Shown piece after piece: positions 1-64,000 of a DNA stretch of 64,000 nt. The notes under the pieces were generated by a model that saw nothing but the letters and a program-made list of their open reading frames with translations, was not told the origin of the DNA and searched no databases. Both the position numbers and the translations under genes were made by a program. The stretch comes from Syntrophomonas sp. GTDB taxonomy: Bacteria; Bacillota; Syntrophomonadia; Syntrophomonadales; Syntrophomonadaceae. The DNA lies in contig JAENZE010000013.1 in NCBI GenBank assembly GCA_016841425.1, forward strand, positions 62,001 to 126,000, written 5' to 3'. The stretch's first letter is position 1; each line of letters begins with the position of its first letter.

Positions 1-31
1 ATGTGACAAAAGGACCGTCCCCTTGTCACAT
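1..31. repeat. Palindrome with an ACCGTCCCC core at the 3' end of rimO
   Basis: A perfect 9-bp inverted repeat (ATGTGACAA at 1-9, TTGTCACAT at 23-31) flanks a 13-nt centre containing ACCGTCCCC. The right arm reaches the rimO stop codon. The same core recurs in palindromes with different stems at 15893-15922 and 30312-30384, so this is probably a member of a dispersed repeat family. It may also help terminate transcription. The element could extend beyond the left edge. Confidence 0.6.
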
Positions 32-1353
32 CATTCTTCTACTTCGCCGATCAGATCATAGTTCCTTACTGCCTTTAAATGAACGCGGGCAAAGTCACCT
101 TTCTTAAGTTTGACCGGCGTTTTTACTATAGTTAACCCATCTACGTCAGGAGCCTGGTAATAACCCCGCCCAAGATACAAATTGTTTTCCATCTGCGAGG
201 ATATGAGGATGTTCTCCTGTCTTCCAATTCGCATAATATTCTTATCCCGGCTTATCTTCTTCTGGAGGCACATTATTTGTTCCTGTCTCTCCAGCGCAAT
301 TTCTCGCGGAACCTGGTTTACCATAAGTGCAGCCCGGGTGCCTTCTTCCGGGGTAAATACGAAAGCACCCAGCCAGTCAAATTGGTTTTCGGCCAAGAAA
401 TCATATAAAATTTTGTAATCCTGTTCTTCCTCCCCTGGGAAGCCCATCATTACTGTTGTTCTCAAAACCAAGTCATCAATTTCCTGCCTGAGATTGGCCA
501 GCAGGCTATGCAGATAGTCTAGATCATGTCGTCGGTTCATCATGGCCAGTATTCTGCTGGAGGCATGCTGGATCGGGATATCAAGATACGGAATAACCTT
601 GCTGTTTACAGCCAGGCTTTCTATTATTTCACGATTAAGATGAGCGGGGTGCAGATACATTACTCTTATCCATTCCAGGCCGTCTATCCGCTCCAACTTG
701 TTTAGAAGTTCAGGCAGGCAGGGCTTATCATAAATATCCCTGCCATAAGCAGCAGTGTCCTGAGCAATGAGCACCACTTCTTTTATTCCTTGTTTTGCCA
801 GCAGTTTGCCTTCATCCTCAATATCTTCTATAGGTTTGGATCTAAATCGGCCTCTTATGGATGGGATGGCACAATAGGCACATATGTTATCGCATCCCTC
901 CGCGATTTTCATATAAGCCATACCAGGAGGAGTAGTAAGCATGCGCCGACCCTTCTCCATGAATATGAGGGGGGGATCACTGATTTTCATAGGTCTTTCC
1001 CCCTCCTCGACAGCAGCAAGTACTGCAGCTATATCCTTAAAACTAGAAATGCCCAAAACTCCGTCCAGTTCCGGCATCTCATCAGCCAGCTCCTGCCCAT
1101 ATCTCTGGGTCAGGCAGCCGGTGGCTATAATATATTTAACGATTCCTCTGTCTTTCAATTTGCCCATTTCAATTATGGTTTCAATAGATTCTTCTTTAGC
1201 ATCGGTGATAAAACCACAGGTGTTAATAACTACCGCGTCTGCCCGTTCTGGAGAATTGACTATCCGATGACCGCTCTTTCTTAAAATATCCATCATTATT
1301 TCGGTATCCACCAGATTTTTGGGACAGCCAAGACTAATAAACCCTATATTCAC
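31..1353 (-). CDS. rimO: Ribosomal protein uS12 methylthiotransferase RimO
   Basis: 440 aa, the full family length. RimO is a radical-SAM enzyme that methylthiolates a conserved aspartate of ribosomal protein S12. The N-terminal UPF0004 domain carries three cluster cysteines (C10, C46, C80). The radical-SAM CxxxCxxC motif is C154, C158 and C161 in EGCDNICAYCAIP, and a C-terminal TRAM-like segment follows. The opening MNIGFISLGCPKN is typical of RimO rather than MiaB. It lies 12 bp downstream of the RodZ-like gene and is probably co-transcribed with it. Nothing odd was seen apart from the palindrome at the stop codon. Confidence 0.95.
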   Translation of the reverse strand: MNIGFISLGCPKNLVDTEIMMDILRKSGHRIVNSPERADAVVINTCGFITDAKEESIETIIEMGKLKDRGIVKYIIATGCLTQRYGQELADEMPELDGVLGISSFKDIAAVLAAVEEGERPMKISDPPLIFMEKGRRMLTTPPGMAYMKIAEGCDNICAYCAIPSIRGRFRSKPIEDIEDEGKLLAKQGIKEVVLIAQDTAAYGRDIYDKPCLPELLNKLERIDGLEWIRVMYLHPAHLNREIIESLAVNSKVIPYLDIPIQHASSRILAMMNRRHDLDYLHSLLANLRQEIDDLVLRTTVMMGFPGEEEQDYKILYDFLAENQFDWLGAFVFTPEEGTRAALMVNQVPREIALERQEQIMCLQKKISRDKNIMRIGRQENILISSQMENNLYLGRGYYQAPDVDGLTIVKTPVKLKKGDFARVHLKAVRNYDLIGEVEE

Positions 1354-1365
1354 TGTTTGAGACTC

Positions 1366-2100
1366 CTATCCTGTCTTGTCACTTACTGCAAATTCTTTAT
1401 CTTTAACTTCTCCTGTTCTGCCCAATGGTTCTATTGGCTCTCCGTTATAGATTATATCAACACCGCCTGCATTACCAACCTTTATATATACCGATATTTT
1501 TCCTTCTAAAGTTTTTTCCTGACCGGCTGGCAGCACCGCTTCAAAAACCTTTTCTCCATCTACTATTGCCTGCAGCCAGCAATCACTCCTGGCCTTAACT
1601 GAAACCACTGCTGATTCAGGCTTATTTTCTACCGCTCCTGCATTTTCTTCAACTTCTGTTGGGCTATTATTTTCAGGTTCCTGGATTACGATCCCCGATT
1701 CCGGGTCAGCTGTCTTATTATCTTCTACTGCCTTGGAAAAGAATCCCACCATATAATTACCTACCCACAATACTATGAGCAAGAACAGAAGGCCTGCCAG
1801 TATATTTTTTACAGGTATATTTAAACTTTTTTTCGTAACCTGTACTATTTCTTCTTCTTGATGCTGATCTCCATAGGCTGATTGTTTAAACTCTTCCACC
1901 AGTTGGTTTTCATCCAGTCCTAAAAATCTAGCATATCTTTTCACAAAGCCTACTGCATACACTTTTGGAGGCAGAATACCGAAATTTTCATTCTCAATCG
2001 CTTCTAAATAAAGCCTGCGTATTTTGGTTTCATCCTCTATGTGCTCCAGGGTAATACCACTTTCAATTCTGGCACTTTTCAATGTTTCTCCCAGTCCCAT
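1366..2100 (-). CDS. RodZ-like membrane protein with N-terminal helix-turn-helix
   Basis: 244 aa. The first ~70 residues form a RodZ-type HTH (GETLKSARIESGITLEHIED). A charged linker and a single membrane span at about 97-120 (ILAGLLFLLIVLWVGNYMVG) follow, then an acidic Pro/Glu-rich spacer and a C-terminal beta domain of the DUF4115 kind (about 165-235). RodZ proteins link MreB to the cell-wall machinery and act at the membrane. In Bacillus the equivalent gene (ymfM) also lies downstream of spoIIIE. The role here is inferred from family and position. Confidence 0.85.
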   Translation of the reverse strand: MGLGETLKSARIESGITLEHIEDETKIRRLYLEAIENENFGILPPKVYAVGFVKRYARFLGLDENQLVEEFKQSAYGDQHQEEEIVQVTKKSLNIPVKNILAGLLFLLIVLWVGNYMVGFFSKAVEDNKTADPESGIVIQEPENNSPTEVEENAGAVENKPESAVVSVKARSDCWLQAIVDGEKVFEAVLPAGQEKTLEGKISVYIKVGNAGGVDIIYNGEPIEPLGRTGEVKDKEFAVSDKTG

Positions 2101-2178
2101 ACTATCTGCTACCCTCCTTTATATAATAACATAACATAACTTTATTCCTTTGTGTTTGATTTATCTAACGTTAAAGTC

Positions 2179-3147
2179 TTATTTAAATTCACTGGACGAG
2201 GCGAAACCAGCCCCCATGCGTATAGCCTGACGCAAAGGATAGCCGCTGGATAAACCATAAACAACTCCGGTTAACAAACCCGGCAGTCCATCCTGGCTAT
2301 CAAAACCCTGGTTTGGGGGGAGTGGATAATCTCCAATCATTTCTCCACTTCGGTATATTAATCCACTCCTGCCATCAGTTATAATGCAGTTTTGAACTAA
2401 CTCGCCCATACTATACAACTGTTTTCTATAATACTCCATTCCTGCCGATCCACCAACTCCCAGGATAAGTGTATTAAATCGGGTTAAATGTTCAGGAATA
2501 GCCCGGTTTTCGCCGAGGTAACTATAGGTGCAAAAATGAGGCAGGTCTTCCTCATCCTTTTTATTTGCCCTTTCCAAAACGTCATCCTGAAAATAAGGGT
2601 CCACTATTAGCCATTCACTGTTAAAAATAATCCATTCCCGGCTATTCAGAACCTGCTTATAGTCTTGAAGATCAAATCCTTCCTCCCATCTGCTGCTATC
2701 GTCTATGCTGAGGCGACGACAGGTCCTTTTACGCAGATGGCGGCTAATATATGTGGTATCAACCTTGTTATTCAATAAGAGGTTGATTATCATGGTACCT
2801 GGTTCATCATTTCCTATCAGGCTGATGATTTTAAGGTTTACACCGAAACCGGCTAGTATTTCACCTGCTACAATGGGCAGTCCTCTATAATTGAGGTCAA
2901 TAACGTTCTGCTCACCCTGCTTGTCAAGATTTATCTGGAGATAACTTAGTCCTATTACTACGATTGAGGCCTGGTCATTGAACACATAACCTTTTCCCAG
3001 GATAACTCCCTTTTTCATCAAGTTGGATATATGTACTGCAATCGAAGACCTGCTTATGCCCAGATGACGTGCTAGTTCATCCTGAGATATTAATGGATCC
3101 TTTTTTAAAAGCTCCATGATTTCCCTCTCACGCAAGGTAAGCCTCAT
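2179..3147 (-). CDS. Winged-helix protein fused to a degenerate PfkB-kinase domain
   Basis: 322 aa. Residues 1-55 are a MarR/Lrp-like winged helix (LREREIMELLKKDPLISQDE, then RSSIAVHISNLMKKGVILG). The rest has a PfkB (ribokinase-fold) layout, with ISLIGNDEPG followed by NKVDTTYI. Such HTH-PfkB fusions are usually annotated as pseudouridine or sugar kinases with a DNA-binding domain. Here the hallmark DTxGAGD motif reads DSQDGLPG, so the catalytic aspartate position is proline, and the N-terminal GG...N sugar motif is also unrecognisable. It is probably not a kinase and may be a ligand-sensing regulator. It sits between ftsK and the RodZ-like gene on the same strand. Confidence 0.75.
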   Translation of the reverse strand: MRLTLREREIMELLKKDPLISQDELARHLGISRSSIAVHISNLMKKGVILGKGYVFNDQASIVVIGLSYLQINLDKQGEQNVIDLNYRGLPIVAGEILAGFGVNLKIISLIGNDEPGTMIINLLLNNKVDTTYISRHLRKRTCRRLSIDDSSRWEEGFDLQDYKQVLNSREWIIFNSEWLIVDPYFQDDVLERANKKDEEDLPHFCTYSYLGENRAIPEHLTRFNTLILGVGGSAGMEYYRKQLYSMGELVQNCIITDGRSGLIYRSGEMIGDYPLPPNQGFDSQDGLPGLLTGVVYGLSSGYPLRQAIRMGAGFASSSEFK

Positions 3148-3198
3148 CTCTTATCTCCCCACGTTATCAATTAATTAACTTATCTGATAATAGGAATA

Positions 3199-5475
3199 TC
3201 AGGCAAATCCATGCCTGCTCTGCAGCATCTCCAGCTGTTCTTTATTAATAAGAATTTCACGGCGTTTATTGCTGTCCAATTCGGAAACTATCCCCCGGTC
3301 CTCCATCAGATCCACCAGCCTGGCTGCCCGAGCATAACCAATCCTGAGCCTTCTTTGCAGCAATGATACTGATGCTTTTCTGCTATCCACAAAGACAGTT
3401 ACAGCGTCCCAGAACAGATCATCTCCATAATCATCTTCAACCTGCTCCAGTGATAACTCCAAATCTTCAATGATCTCTGGTTCACTGGAATTCATGGCTT
3501 GTTCCCTTATGTAATTAACGGTCTTTTCTATATCCTGATCAGAAACATAAGCTCCCTGTACCCGAAAAGGCTTGGCTGCTCCTACTGGGAAAAAGAGCAT
3601 GTCACCTTTCCCCAGAAGTTTCTCGGCCCCTGAGGTATCTAGAATAGTCCTGGAGTCTGCGTTAGAAGATACGGCAAAAGCTATCCGGGAAGGGATATTA
3701 GCCTTTATTGTACCTGTTACTACGTCTACTGAAGGACGCTGAGTAGCGACTATTAAATGCATGCCGGCAGCACGAGCCATCTGGGCCAAACGGCATATGG
3801 AGTCCTCGACCTCGACCGGTGCTACCATCATTAAATCCGCCAGTTCATCGATAACAATCACTATATACGGCATTTTCTCCTTGCTCTCCTGATTATAGCG
3901 CTGAATATCACGAACCCCCATATCCGCAAACTTCTGATAGCGTTTTTCCATCTCGCTGGCCATCCATTTCAAGACTACCGAGGCTTTCTTGGGGTCGGTT
4001 ACTACTGGAGTCATTAGATGGGGTATGCCATTATACACGGTCAGTTCAACCATTTTGGGATCTATAAAAACCAGTTTAAGCTCGTCCGGAAATGAGTTAT
4101 AAATAAGGCTCATTATTATACAATTTAGGCATACACTCTTACCCGAACCAGTTGATCCCGCGATCAATAAATGCGGCATATCATTCAGCCTGGCAGCAAC
4201 CGTATTACCACTTATGTCTTCCCCCAGTGCAAAAGCCAGCGGAGTGTTTAGCCGGCTGAAAACCGCTGAAGAAAGCAGCCTTCTCAAGCCTACACTTAAT
4301 ATCTTGCGATTAGGAACTTCAATACCTACCGCTGCCTTACCAGGGATAGGGGCTTCTATTCTTATGCCTGGAGCTGCTAGATTGAGCTGTAAATCATCGG
4401 TCAGGCTAATAATTTTGCTTATTTTAACGCCGGCTCCCGGCGACAGCTCATACCTGGTTACCGCAGGCCCGCAGCTCACTTGATTAACTTTAACTTTCAC
4501 CCCAAAGTTTGAGAAGGTATCTTCCAGTACAGCTATACTTTCCTCTATATTCTTCTTATCAATAGTTCTCTCATTGGTGACGTCACTCAATATGTCCAGG
4601 GGGGGTATGTGATACTCTTCTGCTCCGTTCCCGTTCCCCTTCCCCGCTCCTTTGGGGCTGTTATCAGCTACCAAACGCAGGTCAGGAACCAGTTCCAGTA
4701 CAGGTGCCTTATTAGGCCTGCTGGCAGCAGGCAATACTGTTTCCGCCTGGCTATTCAGGCCATCGGGCTCATGTAAACCTTCCTGAACTGCATCAATAAT
4801 AAGTGGTGCTGAGCGCCGGGTCCTATCTGGCAAGTCTTCCTCCTCGTATTCATAAAACATAATTGTCCCCAGTTTTCCCCAAATACTTTTCGTATATTGG
4901 GAGCCAGCTTTGATTATTTCCGGAATCGGCCTATCCACTATCATTACCGTCGATATCAAGGTACCAAACACAATGATGATCAGGGTCCCGATTCTCCCGA
5001 TCAATTTAATAAATATATAGGCCAGGGCTCCACCCAGGTAACCTCCACCCATACCTTTAAATCCCGCTTCCCATTCACTAATCCCCTGGGGAATTTGATA
5101 AACACTTATCCCCAGTAATATGACTAGACTCAGAAGGCTCATTCCCCACATTCGAGCTGACCACATCTTTTTAAAAACGCCAGCATGAATGGACCAGAAC
5201 AACAGAAACACCGGAATTAGAAATGCTCCCTGACTGAAAACGGCGTCTATTGCCTGTAAATAATAGGTTCCGAGAACGCCTATGAATTGGTCGTCGTGAG
5301 GTAAACCGCGGAATTTATATATACTAACCCAGGAGAACACAGCTAACATAAGCAGCACTATTGATATTACCTCAATCTGCAGTCCTTTTATTTCTTCTGG
5401 TTTCTTATTTTTAATTATTTTATTTTTTTTATTATTGCCCGTTTTTCTGGAGGAGGAGGCCCTTTTTATTGACAT
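3199..5475 (-). CDS. spoIIIE: DNA translocase FtsK/SpoIIIE
   Basis: 758 aa, close to Bacillus SpoIIIE. The basic N-terminus is followed by about four membrane spans (residues ~35-190), an acidic linker, the alpha/beta motor domain with Walker A GSTGSGKS near residue 438 and Walker B IVIVIDELADLMM, and a C-terminal winged-helix gamma domain (ARAARLVDLMEDRGIVSELD) that would read chromosomal polarity sequences. It pumps DNA through the division or sporulation septum. The order tepA-ylzJ-(uppP)-ftsK downstream of the dipicolinate genes matches Bacillus and supports the SpoIIIE role, although FtsK and SpoIIIE cannot be separated by sequence alone. Confidence 0.92.
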   Translation of the reverse strand: MSIKRASSSRKTGNNKKNKIIKNKKPEEIKGLQIEVISIVLLMLAVFSWVSIYKFRGLPHDDQFIGVLGTYYLQAIDAVFSQGAFLIPVFLLFWSIHAGVFKKMWSARMWGMSLLSLVILLGISVYQIPQGISEWEAGFKGMGGGYLGGALAYIFIKLIGRIGTLIIIVFGTLISTVMIVDRPIPEIIKAGSQYTKSIWGKLGTIMFYEYEEEDLPDRTRRSAPLIIDAVQEGLHEPDGLNSQAETVLPAASRPNKAPVLELVPDLRLVADNSPKGAGKGNGNGAEEYHIPPLDILSDVTNERTIDKKNIEESIAVLEDTFSNFGVKVKVNQVSCGPAVTRYELSPGAGVKISKIISLTDDLQLNLAAPGIRIEAPIPGKAAVGIEVPNRKILSVGLRRLLSSAVFSRLNTPLAFALGEDISGNTVAARLNDMPHLLIAGSTGSGKSVCLNCIIMSLIYNSFPDELKLVFIDPKMVELTVYNGIPHLMTPVVTDPKKASVVLKWMASEMEKRYQKFADMGVRDIQRYNQESKEKMPYIVIVIDELADLMMVAPVEVEDSICRLAQMARAAGMHLIVATQRPSVDVVTGTIKANIPSRIAFAVSSNADSRTILDTSGAEKLLGKGDMLFFPVGAAKPFRVQGAYVSDQDIEKTVNYIREQAMNSSEPEIIEDLELSLEQVEDDYGDDLFWDAVTVFVDSRKASVSLLQRRLRIGYARAARLVDLMEDRGIVSELDSNKRREILINKEQLEMLQSRHGFA

Positions 5476-5622
5476 AATACGCTCCGTTCCTGATCAGGAT
5501 TTTATATCGTCAATTAATGTTATATCATTGACACCAAATATAGTAACTTATTCCTATTATTCTCCTATAAAATAACAAATCCTGCCCTTATACACCATGA
5601 TGGTTTAATTTTCATAAATATT

Positions 5623-6405
5623 TTAGGCGAAAAAATATGCGAGTAAGGTCAGAGCAGCTACCCCCCAGCAGTAATAAGAAAATATCGACAGTCTGCCCTC
5701 TCTTACCAGATTAACGACCACTTTTATGGCCAGGAGCCCAAAGGCAGCTGAAGTCACAAAACCAATCAGATATTGGATGAGATCTGGTGTCATAAATCCA
5801 TATTCAAAAGCATCTTGCAGCTGAAATATGCCCGCTCCTAAAATAACCGGTATAGACAGCAAAAACGAAAACCGGGCTGCAAACTCACGGTCCAGACCTG
5901 CCAATAATCCTGCGGCTATCGTAGAACCAGATCTGGAGATACCTGGTACTATTGCTAAAGCCTGTATAATTCCAATGAAAATCGCATCTTTATATGATGT
6001 TCCTTCAATGAGCTTTAAGCCCAAGTATTTGTTAGCTATAGTTTCAGAGTATTTTAAAACCAAGCCTGTAAATATCAAACCTATGCCTACCACCAGTATT
6101 GATTCAAAAGCTTTTTCAACCACCGGTGCCAGAAAATAACCAGCCATTCCAGCTGGAATAATTCCTACCAGGATCAGATAGGTGATTTTGGAAAATGGTC
6201 TTTTAGCTATACTAATAATATCCTCCCAAAATGCAATAAAAACAGCCACTAGAGTTCCCAGGTGCACAATAACATCAAATGTTAAGGGGGCCTGTTGTAT
6301 ACCAAGAACATGTTGAAATATTACCAGGTGTCCTGAACTGCTCACTGGCAAAAACTCAGTAAGTCCCTGAACCATTCCCAGTATTAATGCCTGCAAAATA
6401 GTCAA
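5623..6405 (-). CDS. uppP: Undecaprenyl-diphosphatase (BacA/UppP family)
   Basis: 260 aa integral membrane protein with about eight spans. It dephosphorylates undecaprenyl diphosphate so the lipid carrier can be reused in cell-wall synthesis. Family motifs are present: [14 protein letters not shown] near the N-terminus (E17, H26) and [14 protein letters not shown] in the second half. The start is TTG, seven to eight bases after GGGAGG. It is inserted between ylzJ and ftsK, which are adjacent in B. subtilis, and the terminator at 6480-6502 separates it from ylzJ, so it probably has its own promoter. Confidence 0.94.
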
Positions 6406-6479
6406 TAATTCATCCTCCCCTAGAAATGCTTGTTAAATTATAGCATAACCATATTGAGATTTTCCTCGAAATGATTAAT

Positions 6480-6502
6480 AAAAAAGCACGCCTAAGGCGT
6501 GC
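6480..6502 (-). terminator. Rho-independent terminator after ylzJ
   Basis: On the minus strand a perfect 7-bp stem GCACGCC/GGCGTGC with a TTA loop is followed directly by six T residues, 20 bp past the ylzJ stop. It would end the rnj-tepA-ylzJ transcript before uppP. Confidence 0.9.
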
Positions 6503-6521
6503 AAAGCTGACATTTTCTACC

Positions 6522-6737
6522 CTATTTTATATCTTCCAGGCCGATTATGCTCCCTGGATAATGCCTTTCGGCTAAATAATCCATGGGATCGGTACTGCAA
6601 ATATCTACCACTTTCCAGCGGTTAAAATCCACCGACTCCGCCATCAAATAACCACCAGAAGGCAGTTGTATCTTGACTTGCTTCTTCTCCTCCTGCCCCT
6701 GCAGTAATTCCATGGGGTCAGCGATGTATATAATCAC
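6522..6737 (-). CDS. ylzJ: YlzJ-like small protein
   Basis: 71 aa, start overlapping the tepA stop by 4 bp. It resembles the YlzJ family ([14 protein letters not shown], then [20 protein letters not shown]), short proteins of unknown function found directly downstream of tepA in endospore formers. The assignment rests on size, sequence pattern and position. No membrane segment or catalytic motif is visible. Confidence 0.75.
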
Positions 6738-7429
6738 TGCAAGATCCCCCCTGACTCTTGCAGCTCTTTAATTTTAGATATGGCCTGTTTCATCCCTCCT
6801 ACTTCATCAATCAGTCCACATTTTACTGCATCTTCTCCTACCAGAACTGTTCCAATATCACGAGCTAGGTCTCCCGTCCTGAACATCAGTTCCCGGAATC
6901 TTTCCGCAGTGATTTTGGAATGTTCTACGACAAAGCGCACCACCCGATCCTGCATTTTATCCAAATATTCATAAGTCTGGGGAACGCCGATGACTAATCC
7001 AGTCAGTCTTATGGGGTGAATAGTCATGGTGGCTGAAGGAGCAATGAAAGAATAATGGGCGCTTACAGCAATGGACGAACCTATTGAATGTCCTCCTCCC
7101 ATTACTATAGATACTGTGGGTTTAGACAGACTGGCAATCATCTCTGAAAGAGCCAGGCCAGCTTCTACGTCTCCGCCTACAGTATTCAAAACTATCAATA
7201 ATCCTTTTATCTGTGGGTTTTCCTCTACTGCTACCAGTTGGGGAATAACATGTTCGTATTTGGTGGTTTTGTTCTGAGGCGGCAGTACCATATGCCCTTC
7301 CACCTGCCCGGTTATAGTCAAACAATGAATATCGCTTCTAAACGGAGGAATCTCTATTTGTCCTAATTCTTTAATATTATTAACAGCCTGTTCCTGATCT
7401 GTCATTTCATGGTTCGGAGTTTCCTGCAA
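6734..7429 (-). CDS. tepA: ClpP-like translocation-enhancing serine protease TepA
   Basis: Member of the ClpP/crotonase superfamily closest to Bacillus TepA (YmfB). Visible blocks are [32 protein letters not shown] with the presumed nucleophile serine, and [20 protein letters not shown], which is very like TepA. TepA is reported to help protein export and degrade small acid-soluble spore proteins. The frame is open to an ATG at 7504 with no clear ribosome site. I prefer TTG at 7429 (232 codons with the stop, 231 aa), nine bases after AAGGGAG. It lies downstream of RNase J and overlaps ylzJ. Confidence 0.87.
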
Positions 7430-7600
7430 AATATCTTTCTCCCTTCTATTAATCTCTATAATAGAATTTCCCAGGGAAGAAAAAACATACAGGTATATAT
7501 GCATTTATACCATCAGATAGGTAAGTTATAGAACCTTTTCAAACCATCCTTCACATATAATTTGTAACTCAAAATGCTATGGTCGATACATACTCTATTC

Positions 7601-7633
7601 AAAAAACCTCCTTCTATGAAGAAAGGAGGTTTT
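7601..7633 (-). terminator. Terminator after RNase J gene
   Basis: Minus-strand hairpin AAAACCTCCTTTC/GAAGGAGGTTTT with a short loop and a run of T, 16 bp beyond the rnj stop. It would at least attenuate read-through into tepA. Confidence 0.85.
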
Positions 7634-7648
7634 ATTTTTATCAGTAAA

Positions 7649-9313
7649 TTACACTTCCATAATTATTGGCAGGATCATAGGCCGACGGCCGGTTTTCTCA
7701 TAGAGATGGCGGCTTAATCGATCTCGAACCTGTGATTTGATAACCGCCCACTCAGTAATATTTTTTTGAGCACATGCGTCCAGGGCTTCTTTAACTTTTT
7801 CTTTGGCATCTACTATTAATTCTTCAGATTCACGCACATACACAAAGCCACGGCTTACTATATCAGGTCCAGCTAAAACTCCACCCTTTTCTTTGTTAAT
7901 AGTAACTACAACTATCATTATCCCTTCCTGGGATAGCTGCCTGCGGTCCCTGAGAACTATATTACCTACATCCCCTACCCCGAGACCGTCTACCAGTATT
8001 CTGCCCGAACTCACTTTTCCTGTTATGCCGCCCTTCTTTTTACCTACTTCAATTACCTGGCCATTCTCTGCTACAAATATGTTTTCTTTGGGAATACTGA
8101 GACTCTCAGCCAGTTTAGCATGTTTTATCAGATGATGATATTCTCCATGTACGGGTATGAAGTATTTAGGCTTAATAAGATTGAGAATTATCTTCAGTTC
8201 TTCCTGAGCTGCATGTCCTGATACGTGAACTCCCATACTTCTTTCGTATATTACCTCCGCTCCCTGTTTGAAGAGGAGGTCAACGGTTTTTGATACCAGT
8301 TTCTCATTACCGGGTATGGGTGTAGCTGATATGATAACCGTATCCCCTGGTTCAATACCAACCCAGCGGTGGTCAGCGGTTGCCATCCTGGTTAAAGCCG
8401 ACATGGGCTCACCCTGAGACCCGGTGGTAACGATAACAATTTCTTCCGCAGGATAATCACTTATATCCTCCATCTCAATTAATATACCTTCAGGAATGTT
8501 AATATAGCCCAGGTCCATCGCCACCTGAACATTGTTAACCATACTGCGCCCTATAACGCAGACCTTACGCTGATACTTATCGGCAGTGGACACAACCTGC
8601 TGGATTCTATGAACATTAGAAGCAAAGGTAGTAACAATAATCCTTCCTTCACATTTACCGAATAGCTCATCAAAGGTATTACCTACAACTTTCTCGGATA
8701 AAGTAAAGCCAGGCCGGTCTGCATTGGTGCTGTCACTCAACAGAACCAGAACCCCTTTTTCACCCAGTTCCGAAAATCTGCGGAAATCTACTAGCTGACC
8801 ATCGACTGGAGTTTGATCCAGCTTAATATCACCAGTATGCACCACAATACCCACCGGAGTATGAATCGCAATCCCCATAGCATCAGGAATGCTGTGGCAA
8901 ACCCTGAAAAACTCAATATCGTATGGTCCGATCTTAATCGAATCCCGAGGTTTTACGACATGGAGTACAGAACTATTTATATTATGTTCATCCAGCTTGC
9001 GTTCAACAATACCTAAAGTCAACCTGCTGCCATAAACCGGAACATTTATCTCTTTTAGCACATACGGCAGTGAGCCCACATGGTCTTCGTGACCGTGGGT
9101 TAAAAGAATCGCTTTAACTTTTTCCCGGTTGTCCAGTAAATAGCTGATATCAGGTATGACTATATCTATTCCCAGAAGTTCTTCTTCTGGGAATTTCAAC
9201 CCCGCATCAATGACAATAATGGTATCTTGATATCTGAATGCCGTCATGTTTTTACCAATTTCCCCCATACCGCCCAGGGGAATTATTTGTAATCGGGAAT
9301 CGTTCTCCAGCAC
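7649..9313 (-). CDS. rnj: Ribonuclease J
   Basis: 554 aa, normal for RNase J. This cytoplasmic metallo-beta-lactamase/beta-CASP nuclease has 5'-3' exonuclease and endonuclease activity in mRNA decay and rRNA maturation. The zinc motif LTHGHEDHVGSLPY is intact. Later metal-binding and beta-CASP blocks include VVHTGDIKLD, LLSDSTNADRPG and SGHAAQEELK. The GTG start lies seven bases after GGGAGG. In B. subtilis rnjB occupies the same place between dapA and tepA, so this is the positional equivalent of rnjB, although it could be the sole RNase J. Confidence 0.95.
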   Translation of the reverse strand: MLENDSRLQIIPLGGMGEIGKNMTAFRYQDTIIVIDAGLKFPEEELLGIDIVIPDISYLLDNREKVKAILLTHGHEDHVGSLPYVLKEINVPVYGSRLTLGIVERKLDEHNINSSVLHVVKPRDSIKIGPYDIEFFRVCHSIPDAMGIAIHTPVGIVVHTGDIKLDQTPVDGQLVDFRRFSELGEKGVLVLLSDSTNADRPGFTLSEKVVGNTFDELFGKCEGRIIVTTFASNVHRIQQVVSTADKYQRKVCVIGRSMVNNVQVAMDLGYINIPEGILIEMEDISDYPAEEIVIVTTGSQGEPMSALTRMATADHRWVGIEPGDTVIISATPIPGNEKLVSKTVDLLFKQGAEVIYERSMGVHVSGHAAQEELKIILNLIKPKYFIPVHGEYHHLIKHAKLAESLSIPKENIFVAENGQVIEVGKKKGGITGKVSSGRILVDGLGVGDVGNIVLRDRRQLSQEGIMIVVVTINKEKGGVLAGPDIVSRGFVYVRESEELIVDAKEKVKEALDACAQKNITEWAVIKSQVRDRLSRHLYEKTGRRPMILPIIMEV

Positions 9314-9438
9314 CCAAACACCTCCCTTATATTAAATTTTATAGGCCGCTCCATATCCGTTGCGCTTATTATATCCGATAATCTGACCTTATACAACCGT
9401 ACAATATTTTCAAAATGTTTATGTAATGCAAAATACAA

Positions 9439-9460
9439 GATAGGCCTGCCAAGGCCTATC
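9439..9460 (-). terminator. Hairpin between dapA and RNase J gene
   Basis: A perfect 8-bp inverted repeat (GATAGGCC/GGCCTATC) with a 6-nt loop lies 32 bp past the dapA stop. On the minus strand it is followed by TTGTATTTTG. This is a plausible weak terminator, but the T-tract is imperfect. Confidence 0.55.
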
Positions 9461-9491
9461 CCATCCAATAGCATTATTTGATTATCAGCTA

Positions 9492-10373
9492 CTATTGTAT
9501 TTTATTATACCTGATAAGTAAGTTCTTTATAAATTTTTCTTCTTCTGCTGAAGGATTCGTCAAGGGCAGCCTGAATCCTCCTACCTGTTTCCCCATCATG
9601 TTTAGCCCCGCTTTTACAGGTATCGGATTGGTCGTTATAAATAAACCTTTAAATATCGGAAACAGCTCTAGATGAAGCTGGCGAGCTTTTTCTAATTCTC
9701 CTCCTTTGAAAGCATCTACCATGGCCCTTATTTCATTCCCCACAATGTGTGAGGCTATACTTACTACTCCCTGGGCACCTATTGCCATCAGGGGCAGGGT
9801 TATAGAGTCATCTCCAGAGTATATCAGCACCTGCTCAGGAATAATGCTCTTCAAAAGAGAAACCTGATCCATGTTTCCGCTAGCTTCTTTTACCGCTTTA
9901 ACATTAGTAATTTCGGCCAGACGGGCAATCGTCTCAGGCAGCAGATTGCTGCTGGTACGTCCTGGGACATTATAAAGCATAACTGGGAGGCTGACATTCT
10001 CGGCAACAGCTTTAAAATGCTGATACAGCCCTTCCTGAGTCGGTTTATTATAATAAGGTGTGACCAGCATTATCCCATCCACACCTAGTTTATCAGCTTT
10101 TTTACTTAATTCGACAGTAGCAGCCGTATCATTCGAACCTGTACCAGCCCACACCGGTACTCTGTTGCCTACCCGCTCTTTCACAACTGCATATAACTTC
10201 AATTTCTCATCCACGGAGAGAACAGGAGATTCTCCGGTCGTACCGCAAACCACCAGTGCTTCAGTTCCGTTGTCACACAGATATTCGGCAAGTTCTGCCG
10301 CCTTGTCATAATTCACGCTTAAGTCATCCTCATAGGGGGTGACCATAGCTGTCATTAATCCAGGTATTGACAT
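9492..10373 (-). CDS. dapA: 4-hydroxy-tetrahydrodipicolinate synthase
   Basis: 293 aa TIM-barrel aldolase that condenses pyruvate with aspartate semialdehyde, the entry step to lysine, diaminopimelate and dipicolinate. The Schiff-base lysine is in VKAVKEASGN and the catalytic tyrosine in MLYNVPGRTS. GTTGESPVLS is the family's pyruvate-binding loop. It follows dapG by 17 bp in the dpaA-dpaB-asd-dapG-dapA cluster, the same order as in Bacillus, where the products feed spore dipicolinate as well as the cell wall. Confidence 0.97.
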   Translation of the reverse strand: MSIPGLMTAMVTPYEDDLSVNYDKAAELAEYLCDNGTEALVVCGTTGESPVLSVDEKLKLYAVVKERVGNRVPVWAGTGSNDTAATVELSKKADKLGVDGIMLVTPYYNKPTQEGLYQHFKAVAENVSLPVMLYNVPGRTSSNLLPETIARLAEITNVKAVKEASGNMDQVSLLKSIIPEQVLIYSGDDSITLPLMAIGAQGVVSIASHIVGNEIRAMVDAFKGGELEKARQLHLELFPIFKGLFITTNPIPVKAGLNMMGKQVGGFRLPLTNPSAEEEKFIKNLLIRYNKIQ

Positions 10374-10390
10374 TAATTCTCCACCACCTT

Positions 10391-11620
10391 TTATTTCTTC
10401 CCCAATTCAAATTTATCATGCAGGGCCTTAACTGCCAATCTCATATCGTCTTTCTTAACCAGACACCATATATTGGTATAAGAATCCCCAGACTGCAGTA
10501 TGGGGATATTATACTGGTCAAGAGCTTCAACCACCCGGGCCATTACCCCCGGGATTCCTGTCATGGCTGCTCCAACTACAGCCACCTTAGCACAATTAAA
10601 TTCAATAACTGGAAAAATGTCAATGCTTTTTAGTATTAGTTCTGCTGGTTCAGCTTGTTCATCAGCCACTGTAAACATGATTAATTCCGGTTGAACATTG
10701 ATAAAATCGACACTGATTCCTGCATCAGCCATAGCCTTAAAAATTTTAAGTTGAATACCTCTGGAGTCTTTAATATTAGCGATATCAATTTTTATCTGGG
10801 CTATATTCGAAGTATGAGTTATTCCAGTAATCAGCATATCCCTGATAATACTAACTACATCACTTTCGCTGTCAATCCGATTTCTAACCAATGTACCGGG
10901 AGAATCAGAGAAGGTAGAACGAACTCTGAGTGGTATACCTCTTTGCATAGCAATTTCTATAGCCCGCGGATGAACTACCTTGGCACCTTCTCTGGCCATC
11001 TGACATATTTCATAGTAAGTTATGTCATTTATCAACCTGGCATCTTCTACAATGCGTGGATCTGCAGTCATAATGCCATCTACATCTGTAAAAATGTCTA
11101 TATAGTCAGCATTTAAAGCCACACCCAGGGCACTGGCAGTAGTATCACTTCCTCCACGCCCCAAAGTGGTCAGTTCGCCGTTCTCACTCACTCCCTGAAA
11201 CCCTGCCACAACAGGAACCAGGCCTGCTTCCAAACACTGCGTGATTTTTTGGGGGTTAACATATAAGATATGAGCATTGCCATAATTTCCATCGGTAACT
11301 AAACCTGACTGTTCCCCGGTCAAAAAGGTTGAAGCGATACCTCGAGCAGATAAATGGTTAGATAAAATGATTCCTGATATCATCTCCCCACAGGACATTA
11401 TTAAATCCATTTCCCGCGGGGAAGGATTAGTATTTACCTGTTTGATAAGGTTTATAAAGGTATCGGTAGCGTACGGATCATTTTTCCTGCCTATAGCTGA
11501 CACAACCACCACTACTCTATAACCATTATTAATAACATCTGTTATGATGTCACACACCCTGTTTCGAAGCTCCGGCGTTGCCAGCGAAGTTCCCCCGTAC
11601 TTGTGCACCGCAATCTTCAC
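10391..11620 (-). CDS. dapG: Aspartate kinase (DapG type)
   Basis: 409 aa, the length of single-domain aspartokinases with two C-terminal ACT domains. It phosphorylates aspartate. VHKYGGTSLA is the N-terminal ATP/aspartate motif, VAGFQGVSENGELTTLGRGG is the substrate loop, and residues ~265-400 form the ACT pair that usually mediates feedback control. Position between asd and dapA favours the DapG (diaminopimelate-regulated) isozyme, an inference from synteny. Confidence 0.95.
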   Translation of the reverse strand: MKIAVHKYGGTSLATPELRNRVCDIITDVINNGYRVVVVVSAIGRKNDPYATDTFINLIKQVNTNPSPREMDLIMSCGEMISGIILSNHLSARGIASTFLTGEQSGLVTDGNYGNAHILYVNPQKITQCLEAGLVPVVAGFQGVSENGELTTLGRGGSDTTASALGVALNADYIDIFTDVDGIMTADPRIVEDARLINDITYYEICQMAREGAKVVHPRAIEIAMQRGIPLRVRSTFSDSPGTLVRNRIDSESDVVSIIRDMLITGITHTSNIAQIKIDIANIKDSRGIQLKIFKAMADAGISVDFINVQPELIMFTVADEQAEPAELILKSIDIFPVIEFNCAKVAVVGAAMTGIPGVMARVVEALDQYNIPILQSGDSYTNIWCLVKKDDMRLAVKALHDKFELGKK

Positions 11621-11641
11621 TATCTTCCCACCTAACCTTTA

Positions 11642-12661
11642 TTAATATAGGCTCTCTTTAACAACTATCTCCCCAATCTGAATGGCATTTGTTGCGGCTC
11701 CTTTTCTGATCTGATCTGCGGCCACCCAAATTACTATTCCATTGTCTTCCAGTGAAATATCCTTTCGGATTCTTCCTACAAAGACCTGGTCTGTATTAGA
11801 AGAATACAGAGGCATTGGATAAATTTTGGATTCGGGTTCATCTTGGACCACTATACCCGGAGCCCTGCTCAATATACTTCTTACTTCAGCCACACTGAGA
11901 GGTTTTTCCGTTTCTAGATTAATCGCTTCCGAATGGCTTCTATAAACCGGTACTCTTACTGCCGTGGCAGCTATCTTAAGATCTGGTTCGTGCATTATCT
12001 TTCTCGTCTCCCAGACCATTTTCATTTCTTCTCTGGTATAACCTTGATCCACAAATTCATCTATGTGGGGAATAAGGTTAAAAGCTATTGGGTACTGGAA
12101 CACTTCCATTTGGGGTTCAATCCCCTGCATAGCTGCTGATATATGTTGATCCAGCTCATCCAGCCCCGCTTTGCCAGCACCTGATACAGCCTGGTAAGTA
12201 GAAACCACGACTCTTTTAAGTCGTGCTGCTTGATGTATAGGATTAATAGCTACCACCATTATAATAGTAGAGCAATTTGGATTGGCTATAATTCCCTGGT
12301 GCAGTTTAATATCACCAGCGTTTACCTCTGGAACCACCAGGGGCACATCTTTTTCCAGCCTGAATGCATAACTATTATCAATTACTACACAATTGTTTTT
12401 TATTGCTTCTGGAGCTAATAATTTGCTAATATCGGTTCCAACGGCAAATAGGGCCATATCTGCCCGTTTAAATGCTTGGGGACTGGCTCCTTCAACAGTG
12501 TATTGCTCACCTTTAAAAGAAACCTTTGTTCCGGCCTCACGGGGGTCAGCAAGACATATCAATTCTTTAACCGGAAAGTCCCGCTCTTCAATTATCTTCA
12601 ACATTTCCTGGCCTACAGCGCCAGTTGATCCTACTACAGCTAAACGTACTTCTGCTGCCAC
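11642..12661 (-). CDS. asd: Aspartate-semialdehyde dehydrogenase
   Basis: About 339 aa NADP-dependent enzyme that reduces aspartyl phosphate. The N-terminal VGSTGAVGQEM binds the nucleotide, ANPNCSTI holds the catalytic cysteine, and a conserved histidine lies near YRSHSEAINLE. The open frame extends to TTG at 12679, but GTG at 12661 lies eight bases after GGAGG, and the upstream TTG overlaps that ribosome site, so 12661 is preferred. It sits 66 bp after dpaB. Confidence 0.95.
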   Translation of the reverse strand: MAAEVRLAVVGSTGAVGQEMLKIIEERDFPVKELICLADPREAGTKVSFKGEQYTVEGASPQAFKRADMALFAVGTDISKLLAPEAIKNNCVVIDNSYAFRLEKDVPLVVPEVNAGDIKLHQGIIANPNCSTIIMVVAINPIHQAARLKRVVVSTYQAVSGAGKAGLDELDQHISAAMQGIEPQMEVFQYPIAFNLIPHIDEFVDQGYTREEMKMVWETRKIMHEPDLKIAATAVRVPVYRSHSEAINLETEKPLSVAEVRSILSRAPGIVVQDEPESKIYPMPLYSSNTDQVFVGRIRKDISLEDNGIVIWVAADQIRKGAATNAIQIGEIVVKESLY

Positions 12662-12727
12662 TTCTATTACCTCCTGCAAAAACTCTATGGATTATTGTAA
12701 CATAATATTTTATCAGGTCTCAAGAAA

Positions 12728-13333
12728 CTAGGCTGGCCCCAGAAGTACGGGCTGGATTTGTTCTCCCTGCAGCGCGCAGACTACGGTATCAACAACATGT
12801 TCCATAGCAGCAATAACGGAATTGGCTTTGGTGAATGGACTATCCTGCCTGAAAGGCACGAAATAGATATTTTTCATATTAAGCAGAAGTCCAATATTTC
12901 TGGCATTTATACTCAATGCATCATTGGTCGATATCCCGATAACTACAGGTCGCTGGTTTCTCAAATGAGCTTTAACTGCCATCAATGCAGGTGTATCAAC
13001 TATTCCATTGGCCAGCTTGGCTATGGTATTTCCTGTGGCCGGCATTACCACGACTATATCCAAAAGCTGCTGCGGACCAATCGGCTCAGCTCCGACAATA
13101 GTGTTAATAATCGGGTTATCGGTAATTTCTCTTATCATCTCTTTCAAATCATCTACCAGGTAAAACCGATTATCAAATTGGTCCACGGTGTATGAAAATA
13201 TAGGATATATATCTGCTCCCAGCTCCTTCATCCTTCTAATCTGGGGTAGTACCTCAGGGATCGTACAATGCGAACCGGTCAGGACCACCCCTATCCGGAC
13301 CCCTTTTAACCGGTCTTTCTGCGCTTCCAGCAC
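12728..13333 (-). CDS. dpaB: Dipicolinate synthase subunit B
   Basis: About 201 aa flavoprotein-like subunit (SpoVFB) of dipicolinate synthase, which makes the spore-core chelator dipicolinic acid in the mother cell. The opening GVRIGVVLTGSHCTIPEVLP and the block VVMPATGNTIAKLANGIVDT match SpoVFB and the related flavoprotein fold. The frame is open to 13375 inside dpaA, but GTG at 13333 has AGAGGGGGG eight bases upstream and gives the normal family length. It follows dpaA by 16 bp. Confidence 0.93.
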   Translation of the reverse strand: MLEAQKDRLKGVRIGVVLTGSHCTIPEVLPQIRRMKELGADIYPIFSYTVDQFDNRFYLVDDLKEMIREITDNPIINTIVGAEPIGPQQLLDIVVVMPATGNTIAKLANGIVDTPALMAVKAHLRNQRPVVIGISTNDALSINARNIGLLLNMKNIYFVPFRQDSPFTKANSVIAAMEHVVDTVVCALQGEQIQPVLLGPA

Positions 13334-13349
13334 TTTTTGCACCCCCCTC

Positions 13350-14264
13350 TTACCTTGAGAATAAATCTTCATCAATTTTACTAAGTTCTTTAATGATTAG
13401 ACCCGGTATAACTTCTGCCAGTATCTTTCCAGCCGATAAGGGAGCTACTTTTCCTGGTAGTCCCGGTGCTAATATGGCCTTAATACCAAAAATATTGGCT
13501 GCCTCAAAATCGGTGCCCCCGGGTTGACTGGCCAGGTCTATTATCACAGTTTCCTGCCGGGCGTGTTTTAATATCTCTTTGGTCAAGACTATGCTAGGAA
13601 CAGTATTAAATACAATATCCATATAGTTCATCATCTGTTGCAAGTCATGATATTCTGCTTTCCTGCACCCCATCTCATAGGCCCGGGCAAGTTGGCCGCG
13701 ATTGCGAGCTACAACCGTGACATTAGATCCCATGGCTTTAAGTATTCTAGCCATGGTAATACCTACTCTGCCGAACCCAATAACGCAGGTCTGACTTCCA
13801 TGAATCGTAATCCTGGTTTCTTCCATTGCTATCTGAAGTGCACCTTCGGCCGATGGTATCGAATTCAATACCGCCAGTTCATCCATTTCGCCAATCTCTA
13901 GCAAAGTAAAATTGTACATCGAGGCCCAGTCTTTAAGAAATTGCCTGGCAGAACCAATAATGACCAGGGCATTTTCTGACAGGCTGGATATCGCTTCTGG
14001 AGTTAATTCCAGGACATTTTCAGCATAAACCGCCCTGACGAATCGTTCTTCATTAGTTCCTGGCAGCGGTAAAATGACTACTTCTGCGTCTTTACATGCT
14101 TCTATTACTGAATTTACTACGAAAGCTCCATGGCCTACCATCTCTTTGGGGAAACCTGCTACGGCTACTGTTGCACCCATTTTTACGAGCTCAGCAGTCA
14201 GAATCAACTCCCTCTCATCCCCACCAATAACGGCAATTTTTATGCCAGAAAGCACCGAGCTCAA
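13350..14264 (-). CDS. dpaA: Dipicolinate synthase subunit A
   Basis: 304 aa SpoVFA-type dehydrogenase subunit. It has an N-terminal Rossmann-like part (IAVIGGDERELILTAEL) and a second dinucleotide fold (TCVIGFGRVGITMARILKAM). With DpaB it converts the DapA product to dipicolinate. The TTG start follows AAAGGAGG by seven bases. The 255-bp gap upstream suggests a separate, presumably sporulation-dependent promoter, but I could not identify a sigma-K site. The presence of this gene pair is strong evidence that the organism forms endospores. Confidence 0.94.
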   Translation of the reverse strand: MSSVLSGIKIAVIGGDERELILTAELVKMGATVAVAGFPKEMVGHGAFVVNSVIEACKDAEVVILPLPGTNEERFVRAVYAENVLELTPEAISSLSENALVIIGSARQFLKDWASMYNFTLLEIGEMDELAVLNSIPSAEGALQIAMEETRITIHGSQTCVIGFGRVGITMARILKAMGSNVTVVARNRGQLARAYEMGCRKAEYHDLQQMMNYMDIVFNTVPSIVLTKEILKHARQETVIIDLASQPGGTDFEAANIFGIKAILAPGLPGKVAPLSAGKILAEVIPGLIIKELSKIDEDLFSR

Positions 14265-14418
14265 TTCTTTTCCTCCTTTAGGCAGAATTTATCTATAAAA
14301 TTAATAGCATTATATGTATTCTTCTCATCAGTGGTGCCTGTCTCCAAAATAGACCAGGAAATTGGAATCGTGCCTGCTTCGGCGTGGGATATAGGGATAA
14401 TACACAGAAACAGAAGCT

Positions 14419-14482
14419 GCCAGACACTAACTTACCTTATTCGCCCATTAATTTTGAATAAGTTAATAAGTTAGTGCCTGGC
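14419..14482. repeat. Imperfect inverted repeat with a GTGCCTGGCAC core
   Basis: The left arm (14419-14442, GCCAGACACTAACTTACC then TTATTC) pairs with the right arm (14456-14482, GAATAAG through TAGTGCCTGGC) with a 3-nt bulge and one mismatch around a 13-nt loop. The outer end carries GTGCCTGGCAC, the same core as the palindrome inside 31519-31599. It lies between dapB and dpaA. No other gene is seen in 14265-14519. Confidence 0.65.
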
Positions 14483-14519
14483 ACCTATGTCTAACGACTT
14501 GCTTAATCGCTTGCCAAAT

Positions 14520-15320
14520 TTACATTAAGTTCTCCATACCGTATACCAGACCTTTTATCTGCGGTATCCTTTTTATCACCATAATCACCCCGGGCATAAA
14601 TCCTACCCGGTCAATGGAATCATGCCTTATTTTGAGACTTTGTCCCATCCCACCAAAAATAACTTCCTGATGGGCGATGAATCCTGGCAATCTAACACTA
14701 TGTATTCTAATCTGTTCCATATCTCCGCCGCGGCTTCCCGGGATTTTTTCAAATTCCCTAATGCTTCTGGGTGGACGTGATACTCGAGTTTGATTAATCA
14801 TCTCTGCTGTTTTAATCGCGGTACCTGATGGTGCGTCCATCTTTTGATCATGGTGTAGTTCAATAATTTCTACATCAGGAAAATAAACTGCCGCTTCTCG
14901 AGCAAATTTCATCATCAAGACTGCTCCAATAGCAAAGTTGGGTATTACCGCTATCCCGGTTTGGTTTTCTCGGGCAATTCTATCCAATTGTTTTAATTCT
15001 ATATCATTAAGCCCGGTAGTTCCTATCACACATGCCACACCTTTTTGTAGGGTTAGACTGGCGTTGTTAAATACTGCCTGAGGATTGGTAAAATCAACCA
15101 CTACGTCTGGTTTCTCCCTTTCTAGTAATTGCTCCAGATCCTTTTCCAGGTGAATGTCTACCCCGGTTAGACCAGTAAGAACCGCTACACTCTCCCCATT
15201 GGATTTCACGTCTACTGCGCCTATCAGTACCAACTCGTTGTCTTCTTCCACTGCCCTTAATGTTTCACGGCCCATTTTCCCCAGAGCACCGGTTACTATT
15301 ACTTTTAACTTTTTAGTCAT
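14520..15320 (-). CDS. dapB: 4-hydroxy-tetrahydrodipicolinate reductase
   Basis: 266 aa from the chosen start. It reduces the DapA product with NAD(P)H in the lysine/diaminopimelate pathway. VTGALGKMGRETLRAV is the nucleotide-binding loop, ELHHDQKMDAPSGTA the catalytic His-His/Lys motif, and GTTGLND a conserved turn. The frame is open to 15380, but ATG at 15320 has GGAGG eight bases upstream and matches the usual N-terminus. It is divergent from the universal stress protein gene. Confidence 0.96.
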   Translation of the reverse strand: MTKKLKVIVTGALGKMGRETLRAVEEDNELVLIGAVDVKSNGESVAVLTGLTGVDIHLEKDLEQLLEREKPDVVVDFTNPQAVFNNASLTLQKGVACVIGTTGLNDIELKQLDRIARENQTGIAVIPNFAIGAVLMMKFAREAAVYFPDVEIIELHHDQKMDAPSGTAIKTAEMINQTRVSRPPRSIREFEKIPGSRGGDMEQIRIHSVRLPGFIAHQEVIFGGMGQSLKIRHDSIDRVGFMPGVIMVIKRIPQIKGLVYGMENLM

Positions 15321-15364
15321 ATATACTACCTCCATCATCCTGTTAGAAAATAGTTTTATATATT

Positions 15365-15393
15365 TTGTTAGCGGAGTCAAGATTTGATATAAT
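15365..15393 (+). promoter_or_regulatory. Sigma-A type promoter for the universal stress protein gene
   Basis: TTGTTA (15365-15370), a 17-bp spacer and TATAAT (15388-15393) lie about 50 bp upstream of the ATG, which is preceded by AAAAGGAG. This is a good vegetative promoter match. The opposite strand holds TTGACT, which may serve dapB with a poorer -10. Confidence 0.75.
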
Positions 15394-15440
15394 CCAAATA
15401 GGATTGTTTTAATAAATATATTAAAAAGGAGATTGAATAT

Positions 15441-15875
15441 ATGGAAGTAATTTTTAATAAAGCACTTGTTCCGCTTGATAATTCAGAACAGTCTCTGCGC
15501 GCTGCCCATAAAGCAGCTGAATTAGCGTCTGCTGGTGTAATTAAAGATCTGGTTCTGCTAAACGTTTACGATAGTTCCAAGGTAGATATTACTAAACTTC
15601 ACAGTCAGGATAAACTCGATGAATTGCGGGCTGATTCCCTGGAGTTACTGCAAACATATGAAAGTATTTTGATTGAAAAGGGAGTTCATCCTCGCTTGAA
15701 AAGGGCAGGGGGCGAACCTTCCTCATTAATTCTGGATGTTATTGATAATGACGGAACATATGATCTTATCATCATGGGCAGCAGAAAATTGAATAAATTC
15801 AAGGAACTAGCCCTGGGCAGTGTTTCTGATCGGGTAGGCAGACTGGTTGATATACCAGTACTAATAGTAAAATAG
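15441..15875 (+). CDS. Universal stress protein (UspA family)
   Basis: 144 aa single-domain Usp. The N-terminus KALVPLDNSEQSLRAAHKAA and the C-terminal nucleotide motif (GSRKLNKFKELALGS followed by SDRV) fit ATP-binding Usp proteins. These are cytoplasmic and poorly defined functionally. It is monocistronic, divergent from dapB, and followed by a palindromic repeat. Confidence 0.9.
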   Translation: MEVIFNKALVPLDNSEQSLRAAHKAAELASAGVIKDLVLLNVYDSSKVDITKLHSQDKLDELRADSLELLQTYESILIEKGVHPRLKRAGGEPSSLILDVIDNDGTYDLIIMGSRKLNKFKELALGSVSDRVGRLVDIPVLIVK

Positions 15876-15880
15876 TCCAC

Positions 15881-15930
15881 TGGGACAGGGGATGCGACAG
15901 GTCGAGAACCGTCCCTGTCGCACTGTCGCA
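15881..15930. repeat. Palindrome with a CCGTCCC core between convergent genes
   Basis: TGCGACAG (15893-15900) is an exact inverted match to CTGTCGCA (15915-15922), around a centre with AACCGTCCC. GGGACAGGGG lies just outside. It sits between the convergent usp and 15931-16362 genes, where it could act as a bidirectional terminator, although no T-tract is obvious. It belongs with the elements at 1-31 and 30312-30384. Confidence 0.65.
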
Positions 15931-16362
15931 CTAAATATGCAGCTGCATATAAATCCTGCATTGAGCAAGAACATATTTACTTATTTCCTTCGCCATCCTG
16001 CGTTCAGTAAAACTGGTCGAGGCTGGTTCTGATTTATTTTTTTCCATAACCTGCATAAATCTTCTGGTATAAGATATTTCTTTGCGAATCTGGTCTATTA
16101 CTTCGCCATTACCAAAAGGTTCATATAAACAGCCGAGGTGGGATATTACAAATTTCTCCTTATTGGTGAGTGCTACTACCGCAGCCTGTTCAAATAATTC
16201 ATGTTTATTTAATTCATAGCTTAGAAATTTATATATTAGCTCCAGCTTATTCCTGTTATCTTTGCTTATTAATATCTGTTTACTCAGTTTTTTTTTGGAC
16301 TTCTCCAGTCTGACTACCTGTTCAAGAATCCCGGTATATAAAGCAGCGACTTCCTGAGTCAT
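15931..16362 (-). CDS. Hypothetical protein, 143 aa
   Basis: Not recognised. The chosen ATG at 16362 lies eight bases after GAGGT; an upstream GTG at 16368 touches that site. The product is helical and basic, with an N-terminal half rich in Lys/Leu (VVRLEKSKKKLSKQILISKD) that may form a short coiled coil. There is no signal peptide or membrane span. It lies between usp and rqcH, convergent with usp and divergent from rqcH. The good ribosome site supports a real gene. Confidence 0.6.
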   Translation of the reverse strand: MTQEVAALYTGILEQVVRLEKSKKKLSKQILISKDNRNKLELIYKFLSYELNKHELFEQAAVVALTNKEKFVISHLGCLYEPFGNGEVIDQIRKEISYTRRFMQVMEKNKSEPASTSFTERRMAKEISKYVLAQCRIYMQLHI

Positions 16363-16523
16363 AATCACTCACCTCATTACTATGCCTTTTACTTCCTTCG
16401 CTCTGCAATATGGTTATTCCTCTAATTGTCAGAATATTTTTGTTGTTACAATCCTAATTCTATACTTATTTTACGCTATTGTACTTAAATGATATACTTG
16501 TGCTTGTCAAGGGAGGTTTTATT

Positions 16524-18311
16524 ATGCCGTTTGATGGTCTGGCTATCAAAGCAGTGACAGAAGAATTAAATTCAAGTCTGCTGGATGCCCGTATTGATAA
16601 AATTTATCAACCGGAAAAAGACGAACTCATATTAACCACCCGGCATCCAAAAATCGGAACTCATCGTCTTTTAATATCGGCTAATGCACGCTGGTCACGT
16701 ATGCATATAACCGAATCTAGAAAACCAAATCCCAAGGTTCCTCCCAGTTTTTGCATGCTGTTAAGAAAATACCTGGAAGGTGGTAAAATAAAAAGTATTC
16801 GGCAGATTGATTTCGAAAGAATCGTATATATAGATATTGAAGCCCTGGATGAATTCAGGGAGTGGAAAAGCAAGATTTTGGTATGCGAGTTTATGGGCCG
16901 CCATTCCAATATAATACTTATAAATCCTGAAACTAGAATTATACTGGATGCTATTAAAAGATATGGCAAGGACCTCAGTTCCTTTCGAGAAGTATTGCCT
17001 GGCAAAGAATACATTGACCCACCGTCTCAAGATAAACTTAACCCTTTGGTTTTTGATTATAACGCCTTGGTTCAAAATATCTGGCAGCAGGATAACAGCA
17101 AAATACTGTCTTCTGCCCTGTTTCAGACATATACTGGAATTAGTCCCTTCTTGTCCAGAGAAATATGTATGTCAGCTGGTCTGGATCCTAATATCCCCGT
17201 AGAAGAATGTGGCGAATATGAATTAACTGCAATATATCGCAGACTCAAGGAATTATTAACCGATGTGAGCAATGGTAAAACTAAACCAGCCGTGATCTAT
17301 CAGGAAAACCAGCCAGTAGATTTTTGCCCTTACCTTCCTGCTACAGGAATCTATAAAACTTTTGATTCCGTTAATACTGCCTGCGATATCTTTTATACAT
17401 CAAAACTGGATTACCTTCGTTTGGAATCAATGAAAACCAACCTTTCCAGAAACATAAAGGCTATTCTTGATAAGGTTTATAAAAAACAATTTTTTCAAAC
17501 CGGAGACCTTAGCAAGGCTGAAGAAAATGAGAAATATCGCATATGGGGAGAGCTTATTACTGCGTATTCTCATCAGTTTAAAAAAGGAGACACTCAGGCC
17601 GTCTTGGATGATTTTAATACGGGAGAACAGGTAAGTATTGAACTGGATCCCCGTTATACTCCGATGCAGAATGCTCAGAAATATTTTAAAACTTATAGTA
17701 AAAGCCGCAAAGCTATTAAGCACCTGGAGAACCTAATGGCCAGAAACCAGGAAGAGATAGACTACCTGGAATCGGTTCTGGTAACTATACAGCAGGCAGA
17801 ATACCCGGATGAAATCGATGAAATAATTGAAGAGCTGGAAAATGAAAAATATGTTAAGGGCCAGTTTAAAAAGCGGTCCCGACCAACCCCTAGCAGCCCC
17901 CGCAAATTTATTTCCTCTGATAATCTGGAAATCCTGGTGGGGAGAAATAATCGTCAAAATGATACTTTGAGTATAAAAATGGCGGAACGCAGCGACCTGT
18001 GGCTGCACACCAAGAATATCCCTGGTACTCATGTCATAGTAAAACTCCCCAAGTATATTGGGTCAATACATGATATGCCTGATGCTACACTGGAAGAAGC
18101 AGCATTACTAGCTGCATATTTTAGCAAGGCAGAGCAATCGGAAAAAGTAGAAGTTGATTATACATTCAGATCCAATGTAAAAAAACCCGGAGGGGCCAGA
18201 CCAGGAATGGTAATCTATGAAAACTACTGGACCATTCTGGTGAATCCACAAGAAGACCGTATTAACAAACTCCTGGAATCCGAAGTAAAAGAGCCCAGAC
18301 CAGTTATCTGA
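16524..18311 (+). CDS. rqcH: Ribosome quality control protein RqcH (NFACT family)
   Basis: 595 aa from ATG at 16524, six bases after GGGAGG; the frame is open 45 bp further upstream. RqcH binds obstructed 50S subunits with peptidyl-tRNA and recruits alanyl-tRNA to add C-terminal alanine tails. It was formerly annotated as fibronectin-binding protein. The NFACT-N domain starts PFDGLAIKAVTEELN. A central coiled coil spans roughly residues 385-450, and the C-terminal NFACT-R domain includes SDLWLHTKNIPGTHVIVK. The conserved Asp-Arg pair of the N-domain appears as Glu-Arg in QIDFERIV, a conservative change. Transcribed alone. Confidence 0.93.
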   Translation: MPFDGLAIKAVTEELNSSLLDARIDKIYQPEKDELILTTRHPKIGTHRLLISANARWSRMHITESRKPNPKVPPSFCMLLRKYLEGGKIKSIRQIDFERIVYIDIEALDEFREWKSKILVCEFMGRHSNIILINPETRIILDAIKRYGKDLSSFREVLPGKEYIDPPSQDKLNPLVFDYNALVQNIWQQDNSKILSSALFQTYTGISPFLSREICMSAGLDPNIPVEECGEYELTAIYRRLKELLTDVSNGKTKPAVIYQENQPVDFCPYLPATGIYKTFDSVNTACDIFYTSKLDYLRLESMKTNLSRNIKAILDKVYKKQFFQTGDLSKAEENEKYRIWGELITAYSHQFKKGDTQAVLDDFNTGEQVSIELDPRYTPMQNAQKYFKTYSKSRKAIKHLENLMARNQEEIDYLESVLVTIQQAEYPDEIDEIIEELENEKYVKGQFKKRSRPTPSSPRKFISSDNLEILVGRNNRQNDTLSIKMAERSDLWLHTKNIPGTHVIVKLPKYIGSIHDMPDATLEEAALLAAYFSKAEQSEKVEVDYTFRSNVKKPGGARPGMVIYENYWTILVNPQEDRINKLLESEVKEPRPVI

Positions 18312-18634
18312 TTATTGGGCCGTAAGCAGCTTATTCATAAGCGTCGGAGTATTCACTTTCCCTTTCCGAGCTTTGTTTTCAATTAATGAATTTACCAAGA
18401 ATTTACTATACCATCCCCATATAATCCAAGGGCTCTTAGACACCTGGTACAGAGCAGACCATAATCCAAGTCCCGGCAACTGGACAGGCACTTTACGCAT
18501 ATGGGGGTATTACAAAGAATACAGTAATCAATCGTTTCCTCATCAGGGTGAAGTTTGCATTTCATCAGGTATTCCTCCTGTATCGAATATTAATCAGGGG
18601 ACAGGGCTACGGAACAAGTTCCTTGATCCCAGTA
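18312..18634. other. Intergenic DNA without a supported gene
   Basis: A short minus-strand frame (18312-18500, 62 codons) lacks a ribosome site and I do not recognise its product. GGGGACAGG at about 18598 is the inverted partner of the CCTGTCCCC repeats just to the right. I see no RNA gene or promoter here. Confidence 0.5.
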
Positions 18635-18715
18635 TTGACTTAAGATTAGGCCAAGGGACCTGTCCCCATGGTCCTTGACTTAAGATTGGGCCAAGGAACC
18701 TGTCCCCGTGGTTCC
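18635..18715 (+). repeat. Two tandem 40-bp repeats containing CCTGTCCCC
   Basis: The unit TTGACTTAAGATTRGGCCAA plus GGRACCTGTCCCCRTGGTYCC occurs at 18635 and again at 18675, period 40 bp, with a few transitions between copies. A partial third CCTGTCCCCGTGGTCC follows at about 18714-18729. They lie in the long gap after rqcH. CCTGTCCCC relates them to the GGGGAC-type palindromes elsewhere in the window. Confidence 0.75.
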
Positions 18716-18743
18716 TGTCCCCGTGGTCCATGGAAATTAAAGA

Positions 18744-18813
18744 AAGTGGAAAGCCACTTGGGACAAAATCAGTTATTACAGGGAGTATAGCTGATTTCGT
18801 GGCTTTTCCACTT
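18744..18813. repeat. Long imperfect hairpin downstream of rqcH
   Basis: The outer arms AAGTGGAAAGCCAC (18744-18757) and GTGGCTTTTCCACTT (18799-18813) pair with one bulge. An inner pair AAATCAG/CTGATTT (18766-18772, 18791-18797) extends the stem. There is no T-tract. It could be a small non-autonomous element or RNA structure. The AT-rich DNA from 18814 to 19198 shows nothing else I can name. Confidence 0.6.
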
Positions 18814-19198
18814 CTTCATCAAATAATATTATTGAGTCCATTAAATATTAATATATATAGCTGTACCTGTTAATTATACCACTTACTACCAGTTTTGTTT
18901 TCTTTGATTGTGAACACTTTGTAAAACTACAGAATGTTACCATGTTTTTACATACGTTGATTATTATGGAAATAATATTAACATAGATATTATAGAAAAT
19001 AAAGATGGTCGATAATATTTTTACCTGCGTCCAATGAACAGCCATTTTGCATTAATAGTATTTACTGTAATTTGGTTGAAAAGACTTATGTTCTGATAAG
19101 TATAATAAATATACAAATTATCTGGCTATACTTAAGTATGAGAATTAAACATTTGGTTTAATTGAAAATAGTACCCTTAGCTAACATAAATAAATTTA

Positions 19199-19221
19199 AC
19201 CCGGGGTGTATTTCCCCGGGT
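19199..19221 (-). terminator. Terminator at the end of the pyr operon
   Basis: A perfect 8-bp stem ACCCGGGG/CCCCGGGT lies four bases past the last stop codon. On the minus strand it is followed by TTAAATTTATTT. The strong GC stem and position make it the likely end of the pyrimidine transcript. Confidence 0.8.
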
Positions 19222-19224
19222 AGT

Positions 19225-19521
19225 TTAATCCAGTATTTCCACACTGCCATCTTCATTTTGTCTTACTTTGCTGTTCGACTCCAGAATGTATATTTTCTTA
19301 TTAGGTCGGTCTATTACTACATCCCTGTTTACCAGGGTAGCAACTTCCTCTTTAGTCACCAAAGTACGAATTTGGACCCCGTTATCGTACATTTGTATGG
19401 TAAGCTCTCCGCTGTCCTTTTTTACAGTCTCTTTGTTGTGTCTCTGGTAAGGCTTGAGGAAAACATATTCATATCCTCCTTCGGTGAATTCGATCTCCTT
19501 ACCATTAAGAAATACTTTCAA
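19225..19521 (-). CDS. Hypothetical protein, last gene of the pyr operon
   Basis: 98 aa from a TTG start, seven bases after AAGGAGG. Not recognised. The sequence looks like a small beta-rich soluble protein (MKVFLNGKEIEFTEGGYEYV near the start, then RDVVIDRPNKKIYILESNSK) without signal or membrane segment. It lies 56 bp after pyrE and before the operon terminator, so it is probably co-transcribed with the pyrimidine genes, but no role in that pathway is evident. Confidence 0.65.
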   Translation of the reverse strand: MKVFLNGKEIEFTEGGYEYVFLKPYQRHNKETVKKDSGELTIQMYDNGVQIRTLVTKEEVATLVNRDVVIDRPNKKIYILESNSKVRQNEDGSVEILD

Positions 19522-19577
19522 TAATCTGCCTCCTTACCAATCAAACAAGAAGAAACTTCCCTTTGCTTGCTTTTGAG

Positions 19578-20153
19578 TTAACTGCGGCTGCCGGGTTTAT
19601 AAGCCTCAGATTGACCTTCCTTACACAGCGGGCATTCTGTCTGTTCCCATGATTGAATATCCATGGACAGAACCGCCTCTTGTTTAACCCCAAAAGACAC
19701 ACTTCCATTGCTGCGGTCTACCAGCACTGCTACCCCGGCTACCTCTCCGCCAGCTGCTTTAACTGCGTCCATGACTTCTTTTACTGATCCTCCGGTAGTC
19801 ACCACGTCTTCAACTACCAGAACTTTTTGTCCCGGGTCTATGGTAAATCCACGTCTAATTTCCATTTTACCATCTTTTCTTTCGGCAAATATTCCCGGCA
19901 CCCCAAGTTGACGCGCTACTTCATAAGATACAATAATTCCACCCATGGCCGGTCCTACTACCAGTTCGATCCCGTCGTTTTCAAATTTATCAGCAATATG
20001 TCGGGCCAACTGCTCTGTATAGGTCGGATACTGCAGTACCTGGGCACACTGCATATATTGATTACTGTGCCGTCCAGATGTCAACAGGAAATGTCCCTCC
20101 ATCAAAGCTCCAGAAACACTGAATATTTTTACTGCTTCTTCCCTGCTCAACAT
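19578..20153 (-). CDS. pyrE: Orotate phosphoribosyltransferase
   Basis: 191 aa. Joins orotate and PRPP to give OMP, the fifth step of UMP synthesis. The PRPP motif VLVVEDVVTTGGSVKEVMDA and the catalytic loop residues around AERKDGKMEIRRGF are present. ATG follows GGAGGAATAGATA. It begins 3 bp after pyrF, implying translational coupling. The C-terminus carries CPLCKEGQSEAYKPGS, a Cys pair seen in some clostridial PyrE proteins. Confidence 0.96.
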   Translation of the reverse strand: MLSREEAVKIFSVSGALMEGHFLLTSGRHSNQYMQCAQVLQYPTYTEQLARHIADKFENDGIELVVGPAMGGIIVSYEVARQLGVPGIFAERKDGKMEIRRGFTIDPGQKVLVVEDVVTTGGSVKEVMDAVKAAGGEVAGVAVLVDRSNGSVSFGVKQEAVLSMDIQSWEQTECPLCKEGQSEAYKPGSRS

Positions 20154-20156
20154 TAT

Positions 20157-20876
20157 CTATTCCTCCAATTCATTAATTATTTTCAAAGCAGCTTCAACCG
20201 GGCTGCCGGCTTTTACTATCGGTCGGCCGATCACCATATAATCAGCCCCCATATCCAGGGCCTGCCTGGGGGTAGTAATCCGTTTCTGGTCGTTAGCTTC
20301 TGACCAGGCCGGTCTTATCCCTGGTGTAACTATCTTGAAATCAGGCCCGCACGCCTGTCTAATAGCTCCTATCTCCTGAGGTGAACAAACTACCCCTTTT
20401 ATTCCGCATTCCTGTGCCATGATAGCCCATCTGACAACCAGGTCTTCAATCTGCATATCCTTAACATACATCTCCTGTTTCAGCTGTTCTTGATTAATAC
20501 TAGTCAGCACAGTTACTGCCAAAGTGATAGGCTCCGGCCGCTCCAGACGTTTAGATTCCTGCTTGAGTTCATCGGCCAGTGCCTGCATCATTTCCCGACC
20601 TCCCGCTGCATGCACGTTAAACATATGGCATCCCAGCCGAGCCATAACTCGACCTGCAGCGGCCACGGTATTGGGTATATCATGAAATTTTAAATCCACA
20701 AACACCTTTCCGCCCAGTTCATTGATTTCCCTGACTATGTCTGGTCCAACACTATTATATAGCTGCATACCGACCTTAAATACTCCTACATATCCAGCTA
20801 ATTCCCTTACCAGTGAAATCGCCTTTTCTTTGGAATCCACATCCAGTGCTAATACTATTCTATCCTGGGCCTGCAT
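20157..20876 (-). CDS. pyrF: Orotidine 5'-phosphate decarboxylase
   Basis: 239 aa TIM barrel that decarboxylates OMP to UMP. VLALDVDSKEKA opens the protein and VFVDLKFHDIPNTVA carries the catalytic Lys-Asp network. VTPGIRP and DYMVIGRPI form the phosphate-binding region. AAGGAGG precedes the ATG. Part of the contiguous pyr operon. Confidence 0.97.
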   Translation of the reverse strand: MQAQDRIVLALDVDSKEKAISLVRELAGYVGVFKVGMQLYNSVGPDIVREINELGGKVFVDLKFHDIPNTVAAAGRVMARLGCHMFNVHAAGGREMMQALADELKQESKRLERPEPITLAVTVLTSINQEQLKQEMYVKDMQIEDLVVRWAIMAQECGIKGVVCSPQEIGAIRQACGPDFKIVTPGIRPAWSEANDQKRITTPRQALDMGADYMVIGRPIVKAGSPVEAALKIINELEE

Positions 20877-20937
20877 CTTGTTACCTCCTTATCTGATGGC
20901 AGCTAAGCATGGCAGTTGCTGCAATCTATAGCAGCAT

Positions 20938-21873
20938 TTATAATACGGCTGCACCCACCAGTTCATTTATTCCTGTTAGTCCCTGCTCCGTTACATATTT
21001 CTCCAATCCCAGGGCAATCTCCTCTGCCACGACGGGATTAACAAAATTGCCGGTGCCAATAGACACTGCACTGGCTCCTGCCATAATAAATTCCAGGGCA
21101 TCCCGGGTATTAAGAATTCCTCCTCCACCCAGTATGGGAAGATCTACTTCTTTATACACCTGGTAAATCATGCGCAGAGCAACCGGTTTTATAGCCGGGC
21201 CCGACAGACCTCCAAATATATTGCCCAAAACCGGCTTTCTTCTATCAATGTCAACAGCCATACCCATTAAGGTATTTATCATAGATAGAGCATCGGCTCC
21301 TCCATCCCTGGCTGCTCTTGCAATGCTTACAATGTCAGTTACATTAGGTGATAGCTTAGGTATTACCGGCAGACTGGTTTCCGATTTTACAGCCTCAACC
21401 ACCTGTTTTACCAGATCCGGGTCAGTTCCGAACTGCATTCCACCCTGTTTCACATTGGGACAGGAAATGTTCAATTCTATACCAGCAATACCTGGGTGTT
21501 TATCGATTTTCCTGCTCAGCAGAGCATACTCATCCACCGTGTTTCCAGCAATATTAGCTATTACAGTCACTCTATCTTCTATCAGTGAAGGCAGATAAAC
21601 GTTTAGAAATACATCTATGCCGGGATTCTCCAGACCGATGGCGTTAAGCATGCCGGCTGGTGTTTCATAGATTCTGGGAGCTGGATTACCGCAACGCTCT
21701 TCCAGGGTAGTTCCCTTTACTATAACCGCTCCAATTCTCGAAATATCTATAAAATCCTGATACTCACGCCCATATCCAAAAGTTCCAGATGCTACTGCAA
21801 CCGGGTTCTGCATCTTCAGGCCACCTAGATTTACAGACATGTCGATCAGGTTCTCCCTGGTTTCCTCATTCAA
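20938..21873 (-). CDS. pyrD: Dihydroorotate dehydrogenase B, catalytic subunit
   Basis: 311 aa class 1B FMN enzyme oxidising dihydroorotate to orotate. [14 protein letters not shown] contains the catalytic cysteine of class 1 enzymes, and [15 protein letters not shown] and [16 protein letters not shown] are FMN-site blocks. It starts with TTG eight to nine bases after AGGAGG. Its partner PyrK, which passes electrons to NAD, is encoded immediately upstream. Confidence 0.96.
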
Positions 21874-22011
21874 AAAGACTACCTCCTGTCTATGATATGG
21901 TAAGTATAATGTTCCAGGCTATTATTCAAGCTTCATTCAGCCAGGTAAAGATGACAAATCTCCTGTCCCTATATGGGGAGAAGCATCGGGTACCGGCTCC
22001 AATAAGGGCGC

Positions 22012-22806
22012 TCATGATCCCCCAGTTGATAATTGGACAGCATCCAGGGGGAATACGGGTCCATCTTTACATATTTTAACGTAGGCAGTATCGGTTTCTT
22101 TCAATTTTCGGGCGCATCCCAAGCAGGCTCCTACTCCGCAGGCCATATGTTCTTCCAGTGATAATTGTCCGGATATGCCGTGCTGTGATGCATAAGCGGC
22201 TACTGCTGACATCATAGGCTCCGGACCACAGGTATATATATAGTCTGTAGGGAGTGGTTCCAAAGCTTCTTTCATCATATCGGTTAGCAATCCTTTATAA
22301 CCAGAGCTTCCATCCATGGTGGCAACTTTATATTCCACTCCCAGTTTGCTGAACCTTCCCTGGGAACAAAGTTCATCACTGCTTCCAGTTCCATGAAGCA
22401 CAATAACCTCGTTATGCCGTGCCACTAGCTCACGGGTAAGGAAAAGCAGCGGTGCAATTCCTACCCCTCCTCCTATTAGGATAACTCTCCGGTTCTGGAC
22501 CAGGTCGAATCCCAGACCCAGAGGCCCCATGACATCAATAAGCTGCCCAGATCCATATCTGCTTAAAAGCTGAGTACCCCGACCTACTATTTTATATAAC
22601 AGGGTTATTCGTCCCGCATCCGGCTCTACATCGTAAAGGCTTAAGGGGCGTCGCAGTAAGGGATCGCTGTAATCTCCCAGCCTGACGTTCACAAACTGTC
22701 CTGGTTTAGATTCAGCGGCAATCCCCGGAGCTAGAAATTCCATTTCCCACAGGTCTCTGCCTGTTTGATGGTTGCTAATAACTGTTCCTTTTTCAGCTAA
22801 AGGCAT
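22012..22806 (-). CDS. pyrK: Dihydroorotate dehydrogenase B, electron-transfer subunit
   Basis: 264 aa FAD/[2Fe-2S] subunit. LLRRPLSLYDVE is the FAD motif, LIGGGVGIAPLLFL the NAD motif, and ACGVGACLGCARK with a later cysteine forms the iron-sulfur site. It couples PyrD to NAD+ reduction. ATG follows GGAGGTAGCAGG. It lies 138 bp upstream of pyrD, the widest gap inside the operon. That gap holds no recognisable gene. Confidence 0.96.
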   Translation of the reverse strand: MPLAEKGTVISNHQTGRDLWEMEFLAPGIAAESKPGQFVNVRLGDYSDPLLRRPLSLYDVEPDAGRITLLYKIVGRGTQLLSRYGSGQLIDVMGPLGLGFDLVQNRRVILIGGGVGIAPLLFLTRELVARHNEVIVLHGTGSSDELCSQGRFSKLGVEYKVATMDGSSGYKGLLTDMMKEALEPLPTDYIYTCGPEPMMSAVAAYASQHGISGQLSLEEHMACGVGACLGCARKLKETDTAYVKICKDGPVFPLDAVQLSTGGS

Positions 22807-22856
22807 CCTGCTACCTCCATGGTTTATTTTTTTACAAAAATGTCTCCATCCTAACT

Positions 22857-25800
22857 CTATTTATGCATTGCAGCTAGATATTCCTGCAAGGGCCTTATCT
22901 GCGCATTTTCACTGCCGATTCTGCTCCCGGTCTGCAATACCTCCATCACCACTTTAAGGGTATCCAATGAGGTAAGACAGGGCACGTTTAGTTCAACAGC
23001 AGCCCGCCGTATCTGAAAACCATCGCTGTATGGCTTTTTGCCATGAGTCAGGGTGTTGACAATGAAATCAACCCGACCTTCCCGAATAAGATCGACAATA
23101 TTGGGTGAACCTTCCTTTATCTTTTTAACCGTTTCGACTTTAATTCCTTGTTCTCTTAAGGCCCTGGCTGTACCCTCGGTGGCGGTTATCTTAAATCCCA
23201 TCCTGGCAAATTCGGACAGGAGAGGAATGGCTTCTTTCTTATCTCGCTCTGCGATAGTTGCTACTATATTTCCCTCTTCTGGTATTTCTACCCCGGCTGA
23301 TATCAAACCTTTATATATGGCACTCTGCAGCGAGTAATCAATACCCATCACTTCACCGGTGGATTTCATCTCCGGACCTAAAGTGATATCTACCTGATGG
23401 AGTTTATTGAAGGAAAATACCGGGACCTTAACTGCGTAGAATCCCATTTCTGGATATAACCCACCCTGGTGACCCATATCTCTCAAGGTTTTTCCGAACA
23501 TTATCTCGGTGGCTAATTTCACCATAGGTATCCCAGTAGTTTTGCTGATAAACGGTATGGTCCGGCTGGATCTGGGATTTACCTCGAGCACATAGAGTTC
23601 ACCTGCATGTTCTACGAACTGTATGTTTATCAACCCTCGCACATCAAGTTCCAAAGCCAATCGAGTGGTGTAATCTACTACTTTATCCCTGATCTCGGGA
23701 CATATATCATGGGCAGGAAATACCGCAGTGCTGTCACCAGAATGTACCCCGGCCCGTTCGATATGCTGCATAATACCAGGTATCAGGACTTCCTGGCCAT
23801 CACAGACGGCATCTACTTCTATCTCTTTGCCCATCAAGTACTTGTCAACCAGAACCGGATGCTCTTTATTTACCCGGGCCGCTGTTTCCATATACTGTTT
23901 CATCTCATCAATGTTGTCTACTATTTCCATGGCTCTGCCGCCCAGCACGTAGGAAGGCCTTACCAGCACCGGATAGCCAATAGTTTCTGCTGCTTTAATG
24001 GCTTCCTCCACCGAGTACACGCTTTTTCCCGGCGGTCGAGGTATTCCTAAATTTTCAACCATGGCATCAAATCGTTCCCGGTCTTCCGCCCGGTCGATGC
24101 TCTCGTTGGAGGTACCCAAAATCCTTATGCCTGCCCGAGATAAAGGGCCGGCCAGATTAATTGCAGTCTGTCCTCCAAACTGTACAATGACTCCTTCCGG
24201 ATTCTCCTCCTCCAGTATATTCATAACATCCTCAAATACCAGCGGTTCAAAATATAAGCGATCGGAAGTATCAAAATCAGTACTAACCGTTTCCGGATTG
24301 TTATTAACTATTATGGCTTTGATTCCTGCGTCTCGCAAAGCCCATACGGCATGCACCGAACAGTAATCGAACTCGACCCCCTGCCCGATGCGGATCGGCC
24401 CCGAGCCAATAACCAGCACTTTTCGTTGGTTCGGCTCATGGGTTGCTTCATTCTCCTGCTCGTAACAGGAATAAAAGTAAGGGGTTTGAGCATCAAATTC
24501 AGCGGCACAAGTATCTACCTGTTTATAGGTTGGTATTATACCCTTCTCCCGCCGAAATCTGCGCACATCTTCTTCCTGGATACCTTTTATAGTGGCTATC
24601 TCGCTATCGGAAAAGCCCATTTTCTTGGCTGCAGTCAGGGTTTCTCCATCCAGGGCTTTGTCCTTTAGAGCAAGTGCAAAATCAATAATATTTTTCAACT
24701 TTTTTAAAAAGTATTTATCTATCTGGGTGATATCCCATATTTCCTCTATGGTAAATCCGCGGGTAAATGCCTCAGCTATAATAAATATCCTCTCATCATC
24801 TGCATACTGCAAACGGGTTCTTAATCCCTCATCACTTACTTCCTGCAGTTCAGGTAAAAGCAGTCCATTAAGACCTATTTCCAGAGAACGTATGGATTTT
24901 AAAAAGGCTGCTTCAAAACTGCGGTCAATGGCCATTACTTCTCCAGTAGCCTTCATCTGAGTCCCCAGTTTACGATCCCCAAAAACGAATTTATCGAAAG
25001 GCCAACGCGGTACCTTTAACACTACATAGTCAATAGCCGGTTCAAAACAGGCAGTAGTAGTACCGGTAACAGTATTAGGTATTTCATCCAGGTAATATCC
25101 GATAGCTATTTTGGTAGTTACCCGGGCTATAGGATAGCCGGTAGCTTTCGAAGCCAGAGCACTGGAACGGCTGACCCGGGGGTTGACCTCAATAACATAA
25201 TACTTTTTGCTAAACGGGTCCAAGGCGAATTGTATATTGCAGCCTCCTGCTATTTTTAGGGCTCTAATTATCTTAATCGAAGCTGACCTCAGCATCTGGT
25301 ATTCTTCATCAGTTAAGGTTTGAGCTGGTGCAGCTACTATACTGTCGCCGGTATGGATACCTACCGGGTCCAAATTTTCCATAGAACAGATGGTAATGCA
25401 GTTATCATTGGCATCCCGCATTACTTCAAACTCAATCTCCTTATATCCGGCCACGCTTCTTTCAATAAGAGCCTGATGGATGGGACTGCTCTTTAATCCC
25501 CGATTGACGATGTTCAACAGTTCTTCTTCATCGGTGCAGTTGCCGCCGCCCGTTCCACCCAGGGTATAAGCGGGACGTACAATAAGCGGATATCCTATCT
25601 GATTGGCGAAATCAATAGCTTCCTGTACTGAATGCACTATAACGCTTTCCGGTATCGGTTCATTTATTTCCTGCATAGTATCCTTGAACATCTCCCTATC
25701 TTCAGCTCGATAGATAGCATCCAGAGGCATGCCTAATACCGGTACTCCCTTTTCATCCAGAATCCCAGCTTTATCCAGTGCCAGGGCCATATTGAGTCCT

Positions 25801-26081
25801 ATTTGTCCCCCGAGATTGGCAATGATCCCATCCGGTTTTTCTTTGTCCAGAATTTTAACCACGCTTTCGATGGTTATGGGCTCCATATATACCGAATCGG
25901 CAATATCAACATCGGTCATAATCGTAGCTGGATTGCTGTTTAGGAGAATAACCTTGATTCCTTCTTCTTTGATCGCTCTACAGGCTTGAGTTCCTGCATA
26001 ATCAAATTCCGCTGCCTGTCCGATGATAATTGGACCTGAGCCAATTACCAGTACTTTTTTCAAATCCTTATTCAGGGGCAT
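22857..26081 (-). CDS. carB: Carbamoyl phosphate synthase large subunit
   Basis: About 1074 aa, normal length. Two ATP-grasp halves phosphorylate bicarbonate and carbamate; the C-terminal ~130 residues form the MGS-like allosteric domain. KKVLVIGSGPIIIGQAAEFD and RKVLVIGSGPIRIGQGVEFD open the two halves. The frame extends to 26096, but that ATG overlaps the GGAGGG ribosome site, so ATG at 26081 is used. With an apparently inactive CarA glutaminase (next gene), this subunit may take free ammonia directly, as all CarB proteins can in vitro. Confidence 0.96.
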   Translation of the reverse strand: MPLNKDLKKVLVIGSGPIIIGQAAEFDYAGTQACRAIKEEGIKVILLNSNPATIMTDVDIADSVYMEPITIESVVKILDKEKPDGIIANLGGQIGLNMALALDKAGILDEKGVPVLGMPLDAIYRAEDREMFKDTMQEINEPIPESVIVHSVQEAIDFANQIGYPLIVRPAYTLGGTGGGNCTDEEELLNIVNRGLKSSPIHQALIERSVAGYKEIEFEVMRDANDNCITICSMENLDPVGIHTGDSIVAAPAQTLTDEEYQMLRSASIKIIRALKIAGGCNIQFALDPFSKKYYVIEVNPRVSRSSALASKATGYPIARVTTKIAIGYYLDEIPNTVTGTTTACFEPAIDYVVLKVPRWPFDKFVFGDRKLGTQMKATGEVMAIDRSFEAAFLKSIRSLEIGLNGLLLPELQEVSDEGLRTRLQYADDERIFIIAEAFTRGFTIEEIWDITQIDKYFLKKLKNIIDFALALKDKALDGETLTAAKKMGFSDSEIATIKGIQEEDVRRFRREKGIIPTYKQVDTCAAEFDAQTPYFYSCYEQENEATHEPNQRKVLVIGSGPIRIGQGVEFDYCSVHAVWALRDAGIKAIIVNNNPETVSTDFDTSDRLYFEPLVFEDVMNILEEENPEGVIVQFGGQTAINLAGPLSRAGIRILGTSNESIDRAEDRERFDAMVENLGIPRPPGKSVYSVEEAIKAAETIGYPVLVRPSYVLGGRAMEIVDNIDEMKQYMETAARVNKEHPVLVDKYLMGKEIEVDAVCDGQEVLIPGIMQHIERAGVHSGDSTAVFPAHDICPEIRDKVVDYTTRLALELDVRGLINIQFVEHAGELYVLEVNPRSSRTIPFISKTTGIPMVKLATEIMFGKTLRDMGHQGGLYPEMGFYAVKVPVFSFNKLHQVDITLGPEMKSTGEVMGIDYSLQSAIYKGLISAGVEIPEEGNIVATIAERDKKEAIPLLSEFARMGFKITATEGTARALREQGIKVETVKKIKEGSPNIVDLIREGRVDFIVNTLTHGKKPYSDGFQIRRAAVELNVPCLTSLDTLKVVMEVLQTGSRIGSENAQIRPLQEYLAAMHK

Positions 26082-26119
26082 AAAATTTCCCTCCATTTAT
26101 AGCTGTATTAATCAAGCAA

Positions 26120-27184
26120 TTAGAGCATATTAACAAATTCGTCATAATAAAAACCAGTCTCACTATATCCAGAAAAACCTTCGGGGTCGAACTGGACCGA
26201 AAAAGCTGGATACTCCCGATGCCTGATTCCTTCGATGCTATCATCGTTAAGGCTGCGTAAAGTAACCTCCCAACCATGGTCTGTAAGTGATTTTTCTTCT
26301 ATAGTAAAACCGTGGTTTTGAGTAGTAATATACACCCGGCCATTATGCAAATCCTTAACCGGATGATTGGTCCCCCGATGTCCGTATCTTAGACGGCTGG
26401 TTGCAGCTCCCATAGACAGGGCCAGAATCTGGTGCCCCAGGCCGATACCGAATACCGGTACTCTTCCAACAAGAGCCCGGCACGCATCTATAGCATACTG
26501 AAGAGCCTGGGGATCTCCGGGACCATCAGACAGAAATACCCCATCGGGTCGGAGCTCTATTATCTCTGCAGCAGTAGTAGTGGCTGGAACAGCAATAACC
26601 TGACAACCCCGTTCAGTAAAAGAATCTATAACTCCCTTTTTAGTCCCCAGATCTATCATAACGATGCGTTTTTCTCCTGAGCCAAAACTCATGATATTTT
26701 TGCGGGTGACGAATCTAACCATGTCACCAGTTAAATCCCGCGCTTCTTTCTTAGCCTTTTGTATGAGCCTTTCCAAACTGTTCAGATTATCAGTGATGAC
26801 ACCTCCCATGGTGCCATTACTTCTCAGTTCCCGGGTGAGCGCCCGGGTATCCACCTCGGTCAGCACCGGAATTTCGCTCTTATTCAAGAAGGTAATCAAG
26901 TCCGTTTCCATCTCATAATGACTGGGGAAATCAGTCGCCTCTCTTAAAACCAAACCTTTCACCATGGCAGAACGAGAAGCAAAACTTCTTTCATTGAATC
27001 CTACATTTCCCACCAGCGGGTAGGTCATAACCACAATCTGCCCATAATATGATGGATCAGTGATGATATCCTGGTAACTTATCATAGCAGTACTGAATAC
27101 CACTTCTCCTCCTGCCATACGACAGTCGTTCAGCAGTTTACCAGGGAAAACCCGGCCGTTTTCTAGAACCAGGTAGCCTTTCAT
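26120..27184 (-). CDS. carA: CarA-like small subunit with disrupted glutaminase triad
   Basis: 354 aa from ATG at 27184. It has the N-terminal CarA domain (YLVLENGRVFPGKLL) and a C-terminal class I amidotransferase domain. In active CarA the nucleophile lies in GICLGHQ and the histidine in QFHPE. Here the codons read GIGLGHQ (Gly248, GGC at 26441-26443) and QFDPE (Asp333, GAC at 26186-26188). Only the Glu335 position is kept. The frame is intact and TTQNHGF is conserved, so the protein is maintained, but glutamine hydrolysis should not be possible. Vertebrate CPS I, which also lacks the Cys, uses ammonia. Located between pyrC and carB. Confidence 0.93.
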   Translation of the reverse strand: MKGYLVLENGRVFPGKLLNDCRMAGGEVVFSTAMISYQDIITDPSYYGQIVVMTYPLVGNVGFNERSFASRSAMVKGLVLREATDFPSHYEMETDLITFLNKSEIPVLTEVDTRALTRELRSNGTMGGVITDNLNSLERLIQKAKKEARDLTGDMVRFVTRKNIMSFGSGEKRIVMIDLGTKKGVIDSFTERGCQVIAVPATTTAAEIIELRPDGVFLSDGPGDPQALQYAIDACRALVGRVPVFGIGLGHQILALSMGAATSRLRYGHRGTNHPVKDLHNGRVYITTQNHGFTIEEKSLTDHGWEVTLRSLNDDSIEGIRHREYPAFSVQFDPEGFSGYSETGFYYDEFVNML

Positions 27185-27199
27185 TGTTTTTATCACTCC

Positions 27200-28486
27200 T
27201 TAAACTATGCTGCCCTCACGGGCTACTATTTTCCCTTTTACAATGGTTATTACCGGCCAGCCTTTTAATTCCATACCTTTAAAAGGGGTATTTTTTCCCT
27301 TGGAATAGAAATTCTCCGGATTCACCTTGCGCACTTCTTCTGGGTCGATTATCGTAATATCTGCTGCCTTTCCTATTTCAAGAGTGCCGCGATCAAGACG
27401 CAATACATCAGCTGGCCCGCAGGTGAACAATCTCACCATATCAAATATATCAAGTAATCCCTGGTCTACCAGGCGGTCCATTATGACTGCCACAGCTGTT
27501 TCCAGTCCTGATATACCCATAGCTGCCAGCTGAAATTCACAATCCTTGGCTTCCTGGTGATGAGGGGCATGATCGGTGGCTATGCAGTCCACTGTTCCAT
27601 CCTGCAGTGCTTCGATCAAAGCCTGTATATGTTCGGTAGATCTAAGGGGCGGGTTAACCTTGGTATCAGTATTATAATCACCCAAAATTTCATCACTCAG
27701 AGTAAGGTGATGGGGAGTTACTTCACAGGTAACATTAATACCTTTTTCTCTGGCCATCCTTACCAGTTCAATAGAGCCACGGGTAGAAACATGGCAGAGA
27801 TGAATATGCCCTCCGGTTAATTCGGCCAGTCGTATATCACGTGCCACCATTAATTCTTCTGCAGCGGCAGGTATGCCTCTTAATCCATAGATGGTAGAAT
27901 AATATCCCTCGTGCATTTGTCCGTCATGAGAAAGATCCAGGTCTTCACAATGGGAAAGCACTGGTATACCAAACATTTTAGTATATTCAAGTGCATTACG
28001 CATGACACTGGCTTTCTTAACCGGTTTGCCATCATCAGATATGGCTATGCACCCGGCAGCCAGCAGGTCGGCAACTTCACTCAGTTCTTTTCCTTCCTGC
28101 TTCTTGGTTATGGTGCCGATAGGGAAAACATTAACTACCCCGGCTTTTTCAGCCTTCTCCCTGATAAAACGAACTACCGGAGCACTATCTGCCACTGGAT
28201 CAGTATTGGGCATACAGCAAACAGATGTAAATCCTCCTGCTGCCGCCGCCCGGGTTCCAGTAGCTATGTCTTCTTTATATTCAAAACCTGGTTCTCTTAA
28301 ATGGACATGCATATCAATAAATCCAGGACAGACTATCATATTCGAGGCATCGATTACGTCACCGTCCTCAGGGTCAATATTGATACCAATCTCGATAATG
28401 GAACCATTCTCAATCAGTACATCCATAATATCGTCCAGCTCATTTGCAGGGTCAATAACCCTTCCGCCTTTAACCAGCAATCTCAT
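27200..28486 (-). CDS. pyrC: Dihydroorotase
   Basis: 428 aa, class I (Bacillus-type) amidohydrolase cyclising carbamoyl aspartate. DMHVHLREPGFEYKEDI holds the metal-binding HxH and the substrate-binding Arg. Other metal ligands fall in LSHCEDLDL and LCHVSTRG, and ATDHAPHH holds the catalytic Asp. ATG follows GGGGGGG at good distance and overlaps the pyrB end by 17 bp, consistent with coupling. Confidence 0.97.
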   Translation of the reverse strand: MRLLVKGGRVIDPANELDDIMDVLIENGSIIEIGINIDPEDGDVIDASNMIVCPGFIDMHVHLREPGFEYKEDIATGTRAAAAGGFTSVCCMPNTDPVADSAPVVRFIREKAEKAGVVNVFPIGTITKKQEGKELSEVADLLAAGCIAISDDGKPVKKASVMRNALEYTKMFGIPVLSHCEDLDLSHDGQMHEGYYSTIYGLRGIPAAAEELMVARDIRLAELTGGHIHLCHVSTRGSIELVRMAREKGINVTCEVTPHHLTLSDEILGDYNTDTKVNPPLRSTEHIQALIEALQDGTVDCIATDHAPHHQEAKDCEFQLAAMGISGLETAVAVIMDRLVDQGLLDIFDMVRLFTCGPADVLRLDRGTLEIGKAADITIIDPEEVRKVNPENFYSKGKNTPFKGMELKGWPVITIVKGKIVAREGSIV

Positions 28487-29408
28487 CTTTTGCCCCCCCC
28501 ATCATTAAGAACAGCAGTGCCATCCTTACGGCAACTCCGTTGGTAACCTGTTCATTAATCACCGAACGAGACCCATCAGCAACCTCGCTGGATATTTCCA
28601 CACCCCGGTTCATAGGGCCAGGATGAAGCACCAGTACATCCTCCCTGGCAAGCTTCAAGTGCCGGTTGCTGAGCATATACAAATTCGAATATTCGTCCAA
28701 AGAAGGGAATAAACCAGCCTCTTGCCTCTCCCTCTGAATTCTAAGAACATTTATAACATCAACATCTTCTAATGCCTGGTCCAGATTATAATAGGCTTTG
28801 GCTCCCATCTTTTCAATTTCTGGCGGCATTAAGGTAGAAGGTCCAACCACTCTTACTTCACAGCCAAACTTGGTTAAACCGTATATGTTGGAACGAGCAA
28901 CCCGGCTGTGCAAAATATCTCCTACAATTGCTACTTTTAACCCTTCCAGGGTTCCCTTGCTCTCCCTTATACTGTACATATCCAACAAGGCCTGGGTGGG
29001 ATGTTCATGTTCCCCGTCACCAGCGTTGATTACTTTCATACTCGTGTTGCGGGCTGCGTAATGAGCAGTCCCACTCATGGCATGCCTCATCACCATAAGA
29101 TCAAATCCCATCACTTCGATGGTCTTTAAAGTATCACGCAGACTTTCTCCCTTCTGTACACTGCTGGTGGATACAGCCAGGTTAACCGTGTCAGCACTTA
29201 AGTATTTCCCGGCAATTTCGAAAGACGTCCGGGTGCGGGTGCTGTTCTCATAAAAAATGGTCACCATAGCCTTGCCTCTTAATGTGGGGACCTTCTTAAT
29301 ATCCCTCTTTATAATGTCCTTCATCGGTACAGCTGTGTCTAAAATTAATTCGATTTCTTCCCTGCTGAGATCCTTGATCCCCAGCAGATCTTTTCGGTCG
29401 AATTTCAC
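28470..29408 (-). CDS. pyrB: Aspartate carbamoyltransferase, catalytic chain
   Basis: 312 aa. Transfers carbamoyl phosphate to aspartate. The carbamoyl-phosphate motif FYENSTRTRTSFE is intact, and HPTQALLDMYSI and VLHPGPMNRGVE are the expected active-site blocks. TTG at 29414 is too close to the GGAGG, so GTG at 29408, seven bases away, is the better start. No pyrI regulatory chain is present, as in Bacillus. Expression is probably controlled by the PyrR attenuator directly upstream. Confidence 0.96.
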   Translation of the reverse strand: MKFDRKDLLGIKDLSREEIELILDTAVPMKDIIKRDIKKVPTLRGKAMVTIFYENSTRTRTSFEIAGKYLSADTVNLAVSTSSVQKGESLRDTLKTIEVMGFDLMVMRHAMSGTAHYAARNTSMKVINAGDGEHEHPTQALLDMYSIRESKGTLEGLKVAIVGDILHSRVARSNIYGLTKFGCEVRVVGPSTLMPPEIEKMGAKAYYNLDQALEDVDVINVLRIQRERQEAGLFPSLDEYSNLYMLSNRHLKLAREDVLVLHPGPMNRGVEISSEVADGSRSVINEQVTNGVAVRMALLFLMMGGAKDEIAG

Positions 29409-29492
29409 CGCCAAGCCTCCTTTGTCTTTTTTCGCGGCAGAATATCCACCACGCTGCCCACTCCAAATGTCTTAACAACAAGGGCAGGTCGT

Positions 29493-29580
29493 AAAAAAAC
29501 CTTCCCTGCCCACAGGCGGCAAGGAAGGTATTACTAACGCTGCTTCCCCTTGCCAGCCTCACGGGACTGAGTTAAAGGGT
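29493..29580 (-). promoter_or_regulatory. PyrR-dependent attenuator between pyrR and pyrB
   Basis: On the minus strand the PyrR-binding loop (29548-29580) contains TTTAACTCAGTCCCGTGAGG followed by CTGGCAAGG, which is close to the known anti-antiterminator consensus. A terminator hairpin (29499-29529, ACCTTCC...GGAAGGT) and seven T residues follow. When UMP or UTP is bound, PyrR would favour termination before pyrB. Confidence 0.92.
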
Positions 29581-29586
29581 CTTTTG

Positions 29587-30156
<570 letters not shown>

Positions 30157-30166
30157 TCAGGCCAAT

Positions 30167-30255
30167 AAAAAGCCTGCTTTCAGCCGTAAGACTAAAGGCA
30201 GGCATAGATATATCCTGTCAATCCTTGCTAGCCTCACGGGGCCAACTTAAAGGTT
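30167..30255 (-). promoter_or_regulatory. PyrR-dependent attenuator in the pyr leader
   Basis: The minus strand shows a PyrR-binding loop (30223-30255: TTTAAGTTGGCCCCGTGAGG then CTAGCAAGG), then a terminator stem GCCTGCCTTTAG/CTGAAAGCAGGC (30172-30203) followed by TTTTT. It has the same layout as the site before pyrB and would control the whole operon. Confidence 0.92.
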
Positions 30256-30263
30256 CTGAATGA

Positions 30264-30292
30264 ATTCTAATCCAAGCCAAACCAGATGTCAA
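30264..30292 (-). promoter_or_regulatory. Sigma-A promoter of the pyr operon
   Basis: TTGACA (30287-30292 on the minus strand), exactly 17 bp, then TAGAAT (30264-30269). The -35 hexamer is perfect. It lies just upstream of the leader attenuator, giving a leader of roughly 115 nt before pyrR. Confidence 0.88.
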
Positions 30293-30311
30293 GAGCACAC
30301 AAAGCCAGGGG

Positions 30312-30384
30312 CGAGCCAGGGGGACGGTTCTCTTGGCCCACCAGGCAAAACCAAGCGGGCCAAGAGAACCGTCCCCCTGGCTCG
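30312..30384. repeat. Perfect 28-bp inverted repeat with GGGGGACGGTTCTC core
   Basis: The arms at 30312-30339 and 30357-30384 are exact reverse complements (outer CGAGCCAGGGGGACGG, inner TTCTCTTGGCCC) around a 17-nt loop. ATTTTTCTC follows on the plus side. It lies between the pyr promoter and the divergent methyltransferase gene. The length and perfection exceed a usual terminator. It shares its core with 1-31 and 15893-15922. Confidence 0.85.
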
Positions 30385-30460
30385 ATTTTTCTCATCCCCT
30401 TGTGTCCATAAAGTGTTTCTACTACACTAAAGTAAAAACCAGGAAAGGCGGCAAGAAAAT

Positions 30461-31504
30461 TTGAATCATGAACAAAAAAATTTGATTGATATAGATCCTA
30501 ACCCGGCAGGTTCAGAAAGTATTGGCACTATTATTCAAGGATATAAAGCTTATCAAATTCTAAAAGCGGTAATTGAATTATCTTTATTTGATTTCCTTGA
30601 TCAGTCTGGATTAAGCAGCCTGGAAGAGATTAGTATTGCAACAAATATTAACACCAGGTATATACACAGCCTTTTACAGACCCTGGTTGAACTGGGTTTA
30701 TTGATAAAATTGGATCATAGGTACTGTAATTCAGAGCTCGCAGGACAATTTCTAGTAAAGAGCAGCTCCAACTATCAAGGTGATATCATTAGAATGGTTG
30801 AAGAAAGCGGTAAATGGAATAATCTACAGGAGAGGCTTACCCGCAGCGGCACTAAGAAACGCTATGATAACACTGGTATCGGATGGGATACTATTAAATC
30901 CTTGAGCCAGCGGAGTTTGCAGGGTGAGCTACAGGCGGTAAGCCAGGCCATCGTTAAGTGGAAAGGCTTTCCGCAAGCAGATTCGGTTCTCGATATCGGC
31001 GGGGGCCATGGCTTGTATACCATATCATTATGTCAGGTCAATCCTAGTTTAAAGGGACTTGTTTTTGAACAGGCTCATGTAACTGATCTCACCAAGAAGT
31101 TTATTTCCAGATATCATCTCGAGAACAGAGTGAAAGTGCAGGCCGGTGATATAGCTGAAGATACGCCGACAGGCAGGCATGATATCGTACTTGTTTCTCA
31201 TTTTCTGTACAAATTCAGCCAGGACTTGCCATCTATGCTGAACAAGATATCTTCATGTCTTAAACCTGGCGGTTTGTTAGCATCTAATCACTGGTTTATC
31301 CAAACCAATGATACAAGCTCCATTATTGAACAGATGGGCTTATATGAACTGGATAAATCACTTAACAGTCCTGGACACAATATATGCCCTCTAGAAGAAT
31401 TTGCGGTTCAACTTAACCGCGCAGGCTTTAGTGTCTTCAAAATCTTAGACATTCCTAGTAGTTTTGATGGATCAAAGCTGCATATGGCAGTTAAAAATGC
31501 CTGA
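30461..31504 (+). CDS. SAM-dependent O-methyltransferase family protein
   Basis: 347 aa. The N-terminal ~100 residues form a winged-helix dimerisation domain of the type found in plant-like (hydroxyneurosporene/acetylserotonin-type) O-methyltransferases. The C-terminal domain carries the SAM motif VLDIGGGHGLYTISL and a later LKPGGLLASNHW. The substrate cannot be told. The start is TTG at 30461, since the nearby ATG (30468) is out of frame. Monocistronic, flanked on both sides by long palindromic repeats, which may mark an insertion-prone site. Confidence 0.82.
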   Translation: MNHEQKNLIDIDPNPAGSESIGTIIQGYKAYQILKAVIELSLFDFLDQSGLSSLEEISIATNINTRYIHSLLQTLVELGLLIKLDHRYCNSELAGQFLVKSSSNYQGDIIRMVEESGKWNNLQERLTRSGTKKRYDNTGIGWDTIKSLSQRSLQGELQAVSQAIVKWKGFPQADSVLDIGGGHGLYTISLCQVNPSLKGLVFEQAHVTDLTKKFISRYHLENRVKVQAGDIAEDTPTGRHDIVLVSHFLYKFSQDLPSMLNKISSCLKPGGLLASNHWFIQTNDTSSIIEQMGLYELDKSLNSPGHNICPLEEFAVQLNRAGFSVFKILDIPSSFDGSKLHMAVKNA

Positions 31505-31518
31505 GGGGGGAACTACAG

Positions 31519-31599
31519 GCCACAGGGGGACGTTTTTGTTGTGGCCCCGGTGCCAGGCACCGTTCTGTAAAGGCTACAACAAAAACGTCCCCCTGTGGC
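31519..31599. repeat. Nested palindrome: 24-bp arms plus inner GGTGCCAGGCACC
   Basis: The arms at 31519-31542 and 31576-31599 are perfect reverse complements (GCCACAGGGGGACG then TTTTTGTTGT). The loop holds a second palindrome, GGTGCCAGGCACC (31549-31561). It sits between the convergent methyltransferase and rluD-family genes. It combines the two core motifs seen separately elsewhere in the window. Confidence 0.85.
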
Positions 31600-31603
31600 T
31601 CCT

Positions 31604-32518
31604 TTACGATTTCTCTAATTCCCCGATTATCTTTTTAAAATACTCGGGCGGTTCACTGGTAAACTCCAGGTATTGTCCGCTTCTAGGATGGATAAATCCC
31701 AGCAGCTGTGCGTGCAGGGCCTGGGATTCCAGGTTAAAGTGTTTTTTAGCGGAACTGTAAAGCGGGTCTCCTACTACCGGGTGTTTGATATAGGCAAAGT
31801 GAACCCGGATCTGGTGCGTACGCCCGGTTAGAAGTTTTACCTTGACCAGGGTATAGTTGTTAAATCTCTGTAATACTTGATAATTACTTATGGCCGGTCT
31901 GCCGTTACCTATCACCGCCATCTTCTTGCGATCCACCTTGCTCCTGCCGATGGGTGCATCAATAGTACCCAGATTTTCTTTAAGCTGACCATGAACCAGA
32001 GCTATATACTCACGGTTTATGCTATGGTCTTTTATCTGTGCGGCCAGACTACGATGGGCAGCGTCATTCTTAGCAACCACCATCACTCCAGAAGTATCTT
32101 TGTCCAATCTATGTACAATCCCAGGCCGCAATTCCCCATTAATACCGGATAAATCCCGGACGTGATACATCAATGCATTTACCATGGTTTGATCATAATG
32201 TCCAGGGGACGGATGTACTACCATACCTTTCTCTTTGTTTATCACAACCAGGTCTTCATCCTGGTAAATTATCCGCAGAGGCAAATCTTGAGCGGCAATT
32301 TCAAGCCTTTCCGGGGCGGGGATTTCTACTATTATCTCCTGACCTTCACTCACCCGATAGCTGCCTTTGCAGATCAGACCATCCACCAAAACAAGTCCAT
32401 CTTTTATTAAATTCTTAACCATAGTACGGGAAAGCCCGGATACCTGTTCAGCCACGAAGGAATCCAGCCTCTCTCCCTCCATATCTTCTTCAACCATTAT
32501 TATTGCCTTATCACCCAT
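31604..32518 (-). CDS. RluD-family 23S rRNA pseudouridine synthase
   Basis: 304 aa, N-terminal S4 RNA-binding domain (RLDSFVAEQVSGLSRTMVKN) and a catalytic domain with PGIVHRLDKDTSGVMVVAK, which contains the catalytic aspartate. GRTHQIRVHFAYIKHPVVGD is a second conserved block. It converts specific uridines in RNA to pseudouridine; the exact target (RluD-like or YlyB) cannot be fixed. It follows lspA with an 8-bp overlap, the usual Firmicutes arrangement (lspA-ylyB). Confidence 0.93.
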   Translation of the reverse strand: MGDKAIIMVEEDMEGERLDSFVAEQVSGLSRTMVKNLIKDGLVLVDGLICKGSYRVSEGQEIIVEIPAPERLEIAAQDLPLRIIYQDEDLVVINKEKGMVVHPSPGHYDQTMVNALMYHVRDLSGINGELRPGIVHRLDKDTSGVMVVAKNDAAHRSLAAQIKDHSINREYIALVHGQLKENLGTIDAPIGRSKVDRKKMAVIGNGRPAISNYQVLQRFNNYTLVKVKLLTGRTHQIRVHFAYIKHPVVGDPLYSSAKKHFNLESQALHAQLLGFIHPRSGQYLEFTSEPPEYFKKIIGELEKS

Positions 32519-32960
32519 TTAGATGTTCACTCCGCTCTTCCAAAAAAACATACCATAACAAAAGAATCCCACCAATAACGATAGCCATATCTGCTATATT
32601 AAATATCGGCCACCAGTGCAGGTCCAGAAAATCTATGACATATGTAAACCGTACTCTATCTATCAGGTTTCCTGCGGCACCTCCGCTTAGAAGTCCCAGT
32701 ATTAATGCCAGGCGTACGGGAGGTCGGTATACAACAGCCCAAATCGCTAATGCAGCCACCACTATCACCGAAGCAATAATAAAAAATAAAACCTTACCCT
32801 GCATGATACTAAAGGCAGCCCCTTCGTTCTGAACATAAGTCAGCCAGAGCACCCCATCGATTAAAGCCCTGCTCTCACCCGGACCGAAAGTGCTGCTTAT
32901 CCACCATTTGCTGCTCTGATCTAGAGCTATAACCAAGACTAAAATCAGCCAGTAATACAA
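32511..32960 (-). CDS. lspA: Lipoprotein signal peptidase (signal peptidase II)
   Basis: 149 aa with four membrane spans. It cleaves prolipoprotein signal peptides at the membrane. The catalytic aspartates are D101 in GNLIDR and D124 in FNIADMAI; the conserved ALDQ motif is near the N-terminus and VQNEGAAF in the extracytoplasmic loop. The TTG start lies seven bases after GGAGGG. Overlaps the rluD-family gene. Confidence 0.96.
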   Translation of the reverse strand: MYYWLILVLVIALDQSSKWWISSTFGPGESRALIDGVLWLTYVQNEGAAFSIMQGKVLFFIIASVIVVAALAIWAVVYRPPVRLALILGLLSGGAAGNLIDRVRFTYVIDFLDLHWWPIFNIADMAIVIGGILLLWYVFLEERSEHLNG

Positions 32961-33206
32961 AATGAACCCTCCGCTGCTGGATTATTAATAATTGTTAATA
33001 TTGTACGCTACAATAACGCTTAAAACAAGAAAGGCAGCCGTCCCAAGTCAACGTATTGGAATCCAGCATTGACGCGGATAATATTTGATAAGGTTTTCGA
33101 GGGGAAGATAAGGAAAACAATAGGGATGAAGCTCTCTAGGCAGGTTTAGGTAAGTATCCGCCCATCCATAGACAGCATACCAGCAACAAAGATAAACTGC
33201 ATTTTG

Positions 33207-34250
33207 TTACATTCTATTAAAGTAAGCTATTATTCTTTCTTTCTCTATATAGGCAACCCCGCCGGCAGTTGCCAGCCAGTAATTGCTATTTCTATCCTGC
33301 ATTACTTTCATGACTTCATTATGCGGCAGTCCCTCGGACATAGTTAAAAGTATGGACTTCCCATCCTTAATCAAAGAAATGCCCTGAAACTCATAGCCTA
33401 TCCACATAATTCCTGAATCATCCTGGAATATGGAACGTATTTTACCGTCCAATACTCCATCGGCACTACCCAGAGTCTTCTTGGGGACCCATCGATCATT
33501 ATTAATGCTTAAGCAACATAGACCTCCCTTATCGTAAAAACCGGTTGCTACTAGAATCTCTGAATCAGATATGGAATAGATGTCATTAATACTATTATGC
33601 GGCAGACCATTGTTAATGTCATAATAGTCCCACCTGCCATTATGGAAATAAGACAAGCCACCCTGCGGTGAAACGGCAGAACCGAACCATATTCCCCCTC
33701 CTTTATCAGCATAAATTTCACTCACCATATCCACCATTAAACCTTTATCCTGATTGATAACTTCCCCTATCTTATCTTCAATAGAAACCGCACCATTCCA
33801 GGTCCCCACCCATATAGATCCCTCTACAGTACAGCTGAGAGAATTCACTCGGTTATCCGGCAATCCCTTTTGTTCATTAATTAATTGTGATTTCCCGGTA
33901 TTGGGATCATATACGCTTATTCCCTGGTTATGACCGATCCATACTTTCCCATCCTCATCCAGCAGAATAGATTTGGCGTAAGAAATACCCTCCAGTTCTT
34001 TTAACAATCCTCGATTTTGAATAGTTGTGGTATTAAAACTGTAAACACCTTCTCGAGCAGAAACATAAAGCGTATCATCATCCAAAGCCATATCAAAAGC
34101 AATGCCTTTATCGCCGAAAGTGATAAATCCTATATTATTCGGTTCTACCTGGCCAGTACTATGTGCCAGCCAGTATATACCCCATGATGCCGACAGCAAT
34201 ACCATTATAGCCAGCAAGATTTTTGCCAGTTTAAGATTCATATATAACAC
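33207..34250 (-). CDS. Membrane-anchored two-component-regulator-type beta-propeller protein
   Basis: 347 aa. One N-terminal membrane anchor (LAKILLAIMVLLSASWGIYW) is followed by repeated blades with the Reg_prop pattern: DGKVWIGHNQGISVYD, EGSIWVGTWNGAVSIED, GGGIWFGSAVSPQGG, SGIMWIGYEFQGISLI and NSNYWLATAGGVAYIE. The pattern recurs about every 45-50 residues. Unlike typical sensors of this family there is no kinase or GGDEF output domain, so it ends as a bare extracytoplasmic propeller. The start may be GTG 34250 or ATG 34241. It lies 14 bp after the polytopic membrane protein upstream and is probably its partner. Confidence 0.82.
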   Translation of the reverse strand: MLYMNLKLAKILLAIMVLLSASWGIYWLAHSTGQVEPNNIGFITFGDKGIAFDMALDDDTLYVSAREGVYSFNTTTIQNRGLLKELEGISYAKSILLDEDGKVWIGHNQGISVYDPNTGKSQLINEQKGLPDNRVNSLSCTVEGSIWVGTWNGAVSIEDKIGEVINQDKGLMVDMVSEIYADKGGGIWFGSAVSPQGGLSYFHNGRWDYYDINNGLPHNSINDIYSISDSEILVATGFYDKGGLCCLSINNDRWVPKKTLGSADGVLDGKIRSIFQDDSGIMWIGYEFQGISLIKDGKSILLTMSEGLPHNEVMKVMQDRNSNYWLATAGGVAYIEKERIIAYFNRM

Positions 34251-34264
34251 ACCAGTTTATCATT

Positions 34265-35614
34265 TTATTGCTGCTCATCATCCTCATCATCATCCGGCCT
34301 GGGAATCGGGTCTACATATACCCCGTCTATTCCGCTATTATTCCCCCAATCCCCACCGGGACTGGAACTGCTGTCACCCGAACCTGCTCCCGTATCACCA
34401 CCAGATTCATAATCCCCGCTCAGTGCCCCGGATAGACCCTTACCGATTGAGTCCCCTATATTACCAAAGGCAGACATCATAGTTCCAACCTGAATCAGCA
34501 CCTTTCCAACTGCACACAGGGATGCTATAGCCAGCCCTTTATCAAAGCCGGTTAACGGCATGCCGGTAATAAGATCACGGCCGGCAGCTAGGTCGGCCAT
34601 ACCTTTTATAGCTCCTATCATCGGAATTGCACTAAATGCTAAAGAAACATAACAGAGGGCAGCCACTGCCAGAGCAGCCAGCAATACCCGCATTGCCCCA
34701 TCTGATCTAAGCCAGTCCCAGAAGTTCGCTCCACCTTCAATCCAACCACCATCATGTGCAAAAGCAATACCTGATAAATTCAAAAACACAAACACGGTTA
34801 AGCAAAAACAGAACAAGCCCATATGTGCAGGAACCTTTTTTCCGAATAATCCAGGCAGCAATTTTAAAACGGTCAGTACAATCAGAACCAGGGTTGGCAT
34901 AAAATACAGGTAACCATGCGGAATTATAAGGCCTACCATCATGACTATCAGCAAACCTAAAGCTGTTCCCCGCAGTAAAGCAGCCAGCAAATCAATATAG
35001 AATATTCTGATACCCCGCATATGGAATAGTAACAACATATCATGCCAGATAACAAATAAAACATTGAGCAATAAGCTCTTTTCCCGGGCTGCTGCTAATA
35101 GATAGATTATCATACCTAATAACAGTATAAAAACCGGGTTCTGGACCAGCCCCCCTATCGCCGCTCCCAGAACAGCACCCAACAGCAGCATGGTGCTTGC
35201 TGGACCATATCTTAAATCATCAATGTATTGAGACAAGTTCCAAAAAACGGACTTGGTAAATGCACTTATTCCCATACTGGAGATTTTGCTGAAGCCGCGA
35301 GCGAGCAGCAGGAAAAACAATGGCAGCACCAGAAAAGCCGCCCTGCTTCGCATTATATAAACCCAATATACATTTTCACTGCCTTCCAGACTGACTATAT
35401 ATCTTAACAGCCATCCGGCTGTGAACAGTCCATCATTATGTTCCCAAAGCCCCTCATTGACATATGCAATCAAAAAAGCATACAGAGCCAAGGCGCCGGC
35501 TGACAAGAGAAATGATATTATGAGTCGCAGCGGCAGTTTTTCCCTAAACTTAGTACGATATTCTCTGGCAAATGCTCTTATTGCCGATTCTTTTCCTAAA
35601 ACAAAGGTTTCCAT
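34265..35614 (-). CDS. Unrecognised polytopic membrane protein with acidic tail
   Basis: 449 aa, not recognised. About ten to eleven membrane spans cover residues ~28-395, then a low-complexity, Gly/Ser-rich tail ends in DPIPRPDDDEDDEQQ. A soluble N-terminal basic segment precedes the first span. AGAGGAGG precedes the ATG. It is followed closely by the beta-propeller protein, so the two may form one membrane complex. No transporter or enzyme motif is evident. An ordinary permease is possible but unsupported. Confidence 0.7.
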   Translation of the reverse strand: METFVLGKESAIRAFAREYRTKFREKLPLRLIISFLLSAGALALYAFLIAYVNEGLWEHNDGLFTAGWLLRYIVSLEGSENVYWVYIMRSRAAFLVLPLFFLLLARGFSKISSMGISAFTKSVFWNLSQYIDDLRYGPASTMLLLGAVLGAAIGGLVQNPVFILLLGMIIYLLAAAREKSLLLNVLFVIWHDMLLLFHMRGIRIFYIDLLAALLRGTALGLLIVMMVGLIIPHGYLYFMPTLVLIVLTVLKLLPGLFGKKVPAHMGLFCFCLTVFVFLNLSGIAFAHDGGWIEGGANFWDWLRSDGAMRVLLAALAVAALCYVSLAFSAIPMIGAIKGMADLAAGRDLITGMPLTGFDKGLAIASLCAVGKVLIQVGTMMSAFGNIGDSIGKGLSGALSGDYESGGDTGAGSGDSSSSPGGDWGNNSGIDGVYVDPIPRPDDDEDDEQQ

Positions 35615-35779
35615 TATTGACCTCCTCTAAGAAGTACCCTGAGCCATCCCTGTCTTCCAGGACACCTTATACTTCTTTATTTATTATCGAAAAAAATTAT
35701 ATTTTGTTTGGGAATACTTCTCTATATTAATATTCCTGCTCATCGATCTATCTCCTGCTGTTAGAATATTAAACAAAAT

Positions 35780-35805
35780 AAAAAACCTCCGGTGTAGGAG
35801 GTTTT
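35780..35805 (-). terminator. Terminator downstream of the 73-aa gene
   Basis: Minus-strand stem AAAACCTCC/GGAGGTTTT with a short loop and a T-run, about 105 bp past the stop at 35910. I see no gene in 35615-35909. Confidence 0.85.
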
Positions 35806-35909
35806 AGGCCAAGAATTAATCACTTAATCATCTTCAGGAATCCAAAAGAGATTATCTTAACTAAGCCGGGGTATCAGATATAACCCTAACGCAATTATTG
35901 TTCTGCCTA

Positions 35910-36131
35910 TTATATCTCATTTATCCATAGGACCATGGATGTGCCTTTTTCCACTAATCGTTTCCATCCTAACTTCTGTGCGGTATCATCCAAATCGGCC
36001 ATTAATACTAATTCCTCAGTTAATATACCATCAGGACACAAAGCCGCGATCCATTGCATCCAGTTTTTTCCATACCTCTCTCGAAGCAGCTTCTTAAACT
36101 CCAGGTATCCAACCTCTTTGACTGTAATCAC
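35910..36131 (-). CDS. Hypothetical protein, 73 aa
   Basis: Not recognised. The open frame reaches 36212, but GTG at 36131 lies eleven bases after AAAGGAGGT and gives a compact product of 73 aa without the unlikely N-terminal extension. It looks like a small, soluble, mostly helical protein (YLEFKKLLRERYGKNWMQWI, then LADLDDTAQKLGWK-like segments). A terminator follows. Its good ribosome site supports a real gene, but the function is unknown. Confidence 0.55.
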   Translation of the reverse strand: MITVKEVGYLEFKKLLRERYGKNWMQWIAALCPDGILTEELVLMADLDDTAQKLGWKRLVEKGTSMVLWINEI

Positions 36132-36298
36132 AATGAAACAAACCTCCTTTATCCCAATCGCTGAACAAAGTAAACCTGTTTCCCATACCACTCGAAAAAA
36201 GTTCCCCCTCAAACTTAATTATATTTTACATAATTCGACACTGTGCGGCAAATTATTTTTCAAGAGATAAGTCTTCGCAGTCAGAGAGTTTTAGTTAC

Positions 36299-36478
36299 TC
36301 AAGCTGTTTGAACATATTCTTTTATAGCATTACAAGGACAGTCTTCTTTGCACAAACCACATCCAATGCAGATATTCTGATCAATTTTATACTCACCAAA
36401 AATATTAATAGCTTCAACCGGGCAAATGTCAATGCAAAGTCCACAGGCTGAACAGTAATTATTGTCAATTACATACAT
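36299..36478 (-). CDS. 2[4Fe-4S] ferredoxin
   Basis: 59 aa, a typical clostridial-size dicluster ferredoxin. Two cysteine motifs are present: CSACGLCIDICP and CIGCGLCKEDCP, the latter with an extra cysteine directly after the proline. It starts MYVIDNNYCSACGLC with a weak AGGG about ten bases upstream. It lies 21 bp downstream of an acyl-CoA dehydrogenase on the same strand and is likely co-transcribed. It would carry low-potential electrons; a direct link to the dehydrogenase is inference. Confidence 0.9.
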   Translation of the reverse strand: MYVIDNNYCSACGLCIDICPVEAINIFGEYKIDQNICIGCGLCKEDCPCNAIKEYVQTA

Positions 36479-36499
36479 AATTCATAATCCCTAACTAGG

Positions 36500-37645
36500 C
36501 TATAACAACGAGGCAATGATATTCCGCTGAATATTATTAGTTCCTTCTACAGTTGATAATACCCTGGCATCCCTCAACAGCTGCTCAGACACGCTGCCTT
36601 TTTCAAAGGCTCGGGAAGCTAAAATATCAGCTGCTATCCCGGTAACTTCCTGGGCTATAATACTGGCACTTAATTTAGCCATAGCTGAAGCAATGGTGTA
36701 GTCATCTCCTTGATCGATCAGCCAGCAGGCCTTCCAGGTCATCAAGCGGGCCATCTCGATCTTGGTGGCCATTTCCACAAGATCATAAGCTACCGCCTGA
36801 TGATTTTTTATTTTCTTGCCAAACTGCAATCTATTTTCAGCATATTCATAGGCCAGCTCATAGGCCGCCCGGGCTATACCTACCGAAGTAGCTCCAACAA
36901 CCACCCGTCCGATATCAAGCGTCTGACTCAAAAGCAGGTATCCGCTATATGACTCATCAAGTTTAATTACCATATCCGACTCTATAACCGCATTATCAAA
37001 AAGAACCTCGGCTATATGAGCATACTCCAAAGCTGCTATGTCCCTGGTACTGCCAATTGTTACTCCTGTTGTGCGGGCCGGAATAATGAAACATCTAAGG
37101 GAAGCTTTTTTGTGTAATTTGTCAGTCATGGCAAATACTGATATAAAGTCAGCCTGCGGAGCATTAAATATATAATCCTTACATCCATTTAAGACAAATC
37201 CCCGCCTGGTTTTATTTGCGTAGGTTTGCATGGAATTGATATCAGACCCCCCTGACGGTTCGGTTACGGCAAATGAAGCTATTCTTACATTCTTTCCAGT
37301 CAACAGAGGAAGATAACGTTCTTTCTGGGAGCTGCTGCCTGCTAGTAGTATAGGCTGTACTGCATGAACATTAGTATCAACCACGGCAGCCAGACCTGGA
37401 CATCCTGCTGCAATCTCCTCAATAACCAATGCTGTGGTAAATATATCCAGACCTAAGCCCCCGTACTCTACAGGGATGGTTGGGCAGACCAGGTTCAATT
37501 CACTTAATTGATTAACCAGATACCAGTCAAACTCCTGCTGTCGGGAAAAACTATTAACAAGTACATATGGTTTTATTTCCTGCTCAACTAGTTCTCTAAC
37601 CTGCATGACCAACTGCTTTTGTCTGTCGTTCAAGCTAAAATCCAT
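36500..37645 (-). CDS. Acyl-CoA dehydrogenase
   Basis: 381 aa FAD enzyme introducing a trans-2 double bond into an acyl-CoA. FAVTEPSGGSDINSMQT is the FAD/substrate motif, RLQFGKKIKNHQAVAYDLVE the conserved C-domain helix, and STVEGTNNIQ carries the canonical catalytic glutamate of short- and medium-chain enzymes. The chain length cannot be fixed. ATG follows the upstream regulator's stop codon directly, with GGGGGGGAG as ribosome site, so the two are coupled. Confidence 0.93.
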   Translation of the reverse strand: MDFSLNDRQKQLVMQVRELVEQEIKPYVLVNSFSRQQEFDWYLVNQLSELNLVCPTIPVEYGGLGLDIFTTALVIEEIAAGCPGLAAVVDTNVHAVQPILLAGSSSQKERYLPLLTGKNVRIASFAVTEPSGGSDINSMQTYANKTRRGFVLNGCKDYIFNAPQADFISVFAMTDKLHKKASLRCFIIPARTTGVTIGSTRDIAALEYAHIAEVLFDNAVIESDMVIKLDESYSGYLLLSQTLDIGRVVVGATSVGIARAAYELAYEYAENRLQFGKKIKNHQAVAYDLVEMATKIEMARLMTWKACWLIDQGDDYTIASAMAKLSASIIAQEVTGIAADILASRAFEKGSVSEQLLRDARVLSTVEGTNNIQRNIIASLL

Positions 37646-38005
37646 TTAAGTCTCCCCCCCATTCCTTTTCCACTTCAAAAACTGGATATACTCGTCAACC
37701 TGCTTAACTTCATCGTCTCCAAGCCGATATATATCATTTATTATTTTCAACATAAGGCTATCCTGAGAGCTATACAAATATTTATCACTGCTGCTATCAG
37801 TAAAATTCTCAACAAAATAGTCCATCGGTTTGCCCAATACTTCAGATAATTTTTCCAATTGTGACAGGTAAATTCTGCGCTTGCCTTTTTCATAATTGGA
37901 TAAAGCGGACTGAGAACAGCCAATGGCACTGGCCAGCTGTTCCTGACTCATCCTTTTATCTTCTCTAGCACCCTGTATCTTTTGTCCTAAATCTCGCAAA
38001 TTCAT
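37646..38005 (-). CDS. XRE-family transcriptional regulator
   Basis: 119 aa with an N-terminal Cro/C1 helix-turn-helix at residues 5-65 (DLGQKIQGAREDKRMSQEQL, SAIGCSQSALSNYEKGKRRI) and a short C-terminal helical part. It is coupled to the acyl-CoA dehydrogenase immediately downstream, so it probably controls that gene and itself. The palindrome at 38086-38114, about 80 bp upstream, is a plausible operator. Confidence 0.88.
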   Translation of the reverse strand: MNLRDLGQKIQGAREDKRMSQEQLASAIGCSQSALSNYEKGKRRIYLSQLEKLSEVLGKPMDYFVENFTDSSSDKYLYSSQDSLMLKIINDIYRLGDDEVKQVDEYIQFLKWKRNGGET

Positions 38006-38085
38006 GTATCAGCACCTCAACACCACGTTCTTCTATTACATTAACAATTCTATCATAAATGTGATATTATTACTCCTGCAAAGCT

Positions 38086-38114
38086 ATTATTACACTATTT
38101 TACTATGTAATAAT
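38086..38114. promoter_or_regulatory. Inverted repeat, candidate operator for the XRE regulator
   Basis: ATTATTACA (38086-38094) and TGTAATAAT (38106-38114) form a perfect 9-bp inverted repeat with an 11-bp spacer. Related half sites (ATTATTAC at 38066-38073; ATTACATAAGTAAT near 38303) lie on either side. The spacing suits a dimeric XRE protein. Function is inferred. Confidence 0.6.
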
Positions 38115-38266
38115 TTCGGGAAATAAGTTATTGTTCTGTCTGAACCCAATTATCTAATAATCATCCTCCCCTTTCCAATTGCCTTTTTTCGCCATTATAT
38201 GAGATAGGTTCGACTCAATATATTAAACCTGGTGTATCAATAACAGCTCCGGAACAATTTTTCCCC

Positions 38267-38294
38267 TTGACCTATTTATTACATTTGTGATAAT
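38267..38294 (+). promoter_or_regulatory. Sigma-A promoter for acyl-CoA dehydrogenase 38351
   Basis: TTGACC (38267-38272), 16 bp, GATAAT (38289-38294), 57 bp before the ATG. Confidence 0.65.
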
Positions 38295-38350
38295 TTAAAA
38301 TTACATAAGTAATATCTGTTGGTGCATGGTCAAGAAAGGATGGGATAGAA

Positions 38351-39595
38351 ATGTTTGAATTTGTAATGACTGAAGAACAGAAGCTGTTGCGAGACGAAGC
38401 CCGGGAAATGGCAAAATGGGTACCCCGTGAATACATCCTGGATATGGACGCCGACAAAATTAAGTATCCAAAAGAATACCTGCAGGAATGTGGGCGGCGT
38501 AATCTTATCGGTCTAAGGGTTCCCAAAGAATATGGCGGGCGCGGTTTAAAATGGGAAGACGACATTATTGCCCTTGAAGAACTGGGTGTAAACGGTTACA
38601 TTTTCGTTTGCACCTATGGTGTAACTGGTGACGTGGTTCCTGAAGCTATCGTTCATTTTGGCACAGAAGAGCAAAAGAAAAAGTACCTGCCGCCTATATG
38701 TAAAGCCGAAAAGTTTGCAGCTGAATGTTTAACAGAACCCCGGGGCGGGTCAGATTTTTTTGGTTCTACTACTATGGCCGTGCAGGACGGTAGTGATTTT
38801 GTTCTTAATGGTCAAAAACGTTTTATTGTTGGTGGAGAGGGTGCCGATTACTTCCTGGTTTACGCCAAAACCAATCCAGAAGGAGGTCCCGCTAACTCCA
38901 TGACCTGCTTTATGGTGGAGCGTGAAATGGGAGTTAAGACCGAGTACCTGTATGGACTGATGGGATGCCGGGGGGGTGGAACAGCCCGAGTAGTGTTTGA
39001 CAATGTTCGGGTTCCCAAGGAAAACGTTATCGGTGAAGTAAACGGTGCTTTCCCTATATTTTATCAAATGATGATACCGGAAAGATTCGGTACTGCCGCC
39101 ATGACCATCGGATCTGTCCGTCCAGCTCTGGAAATCGCTACCGATTATAGCATGAAGCGAAAAGCTTTTGGTCAAACCATCAACAATTTTCAGGGAGTCA
39201 GCTTTAAGATAGCAGACGCAGTAATCAAGCTGGATACCTGCCGGGCCCTAATGTATTCAACAGCCAGGGCCGTGGACACCGGGGCAGACCCCTCATTGTG
39301 CCGCCGTCTGGTTTCAGAAGGCAAGAAATTTGTTACCGAACAATGCTGGGATGTCGCCAATTTAGGTATGCAGGTAATGGGAGGAATCGGATACACAGAT
39401 ATTTATCCCTTAGAAAAAATAGTTCGAGATATGAGGCTCTCCATGATCTGGGTAGGCAGTAATGAAATCATGCAGCTTATAGTACAGCATGAATGGTATA
39501 CTGCCCGGAAAAAGGAACTTAAGAACAACAGCAAACGCGAGAGCGAGTTTGATTGTATCAGTGCTTTTGCTGAAGGTGAAAAAATATACGAATAG
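38351..39595 (+). CDS. Acyl-CoA dehydrogenase with non-canonical catalytic glutamate position
   Basis: 414 aa. LTEPRGGSDFFGSTT and RKAFGQTINNFQGVSFKIAD mark it as an acyl-CoA dehydrogenase. At the usual base position (YEGxxxIQ in short-chain enzymes) it reads IWVGSNEIMQ, so that glutamate is valine. A glutamate in MIPERFGTAAM aligns with the alternative base used by isovaleryl-CoA and long-chain dehydrogenases, so the enzyme may still be active with a different, perhaps branched or long, substrate. A CoA-transferase follows 43 bp later. Confidence 0.92.
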   Translation: MFEFVMTEEQKLLRDEAREMAKWVPREYILDMDADKIKYPKEYLQECGRRNLIGLRVPKEYGGRGLKWEDDIIALEELGVNGYIFVCTYGVTGDVVPEAIVHFGTEEQKKKYLPPICKAEKFAAECLTEPRGGSDFFGSTTMAVQDGSDFVLNGQKRFIVGGEGADYFLVYAKTNPEGGPANSMTCFMVEREMGVKTEYLYGLMGCRGGGTARVVFDNVRVPKENVIGEVNGAFPIFYQMMIPERFGTAAMTIGSVRPALEIATDYSMKRKAFGQTINNFQGVSFKIADAVIKLDTCRALMYSTARAVDTGADPSLCRRLVSEGKKFVTEQCWDVANLGMQVMGGIGYTDIYPLEKIVRDMRLSMIWVGSNEIMQLIVQHEWYTARKKELKNNSKRESEFDCISAFAEGEKIYE

Positions 39596-39638
39596 ATGCC
39601 AGGCCCAGCCCTGAAACAAATGAGAAGGAGATGAAAAC

Positions 39639-41009
39639 ATGTCAGCTAAATGGAACGAATTATACCGCGAAAAACTTCGGACTCCCGATGAACTGGCCGG
39701 AATGATTGAAAACCATGATAAGATATGTTCCCCCACTGCCAACGGAACTCCTCGTATTTTTTGGCACTTTCTTGCTAAACGTATAGAAAACGGGGAGCTG
39801 CCCAATCTGGAATTAATTATGGGGTTAAACCTAAATGCTCCTGATATATGTAAAGCAGAAGTCTCATCCAAGTTTTATTATAGAGATGGTTTTACTTCAC
39901 CAGTTTCTCGCAGAGGCGCCCAGATGGGACTGATAGACCCCGCACCCATAAGGTTTTCCGACATCCCTCGCAGCAACGTAGAACTCAGAGATTATAACGT
40001 GGCTACCTTTACCGCCTCGCCCATGGATAAACATGGTTGGTTCAGCGTGGGCCTAAACGCTTCCCACTCGTTTTCTTCGGTTCAGCGAGCCAAACAAAAC
40101 GGCAAACCCATGAAGATATACCTGGAAGTCAATAATAATCACCCCTTCATTTATGGACACAGCCATGTTCATATATCTGAAGTAACCGGGCTATGCGAAG
40201 CCGACTGGCCTCTTATTCCCATCCCCACCGAGCCGCCAACCAGGGAAGACCTGGCAATAGGGGCCTATATTGCGGAAGAAATACCAGACGGAGCCTGTAT
40301 ACAGCTGGGGATCGGTGGCCTGCCTAATGCCGTAGGCCTCAATTTGAAAGACAAAAAGGACCTGGGCGGTCATACCGAAATAATAGTCGAATCATATAAA
40401 GAACTTTATGAATGTGGTGCACTAACCAATAGAAAGAAAAATTTTGTGCCTGATCGAGTGGTGGGCACCCTGGTGCTGGGTACCAAGGAACTATATGATT
40501 GGTGTGACCACAACAAAATAATTGAAATACACGGGGTCGATTTTGCCTGTAATCCTTATACAGCAGCACAAAATGACAACTTCATTACTGTAAACGCCAT
40601 AATGGAATGTGATCTATCAGGTCAGTGCGTTACCGATTCCCAGGATACCAGGCAATATTCTGGTATGGGTGGACAGCAGGACTTCGTTCAGGCCGGATGG
40701 ATGTCCAAAGGAGGTAAATCTTTCCTGGCTATGCCTTCTACTTTCAGCAATAAAGATGGAACTATTCAATCCAAAATATCTCCAGTTGCATCTGGCTGGA
40801 TTGGCATTAACCGCTGGGATGTTCACTATCTGGTAACGGAATACGGTTGTGTTCAATTAAAAGGATGCAGCATGCGAGAACGGGTACAGAAGATAGTAAG
40901 CATCGCCCATCCAGATTTCAGAGATTGGTTGGTATCGGAAGCTAAACGTCTGCATTTTATAGATTCTAACTCAGATATAAACATTAAGAATATGCGCAAA
41001 GAAGTATAA
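39639..41009 (+). CDS. Acetyl-CoA hydrolase/transferase family CoA-transferase
   Basis: 456 aa. CIQLGIGGLPNAVG is the CoA-binding block, and Glu247 in GGHTEIIVES is the expected nucleophile that forms the glutamyl-CoA intermediate. Related enzymes exchange CoA between acetyl-CoA and butyrate, crotonate or 4-hydroxybutyrate. It would activate a fatty acid for the adjacent dehydrogenase, but the substrate is inferred. AAGGAG precedes the ATG, and a strong terminator follows at 41038-41060. Confidence 0.9.
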   Translation: MSAKWNELYREKLRTPDELAGMIENHDKICSPTANGTPRIFWHFLAKRIENGELPNLELIMGLNLNAPDICKAEVSSKFYYRDGFTSPVSRRGAQMGLIDPAPIRFSDIPRSNVELRDYNVATFTASPMDKHGWFSVGLNASHSFSSVQRAKQNGKPMKIYLEVNNNHPFIYGHSHVHISEVTGLCEADWPLIPIPTEPPTREDLAIGAYIAEEIPDGACIQLGIGGLPNAVGLNLKDKKDLGGHTEIIVESYKELYECGALTNRKKNFVPDRVVGTLVLGTKELYDWCDHNKIIEIHGVDFACNPYTAAQNDNFITVNAIMECDLSGQCVTDSQDTRQYSGMGGQQDFVQAGWMSKGGKSFLAMPSTFSNKDGTIQSKISPVASGWIGINRWDVHYLVTEYGCVQLKGCSMRERVQKIVSIAHPDFRDWLVSEAKRLHFIDSNSDINIKNMRKEV

Positions 41010-41037
41010 CCAGGTTCAAATCCATATATAGCTGATT

Positions 41038-41060
41038 AAAGCCGGGTAATTCCGGCTTTT
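41038..41060 (+). terminator. Terminator after the CoA-transferase gene
   Basis: Stem AAAGCCGG/CCGGCTTT with a short loop followed by T, 28 bp after the stop codon. Confidence 0.85.
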
Positions 41061-41090
41061 CAGCTTATAAAACAAGCTGTCAGAGCGAGT

Positions 41091-41206
41091 AAAAAAGCGC
41101 CCTCCAGGCACCGAAGAGTCTGTATTTCGCAGACTAAACCAGTTTCCCTTATACCACCTCCAATGCAAATTTCATGCAGTGCAGACCGGAGTCGCTGGCA
41201 TTTGCA
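41091..41206 (-). ncRNA. Candidate structured RNA with its own terminator
   Basis: Read on the minus strand: an outer pairing TGCAAAT/ATTTGCA (41200-41206 with 41164-41170), a hairpin AGTCTG/CAGACT (41130-41135 with 41117-41122), and a GGTGCC...GGGCGCT hairpin followed by six T. There is no minus-strand gene downstream, so it would be a stand-alone small RNA. I do not recognise the family. The minus frame 41060-41251 has no ribosome site. Evidence is structural only. Confidence 0.35.
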
Positions 41207-41302
41207 GCATAATATCCAAAACATTCTGCCTTGACTCAAGAAGCAGATCAAATAAAACGAATATAAATAAAAGGGCTGGCGAAGCTTGAGAGGGGGTTAA
41301 TA

Positions 41303-43633
41303 TTGGCAAAGAGAAACTATTATATAATACAGCTATTTCTAACGGCTTATTTTACTGCCTACTTGATTGCTGCTGCTAAGGAGTCTGTAATCTGGGGCGA
41401 TATCTTATCACCTCTGGGGGCGATCAGTTCATTTATTCTTTTACTAATTGCTGGTCTTAAAACCGAACAGCCCTTCTTTATCTGGTTATTTGCCAGTTTG
41501 GCCTGTTTTTCTTATGCTGCAGCAGATATATTATGGGCTTTTTATGAGCTAGTTCTGAGAGTCCAGCCCAACAACATGGATATATTTTTGGTGTTATATC
41601 TACTGCCCAGTTTCTTTGTAGCCCTATCTTTGTATGCATTTTTCGTAACTCAGAAGAGTTACTGGACCAATTATCAATTGACCCTGGACATATTAGCAAT
41701 GTCTGCCGCATTACTAACTCTTATATGGACGGTCTTCCTTCACAAACAGTTTGAAATGCTTACCGCCTTAAATATTCATAATACTTTGGTTTTTATATCC
41801 TTGCTTACGGATTTTTTTATCTCAGGTTGTTTAATAGTATTATTTCTTCTCCTTCACAAAGACAAAATACCGGTAATAGGCAAGATAACATTTACAGCAT
41901 TTGTATGTTATGTACTTACAGACCTTGCATATAATTATCTTTATTTACAAAATCTTTATACACCACACTCATTGATTGACGCTTTCTTCATATTTTCCCT
42001 GTTGATTTTCGCCCAAGCAGGCTTGTGGGAACTTTACAAACCTGAAAAGCCTTTGAAAACTAACCAGACCATAGGTCCAGACTACTCCAGTTCAAAACTA
42101 AAAGGCTTTATCCTTCTGCTAGCACCGATAATCGCAATACTAATAAACGGTTTTAACTTTGCCAGTTTCCTGGTGTTTTCGATAATTTTTATGGCTTACC
42201 AATTTTTAAGCAACTACATTCAGTTCTCAATAAATAATGAACATCTGCTGGCACAGGAAAAAGCAATGAATACCCTCCTGGAAGAACGTATTGCTGAGCG
42301 TACTTTCGCATTGCAGCAGATGAACCAATATCTAGACATCCTGTCAAAGGAGGATTCTATAACCAAATTATTTAATCGGCGTCATATTTTTGATGCTATA
42401 GACAGCATGCTGGAAAAAAACGAGCCTGCAGAATCAATTTTTATATTGTATATAGATCTGGACAGGTTCAAGGCCATTAATGACTCCTATGGCCATGATA
42501 TTGGCGATCAAGTTCTGATTGAGATTGCCAATCGTCTTGATAATTGTAACCAATACAATGGCTTGCTGGCCAGAGTAGGTGGAGATGAATTCGTATTTGT
42601 TCTACGTGGACAATATCAGTATGACGATATTGAAACAATTATAAAAATAATAATTCAATCCTGTTCTGAACCTATAATTATCCCACCTTATCAATTTCAA
42701 GTTTCATTGAGCATTGGTATAACTCAATATCCCACCGATGCTTCTGAACGCAGCGAATTAATTAAGAATGCTGATATTGCCATGTATCATTCTAAATCCC
42801 AAGGGTTTAATCGATACACCTTTTTCAGTGCTATCGGACAAAAAATTTATCGCAGAAGTGAGATTGAAATACAGTTAAAAAAAGCAGTTTATGATAATGA
42901 ATTTGAATTATATTATCAACCTCAATTCTCCATCCTGGATAATAAACTTATTGGTATGGAAGCATTGCTTCGATGGAACCATCCTGAACAAGGCATTATC
43001 TTTCCCGATGATTTTATTCCAATTGCTGAAGAAACCGGTGAGATTATTCCACTCGGTGCCTGGGTAATTCATCAAGCTATCCGCCAAATTGCCCAGTGGA
43101 ACAAATGCTATAATCTGCAGCTCAAAATGGCAATTAATATTTCTCCACAACAGCTTGACAGTGTAAACTTGATTTCTCACCTGGAAACAATGATTTCGCA
43201 ATATGACATCCCTACTAACTGGCTGGATATCGAAATTACAGAAAGCATTGCCATGAAAGGAGAAATTAGAGCAGAGGAAATTTTCGCTATGATATCAGGG
43301 CTAGGTGCATCTATTTCCATAGACGATTTTGGTACTGGATACTCTTCTTTGAGTTATCTCAAACATTATTCCTTTGATAGAATTAAAATAGATAAATCAT
43401 TGATTGATAATGTAACAACAGACTATAGTACTGTTCAAATAATAAAAGCAATTATTATGATCGGCAAAGCCCTGGGTATTAAGACAATTGCAGAAGGAGT
43501 TGAATATCAAGAACAATTAAAAATCCTGGCTGAACTCGGATGTGATGAAGCACAGGGGTATTTATTCAGCAGGCCTCTTCCAGCTTCTCAATTTGAGCAG
43601 TTATTTTTGCAGAGGATATCTTCTGCTGTGTAA
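41303..43633 (+). CDS. Membrane GGDEF-EAL cyclic-di-GMP protein
   Basis: 776 aa. Residues ~1-310 hold eight or more membrane spans, followed by a coiled coil, a GGDEF domain (about 345-505) with intact RVGGDEFVFVL, and an EAL domain (about 530-770) with GMEALLRWNHP, NISPQQL and DDFGTGYSSL. Diguanylate cyclase and phosphodiesterase active sites both look intact. The inhibitory RxxD site before GGDEF is absent (QYNG). The TTG start follows GAGAGGGGG. The membrane half is probably the sensor; its signal is unknown. Transcribed alone, followed by a terminator. Confidence 0.92.
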   Translation: MAKRNYYIIQLFLTAYFTAYLIAAAKESVIWGDILSPLGAISSFILLLIAGLKTEQPFFIWLFASLACFSYAAADILWAFYELVLRVQPNNMDIFLVLYLLPSFFVALSLYAFFVTQKSYWTNYQLTLDILAMSAALLTLIWTVFLHKQFEMLTALNIHNTLVFISLLTDFFISGCLIVLFLLLHKDKIPVIGKITFTAFVCYVLTDLAYNYLYLQNLYTPHSLIDAFFIFSLLIFAQAGLWELYKPEKPLKTNQTIGPDYSSSKLKGFILLLAPIIAILINGFNFASFLVFSIIFMAYQFLSNYIQFSINNEHLLAQEKAMNTLLEERIAERTFALQQMNQYLDILSKEDSITKLFNRRHIFDAIDSMLEKNEPAESIFILYIDLDRFKAINDSYGHDIGDQVLIEIANRLDNCNQYNGLLARVGGDEFVFVLRGQYQYDDIETIIKIIIQSCSEPIIIPPYQFQVSLSIGITQYPTDASERSELIKNADIAMYHSKSQGFNRYTFFSAIGQKIYRRSEIEIQLKKAVYDNEFELYYQPQFSILDNKLIGMEALLRWNHPEQGIIFPDDFIPIAEETGEIIPLGAWVIHQAIRQIAQWNKCYNLQLKMAINISPQQLDSVNLISHLETMISQYDIPTNWLDIEITESIAMKGEIRAEEIFAMISGLGASISIDDFGTGYSSLSYLKHYSFDRIKIDKSLIDNVTTDYSTVQIIKAIIMIGKALGIKTIAEGVEYQEQLKILAELGCDEAQGYLFSRPLPASQFEQLFLQRISSAV

Positions 43634-43663
43634 TGATCCCATATCATTATTTAGTAGTTACAT

Positions 43664-43699
43664 AAATCAGAAGGGATATTATTACCCCTTCTGATTTTT
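43664..43699 (+). terminator. Bidirectional terminator between GGDEF-EAL and acetate transporter genes
   Basis: AAATCAGAAGGG/CCCTTCTGATTT stem with a 9-10 nt loop and TTTTT on the plus side, between convergent genes. Confidence 0.85.
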
Positions 43700-43757
43700 A
43701 AAAAGCAGCAGTATAACAAGCTGTATATGTTAAATCGTTATTAACCTTGTGAGAGAG

Positions 43758-44354
43758 TTATTTTAATATGGGCCCAGGCATGGGCAATACGGTCTTTTTA
43801 TATGCAGCATTTAGAATTCCGGCAGAAGAAACCCATAGGGTTCCTACACCTGCGGCAAAGCAAAAGTAGGCTGCAGTATGTGCGTATGAATGTGCTAATA
43901 TTCCCATATCCATGAAGGTTACAAAAAATACTGCTACATCCAACAGCAATACAACTATGCTCATTACGGCAGGACTTTCTTTCAGGTAAGCCGGCGTCCA
44001 CAGAATAAGAGTAATCCATAATGGAAGCCAGGCCCATCCATCCATCGTAGTATCAACAGGCCATCCGTTAAGGGCAGCAAAATATTTAAAGATAAAACCG
44101 AGCCCCCCTACCAGCATAAAGAAGGCTGAAAAAAACAAAAACACATTTCCTCCCGTTAAATGACCATTCTTTAATTCAATTAGAGCTACCGCTATCTGAA
44201 CTACAAAGCCACCCAACAGCCAGATACCAAGTATCGGTGCACCCGTTGATTCGACTGTTCCACTCAATATAGCATAGAAAGTAAAACATGCTACCGCCAA
44301 TGCTACTAAACCAGCTGGTCCAGGTGTTGCCCATCCAGCGTTATGTTCCGACAT
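43758..44354 (-). CDS. Acetate uptake transporter (GPR1/FUN34/YaaH family)
   Basis: 198 aa, six membrane spans. The family signature is at the N-terminus (NAGWATPGPAGLVALAVACF, close to the NPAPLGL-type motif of SatP). Such proteins carry acetate or succinate with protons. ATG at 44354 has GGGGGA just upstream and removes a poor N-terminal extension to 44396. It lies downstream of the acyl-CoA dehydrogenase operon. In a syntroph it may export acetate made by beta-oxidation, an inference. Confidence 0.88.
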   Translation of the reverse strand: MSEHNAGWATPGPAGLVALAVACFTFYAILSGTVESTGAPILGIWLLGGFVVQIAVALIELKNGHLTGGNVFLFFSAFFMLVGGLGFIFKYFAALNGWPVDTTMDGWAWLPLWITLILWTPAYLKESPAVMSIVVLLLDVAVFFVTFMDMGILAHSYAHTAAYFCFAAGVGTLWVSSAGILNAAYKKTVLPMPGPILK

Positions 44355-44554
44355 AAAAATCCCCCTATCAATAAACAAATATTTGCAGTTAACCATATTA
44401 ATGAATGATGGAGTAAAAACGGTATTCCATTAAATCAATCCCCGGTATCTACGATAAAACATATGCTTGTTATTTGCCGCGTTGAATCTTGACATAAACC
44501 CCGTATGCTGCACAGCACACTTCCCTAATTGGCAAAGTATATTAAAGCCTGGCT

Positions 44555-45694
44555 TTAGCCGTTCAAAACAACTCCCGCTACGATCATCTTCTGCATGTCA
44601 GCTACCCCTTCCACTTGAGGACCCATTATCGCGTCACGATATAGACGGCTTACTTTATAATCTGCCATTAGTCCGTAGGAACCGTGTATATCCACCGCAA
44701 CGCGAGCTGCATCAGCAAAAGTTTCACAGACGAAGGTTTTAGTTAACGCTGCTTCTTTCGCAAAAACCGCCTGATCCTTAGCGTCATTAGCCAAACAACC
44801 CAGACGATAGGTCAACCAGCGACATGCTTCATACTTCATAGCCAGGTCGGCAATTCTTAACTGTACAGCCTGGAATTTAGCTATAGGTTCTCCCCGGTGG
44901 TTTTTTTCTTTAGCATATTTAACCGCTTCCTCATAACAACCCAGGATTCCACCCAGAGCAATTGAGCTGATTCCCACCTTGCCGAAGGCGATACCGTAAG
45001 TTAAAACCGGGAATCCTCCGCCAACTTTTCCAAGTATGTTTTCGGCCGGCACCTTTAAATCTTTAAAATATACATCTAAAAGATCCCCACCACGATAGCC
45101 TATTTTCTTCCAGGGTTTGGACAGGGAATAACCTTCACAGAACTTTTCCACGATAAACGCAGTAGGTTTTCCGCTCTCACTATCAGCAGCAAATAGCACC
45201 ATTGGTCCTTGATAATCAGCATTGGTTATAAAGCGTTTGGTTCCATTGATGATATAATAATCACCTTCTTTAACAGCTTTAGTGGTGATCTGCTTGGGAT
45301 CTGATCCGGTTACTGGCTCAGTAAAGGCAAAAGATGCCATATGCTGGCCTTTACATGCTTTCGGCATATATTTCTTTTTTTGCTCTTCTGTGCCGAATTT
45401 ATCGATGGCCCCCAGTCCCAGGCAGTTGACCGATATAGCAATAGCGGGTCCACTAAGCACTTTGCCCAGTTGCTCCATGGCCAGTACGTAGCAATCATAG
45501 CCAGCATTGGCACCGCCATATTCCTCTTTAAAAGGCAGTCCCATAAGATCAAGCTCGGCCAGACCTTGCATTATATCTTCTGGAGTATTGTTCTCCCGGT
45601 CTATCTTTTCTGCCAGAGGTTCCATCCGCTTTTCTGCAAACTCCTGGGCAATTTTCTGTATTAGAAGCTGTTCCTTATTTAAAGAAAACTCCAT
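44555..45694 (-). CDS. Acyl-CoA dehydrogenase
   Basis: 379 aa. FAFTEPVTGSDPKQITT is the substrate/FAD motif, and the catalytic glutamate is in GPQVEGVADMQ. The C-domain helix RGEPIAKFQAVQLRIADLAM is typical. It is the third gene of a leftward operon after the CoA-transferase and the 615-aa dehydrogenase. AAAGGAG precedes the ATG. TAAAGCCTGGCTTTA around the stop codon is a short palindrome that may act in termination. Confidence 0.93.
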   Translation of the reverse strand: MEFSLNKEQLLIQKIAQEFAEKRMEPLAEKIDRENNTPEDIMQGLAELDLMGLPFKEEYGGANAGYDCYVLAMEQLGKVLSGPAIAISVNCLGLGAIDKFGTEEQKKKYMPKACKGQHMASFAFTEPVTGSDPKQITTKAVKEGDYYIINGTKRFITNADYQGPMVLFAADSESGKPTAFIVEKFCEGYSLSKPWKKIGYRGGDLLDVYFKDLKVPAENILGKVGGGFPVLTYGIAFGKVGISSIALGGILGCYEEAVKYAKEKNHRGEPIAKFQAVQLRIADLAMKYEACRWLTYRLGCLANDAKDQAVFAKEAALTKTFVCETFADAARVAVDIHGSYGLMADYKVSRLYRDAIMGPQVEGVADMQKMIVAGVVLNG

Positions 45695-45727
45695 AGTGTT
45701 TTTTCTCCTTTCCTATTATCAAGTGAG

Positions 45728-45759
45728 CATGGGGGAGGCAGGAAAAGCCTTCCCCATGG
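45728..45759 (-). other. Intercistronic hairpin in the dehydrogenase operon
   Basis: CATGGGGGAGGC/GCCTTCCCCATG forms a stem with a short AGGAAAA-like loop between the 615-aa and 379-aa dehydrogenase genes. There is no T-tract, so it more likely stabilises or marks processing of the mRNA than ends it. Confidence 0.5.
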
Positions 45760-45783
45760 AACCTTTTAACCTTTTTCATGGAT

Positions 45784-47631
45784 TTAATAATTAAAGCACT
45801 CGTCATCAATGTCGAGCACTGATGTATCAGCAAGTTTCATAATCTCAGCCAGGTTAGCCACATGGGGTACCTCATTTAACAGGTAATACCGGGCGGATAG
45901 AATTTTACCCTTATAAAACTTGTAGTCGTAATGCTCTTCTCCAAGTTCTTTTGCTTTTTGGTCTGCTAATATTGCCTGTTCCAAAAGCATCTTACCTCCT
46001 AGCAGTTCGGCAGTAACCATCAAAACACGTTTTGCATAAGTAGGTATCAGACCCATTCTATCTTTATCCTGGGCAAATTCACCCATGCTTTGCTTAATTT
46101 CAGCATAGGCAGTTATAGCTTTGCCTAGCTGGGCAAACTCTTTAATGAATTCAGGATGATTTTTGTTGGCTTCATAGAAATCCTTTATTCCCTGCATCCA
46201 GCGGGCAAACACCGTCCCTTTTTCCATGTTCCACTTGCGCCCGACTAGATCCATGGCCTGTATATAGGTAGTTCCTTCATAGAGAGTGTTAATCTTGGTA
46301 TCCCGGGCTAATTTTTCACAGGGATAATCTGAAACATATCCATAACCGCCGTAAATCTGTATTGCTTCGGTTCCTACCAGGTCCCAGGAGATTTCACTGC
46401 AGTAGGCCTTGGCCAGCGGAATAATCATGCTGAGTTCATCGTCAGCCTTTTTTCTCTCTTCAGGGTCTGGATCCCAATGATTAACGTCAATATTATAGTA
46501 GCCTCTGTAAGTCATAGCCCTACAAGCTTCCCCGATGGCTTTACACCTTAATAGGCCTCGTTTGATATCCTCATGTTCAATGATGGGAACTCTTCCTTTT
46601 TTGGGGTTGGTGAAAGGGGTACCCTGGATTCTCTGTCGGGCATAGTCTTTGGCATTATAATAGGCATTGGCAATTACGCTGATAGACAGTATCCCACAGA
46701 CCAGACGTTCCTCATTCATCATTTTAAACATTAAGGACATTCCATCGCCTTTGCCTTCGTTTTCAAGGGGGTTTTTGCCCAGCAAATAACCCCGGCAATG
46801 GTTCTCATCACCAAAGCTTAAGGATACGGTAGGATTACCATGCATGCCCATTTTATGTTCGATCCCGGTAGCTATAACGTCATTAAACTCCATGCTGCCA
46901 TCGTCATTGATCCAGTATTTGGGCACAACGAACAGGGAAATTCCTCTGGTTCCCGGAAGAGCTCCGTCTACCCGGGCTAAAAACAGATGTACAATATTTT
47001 CCGCAAAATCATTATCTCCGTTGCTGATGAATATCTTCTGGCCCTTTATTTTAAAAACCCGGGGATCATCAGTTGGGAAAGCTTTACTGGAAATTTCTCC
47101 TACATCGGATCCGGCCTGGGGTTCGGTCAGGCACATGGTGCCGGTGTAATCTCCGGCAAACATCTTGGGCAAAAACTTATCTTTAATATCCTCTGGAGCC
47201 AGTTCATTGATCAACATGGTAGACCCCTGGGCCATAGCCAGAAACGGCGGTACAAATGCTGGATTGGCAGCGGAGAACATTTCCCATAAAGGAAACATCA
47301 TAACCTGAGGAAGCACTACTGCTCCCTCACTGGTATCATTGTTGCTGCATCCCCAGCCTTCAGACTGCAGCTTTTTGTACACCGGCGGAACAGTAGGGGA
47401 AATGATGACCTGGCCGTTCTCAAATTTAATAGGATTGATTTCACCATCATCGGAAGTGGGTTCAACTATATCTTTGGTCATCTTTAGCACTGTATCAAGT
47501 ATCATATCCACGTCTTCCACCCCATAGTTCTCCTTAAAGCGAGGATAAGACAGTACCTTTTCCAGAGGCAGCCATTCTTTTAAGATAAATTTAAAATCCC
47601 GGGTGTTTTTGTAAGCAAAATTAGAAGCCAT
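45784..47631 (-). CDS. Acyl-CoA dehydrogenase, long (about 600-residue) type
   Basis: 615 aa, the size of the DmdC/FadE5-like class with an extra C-terminal helical domain and an N-terminal extension. CLTEPQAGSDVGEISSKA and TLYEGTTYIQAMDL, with the catalytic glutamate, are conserved. The ATG follows GGAGGG. Second gene of the sigma-54 operon starting at 49044. The substrate is not deducible; a butyryl- or longer acyl-CoA role fits the context. Confidence 0.92.
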   Translation of the reverse strand: MASNFAYKNTRDFKFILKEWLPLEKVLSYPRFKENYGVEDVDMILDTVLKMTKDIVEPTSDDGEINPIKFENGQVIISPTVPPVYKKLQSEGWGCSNNDTSEGAVVLPQVMMFPLWEMFSAANPAFVPPFLAMAQGSTMLINELAPEDIKDKFLPKMFAGDYTGTMCLTEPQAGSDVGEISSKAFPTDDPRVFKIKGQKIFISNGDNDFAENIVHLFLARVDGALPGTRGISLFVVPKYWINDDGSMEFNDVIATGIEHKMGMHGNPTVSLSFGDENHCRGYLLGKNPLENEGKGDGMSLMFKMMNEERLVCGILSISVIANAYYNAKDYARQRIQGTPFTNPKKGRVPIIEHEDIKRGLLRCKAIGEACRAMTYRGYYNIDVNHWDPDPEERKKADDELSMIIPLAKAYCSEISWDLVGTEAIQIYGGYGYVSDYPCEKLARDTKINTLYEGTTYIQAMDLVGRKWNMEKGTVFARWMQGIKDFYEANKNHPEFIKEFAQLGKAITAYAEIKQSMGEFAQDKDRMGLIPTYAKRVLMVTAELLGGKMLLEQAILADQKAKELGEEHYDYKFYKGKILSARYYLLNEVPHVANLAEIMKLADTSVLDIDDECFNY

Positions 47632-47679
47632 AGTTTACTCCCTCCATATTTTCATGATCCTTTTAAAATAATGATGATA

Positions 47680-49044
47680 CTAGTAAGCTATCTTGTTAGT
47701 AGGAGACCAGATTTTCATAGCCTGGGCCTCCTTGATCAACTCGTCCCGGAAATCGGGATGGGCAATGCTGATAACCGCTTCGGCCCTTCCCCAGATGGTA
47801 CGGCCTTTTATATTTACAATTCCGTGCTCGGTAGCCAGATAATGCACCAGAGTACGGGGACAAGTTACGATGCTGCCCGGGCTTAATGTTGGTCTGACTC
47901 GGGAGTGCACTTTTCCTTCTTTATCGGTGTAAGTAGATTCAAAAGCGAATATTCCTTTACCCCCATTAGATTCCCAGGCTCCGATATGGTAATCCAGGGA
48001 ACCTCCAGTACCGGATATATGCCTTATACCGTCAGATTCCGAGTTCACCTGGCTGAATAAATCTACCTCAATAATATTATTAATAGATACTACTTTATCT
48101 TCAATGGCTATATTTTTAGGATTGTTGGTATAATCACAGTTATAGCCGGCGACCTGGGGATTTTTATGCAGGAATTCGTGGGTCTTTTTGTTGCCAAAAC
48201 AGAAGGTGAAGATGCTTCTCCCCACATCCCGCCTTTTATATTTATTGGTTATTTTTCCGGCTTCGTACATTGCAGTCATGGCATCACAGAACATTTCGGT
48301 TTGTATTCCCAGGTCTTTGAGATCAGAATCAGCTATCATAGCCCCGATAGCATTTGGCACCCCACCTATTCCCAGTTGCAGCACCGCTCTATCTTCTATC
48401 ATAGGCATGATATTCTCCGCAATTTTTTGTGATGCAGGGCTGATCTTAGTGGAATCAGGCATTAAGAATACCGACTCGTTGCTTTCGATAATATAATCCA
48501 CATCCTTGATATTGATGGATTCCATGTATCCGCCCATGACATAGGGTATCTTCTCGTTGACTTCAACTATAACAAGGTCTGAGTTTTTTAGCTGAGCGTA
48601 AGTATCTGAGGTAGTTATCCCGAAATTGAAGTTTCCATGCTTATCCATAGGTGCCGTCAACACACAAGACAGATTCTTTTTGGTCCATGGCTGGACTGCT
48701 TCACCGCGAATTTTCTGCAAATCATGGTATTGGGTAATATAGTAGGATATCCGATTTTGGTCACCAAGCATACGATCTATGGCGCTGTAATGGGCACTGT
48801 AATAGGTAAAAGTCTTCATTTCAGGGTCATTTTTTACCACCTCGGGGAATCTAACCGACCCGGCAGCATCAATAGCTACATTCACCAAATTTTCTTCCCC
48901 TGCTCTTTTACCCAAAGCTTTATCAAACTCTGCCGGGAAAGATGTGAACTCGGCATAATTAATATAATCACCAGATTTTACTAGCTTTGCTGCCTGCTCC
49001 GGGGTAATAAGTTTGCGTTTGTATTCTTCCATAAAAGTACTCAC
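47680..49044 (-). CDS. Acetyl-CoA hydrolase/transferase family CoA-transferase
   Basis: 454 aa from GTG at 49044, ten bases after AAAGGAG; the open frame reaches 49074 but that start overlaps the ribosome site. VLQLGIGGVPNAIGA is the CoA loop, and the nucleophilic glutamate is in LGIQTEMFCDAM. It resembles butyryl-CoA:acetate and 4-hydroxybutyrate CoA-transferases. First gene of the operon that continues with two acyl-CoA dehydrogenases, under a sigma-54 promoter. It would activate the fatty acid at the expense of acetyl-CoA. Confidence 0.9.
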   Translation of the reverse strand: MSTFMEEYKRKLITPEQAAKLVKSGDYINYAEFTSFPAEFDKALGKRAGEENLVNVAIDAAGSVRFPEVVKNDPEMKTFTYYSAHYSAIDRMLGDQNRISYYITQYHDLQKIRGEAVQPWTKKNLSCVLTAPMDKHGNFNFGITTSDTYAQLKNSDLVIVEVNEKIPYVMGGYMESINIKDVDYIIESNESVFLMPDSTKISPASQKIAENIMPMIEDRAVLQLGIGGVPNAIGAMIADSDLKDLGIQTEMFCDAMTAMYEAGKITNKYKRRDVGRSIFTFCFGNKKTHEFLHKNPQVAGYNCDYTNNPKNIAIEDKVVSINNIIEVDLFSQVNSESDGIRHISGTGGSLDYHIGAWESNGGKGIFAFESTYTDKEGKVHSRVRPTLSPGSIVTCPRTLVHYLATEHGIVNIKGRTIWGRAEAVISIAHPDFRDELIKEAQAMKIWSPTNKIAY

Positions 49045-49144
49045 GTTTTCTTTTCTCCTTTCAATCTTACCCAATAAAGTAATTTTTTCGGCAATCCCCC
49101 TAATACAATGTGCACGCGATTAGGTTCTTTTACTCCGTTAGATT

Positions 49145-49160
49145 TGCAATTAATATGCCA
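49145..49160 (-). promoter_or_regulatory. Sigma-54 promoter of the CoA-transferase/dehydrogenase operon
   Basis: The minus strand reads TGGCATATTAATTGCA: the -24 GG and -12 GC are separated by exactly ten bases, as required. The only deviation in the core is T for C after TGGCA. It lies about 100 bp before the GTG start of the CoA-transferase. Confidence 0.85.
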
Positions 49161-49247
49161 ATAACAGAAAAATGAAAAATCCGCCCGGAAGACGGATCTC
49201 ATTGGATATTATAACAGTTACACATATCACAATTGGGTTTGTTGCAC

Positions 49248-49266
49248 CCTGTAATGATGTTACAGG
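49248..49266. promoter_or_regulatory. Palindrome, candidate activator-binding site
   Basis: CCTGTAA-TGATG-TTACAGG, a perfect 7-bp inverted repeat with a 5-bp centre, lies about 90 bp upstream of the sigma-54 promoter. TGTAA/TTACA half sites recur nearby (ACAGTTACAC at 49214, GTTTACAG at 49309, TTGTTACAC at 49332). This is the usual place for an enhancer-type activator; the adjacent gene encodes one. Confidence 0.65.
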
Positions 49267-49333
49267 GATTATCGCAATATGTTCCAAAGCTGAACACAAG
49301 TGAACAGTTGTTTACAGTAATAACTGACCATTG

Positions 49334-51352
49334 TTACACATCTATTTTATATTTTCTTATTTTTCTATAAACCGTAGTGCGGGATAGTCCCACTTGTTTG
49401 GCTACCTGACTTATATTACCATTAAATTCATTAATAAGTCTGATGATTTGCTCACGTTCAAGCTCATCTCTTAATTTCATATCAAAATTTCTGGATTCTT
49501 CGATAGTAAAGTTTGACGACCTGTTTTTTGATTCTTTGCTTTTTTCCAAAACCTCTTCCGAATTTTCATGGTATTCTGTTATATGTTTTGGCAGGCAATC
49601 TTCTGTTATTGTATTCCCATTAGTAAATACAATAGCATTTTCAATAATGTTCCTTAATTCCCTTACATTACCTGGCCATTGATATTCGCACAGCATAGTC
49701 ATAGCATTATCACTGATACTCAATGAATCCCGGTTAAATTGAGTACAGAATCTATCAATTAAAAATCTGGTAATCAAAGGTATATCCAACTTTCTTTTCC
49801 GAAGTGGCGGGAGTTCGATGTTAATAACACTTAATCTGTAATATAAATCATCTCGGAAAGTTCCTTCCCATATTTCCTTTTTTAGATTCCGATTAGTGGC
49901 TGCAATAATGCGCACATCTACTTTCCTGGGATTATACCCACCGATAGGAGTAACTATGGTATCCTGTATGAAACGCAGCAGATTAACCTGCATATCAAAA
50001 GGCATTTCACCTATTTCATCCAGAAAGACCGTTCCTCCATCAGCCAGCTCCAGCTTACCGATTCCCCCACCTTTTCGGGCTCCGGTAAAAGACCCCTCCT
50101 CATAGCCAAAAAGTTCACTCTGAAGTAGTTCCTTGGGTATCGCGCCACAGTTAATGACAATAAAATTGCCTTTACGTCGGCTTTCCTCGTGTATAGCCTG
50201 GGCTACCAACTCTTTTCCTGTACCACTTTCTCCGGTTATTAAAACATTAGAGGAAACACCCGCAGCTTTCCGGACTACATTTTTAATTTGCTTCCATGCC
50301 TCGCTTTCGCCTATTAGTTCATTAAAATTGGATTTGTCTTCATCATCGCAGATAAAATTCATGGAACTAAAGTCACCAAATAGATCTTTATTCTTATCAA
50401 TTTCGAAACCCAGGATGGTTTGGTAAGAACCGTCAGGATTTCTTACAAACTGGCGTCGCACAAGAGTACATGGTATTATCCTATCCATGCCTTTTATATG
50501 AAAAGACTTGATGAATTCATTGGAATTGCTGGAAAAAAGACTGGTAAGTACATGATTATCATCTACTATAAAATCTTCTATAAATTTGCCGATCAAAGCT
50601 CTCCGCTGCCCAACTCCCATGATATCCAGACACTTGTAATTAGCATTTATAATTCGCCGGTTGGCATCTATCACTATCATGCCATAATTAATAAAATCAA
50701 TAATAGATGAACAGGTACGATGATATAACTGGGTTATCGAAGATTGTTCAGATTTGTAACGCAGCTGGTTTTCGACTATTATAGCTGCCAACTTCACGGT
50801 TTGCAGTATGTTATATGTCGTGTTGTTGTTATGATTGCCTATTGCGGCTAATATGCCAAGTATTGTCCCATCATCATCACGTATTGGAACTCCAGCGGTA
50901 TGGCAGGAATGAAACTGCTCACAATAATGCTCAGGGCCAACTATTTCCAATGCTTTTTCTTCTGCCAGTGAAGTTCCAATAGCATTAGTCCCAATATCCT
51001 TTTCGCCGTAGCGTAGACCCAGCATATTATAAGCATCTATATTGCTGCCAACAGCCTCTAAAATGCAGCCTTCCTTTTCGGCTAATAACAAAATGATATC
51101 TGTACTGGTCCTGTTTATCTCCTGCATTATTGGCCTGGCGCATGATATAAGCTGTATGTTTTCGGCTAACTTGGCCTGGAATATGCGATTAGGCAGTTGG
51201 TGCGTATTTATACTCTTTGGATCCAAACCCCGACATCTCTGCCACGACCTGCCTATTTCCGGCCTTATCTCTGACTCCGCAACTATACCTTCAGAAACAA
51301 ATTTCTGCCATTTTTCATATGTTTTAGAATTATAGCAATAAGATGTATCCAA
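49334..51352 (-). CDS. Sigma-54-dependent transcriptional activator (AcoR-like)
   Basis: About 672 aa from TTG at 51352, seven bases after GGAGG; the open frame begins 24 bp earlier. Order: an AcoR-type N-terminal region with a GAF domain, a PAS domain (IDFINYGMIVIDANRRIINA), an AAA+ domain with Walker A GESGTGKE, the sigma-54 contact loop as GSFTGA (usual GAFTGA), Walker B GGTVFLDEIGEMP, and a C-terminal Fis-type HTH (QVAKQVGLSRTTVYRKIRKY). It probably senses a small ligand and activates the downstream CoA-transferase operon. The ligand is unknown. Confidence 0.92.
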   Translation of the reverse strand: MDTSYCYNSKTYEKWQKFVSEGIVAESEIRPEIGRSWQRCRGLDPKSINTHQLPNRIFQAKLAENIQLISCARPIMQEINRTSTDIILLLAEKEGCILEAVGSNIDAYNMLGLRYGEKDIGTNAIGTSLAEEKALEIVGPEHYCEQFHSCHTAGVPIRDDDGTILGILAAIGNHNNNTTYNILQTVKLAAIIVENQLRYKSEQSSITQLYHRTCSSIIDFINYGMIVIDANRRIINANYKCLDIMGVGQRRALIGKFIEDFIVDDNHVLTSLFSSNSNEFIKSFHIKGMDRIIPCTLVRRQFVRNPDGSYQTILGFEIDKNKDLFGDFSSMNFICDDEDKSNFNELIGESEAWKQIKNVVRKAAGVSSNVLITGESGTGKELVAQAIHEESRRKGNFIVINCGAIPKELLQSELFGYEEGSFTGARKGGGIGKLELADGGTVFLDEIGEMPFDMQVNLLRFIQDTIVTPIGGYNPRKVDVRIIAATNRNLKKEIWEGTFRDDLYYRLSVINIELPPLRKRKLDIPLITRFLIDRFCTQFNRDSLSISDNAMTMLCEYQWPGNVRELRNIIENAIVFTNGNTITEDCLPKHITEYHENSEEVLEKSKESKNRSSNFTIEESRNFDMKLRDELEREQIIRLINEFNGNISQVAKQVGLSRTTVYRKIRKYKIDV

Positions 51353-51520
51353 TTTGTCTCCTCCAACCGCTAACATTTCTAGCTATAATATAACATCAAA
51401 TGCCTTATTTCGCACAAAATTTCTATTTAGTAAATTATCCTAAACATTAAAATTAATTCGTTATAGCCCAGGATCAAATCAAATTTCTCTTACGTCTTGC
51501 AGAGATACCTTTCGGTTTAT

Positions 51521-53888
51521 GTTTCAATCCACGCACCCATGTAGGGTGCGACATCACAGTAGGCTTCTAATCCGTCCGCATCCAGATTTCAATCCACGCA
51601 CCCACGCAGGGTGCGACATCGGCGCCTTTTGTTATGCCCAGGTATGTGCAAATTTCAATCCACGCACCCACGCAGGGTGCGACCCAATGGCGGAGTAATA
51701 CCACCTCTCTACATTGCTATTTCAATCCACGCACCCACGCAGGGTGCGACGCCATCAACATAAGTAATAACGGCCCTGCCGTCAATTTCAATCCACGCAC
51801 CCACGCAGGGTGCGACCAGTTTTCCGGCCTCCGCTCAACGCGGTATGGCCGATTTCAATCCACGCACCCACGCAGGGTGCGACATTACGGACCGAGACCG
51901 GGCCAGGGGAAATACAGATTTCAATCCACGCACCCACGCAGGGTGCGACAAACTAGGGGACTATACTAACCCAATAAGCGGGCAATTTCAATCCACGCAC
52001 CCACGCAGGGTGCGACTCGGCGCCTTTTGTTATGCCTGGGTATGTATAAATTTCAATCCACGCACCCACGCAGGGTGCGACTTTACCAAACTTTAGAATT
52101 ACAATTTAATATTGATTTCAATCCACGCACCCACGCAGGGTGCGACCTAGTACCAATGCGCCGACTACAATTGCAGCCGAATTTCAATCCACGCACCCAC
52201 GCAGGGTGCGACGAGATATTAGCAGGATATGCCAACATTTATGTCATTTCAATCCACGCACCCACGCAGGGTGCGACTGACCTACAGTAGACAAACTCGA
52301 AACGCCGATAAAATTTCAATCCACGCACCCACGCAGGGTGCGACTCCGGCTGTGGTTCCGGTTGTTCGTCATCTATAAAATTTCAATCCACGCACCCACG
52401 CAGGGTGCGACTTCAATATCTTCACGGGTAAAATTCCACGCTTTGATTTCAATCCACGCACCCACGCAGGGTGCGACTTCGTTATCAAGGCATCATATGA
52501 CGCATATTTAGCAATTTCAATCCACGCACCCACGCAGGGTGCGACAATCCTGGGGGTTTTTGTTCTGCTTATTGTCGTATTTCAATCCACGCACCCACGC
52601 AGGGTGCGACAAAAAAGAGGAAAATCAATGCTTAGTTGTTATTGATATTTCAATCCACGCACCCACGCAGGGTGCGACTGGACGCCGCGCATGCCATGGC
52701 AGAGGAGGCCAGGGCGATTTCAATCCACGCACCCACGCAGGGTGCGACATTATCGGGGTGGCATGGGTTAATAATGACGCTGTATTTCAATCCACGCACC
52801 CACGCAGGGTGCGACAAGTTAGGCATTATCAAGGCGGTAGCCGAGACCTTATTTCAATCCACGCACCCACGCAGGGTGCGACTGGCGGCAGCGCTTCAAG
52901 GGTGGTATTGCCTCTTTGATTTCAATCCACGCACCCACGCAGGGTGCGACTTTGGGCAGCTGCGCGGCCAGGCCGATGCAGAGGATTTCAATCCACGCAC
53001 CCACGCAGGGTGCGACACTACGGTATGTACAAGCTGCGGGGTGCTGCAATATTTCAATCCACGCACCCACGCAGGGTGCGACGACACAATACAATACCAG
53101 GATGAGGCAATATATGAATTTCAATCCACGCACCCACGCAGGGTGCGACTGGTTGGTGGGCTGCTCTTAATGGTCAAAGCATAAATTTCAATCCACGCAC
53201 CCACGCAGGGTGCGACATTATATTGATAATACTCCAGTTGATGTAGTAGGTATTTCAATCCACGCACCCACGCAGGGTGCGACGCTGGGTAAAGTTAGCA
53301 GGTGATTAAATGACTATATTTCAATCCACGCACCCACGCAGGGTGCGACGACGTCAATATTTTTGCATGGGGCGATAAAAAAGATTTCAATCCACGCACC
53401 CACGCAGGGTGCGACATGTTTTTAGACACACATACGCAACAAACCTATTAATTTCAATCCACGCACCCACGCAGGGTGCGACCTTCATCCAAAACATAGC
53501 GAAAAAAGCCACTATGGGATTTCAATCCACGCACCCACGCAGGGTGCGACAAAACTATCAACACCAAGACGATAACCGGCATTAAATTTCAATCCACGCA
53601 CCCACGCAGGGTGCGACGCCTTACAGATGCATTGGCAACACAGCCCGATTAATTTCAATCCACGCACCCACGCAGGGTGCGACCACATTTATAAGGCAGC
53701 CAAGAGGGGCAAAGGTAAAATTTCAATCCACGCACCCACGCAGGGTGCGACAAGTATTTATCCCAATCAAATGGGGCACTTTCATCATTTCAATCCACGC
53801 ACCCACGCAGGGTGCGACATTGACCTGCAGCAAGGCTTTATCTATGTGCAGCAGGGATTTCAATCCACGCACCCACGCAGGGTGCGAC
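51521..53888 (-). CRISPR. Type I-C CRISPR array, 36 repeats and 35 spacers
   Basis: A 32-bp repeat occurs 36 times with a period of 65-70 bp; spacers are 33-38 bp. In the transcribed (minus) direction it reads GTCGCACCCTGCGTGGGTGC then GTGGATTGAAAT, a type I-C repeat with a GCACCC/GGGTGC stem. Thirty-five copies look identical. The copy at 51521-51552 differs in the loop (TACAT for TGCGT) and ends in C. This marks the low-coordinate end as the old, leader-distal end, with the leader and newest spacers next to cas2. Spacers at 51618-51651 and 52017-52049 are near-duplicates. Apparent plus-strand proteins repeating FNPRTHAGCD are artefacts of the repeats. Confidence 0.98.
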
Positions 53889-54057
53889 AGCAAAATTGAA
53901 CAAAAATATGTTCAATACTCAAGACTTTTGTTCAATTTTTGTCTTATTATTATCAAATTACATCACCACCCATTTTATATTTTTCTTTCATCCTAAGATT
54001 TTAACGATATTCGCGGTGCGAAAGCTCTAATAAATTTATGTTCACTAAATGTTCGCA
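53889..54057 (-). promoter_or_regulatory. CRISPR leader between cas2 and the array
   Basis: 169 bp of AT-rich DNA ending at the newest repeat. A perfect 14-bp inverted repeat, AAAATTGAACAAAA (53892-53905) and TTTTGTTCAATTTT (53926-53939), lies beside the first repeat. A second pair, GTGCGAA/TTCGCAC (54016-54022, 54052-54058), begins at the cas2 stop and may weakly terminate the cas transcript. The leader should hold the array promoter, but I could not pick a convincing -35/-10 pair. Confidence 0.75.
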
Positions 54058-54348
54058 CTAAATTATTAATGTACCCTCAACGTCATAGGACTCCTTTGCA
54101 CCTATATGATCAACTTTATTTTTATAATTATTCCCCAAATAATAAAACCGCAGGCTATCTGTATCCTTGTCGATAATTCGTTCAAGTTTATGCTGCACCT
54201 CACGGCATTTCGCTGCATCTAATATACATTCAAACACTGAATTCTGAACCCGTTGACCATAATTCATACATTGCTTCGCAACCTGACGCAAACGTTTCCT
54301 TCCAGCCGGTGTTTGTGTATTTACGTCATAGGTTATTAAGACTAACAT
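54058..54348 (-). CDS. cas2: CRISPR-associated endonuclease Cas2
   Basis: 96 aa from ATG at 54348 (AGGTGATAAA upstream); the open frame reaches further back into cas1. Cas2 bridges two Cas1 dimers in the spacer-integration complex. MLVLITYDVNTQTPAGRKRL carries the conserved N-terminal aspartate, and the ferredoxin-like fold continues with QNSVFECILDAAKC. It starts 8 bp after the cas1 stop. Confidence 0.95.
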   Translation of the reverse strand: MLVLITYDVNTQTPAGRKRLRQVAKQCMNYGQRVQNSVFECILDAAKCREVQHKLERIIDKDTDSLRFYYLGNNYKNKVDHIGAKESYDVEGTLII

Positions 54349-54356
54349 TTTATCAC

Positions 54357-55388
54357 CTACTTCCACATAAACGGTGGATATCCATCCAAATCGCCCCGAA
54401 TAAATCTGGCCAATAGCATAGCCTGGGCATGAGGTACAAGTCCCCATGCTATTTTTTCTTGTAAAAATGGATGTGTAATTTTCTCCTGCTTCCTACTTTG
54501 CCAAGCTTTCAATATTGTTTTTCTGGTATCATCATCCATAATAACCGCACCATTTTCCTTTTGAATAAAACCCTCTGCATTTACTTCTCTTCTGTTAATT
54601 AAAGAAATCACAAATCGATCTGCATAAACCGAACGTAACTCCTCCATCATATCAAGAGCAAGTGAAATCCGCCCTGGCCTATCTCGATGTAAAAATCCGA
54701 CATAAGGATCAAGTCCAACTGTTTCAAGTGCAGCCGCAGCATCATGAGCCAATAACGTATATACAAACGACAACATTGCATTAACATTGTCAAGCGGTGG
54801 ACGTTTATTCCTGCAATTAAAATAGAAAGAATCTTTTTGTTGAAGAATTAAATCATCAAATACGCCAAAATACTGCGATGCTGCTTCTCCTTCATAACCT
54901 CGGAGTTGTTCTAAATCTTCACTTTGCTGAATTAATTCCATAGAATTTACCAAAGTTTTGGAAACACCTTTTAACTTATCAACGTCAAGTCGTATCGCGT
55001 AGTCGCGAGTTGCACGTTCAATCACCCAACGAGCATTATAAACTTTTGCCAGAAGAAAGTTTCTGGCAATTTTGTTGCTATCCTCTACATTGTCCGAAAG
55101 CCTATATTGAGCCTTTCTTAGAGTTACATTACCTCTAACCTCCCCAACTACTCTAGAAAGAAATTTACCACTTTGTTTCATAAAACTTAGGGCAATATTA
55201 CGTTTGGCACATGCACCCATTAATGCTGGACTTGCACCTGTATATCCAAAAGTAACAATGCCTTCAAGATTATGTAATGGCATCCTTAACATTTCTGCTT
55301 CGTCTTTTAAAACCACAATATTTTCTCCATCAAGTGATAAATAAGTATTCGGAGTAGTGACATAAAGAGTATTTAGAAGCTTTCTCAT
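54357..55388 (-). CDS. cas1: CRISPR-associated integrase Cas1 (type I-C)
   Basis: 343 aa, normal for type I-C. Cas1 integrates new spacers at the leader end. Catalytic residues are seen as Glu in RGYEGEAASQYF, His in GFLHRDRPGR and Asp in SLALDMMEELR. Overlaps cas4 by 4 bp (ATGA), consistent with coupling. Confidence 0.96.
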   Translation of the reverse strand: MRKLLNTLYVTTPNTYLSLDGENIVVLKDEAEMLRMPLHNLEGIVTFGYTGASPALMGACAKRNIALSFMKQSGKFLSRVVGEVRGNVTLRKAQYRLSDNVEDSNKIARNFLLAKVYNARWVIERATRDYAIRLDVDKLKGVSKTLVNSMELIQQSEDLEQLRGYEGEAASQYFGVFDDLILQQKDSFYFNCRNKRPPLDNVNAMLSFVYTLLAHDAAAALETVGLDPYVGFLHRDRPGRISLALDMMEELRSVYADRFVISLINRREVNAEGFIQKENGAVIMDDDTRKTILKAWQSRKQEKITHPFLQEKIAWGLVPHAQAMLLARFIRGDLDGYPPFMWK

Positions 55389-56059
55389 TCTTCCATCTCC
55401 ATCTCTAAAAGGTTTTTCTTGATGTAACCCTTAACGGAGGGGTTTTTGCATAACTTTGGCATACAAATCTCAGCAAGTGAACAGGCTTTACAGGCTTTAG
55501 ATATCTTTACTTTAGGGGTACACCTCCTGTCATATAATTCGTGCATTTGCTTAAATATAGTTTTAACGTGCCCGCGCAAACAATCGTCAAGTGCAACTTT
55601 AAGTCTGCGTTTTGTTTCTCCATAGAACAAAAATGCTTCAGGGATTTCACATAATAACATCTCTTCAAGACACATAGCCTGTGCACATAGCTGCAGAGCG
55701 TCGGCTTCATTTTCTTTTGGTTTCCCGCGTTTGTACTCTACCGGAACTGGCTTATAAGTTCCATCCCTGCCAAATATATTCACCCCGTCCGAAGCTTTAT
55801 GCAGTTCAACTACATCGCAAGTTCCAGTTGTGCCGAGTGTACGTGAGAATATTCTCATTCCCCGAGAAATTATCAGATCTCCACGCTTTTCCTTTATCGT
55901 GCTGTCATGTGTTTTCTCATGAAGGATTGCCCCCTCAATTGTACGAAGGTTTTCCTGCCAATGTTGTTCAATATGTATTAATGCCCACTGACGTTTACAA
56001 AATGAGAAATGCTGTATTCCGGATAACAGCAGAAAGTCTTCCTCGTTATATTCCATCAT
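55385..56059 (-). CDS. cas4: CRISPR-associated Cas4 (Dna2/RecB-like nuclease)
   Basis: 224 aa. It trims and selects prespacers by PAM together with Cas1-Cas2. The N-terminal cysteine is in QHFSFCKRQWALIH, nuclease residues lie in the GTCDVVEL and VPVEYKRGKPKE region, and the three C-terminal iron-sulfur cysteines are in KACKACSLAEICMPKLC. It overlaps both cas7 and cas1. Confidence 0.95.
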   Translation of the reverse strand: MMEYNEEDFLLLSGIQHFSFCKRQWALIHIEQHWQENLRTIEGAILHEKTHDSTIKEKRGDLIISRGMRIFSRTLGTTGTCDVVELHKASDGVNIFGRDGTYKPVPVEYKRGKPKENEADALQLCAQAMCLEEMLLCEIPEAFLFYGETKRRLKVALDDCLRGHVKTIFKQMHELYDRRCTPKVKISKACKACSLAEICMPKLCKNPSVKGYIKKNLLEMEMEE

Positions 56060-56906
56060 ATATTTCAGGGGTCAGTCCTTCTAATGCTTCAAGAGAAATA
56101 TTATAATCGTTAATATTCTTTGGAATTTCAACAATTGGGGCAACTTGCAAGCTTCTGTGTACTTTGGCTGAAGAATATTGACCCATCTGGGTATTATGTT
56201 TCCACCAATACATCTTACAAACTTCCATACTGCCGTCCGGACGTGCAGAGGAACAATCATTCTCGAAGAGTGTAATTAGAGCCTGTTTAATAAGTTCGCT
56301 ATCTTCTTGACTGAAGCCAGTCTTTGCAGCTAATTGTGTATTAATACTTCCATAAATCACGTAAACACCAAATTCGACCCTATGCTTCATACCCATGGTG
56401 TCAGGACTTTTCTTATCAGGATCTTTTCCTGTTTCTGCATTAACACTTTTCGTGATTTGCATACTCGATATTTCAATTGGAGAAATACTTACCGCGGAAT
56501 GAATTGAAACAGGCCCTCTTATCCCTACTGAAACAGAACTATCCTCCCCGCCTTTCTTAAATGCAAAAACCTGGCCGAAGCTTCTAACATCAATCCATTT
56601 TTCGCAGGCTATTTTTGCATATTGTTGTTTATTCTTGCTTGATTTTTTAAGCTCTTCGTAGCCATCAGCCCTATCCTTCAGGCTTCTAAATCCATCCGCT
56701 CTTCTTTCATCAGATTGTACGAATATTTCTTGGCCCATGTCCTGAAGACGATTACGGATTTTCCTCTTAATGCAAACATCAGAAATTTCACCAAAGCCCT
56801 CATAATTTTCTCTCGGTCTATTACCGTTTAATGGATCTCCATTTGGATTGGCATTTTTAACAGAAATAATAGCAGCAAAATCAATCTTGTTTATTAAATT
56901 ACTCAT
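56046..56906 (-). CDS. cas7: Cascade backbone subunit Cas7 (Csd2)
   Basis: 286 aa from ATG at 56906, seven bases after GAGGAG. It forms the filament along the crRNA in the type I-C effector. The N-terminal block FAAIISVKNANPNGDPLNGN and the C-terminal SSAKVHRSLQVAPIVEIPKN are typical of Csd2. It overlaps cas8c by 8 bp. Confidence 0.95.
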   Translation of the reverse strand: MSNLINKIDFAAIISVKNANPNGDPLNGNRPRENYEGFGEISDVCIKRKIRNRLQDMGQEIFVQSDERRADGFRSLKDRADGYEELKKSSKNKQQYAKIACEKWIDVRSFGQVFAFKKGGEDSSVSVGIRGPVSIHSAVSISPIEISSMQITKSVNAETGKDPDKKSPDTMGMKHRVEFGVYVIYGSINTQLAAKTGFSQEDSELIKQALITLFENDCSSARPDGSMEVCKMYWWKHNTQMGQYSSAKVHRSLQVAPIVEIPKNINDYNISLEALEGLTPEIYDGI

Positions 56907-58812
56907 GTTCATTCTCCTCTTCATTAGTTTTTTCTAATTTCCTTTTTGCGTTTTCTTCTATTCTTTGGTTTTTTTGATCAATAAAGATTTGCCTTTGGCA
57001 ATAATACCCTAATATAAAGCTATCATCTAATTTCTTTTGACTGGTAAACTCTTCGTAGGACAGCATAGAATTAACCTTAGTCATTAGCTCTGATAAGTTT
57101 ATGCCTTTTGAACCCAATCTTGATATATAGGGCCTAAGTTTATCTGTAATAATACCCCATGTTTTATAAGGATGAATTTTGAATTGATGCATTAATCTTT
57201 CTGCATTGGTATCCCTTTTCTCCCCGACTGTGTATAATGCATATTCTTCAATTTGTTGTGCAATGGCTAGTAACCTGCCAAAGATATAACTTCTATCCCT
57301 TTGATTTTCATCAAGTGACATTTCCCATACCTCCTTAAATTTATCGTTTTGATATTTTTTGACCAGAGCACAAGTTATTGTTAATGTTTTCTGCCATTCC
57401 CACTTTTCCATTACAACTGGATTTGAAACACGATTTACTGATGAATTAACAAGGTCATAGGGTAACCTGGCTCCATCAATAATACATGGTAACAGTCTCT
57501 CGATTGTTGCCTTTTTTAACTTGTCACTTATTTTGTCTCCATAGGCTGCAAAAGCTATATCCTTAGGTGCAGGAGCACCGATAAAAGTAATAGCCTTAAG
57601 TATTTGTTTTCCTTTTTCGTCAAACCCGTCAGGTATTTTTTTATATGTGTGCTGCCAGATACAAGTTTTATGCCAGTACTCTATCCTATTTAAAAAATCC
57701 GAACCATCAATCTCACGATAATAAGTTATTGATAATCGCCCTGTTGTTGCAGCATCTAACCCCATTATTATAATTTCAGCCTTTGTATTCAGATCACAAC
57801 CATAACCTGCAATAGCTCTACTCAGCCTTTCAGCATATTCCTGTTCTGTTGAAATCACAGGTGGTTCTTCCTGTCCGAAGATACTGTCCTGAGTATCTTC
57901 GAGAATCTCTGGAATATCCTGGTTTTGGGTTCCCCAGGCAATTATTACCTGATCACCGTTTTTATACCCTTGCTTTTCAACAAGCCATCGCAATGCATTA
58001 TGTGCCTTTTGTGTTGTTTCGTATCCAATACGTACAACCTGAGCTTTATCTGAAAACCGTCCTCGATAAGTAAAACCAATATCATCGTTAGCTGAAATCA
58101 ACTTTGCCTTATCTGCTGTGTTTCTAACTTTTGCAGGATGTTTTTCAGAACAAGGAATGCCCTGTCCTTTTACATAACACAAGTCTGTGTCTCCTTGAAA
58201 ACTTAAATAATAATTAATATAGCTATCATAAATTTGCGGATCAAGCCATACAGCTGATTCCTCTTCATCTGGAATTTCTACCCTAAATCTTATAAAAGCA
58301 TCACTTTGAACACCCACCCCTATCTTCACATCCTGAGAAAGCATACCTTTGTCATCACATACCAATATTTTCTGACTTATCAAGTCTGTAATAAGTACTT
58401 TCTTTTTTAAATATCTAAAAATTGCTCCGACTTTTCTGTTGTAATAAGGTGAATTGCACCAACCATCAAGTTGTTCTATATATTTATTGTAAAATTCCTC
58501 GCCCTTTTTCTTCTCGATATAATCATTATAATCACCAGCAACATATTGTAGTTTGTCACAAAGTGGGTGCGGAGTTATGCCGCTACTCCTTGTTGCGGAA
58601 TCTTCTGTTACAGGAATAATTGTAACTGCCTCGTTTTTTGCTAGTGTTCTTGCTCTTAAGAAATTTCCATCTCCATTTATTACAATTTCTATCTGTGCAT
58701 TTTGTGTTGAATGAGCAATAGGAAGAAGTGGCGTTCTTTCATTTGTTTTCCAAGCACCTACCTCGCTTCTGCAATTCTCATAAGTATCATAAAGCTTATG
58801 AATCCAACTCAA
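56899..58812 (-). CDS. cas8c: Cascade large subunit Cas8c (Csd1)
   Basis: 637 aa, within the usual range. It recognises the PAM and recruits Cas3. It has the family N-terminus ([19 protein letters not shown]) and the [15 protein letters not shown] and [18 protein letters not shown] regions common in Csd1. The C-terminal helical part probably supplies an internally translated Cas11-like small subunit, as shown for other I-C systems; I did not identify its start. The TTG start overlaps the cas5c stop (TTGA). Confidence 0.93.
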
Positions 58813-59525
58813 TTATCCCTCCCCCCCTTTACAAATTCTGTCAATCCGCTGAAATTATTTATATCAAAGATTTTAGGCTTCATTGACGAAAGTTCGCGTT
58901 TTATAGTACATTCATCTGGTTTTAAGAATTTAATATAGCCATTGTCCATTACTGGCGTCCAAAGCCTGGCTGTTAGCATGTTTTTTCCGGTTTCATCTGG
59001 GTAATCAAAGCCATGGAACATGAGCCCAAAAGATAGTAAACCATAATTATCATATGCACCCTCGCCCTCTCCAAATTTACAGGGTTCAACATATCCCTGG
59101 CACTCCCTGGTTCCCAGGAAAATATCGCGTCTACCACCACATTTAATCATTCTGTTAGCGATAATATAATGCTTATTTTCGTTTCTATCTTTCGCTAAAT
59201 TCGGGCGGTTATAATTCCACTCAAAATGAGCCCTTACTTGATACTCAACATTGCTTAGATATGTGTATATGGACAGCGTGTTTCCACCACTAAAATTAAC
59301 GGGTCGTATGCCCTGGGATTGAGTTTTAATCAAATTCATAACTCTAACTTCGTCAATAATCCATATTATGGTCGGTTTCCAATACACACTTTCGAGTATT
59401 CCCTTTAATGCCTGATACGTTGGCACTTGATATGAAAACTTCTCCCCACCAATCCTATTGATCGGATCGCTAAAAAGTGCATATCGGCCAGTAACTTTAA
59501 ATTCAACTATGTTTGCTTTTTCCAT
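58809..59525 (-). CDS. cas5c: Cas5c, crRNA-processing endoribonuclease of type I-C
   Basis: 238 aa. In type I-C, Cas5 (Cas5d/Cas5c) cuts the repeat and stays on the 5' handle, replacing Cas6. The catalytic triad known from Bacillus halodurans aligns with Tyr48 (ESVYWKPT) and the pair Lys118-His119 (NENKHYIIA), all present. The locus can therefore process its own crRNA without Cas6. GGAGGG precedes the ATG. Confidence 0.94.
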
Positions 59526-59538
59526 TTATCTACCCTCC

Positions 59539-61959
59539 TCAAACATCGCAAAATTTCATTGGTGCAGCTTCAAGAGTCACCCCCACTTCTTTTGAGTAAT
59601 ATTCCTCCCTAAGAGCAAATATTGCGCCATCTTTCAACCCAATAATTGCTCCCATATCTTCGAGCTTTCTTATATCTGTTTCAAATAAATTTACAGAAAA
59701 CTGCTGTGCTTTCTTTAAATACTGTTTTAATTCACTTAAATTGCACTCACCATTTATAAGGGTTATAAGGGGCCCGCCTTCTTCATAAGGAACAATCACG
59801 CCTGTTGTAAACTGGTCAATTACCTGAAAGTTGTTTCCGGCAGTTTTAAAGGCTTGTTTTAACATTAACGCCGATTTATACCCATTTTTTCCCTCAAATG
59901 CATTCGCTCCATCATAATTCCCAGATAATAAGTCATACATTGATTTATCATTGTTTGGCCTTGGTAAGGTATAGTCCATCTCTTTTCTTCTATTATGGAA
60001 ATAGTACTGATAATACCTGTTCATTGCCTTTGGAGACAGTAAATCATTATCAAACAAATGAGGGTTTTCTTTGAATTCATCAAGAATTCTCCTAGTACAT
60101 TCCTGTCCCTCTTTGATGTCCACCAGTTTACTAACATGCTCTCCCTCAACATTAACGATATAAACATCACTACAGGATGTTTCTCCATGACGATTGCACC
60201 TCCCTGCGGCTTGTGCAATATTATCAAGTCCCGCAAGGGATCGCACTACACACCCAAAGGAAATATCAATGCCAGCTTCGATTAATTGGGTGCTAATACA
60301 AATTACCCTTGCAGAACCCAACTTACCTTTTTTAACTTCATTACCTATCATGTCTTCCAAAATATTAATTCTATGGGAAGGGCACATATTTGTACTTAAA
60401 TGAAAAATATAATACTGTTTTTCTTTGGGTAAAGCTGAATTTGCGTTGCTTAACTCATTAAAAACTTCCTTGGCAGAGTTCTTAGTATTCAAAATTACCA
60501 ATATACTTTCCACCTTGTCCATCGTATCTAGAACAAGGTCCTTTAGTAAACCTGCACTGTAACCACCTATCCGTCGTTTATCGATTAAACTGACCCGTTT
60601 AAATTGTTCGAATTTTACATGAATATCAGAAATTATATTAGGATTTGCACTTAGCTTTAAAGGCATTTCGGTAGTTGATAAAAGTGGTTGTGTTGCTGTG
60701 CAAAGTATAATGGTTGCATTGCATATGTTTGATAAAAAATTGATCGCACTATTGAACATATTAATACATTTAAGCGGTATAGCCTGAATTTCATCAAATA
60801 CAATAACTGAATTGGCAAGATTATGCATTCGCCGCACATTTTGTGTTCCGCCATTAAATAATGTATTAAGGAATTGCACCATGGTCGTCAGAATAATAGA
60901 ACTATCCCAGCGTTCAGTTAGAAGATTGTATTGATCCTGTTCATCTTCACTATCAATAACAAGATTTGAATGATGTTCCAGAATTATATCCTGTCGATTC
61001 AAAATCCCCTTTATTTCCCTGGCGTTTTGATCAATTATGGTAGTAAAAGGGATAATATAAAAAATTCTATCTTTATTAAAGTTCTTTGCATGCTCTAAAG
61101 CAAACCGCAAACTTGAAAGGGTTTTCCCGCCCCCGGTGGGCACTGAAAGTTGATATATTCCCGGTTGATTTTTTCCAAAGTCTTTACAAGCCAGGGAAAT
61201 CTCATCTCTCAATAAATCTATTTTGTTAACTCGGGGATAGTCTTTTAATTTAATTTCCAGCACATCGGCAAGTTCATTCCATAACATTGATTTATCAATG
61301 CTCTCTTGCGATTCCCTTTCTTCCATAAATGTATAGGTATCATATCTATCTGCATCAATAAGACAACTAAAGAGGTACTTTTCCAGCATCCCAGCTGCAA
61401 ACTTTCCAAATCTGGCAGAGCTATCTATCTTATTAATTTTGATAAGAATAGCTCGTATCTCTTCCTTTGATTTATTAAATAAAATGTTAATATGTTCCAT
61501 TTCCAAATAATCTGCCCGAAAATTAGACAGTGCTTCATCATAAAAGATTTCTTTATCTGTTTTTATCTTTTCAGTAAATATATCAATGCCCTTCGAGTCT
61601 ATGCAATCTATTAATCCACCATGATGAGAACAGATAGCCAATGAAATAAGCTGTGCGGTGAGCTTTTGATATTGGTCTTTGGTATTGTAAAAATTTTCAT
61701 AGATAAACTTTGCTCCTGCGGCAGAGTGATTGACTGATCCCCTGAGAGATTTGTCATCAGGGTGCTCAGAACAGTAATGTATATAAGAATTAAATTTGTT
61801 TGTTTCCTTCCCCATGTCGTGAAGAATTCCAATTAATTCTGCGGTTGCAGCAAGTAGAATTTTGGCACCATATTCCTTGGACATTGCAGCAACATTATGT
61901 AAGTGCTCCTTAACACTTTGCTCTTTTAGAGTTATTGGATGAATGTGAGCACAAAACAT
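59539..61959 (-). CDS. cas3: CRISPR-associated helicase-nuclease Cas3 (HD)
   Basis: 806 aa, full length. The N-terminal HD nuclease has H19/H21 and the H47-D48 pair in GILHDMGKE. The helicase has Walker A SVPTGGGKTLSSLR, a DEIQ box (VIVFDEIQAIPLK), and motif VI in NIAQAAGRCNRHG. It unwinds and degrades the target. First gene of the cas operon; ATG follows AAGGAG. The remnant of another cas6 lies directly upstream. Confidence 0.96.
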   Translation of the reverse strand: MFCAHIHPITLKEQSVKEHLHNVAAMSKEYGAKILLAATAELIGILHDMGKETNKFNSYIHYCSEHPDDKSLRGSVNHSAAGAKFIYENFYNTKDQYQKLTAQLISLAICSHHGGLIDCIDSKGIDIFTEKIKTDKEIFYDEALSNFRADYLEMEHINILFNKSKEEIRAILIKINKIDSSARFGKFAAGMLEKYLFSCLIDADRYDTYTFMEERESQESIDKSMLWNELADVLEIKLKDYPRVNKIDLLRDEISLACKDFGKNQPGIYQLSVPTGGGKTLSSLRFALEHAKNFNKDRIFYIIPFTTIIDQNAREIKGILNRQDIILEHHSNLVIDSEDEQDQYNLLTERWDSSIILTTMVQFLNTLFNGGTQNVRRMHNLANSVIVFDEIQAIPLKCINMFNSAINFLSNICNATIILCTATQPLLSTTEMPLKLSANPNIISDIHVKFEQFKRVSLIDKRRIGGYSAGLLKDLVLDTMDKVESILVILNTKNSAKEVFNELSNANSALPKEKQYYIFHLSTNMCPSHRINILEDMIGNEVKKGKLGSARVICISTQLIEAGIDISFGCVVRSLAGLDNIAQAAGRCNRHGETSCSDVYIVNVEGEHVSKLVDIKEGQECTRRILDEFKENPHLFDNDLLSPKAMNRYYQYYFHNRRKEMDYTLPRPNNDKSMYDLLSGNYDGANAFEGKNGYKSALMLKQAFKTAGNNFQVIDQFTTGVIVPYEEGGPLITLINGECNLSELKQYLKKAQQFSVNLFETDIRKLEDMGAIIGLKDGAIFALREEYYSKEVGVTLEAAPMKFCDV

Positions 61960-61992
61960 TGAATCACTCCTTGTTTATTCCTAAGATGCCCA

Positions 61993-62088
61993 CTGATTGG
62001 GAAATATGAATTACCCCTGCAGAATATGATTCTACTGTACCGGCAGCTCAATATCCCATTCAGCTTCTAGTATTGCACTTACCCTCAT
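61993..62088 (-). pseudogene. Decayed 5' fragment of a second cas6 gene
   Basis: From an ATG at 62088 the minus strand reads MRVSAILEAEWDIELPVQ, stop, NHILQG, stop, FIFPNQ. The intact Cas6 at 62673-63428 starts MRICVVFNSDQEIVLPVQ then YNHILQG and FMYKNQ. About half of the first 25 residues are identical, and the DNA is clearly related (ATGATTCTACTGTACCGG against GTGATTATACTGTACTGG on the plus strand). Two in-frame stops and loss of homology after about 32 codons show a relic. It sits about 34 bp upstream of cas3. Whether it came from local duplication or from an older cas6 replaced by Cas5c cannot be told here. Confidence 0.85.
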
Positions 62089-62672
62089 ATTTATATAAAT
62101 CCTTCCTTAATTTTCCATACACTGACATTTTACTCCATTAGGATGACTTCTTCAAATATCGACTCCCATATTTAATGTTTTAAATATTTAGATTGGAAAT
62201 GTTCGAGTACCAGAAACGTCATTGTTATCGGCCTCGCTCATGATTAAATCGGCTGTTCATATAGTGTATTACCTCAAGATGACAGGTTGATGTCACCGGT
62301 TTTATTTTTTATTCATACTTGAAAGTTGTCAGGGGGGAAGATTCTTTTGGTATCTTTTCATGTTCAACGAGAGAGTTCATAAACCTGAGAATGCGTGTGA
62401 CTAAGGTCAGGGAGATACAGCTATAAGGAACAGAGACACACCAGGCTTTGGGTTCCTGGTGCCAGGAATGTCCCTAAATTCCTGCCCGGCCAGATCCTTT
62501 ATCTATGCAGCCCCTATTCCCAGAAACAGAAAATACCGCCGTTTTACCGGCGGTAGAATTGTCTGGGCATGGTGTATATAAAGTTAGTGTGTGACATCAA
62601 TTAGAATTCTCAGAATTCATTCTGATTGATATGAAAATACACTTACATTATATACTGAAATCCATAATTTTT
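62089..62672. other. Intergenic DNA between the cas6 relic and cas6
   Basis: 584 bp without a supported gene. It contains a degenerate GTGCCAGG repeat at about 62458-62475, a terminator-like stem TACCGCCG/CGGCGGTA (62534-62555) with TTTTCTGTTTC beyond it on the minus strand (probably ending the cas6 transcript), and the palindrome GAATTCTCAGAATTC at about 62603. I saw no further cas remnant. Confidence 0.55.
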
Positions 62673-63428
62673 CTATACCGCTTCCTGTTTTACTACTTCC
62701 CAGCACCCGAATCCCTGGTTGTTTTTGAAACCCAAACCAGCTTCGTAGGCTACTTTTATCAGTTCCGGACAGCCTTTAAGCCAGTATATTCCCGCGTATC
62801 CCTTTACAACCGTGCCCCGATAGTTAAGTATTTTTTCAAATTTCTTCTCCTGGCTTCCGTTAGGAATAATCTTTATTTCCTTATTATCCGGTCGGTAACC
62901 ATGTACCACCTCATATTTGGATAGCAGGTTATTCTTGGCTATTTCTGCAAATTGAGCTTGCCAGGGAGAATAATAGTTAGTATATTTCTTTTCTTCCCGT
63001 ATGCTGGTGGTGCACCCCACCAGCGGAGAAAGCATCTTTATCTGTACTTTCTTTCCGAATTCAATGTCCTCATACATATCTATGCGCTCAATTTCAACTT
63101 CGTTATTCCCCAGAAACACCAACTCTGCTCTTTCCAATTTATCAGCCAGATCCAGAATAAATTCATCAACCGCGGAGGATATTATAAGCTGTACCGGTGG
63201 GAACAGGGTTATCTTCCCGGTCACCTTATTAAAGCTAAACTTGCCCATTAAACGAGAGAAGGTGAAAAGATTGAACTTCCCATTAGTTATGGCTTTCCCT
63301 TCCTGATGAAGAAACTTGCTGTAATCTCGATCCAGCTGATTCTTATACATAAACCCTTGCAGGATGTGATTATACTGTACTGGAAGTACGATCTCCTGGT
63401 CAGAATTGAAAACTACACAAATTCGCAT
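62673..63428 (-). CDS. cas6: Cas6 family crRNA-processing endoribonuclease
   Basis: 251 aa with a tandem ferredoxin-like (RAMP) layout and the C-terminal glycine-rich loop GLGFKNNQGFGCWEV. The N-terminal QYNHILQGFMYKNQ and FLHQEGK regions supply the Tyr28 and His41 expected of the active site. Cas6 serves type I-A/B/D/E/F and type III systems, not type I-C, where Cas5c does the job. It is separate from the cas operon (about 0.7 kb from cas3), has its own terminator-like hairpin, and a weak ribosome site. It may serve another array elsewhere or be left over from a lost locus. Confidence 0.88.
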   Translation of the reverse strand: MRICVVFNSDQEIVLPVQYNHILQGFMYKNQLDRDYSKFLHQEGKAITNGKFNLFTFSRLMGKFSFNKVTGKITLFPPVQLIISSAVDEFILDLADKLERAELVFLGNNEVEIERIDMYEDIEFGKKVQIKMLSPLVGCTTSIREEKKYTNYYSPWQAQFAEIAKNNLLSKYEVVHGYRPDNKEIKIIPNGSQEKKFEKILNYRGTVVKGYAGIYWLKGCPELIKVAYEAGLGFKNNQGFGCWEVVKQEAV

Positions 63429-63849
63429 ATTCTAAAATTTCCCTTCCACTTATTACCTACACCAAGCTTTAATCTTATTCTACTACCCAAGAACGCCTAT
63501 AGGTAGCATCTTTTACCGTCAAATTCCTTCATATTTTGCATGTTTGCAACAGATAATGACTGTAATGGCTACTTTGCAAATACATGATTTTACCTGGTTT
63601 TTTTGCTCAATATTACTTATAATTCGCTAGTTTATAAAGACCATCGCGTGCTGATGCACTGTCCTTTTTTGTCAAATAATATATCCAGCTTATCGCAAGT
63701 GTCAGTTTTCCCCGTATTAATGAGTCTATTCGATTTTAATCTTATACTTGAGTTTACTAATAGCTTGAGGTCAGGCTTAACATTCAGAACACATATAGAG
63801 ACGCTGTTCTCCGACATAAGATTTTAAATATTTCATCCCGCTTATTAGT
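63429..63849. other. Intergenic DNA upstream of cas6
   Basis: 421 bp, AT-rich. Short open frames on both strands (63603-63827 plus, 63632-63817 minus) lack ribosome sites and are not recognised. The promoter of cas6 should lie here, but no convincing match was found. Confidence 0.45.
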
Positions 63850-64000
63850 CTATTTTCTATTCCGGGCGAAAAATTGTTTCACCCGTTTCTTGGGCTCATC
63901 GGCAGTAAAACAACGGCCCCATAGTTCATTCTCCAGAGCCAGACCTGATTGGGTTACGTAACTAGCCCCCTGTGCCACTGCCTTTTTGGCATAACGAATG
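63850..64000 (-). CDS. Crotonase (enoyl-CoA hydratase/isomerase), C-terminal part, cut by window edge
   Basis: 49 codons plus stop are visible; the gene continues past 64000. The reading IRYAKKAVAQGASYVTQSGL, then ALENELWGRCF and ADEPKKRVKQFFARNRK, matches the end of enoyl-CoA hydratases (…E…LF..CF.T.D..EG...F...R). It would hydrate enoyl-CoA in beta-oxidation, fitting the dehydrogenases at 36-48 kb. Confidence 0.85.
   Translation of the reverse strand, partial: IRYAKKAVAQGASYVTQSGLALENELWGRCFTADEPKKRVKQFFARNRK

Follow-up and report, generated by a model that had tools for sequence, protein, structure and literature searches.

The carA gene of the pyrimidine operon in the window, the whole 64,000-nucleotide stretch of Syntrophomonas sp. 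DNA analyzed in this study, encodes a small subunit of carbamoyl phosphate synthetase (CPS), here designated CarA*, in which Gly248 and Asp333 replace the catalytic Cys and His of the glutaminase site. Comparative sequence analysis indicated that CarA* and the large subunit encoded next to it, CarB, very probably form an ammonia-dependent bacterial CPS. The original prediction had read the gene in the same way, and this reading is supported by the family-wide occurrence of the Gly/Asp form, by purifying selection, and by genomes in which no other CarA is present.

CarA* and its pyrimidine operon

Translation of the carA* frame gave an uninterrupted protein of 354 amino acids with the motifs GIGLGHQ and QFDPE. 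Both the translation and an alignment with E. coli CarA from NC_000913 (L241), which was used as the numbering reference, agreed with the motifs and with the numbering of Gly248, Asp333 and Glu335 given in the original prediction. Neither the catalytic Cys (GxCLGHQ) nor the catalytic His (QFHPE) of a CPS II small subunit is present in CarA*. The surroundings of the active site are also altered, with Asn240, Ser357 and Pro360 of E. coli corresponding to Asp220, Phe337 and Tyr340 in the window protein. The features of the gene were as follows.

26120..27184, minus strand: carA*, pseudo-glutaminase CPS small subunit with Gly248/Asp333 in place of the catalytic Cys/His (translation, profiles, alignment, AlphaFold model)
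26441..26443, minus strand: Gly248 codon GGC (E. coli Cys269, the nucleophile); Gly in 34 of 34 clade members
26186..26188, minus strand: Asp333 codon GAC (E. coli His353); 33 of the 34 clade members have Asp and one has Ala
26180..26182, minus strand: Glu335 codon GAA (E. coli Glu355), the third triad residue, retained (alignment)
26525..26527, minus strand: Asp220 codon (E. coli Asn240); Asp in 34 of 34 clade members, Asn in 96 of 96 canonical CarA
26165..26176, minus strand: remodelled loop Phe337-Tyr340 (E. coli Ser357-Pro360, by the ammonia tunnel) (alignment, model)

CarA* scored 406.6 bits against TIGR01368 (cut-off 307) and 408 against NF009475 (cut-off 221), both of which are curated CarA profiles, and both Pfam CarA domains, CPSase_sm_chain and class I GATase, are spanned full length. 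The profile that CarA* passes carries the curated name 'glutamine-hydrolyzing'. The glutamine-pocket residues S47, G241, G243, L270, Q273 and N311 (E. coli numbering) are retained. The position of E. coli Gly293 is occupied by Thr or Ser in CarA*; Ala or Ser is likewise common there in canonical CarA, and CPS1, whose tunnel is blocked at this point, has Gln.

The AlphaFold model of CarA*, computed from the window protein and related sequences, had a mean pLDDT of 89 and matched E. coli CarA (1jdb/1cs0) with TM scores of 0.92-0.94 and the small-subunit part of CPS1 with TM scores of 0.87-0.89. The stretch of lowest confidence comprised residues 338-340, which lie within the altered loop. The structural matches to the model included 1m6v, the structure of the G359F mutant; Gly359 is an ammonia-tunnel residue, adjoined by position 360.

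The frame had been predicted to be intact within a full pyr operon, and this proved correct, with the operon extending from pyrR to pyrE in the order pyrR - PyrR RNA site - pyrB - pyrC - carA - carB - pyrK - pyrD - pyrF - pyrE. The elements other than carA* were as follows.

29587..30141, minus strand: pyrR, regulator, which fits the PyrR site ahead of pyrB
29492..29582, minus strand: PyrR-binding RNA element preceding pyrB (RF00515; 59.9 bits against a gathering score of 54)
28470..29414, minus strand: pyrB, aspartate carbamoyltransferase (matched weakly by the model for the related ornithine carbamoyltransferase)
27200..28486, minus strand: pyrC, dihydroorotase (operon position and sequence reading)
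22857..26096, minus strand: carB, large subunit, with synthetase and ammonia-gate residues intact (profile and residue comparison)
22012..22806, minus strand: pyrK, dihydroorotate dehydrogenase electron-transfer subunit (sequence reading)
20938..21873, minus strand: pyrD, dihydroorotate dehydrogenase (sequence reading)
20157..20876, minus strand: pyrF, orotidine-phosphate decarboxylase (sequence reading)
19578..20153, minus strand: pyrE, orotate phosphoribosyltransferase (sequence reading)

carA* and carB are separate genes and do not encode a single fused chain of the CPS I type. The CarB next to CarA* has all of its catalytic residues and the gate residues Cys232, Ala251 and Ala314; the residues of the ammonia gate have been named previously (PMC4655335). 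Elsewhere in the window, a protein resembling serial two-component-regulator propeller repeats (33207-34250) adjoins a membrane protein (34265-35614).

Conservation of the Gly/Asp form

The family set consisted of 54 genomes assigned to Syntrophomonadaceae by named records, many of them Syntrophomonas, and a CarA above the TIGR01368 cut-off was found in 43 of them. When the residues were read at each locus, the family copies fell into two groups, Gly/Asp copies in the pyr operon and Cys/His copies elsewhere. The pattern QFDPE-x-[YF]-x-G-[YF], which recovers every retrieved Gly/Asp locus, was present in 35 of the 54 family genomes and in none of nine other genomes of the order, and one Gly/Ala copy in a further genome (G021) brings CarA* to 36 of 54. 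The original prediction had suggested looking for a conserved Gly/Asp pair among relatives, and these copies indeed form a single clade in the tree (SH-aLRT 100). All four Gly codons (GGC, GGA, GGG and GGT) are used within the clade, whose genomes were assembled independently. The dN/dS values of CarA* (0.038-0.115) were similar to those of the canonical paralogue (0.050-0.169), so the selection that had been proposed for this gene was also confirmed. A single clade, four Gly codons and low dN/dS together indicate that the Gly/Asp change is old, conserved and selected.

The change of two out of three triad residues might also be expected of a pseudogene or of a sequencing error, but the frame is open, identical residues recur in dozens of independent genomes with four different Gly codons, and dN/dS is near 0.1. 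The shared residues, the codon variety and dN/dS refute this explanation, the probability of which is negligible.

Out of 70 columns that are at least 95% conserved in 96 canonical CarA, the clade has lost only seven (E. coli positions 38, 63, 205, 240, 269, 353 and 360), and four of these (N240, C269, H353 and P360) sit at the glutaminase site or in the tunnel loop. The TrpG/PabA-like and GuaA-like proteins of the window genome keep GIC and QFHPE; because both of these other class I amidotransferases retain Cys and His, the loss of the dyad is specific to CarA, and a genome-wide loss of glutaminase function was ruled out.

CarA* is the only CarA, accompanied by one CarB, in nine good-quality genomes (≥ 90% complete and ≤ 5% contaminated), namely G017, G018, G032, G034, G035, G037, G043, G046 and G050, and no second CarB above the cut-off was found in any of the nine. 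Some of these are draft genomes in which a missing second carA could reflect incompleteness, though G034 and G037 (2,936,195 bases) are single contigs. G037 is, we assume, S. wolfei. The ornithine carbamoyltransferase gene argF was present in all seven of these genomes that were tested, which implies that carbamoyl phosphate is required for arginine as well. S. wolfei grows on nothing but mineral, metal and vitamin solutions supplemented with bicarbonate, cysteine-sulfide and either butyrate or crotonate (PMC5626996), so that, given growth in such a mineral-vitamin medium, CarA*-CarB should work without glutamine hydrolysis.

Cys-to-Gly CarA was also found outside the CarA* clade, as the sole CarA above the cut-off in Pelotomaculum sp. 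UBA5255 (L120) and Oceanobacillus rekensis (L132), and further in G087, G291, G210, G059 and G433. G059 (L276, L279) and G210 (L277, L281), which belong to other families of the phylum, each have two carA genes beside carB, none with the catalytic Cys. The Gly state requires at least six changes on the tree, a number that is approximate because several of the Gly rows are long branches. A search of 398 genomes of the phylum with a Gly-motif pattern mostly matched an unrelated protein, IEGAHEGVGLGHQ, which is probably an Obg-type GTPase; at least five true CarA from outside the family were among the loci retrieved. Further CarA paralogues (L282, L240 and L281) are gapped or altered around QFHPE and may be other dead or repurposed CarA; some paralogues altered in this way adjoin a carbamoyltransferase-like gene (L305, L240).

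Intact CarA and stand-alone CarB in the family

According to the original prediction, a second intact carA paired with this carB would speak against an ammonia-dependent enzyme. A second carA with both Cys and His is indeed present in the window genome (G000:C5:43904-44953), but the pairing was not seen in the gene order: the gene is far from carB, no carB lies alongside, and downstream of it are two small proteins read as GlnK/PII together with two ammonium transporters (amt: TIGR00836). At L066:5800-10853, an intact carA precedes the order PII-amt-PII-amt. In 14 family genomes a PII gene comes after an intact carA, in most cases together with amt. From sequence reading of the glutamate-synthase names, the order gltB-gltD-carA occurs in G024 and G440, and in G044, G151 and G433 the intact carA is part of, or close to, a putative glutamate synthase cluster of archaeal type; runs of gltD-carA-carB-PII-amt were found in G026, G027 and G039. 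Placement of carA among ammonium-uptake or glutamate-synthase genes recurs within the order, and a literature search found no report of a carA-glnK link.

The pyr operons of G003, G022 and G051, and that of G433 from the sister family, contain carB without carA, and in G003, G022 and G433 an intact carA is located elsewhere. In seven good genomes, two CarA are accompanied by a single CarB. Intact carA genes without carB in nitrogen loci, pyr operons without carA, and genomes with two CarA and one CarB led us to propose, tentatively, that a single CarB is shared. The subunits might be exchanged such that CarB is served in an ammonia mode by CarA* from the pyr operon, under PyrR control, or in a glutamine mode by intact CarA from the glnK-amt or glutamate synthase locus when ammonium is scarce. 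Nine good genomes are entirely without intact CarA, which argues against such an exchange, as do an additional carA(Cys)-carB pair in G045 and, in some genomes including that of the window, a second, stand-alone CarB, which might be the partner of intact CarA instead. Subunit exchange extends the explanation by ammonia dependence and does not replace it.

The stand-alone CarB, designated CarB2 (L215:8666-11896; G000:C16:117168-120302), has intact catalytic and gate residues and occurs in about 17 of the 54 family genomes and in most other genomes of the order. CarB2 is present with no CarA above the cut-off in G030 (100% complete) and G025 and in the order genomes G373, G414 and G442, and the pyr operon of G030 has neither carA nor carB. 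CarB2 is a candidate for a CPS without any glutaminase subunit.

Nitrogen donor of CarA*-CarB

CarA* is predicted to retain the CarA fold and to bind CarB, and would be unable to hydrolyze glutamine because the Cys-His dyad is absent. In E. coli CarA, Cys269 and His353 were both reported to be essential to glutamine hydrolysis (PMC6245113), which makes ammonia the likely nitrogen donor for the enzyme with CarA*. The original prediction cited vertebrate CPS I as an ammonia-using enzyme without the Cys, in agreement with human CPS1, which has Ser in place of Cys and uses ammonia (PMC4655335). CarA*-CarB would thus take free ammonia directly from solution, and would supply both pyrimidine and arginine synthesis where no other CarA is present. 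The benefit may lie in the glutamine synthetase ATP saved by energy-starved syntrophs living in ammonia-rich sludge.

Some observations count against this proposal. Ammonia is used by E. coli CPS only when its concentration is very high (PMC6245113), the window genome has an intact CarA elsewhere, and the glutamine pocket is kept, which a pure structural relic would not need. The retained pocket might also indicate that CarA* hydrolyzes glutamine by means of another nucleophile, such as Cys21, which occupies the position of E. coli Thr23 and is present in 34 of 34 clade members and in none of 96 canonical CarA. Cys21 is located in the N-terminal domain, however, and the catalytic His is gone as well; we know of no class I amidotransferase that functions without the elbow Cys, and glutamine hydrolysis by this route is considered highly improbable. 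It is also very unlikely that CarA* is a mere scaffold or inhibitory placeholder, with carbamoyl phosphate made with intact CarA or by another route. An intact CarA accompanies CarA* in 17 of 36 genomes and several genomes have CarB2, as such a role would suggest, but the nine good genomes without intact CarA or a second CarB above the cut-off, and argF in every one of the seven tested, argue against it.

CarA* resembles the small subunit of E. coli-type CPS II (TIGR01368) in its fold, CarB partner, glutamine pocket and Glu355, but it has Gly/Asp, Asp and Tyr in place of Cys269/His353, Asn240 and Pro360, and glutaminase chemistry is not expected of it. As in vertebrate CPS I, the glutaminase-like part would be folded but dead, with the synthetase intact and ammonia as the expected donor. 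CPS1 is a fused chain with Ser for Cys that needs N-acetylglutamate and serves ureagenesis, whereas CarA*-CarB is a heterodimer encoded in a pyrimidine operon, with Gly/Asp and an independent origin. The carbamate-kinase-like route of Pyrococcus likewise supplies carbamoyl phosphate from ammonia in a prokaryote, but through an unrelated enzyme of the amino-acid kinase fold, without CarA or CarB. Bacillus subtilis also has two differently controlled carA genes in one genome (pyrimidine and arginine); these belong to two complete, separately regulated CPS, whereas the second CarA described here mostly lacks an adjoining carB and lies with glnK-amt or glutamate synthase genes.

All CPS apart from vertebrate CPS1 are said to use glutamine (PMC4655335), bacterial CPS is described as glutamine-dependent CPS II (PMC6022934), and a literature search on Syntrophomonas CPS found nothing relevant. 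If the proposal is true, bacteria would have an independently arisen natural equivalent of CPS1 in this conserved, glutaminase-dead CPS, and free ammonia would be shown to sustain a CPS in a free-living cell. A natural Cys-to-Gly enzyme would also be a ready system for the entry of external ammonia into CPS, which is unsettled for CPS1. Ammonia dependence would tie nucleotide synthesis to the tightly limited energy supply on which syntrophs live, and subunit exchange, if it occurs, would make the swap of the small subunit a nitrogen-source switch in Syntrophomonadaceae, with CarB becoming glutamine-dependent when ammonium is low.
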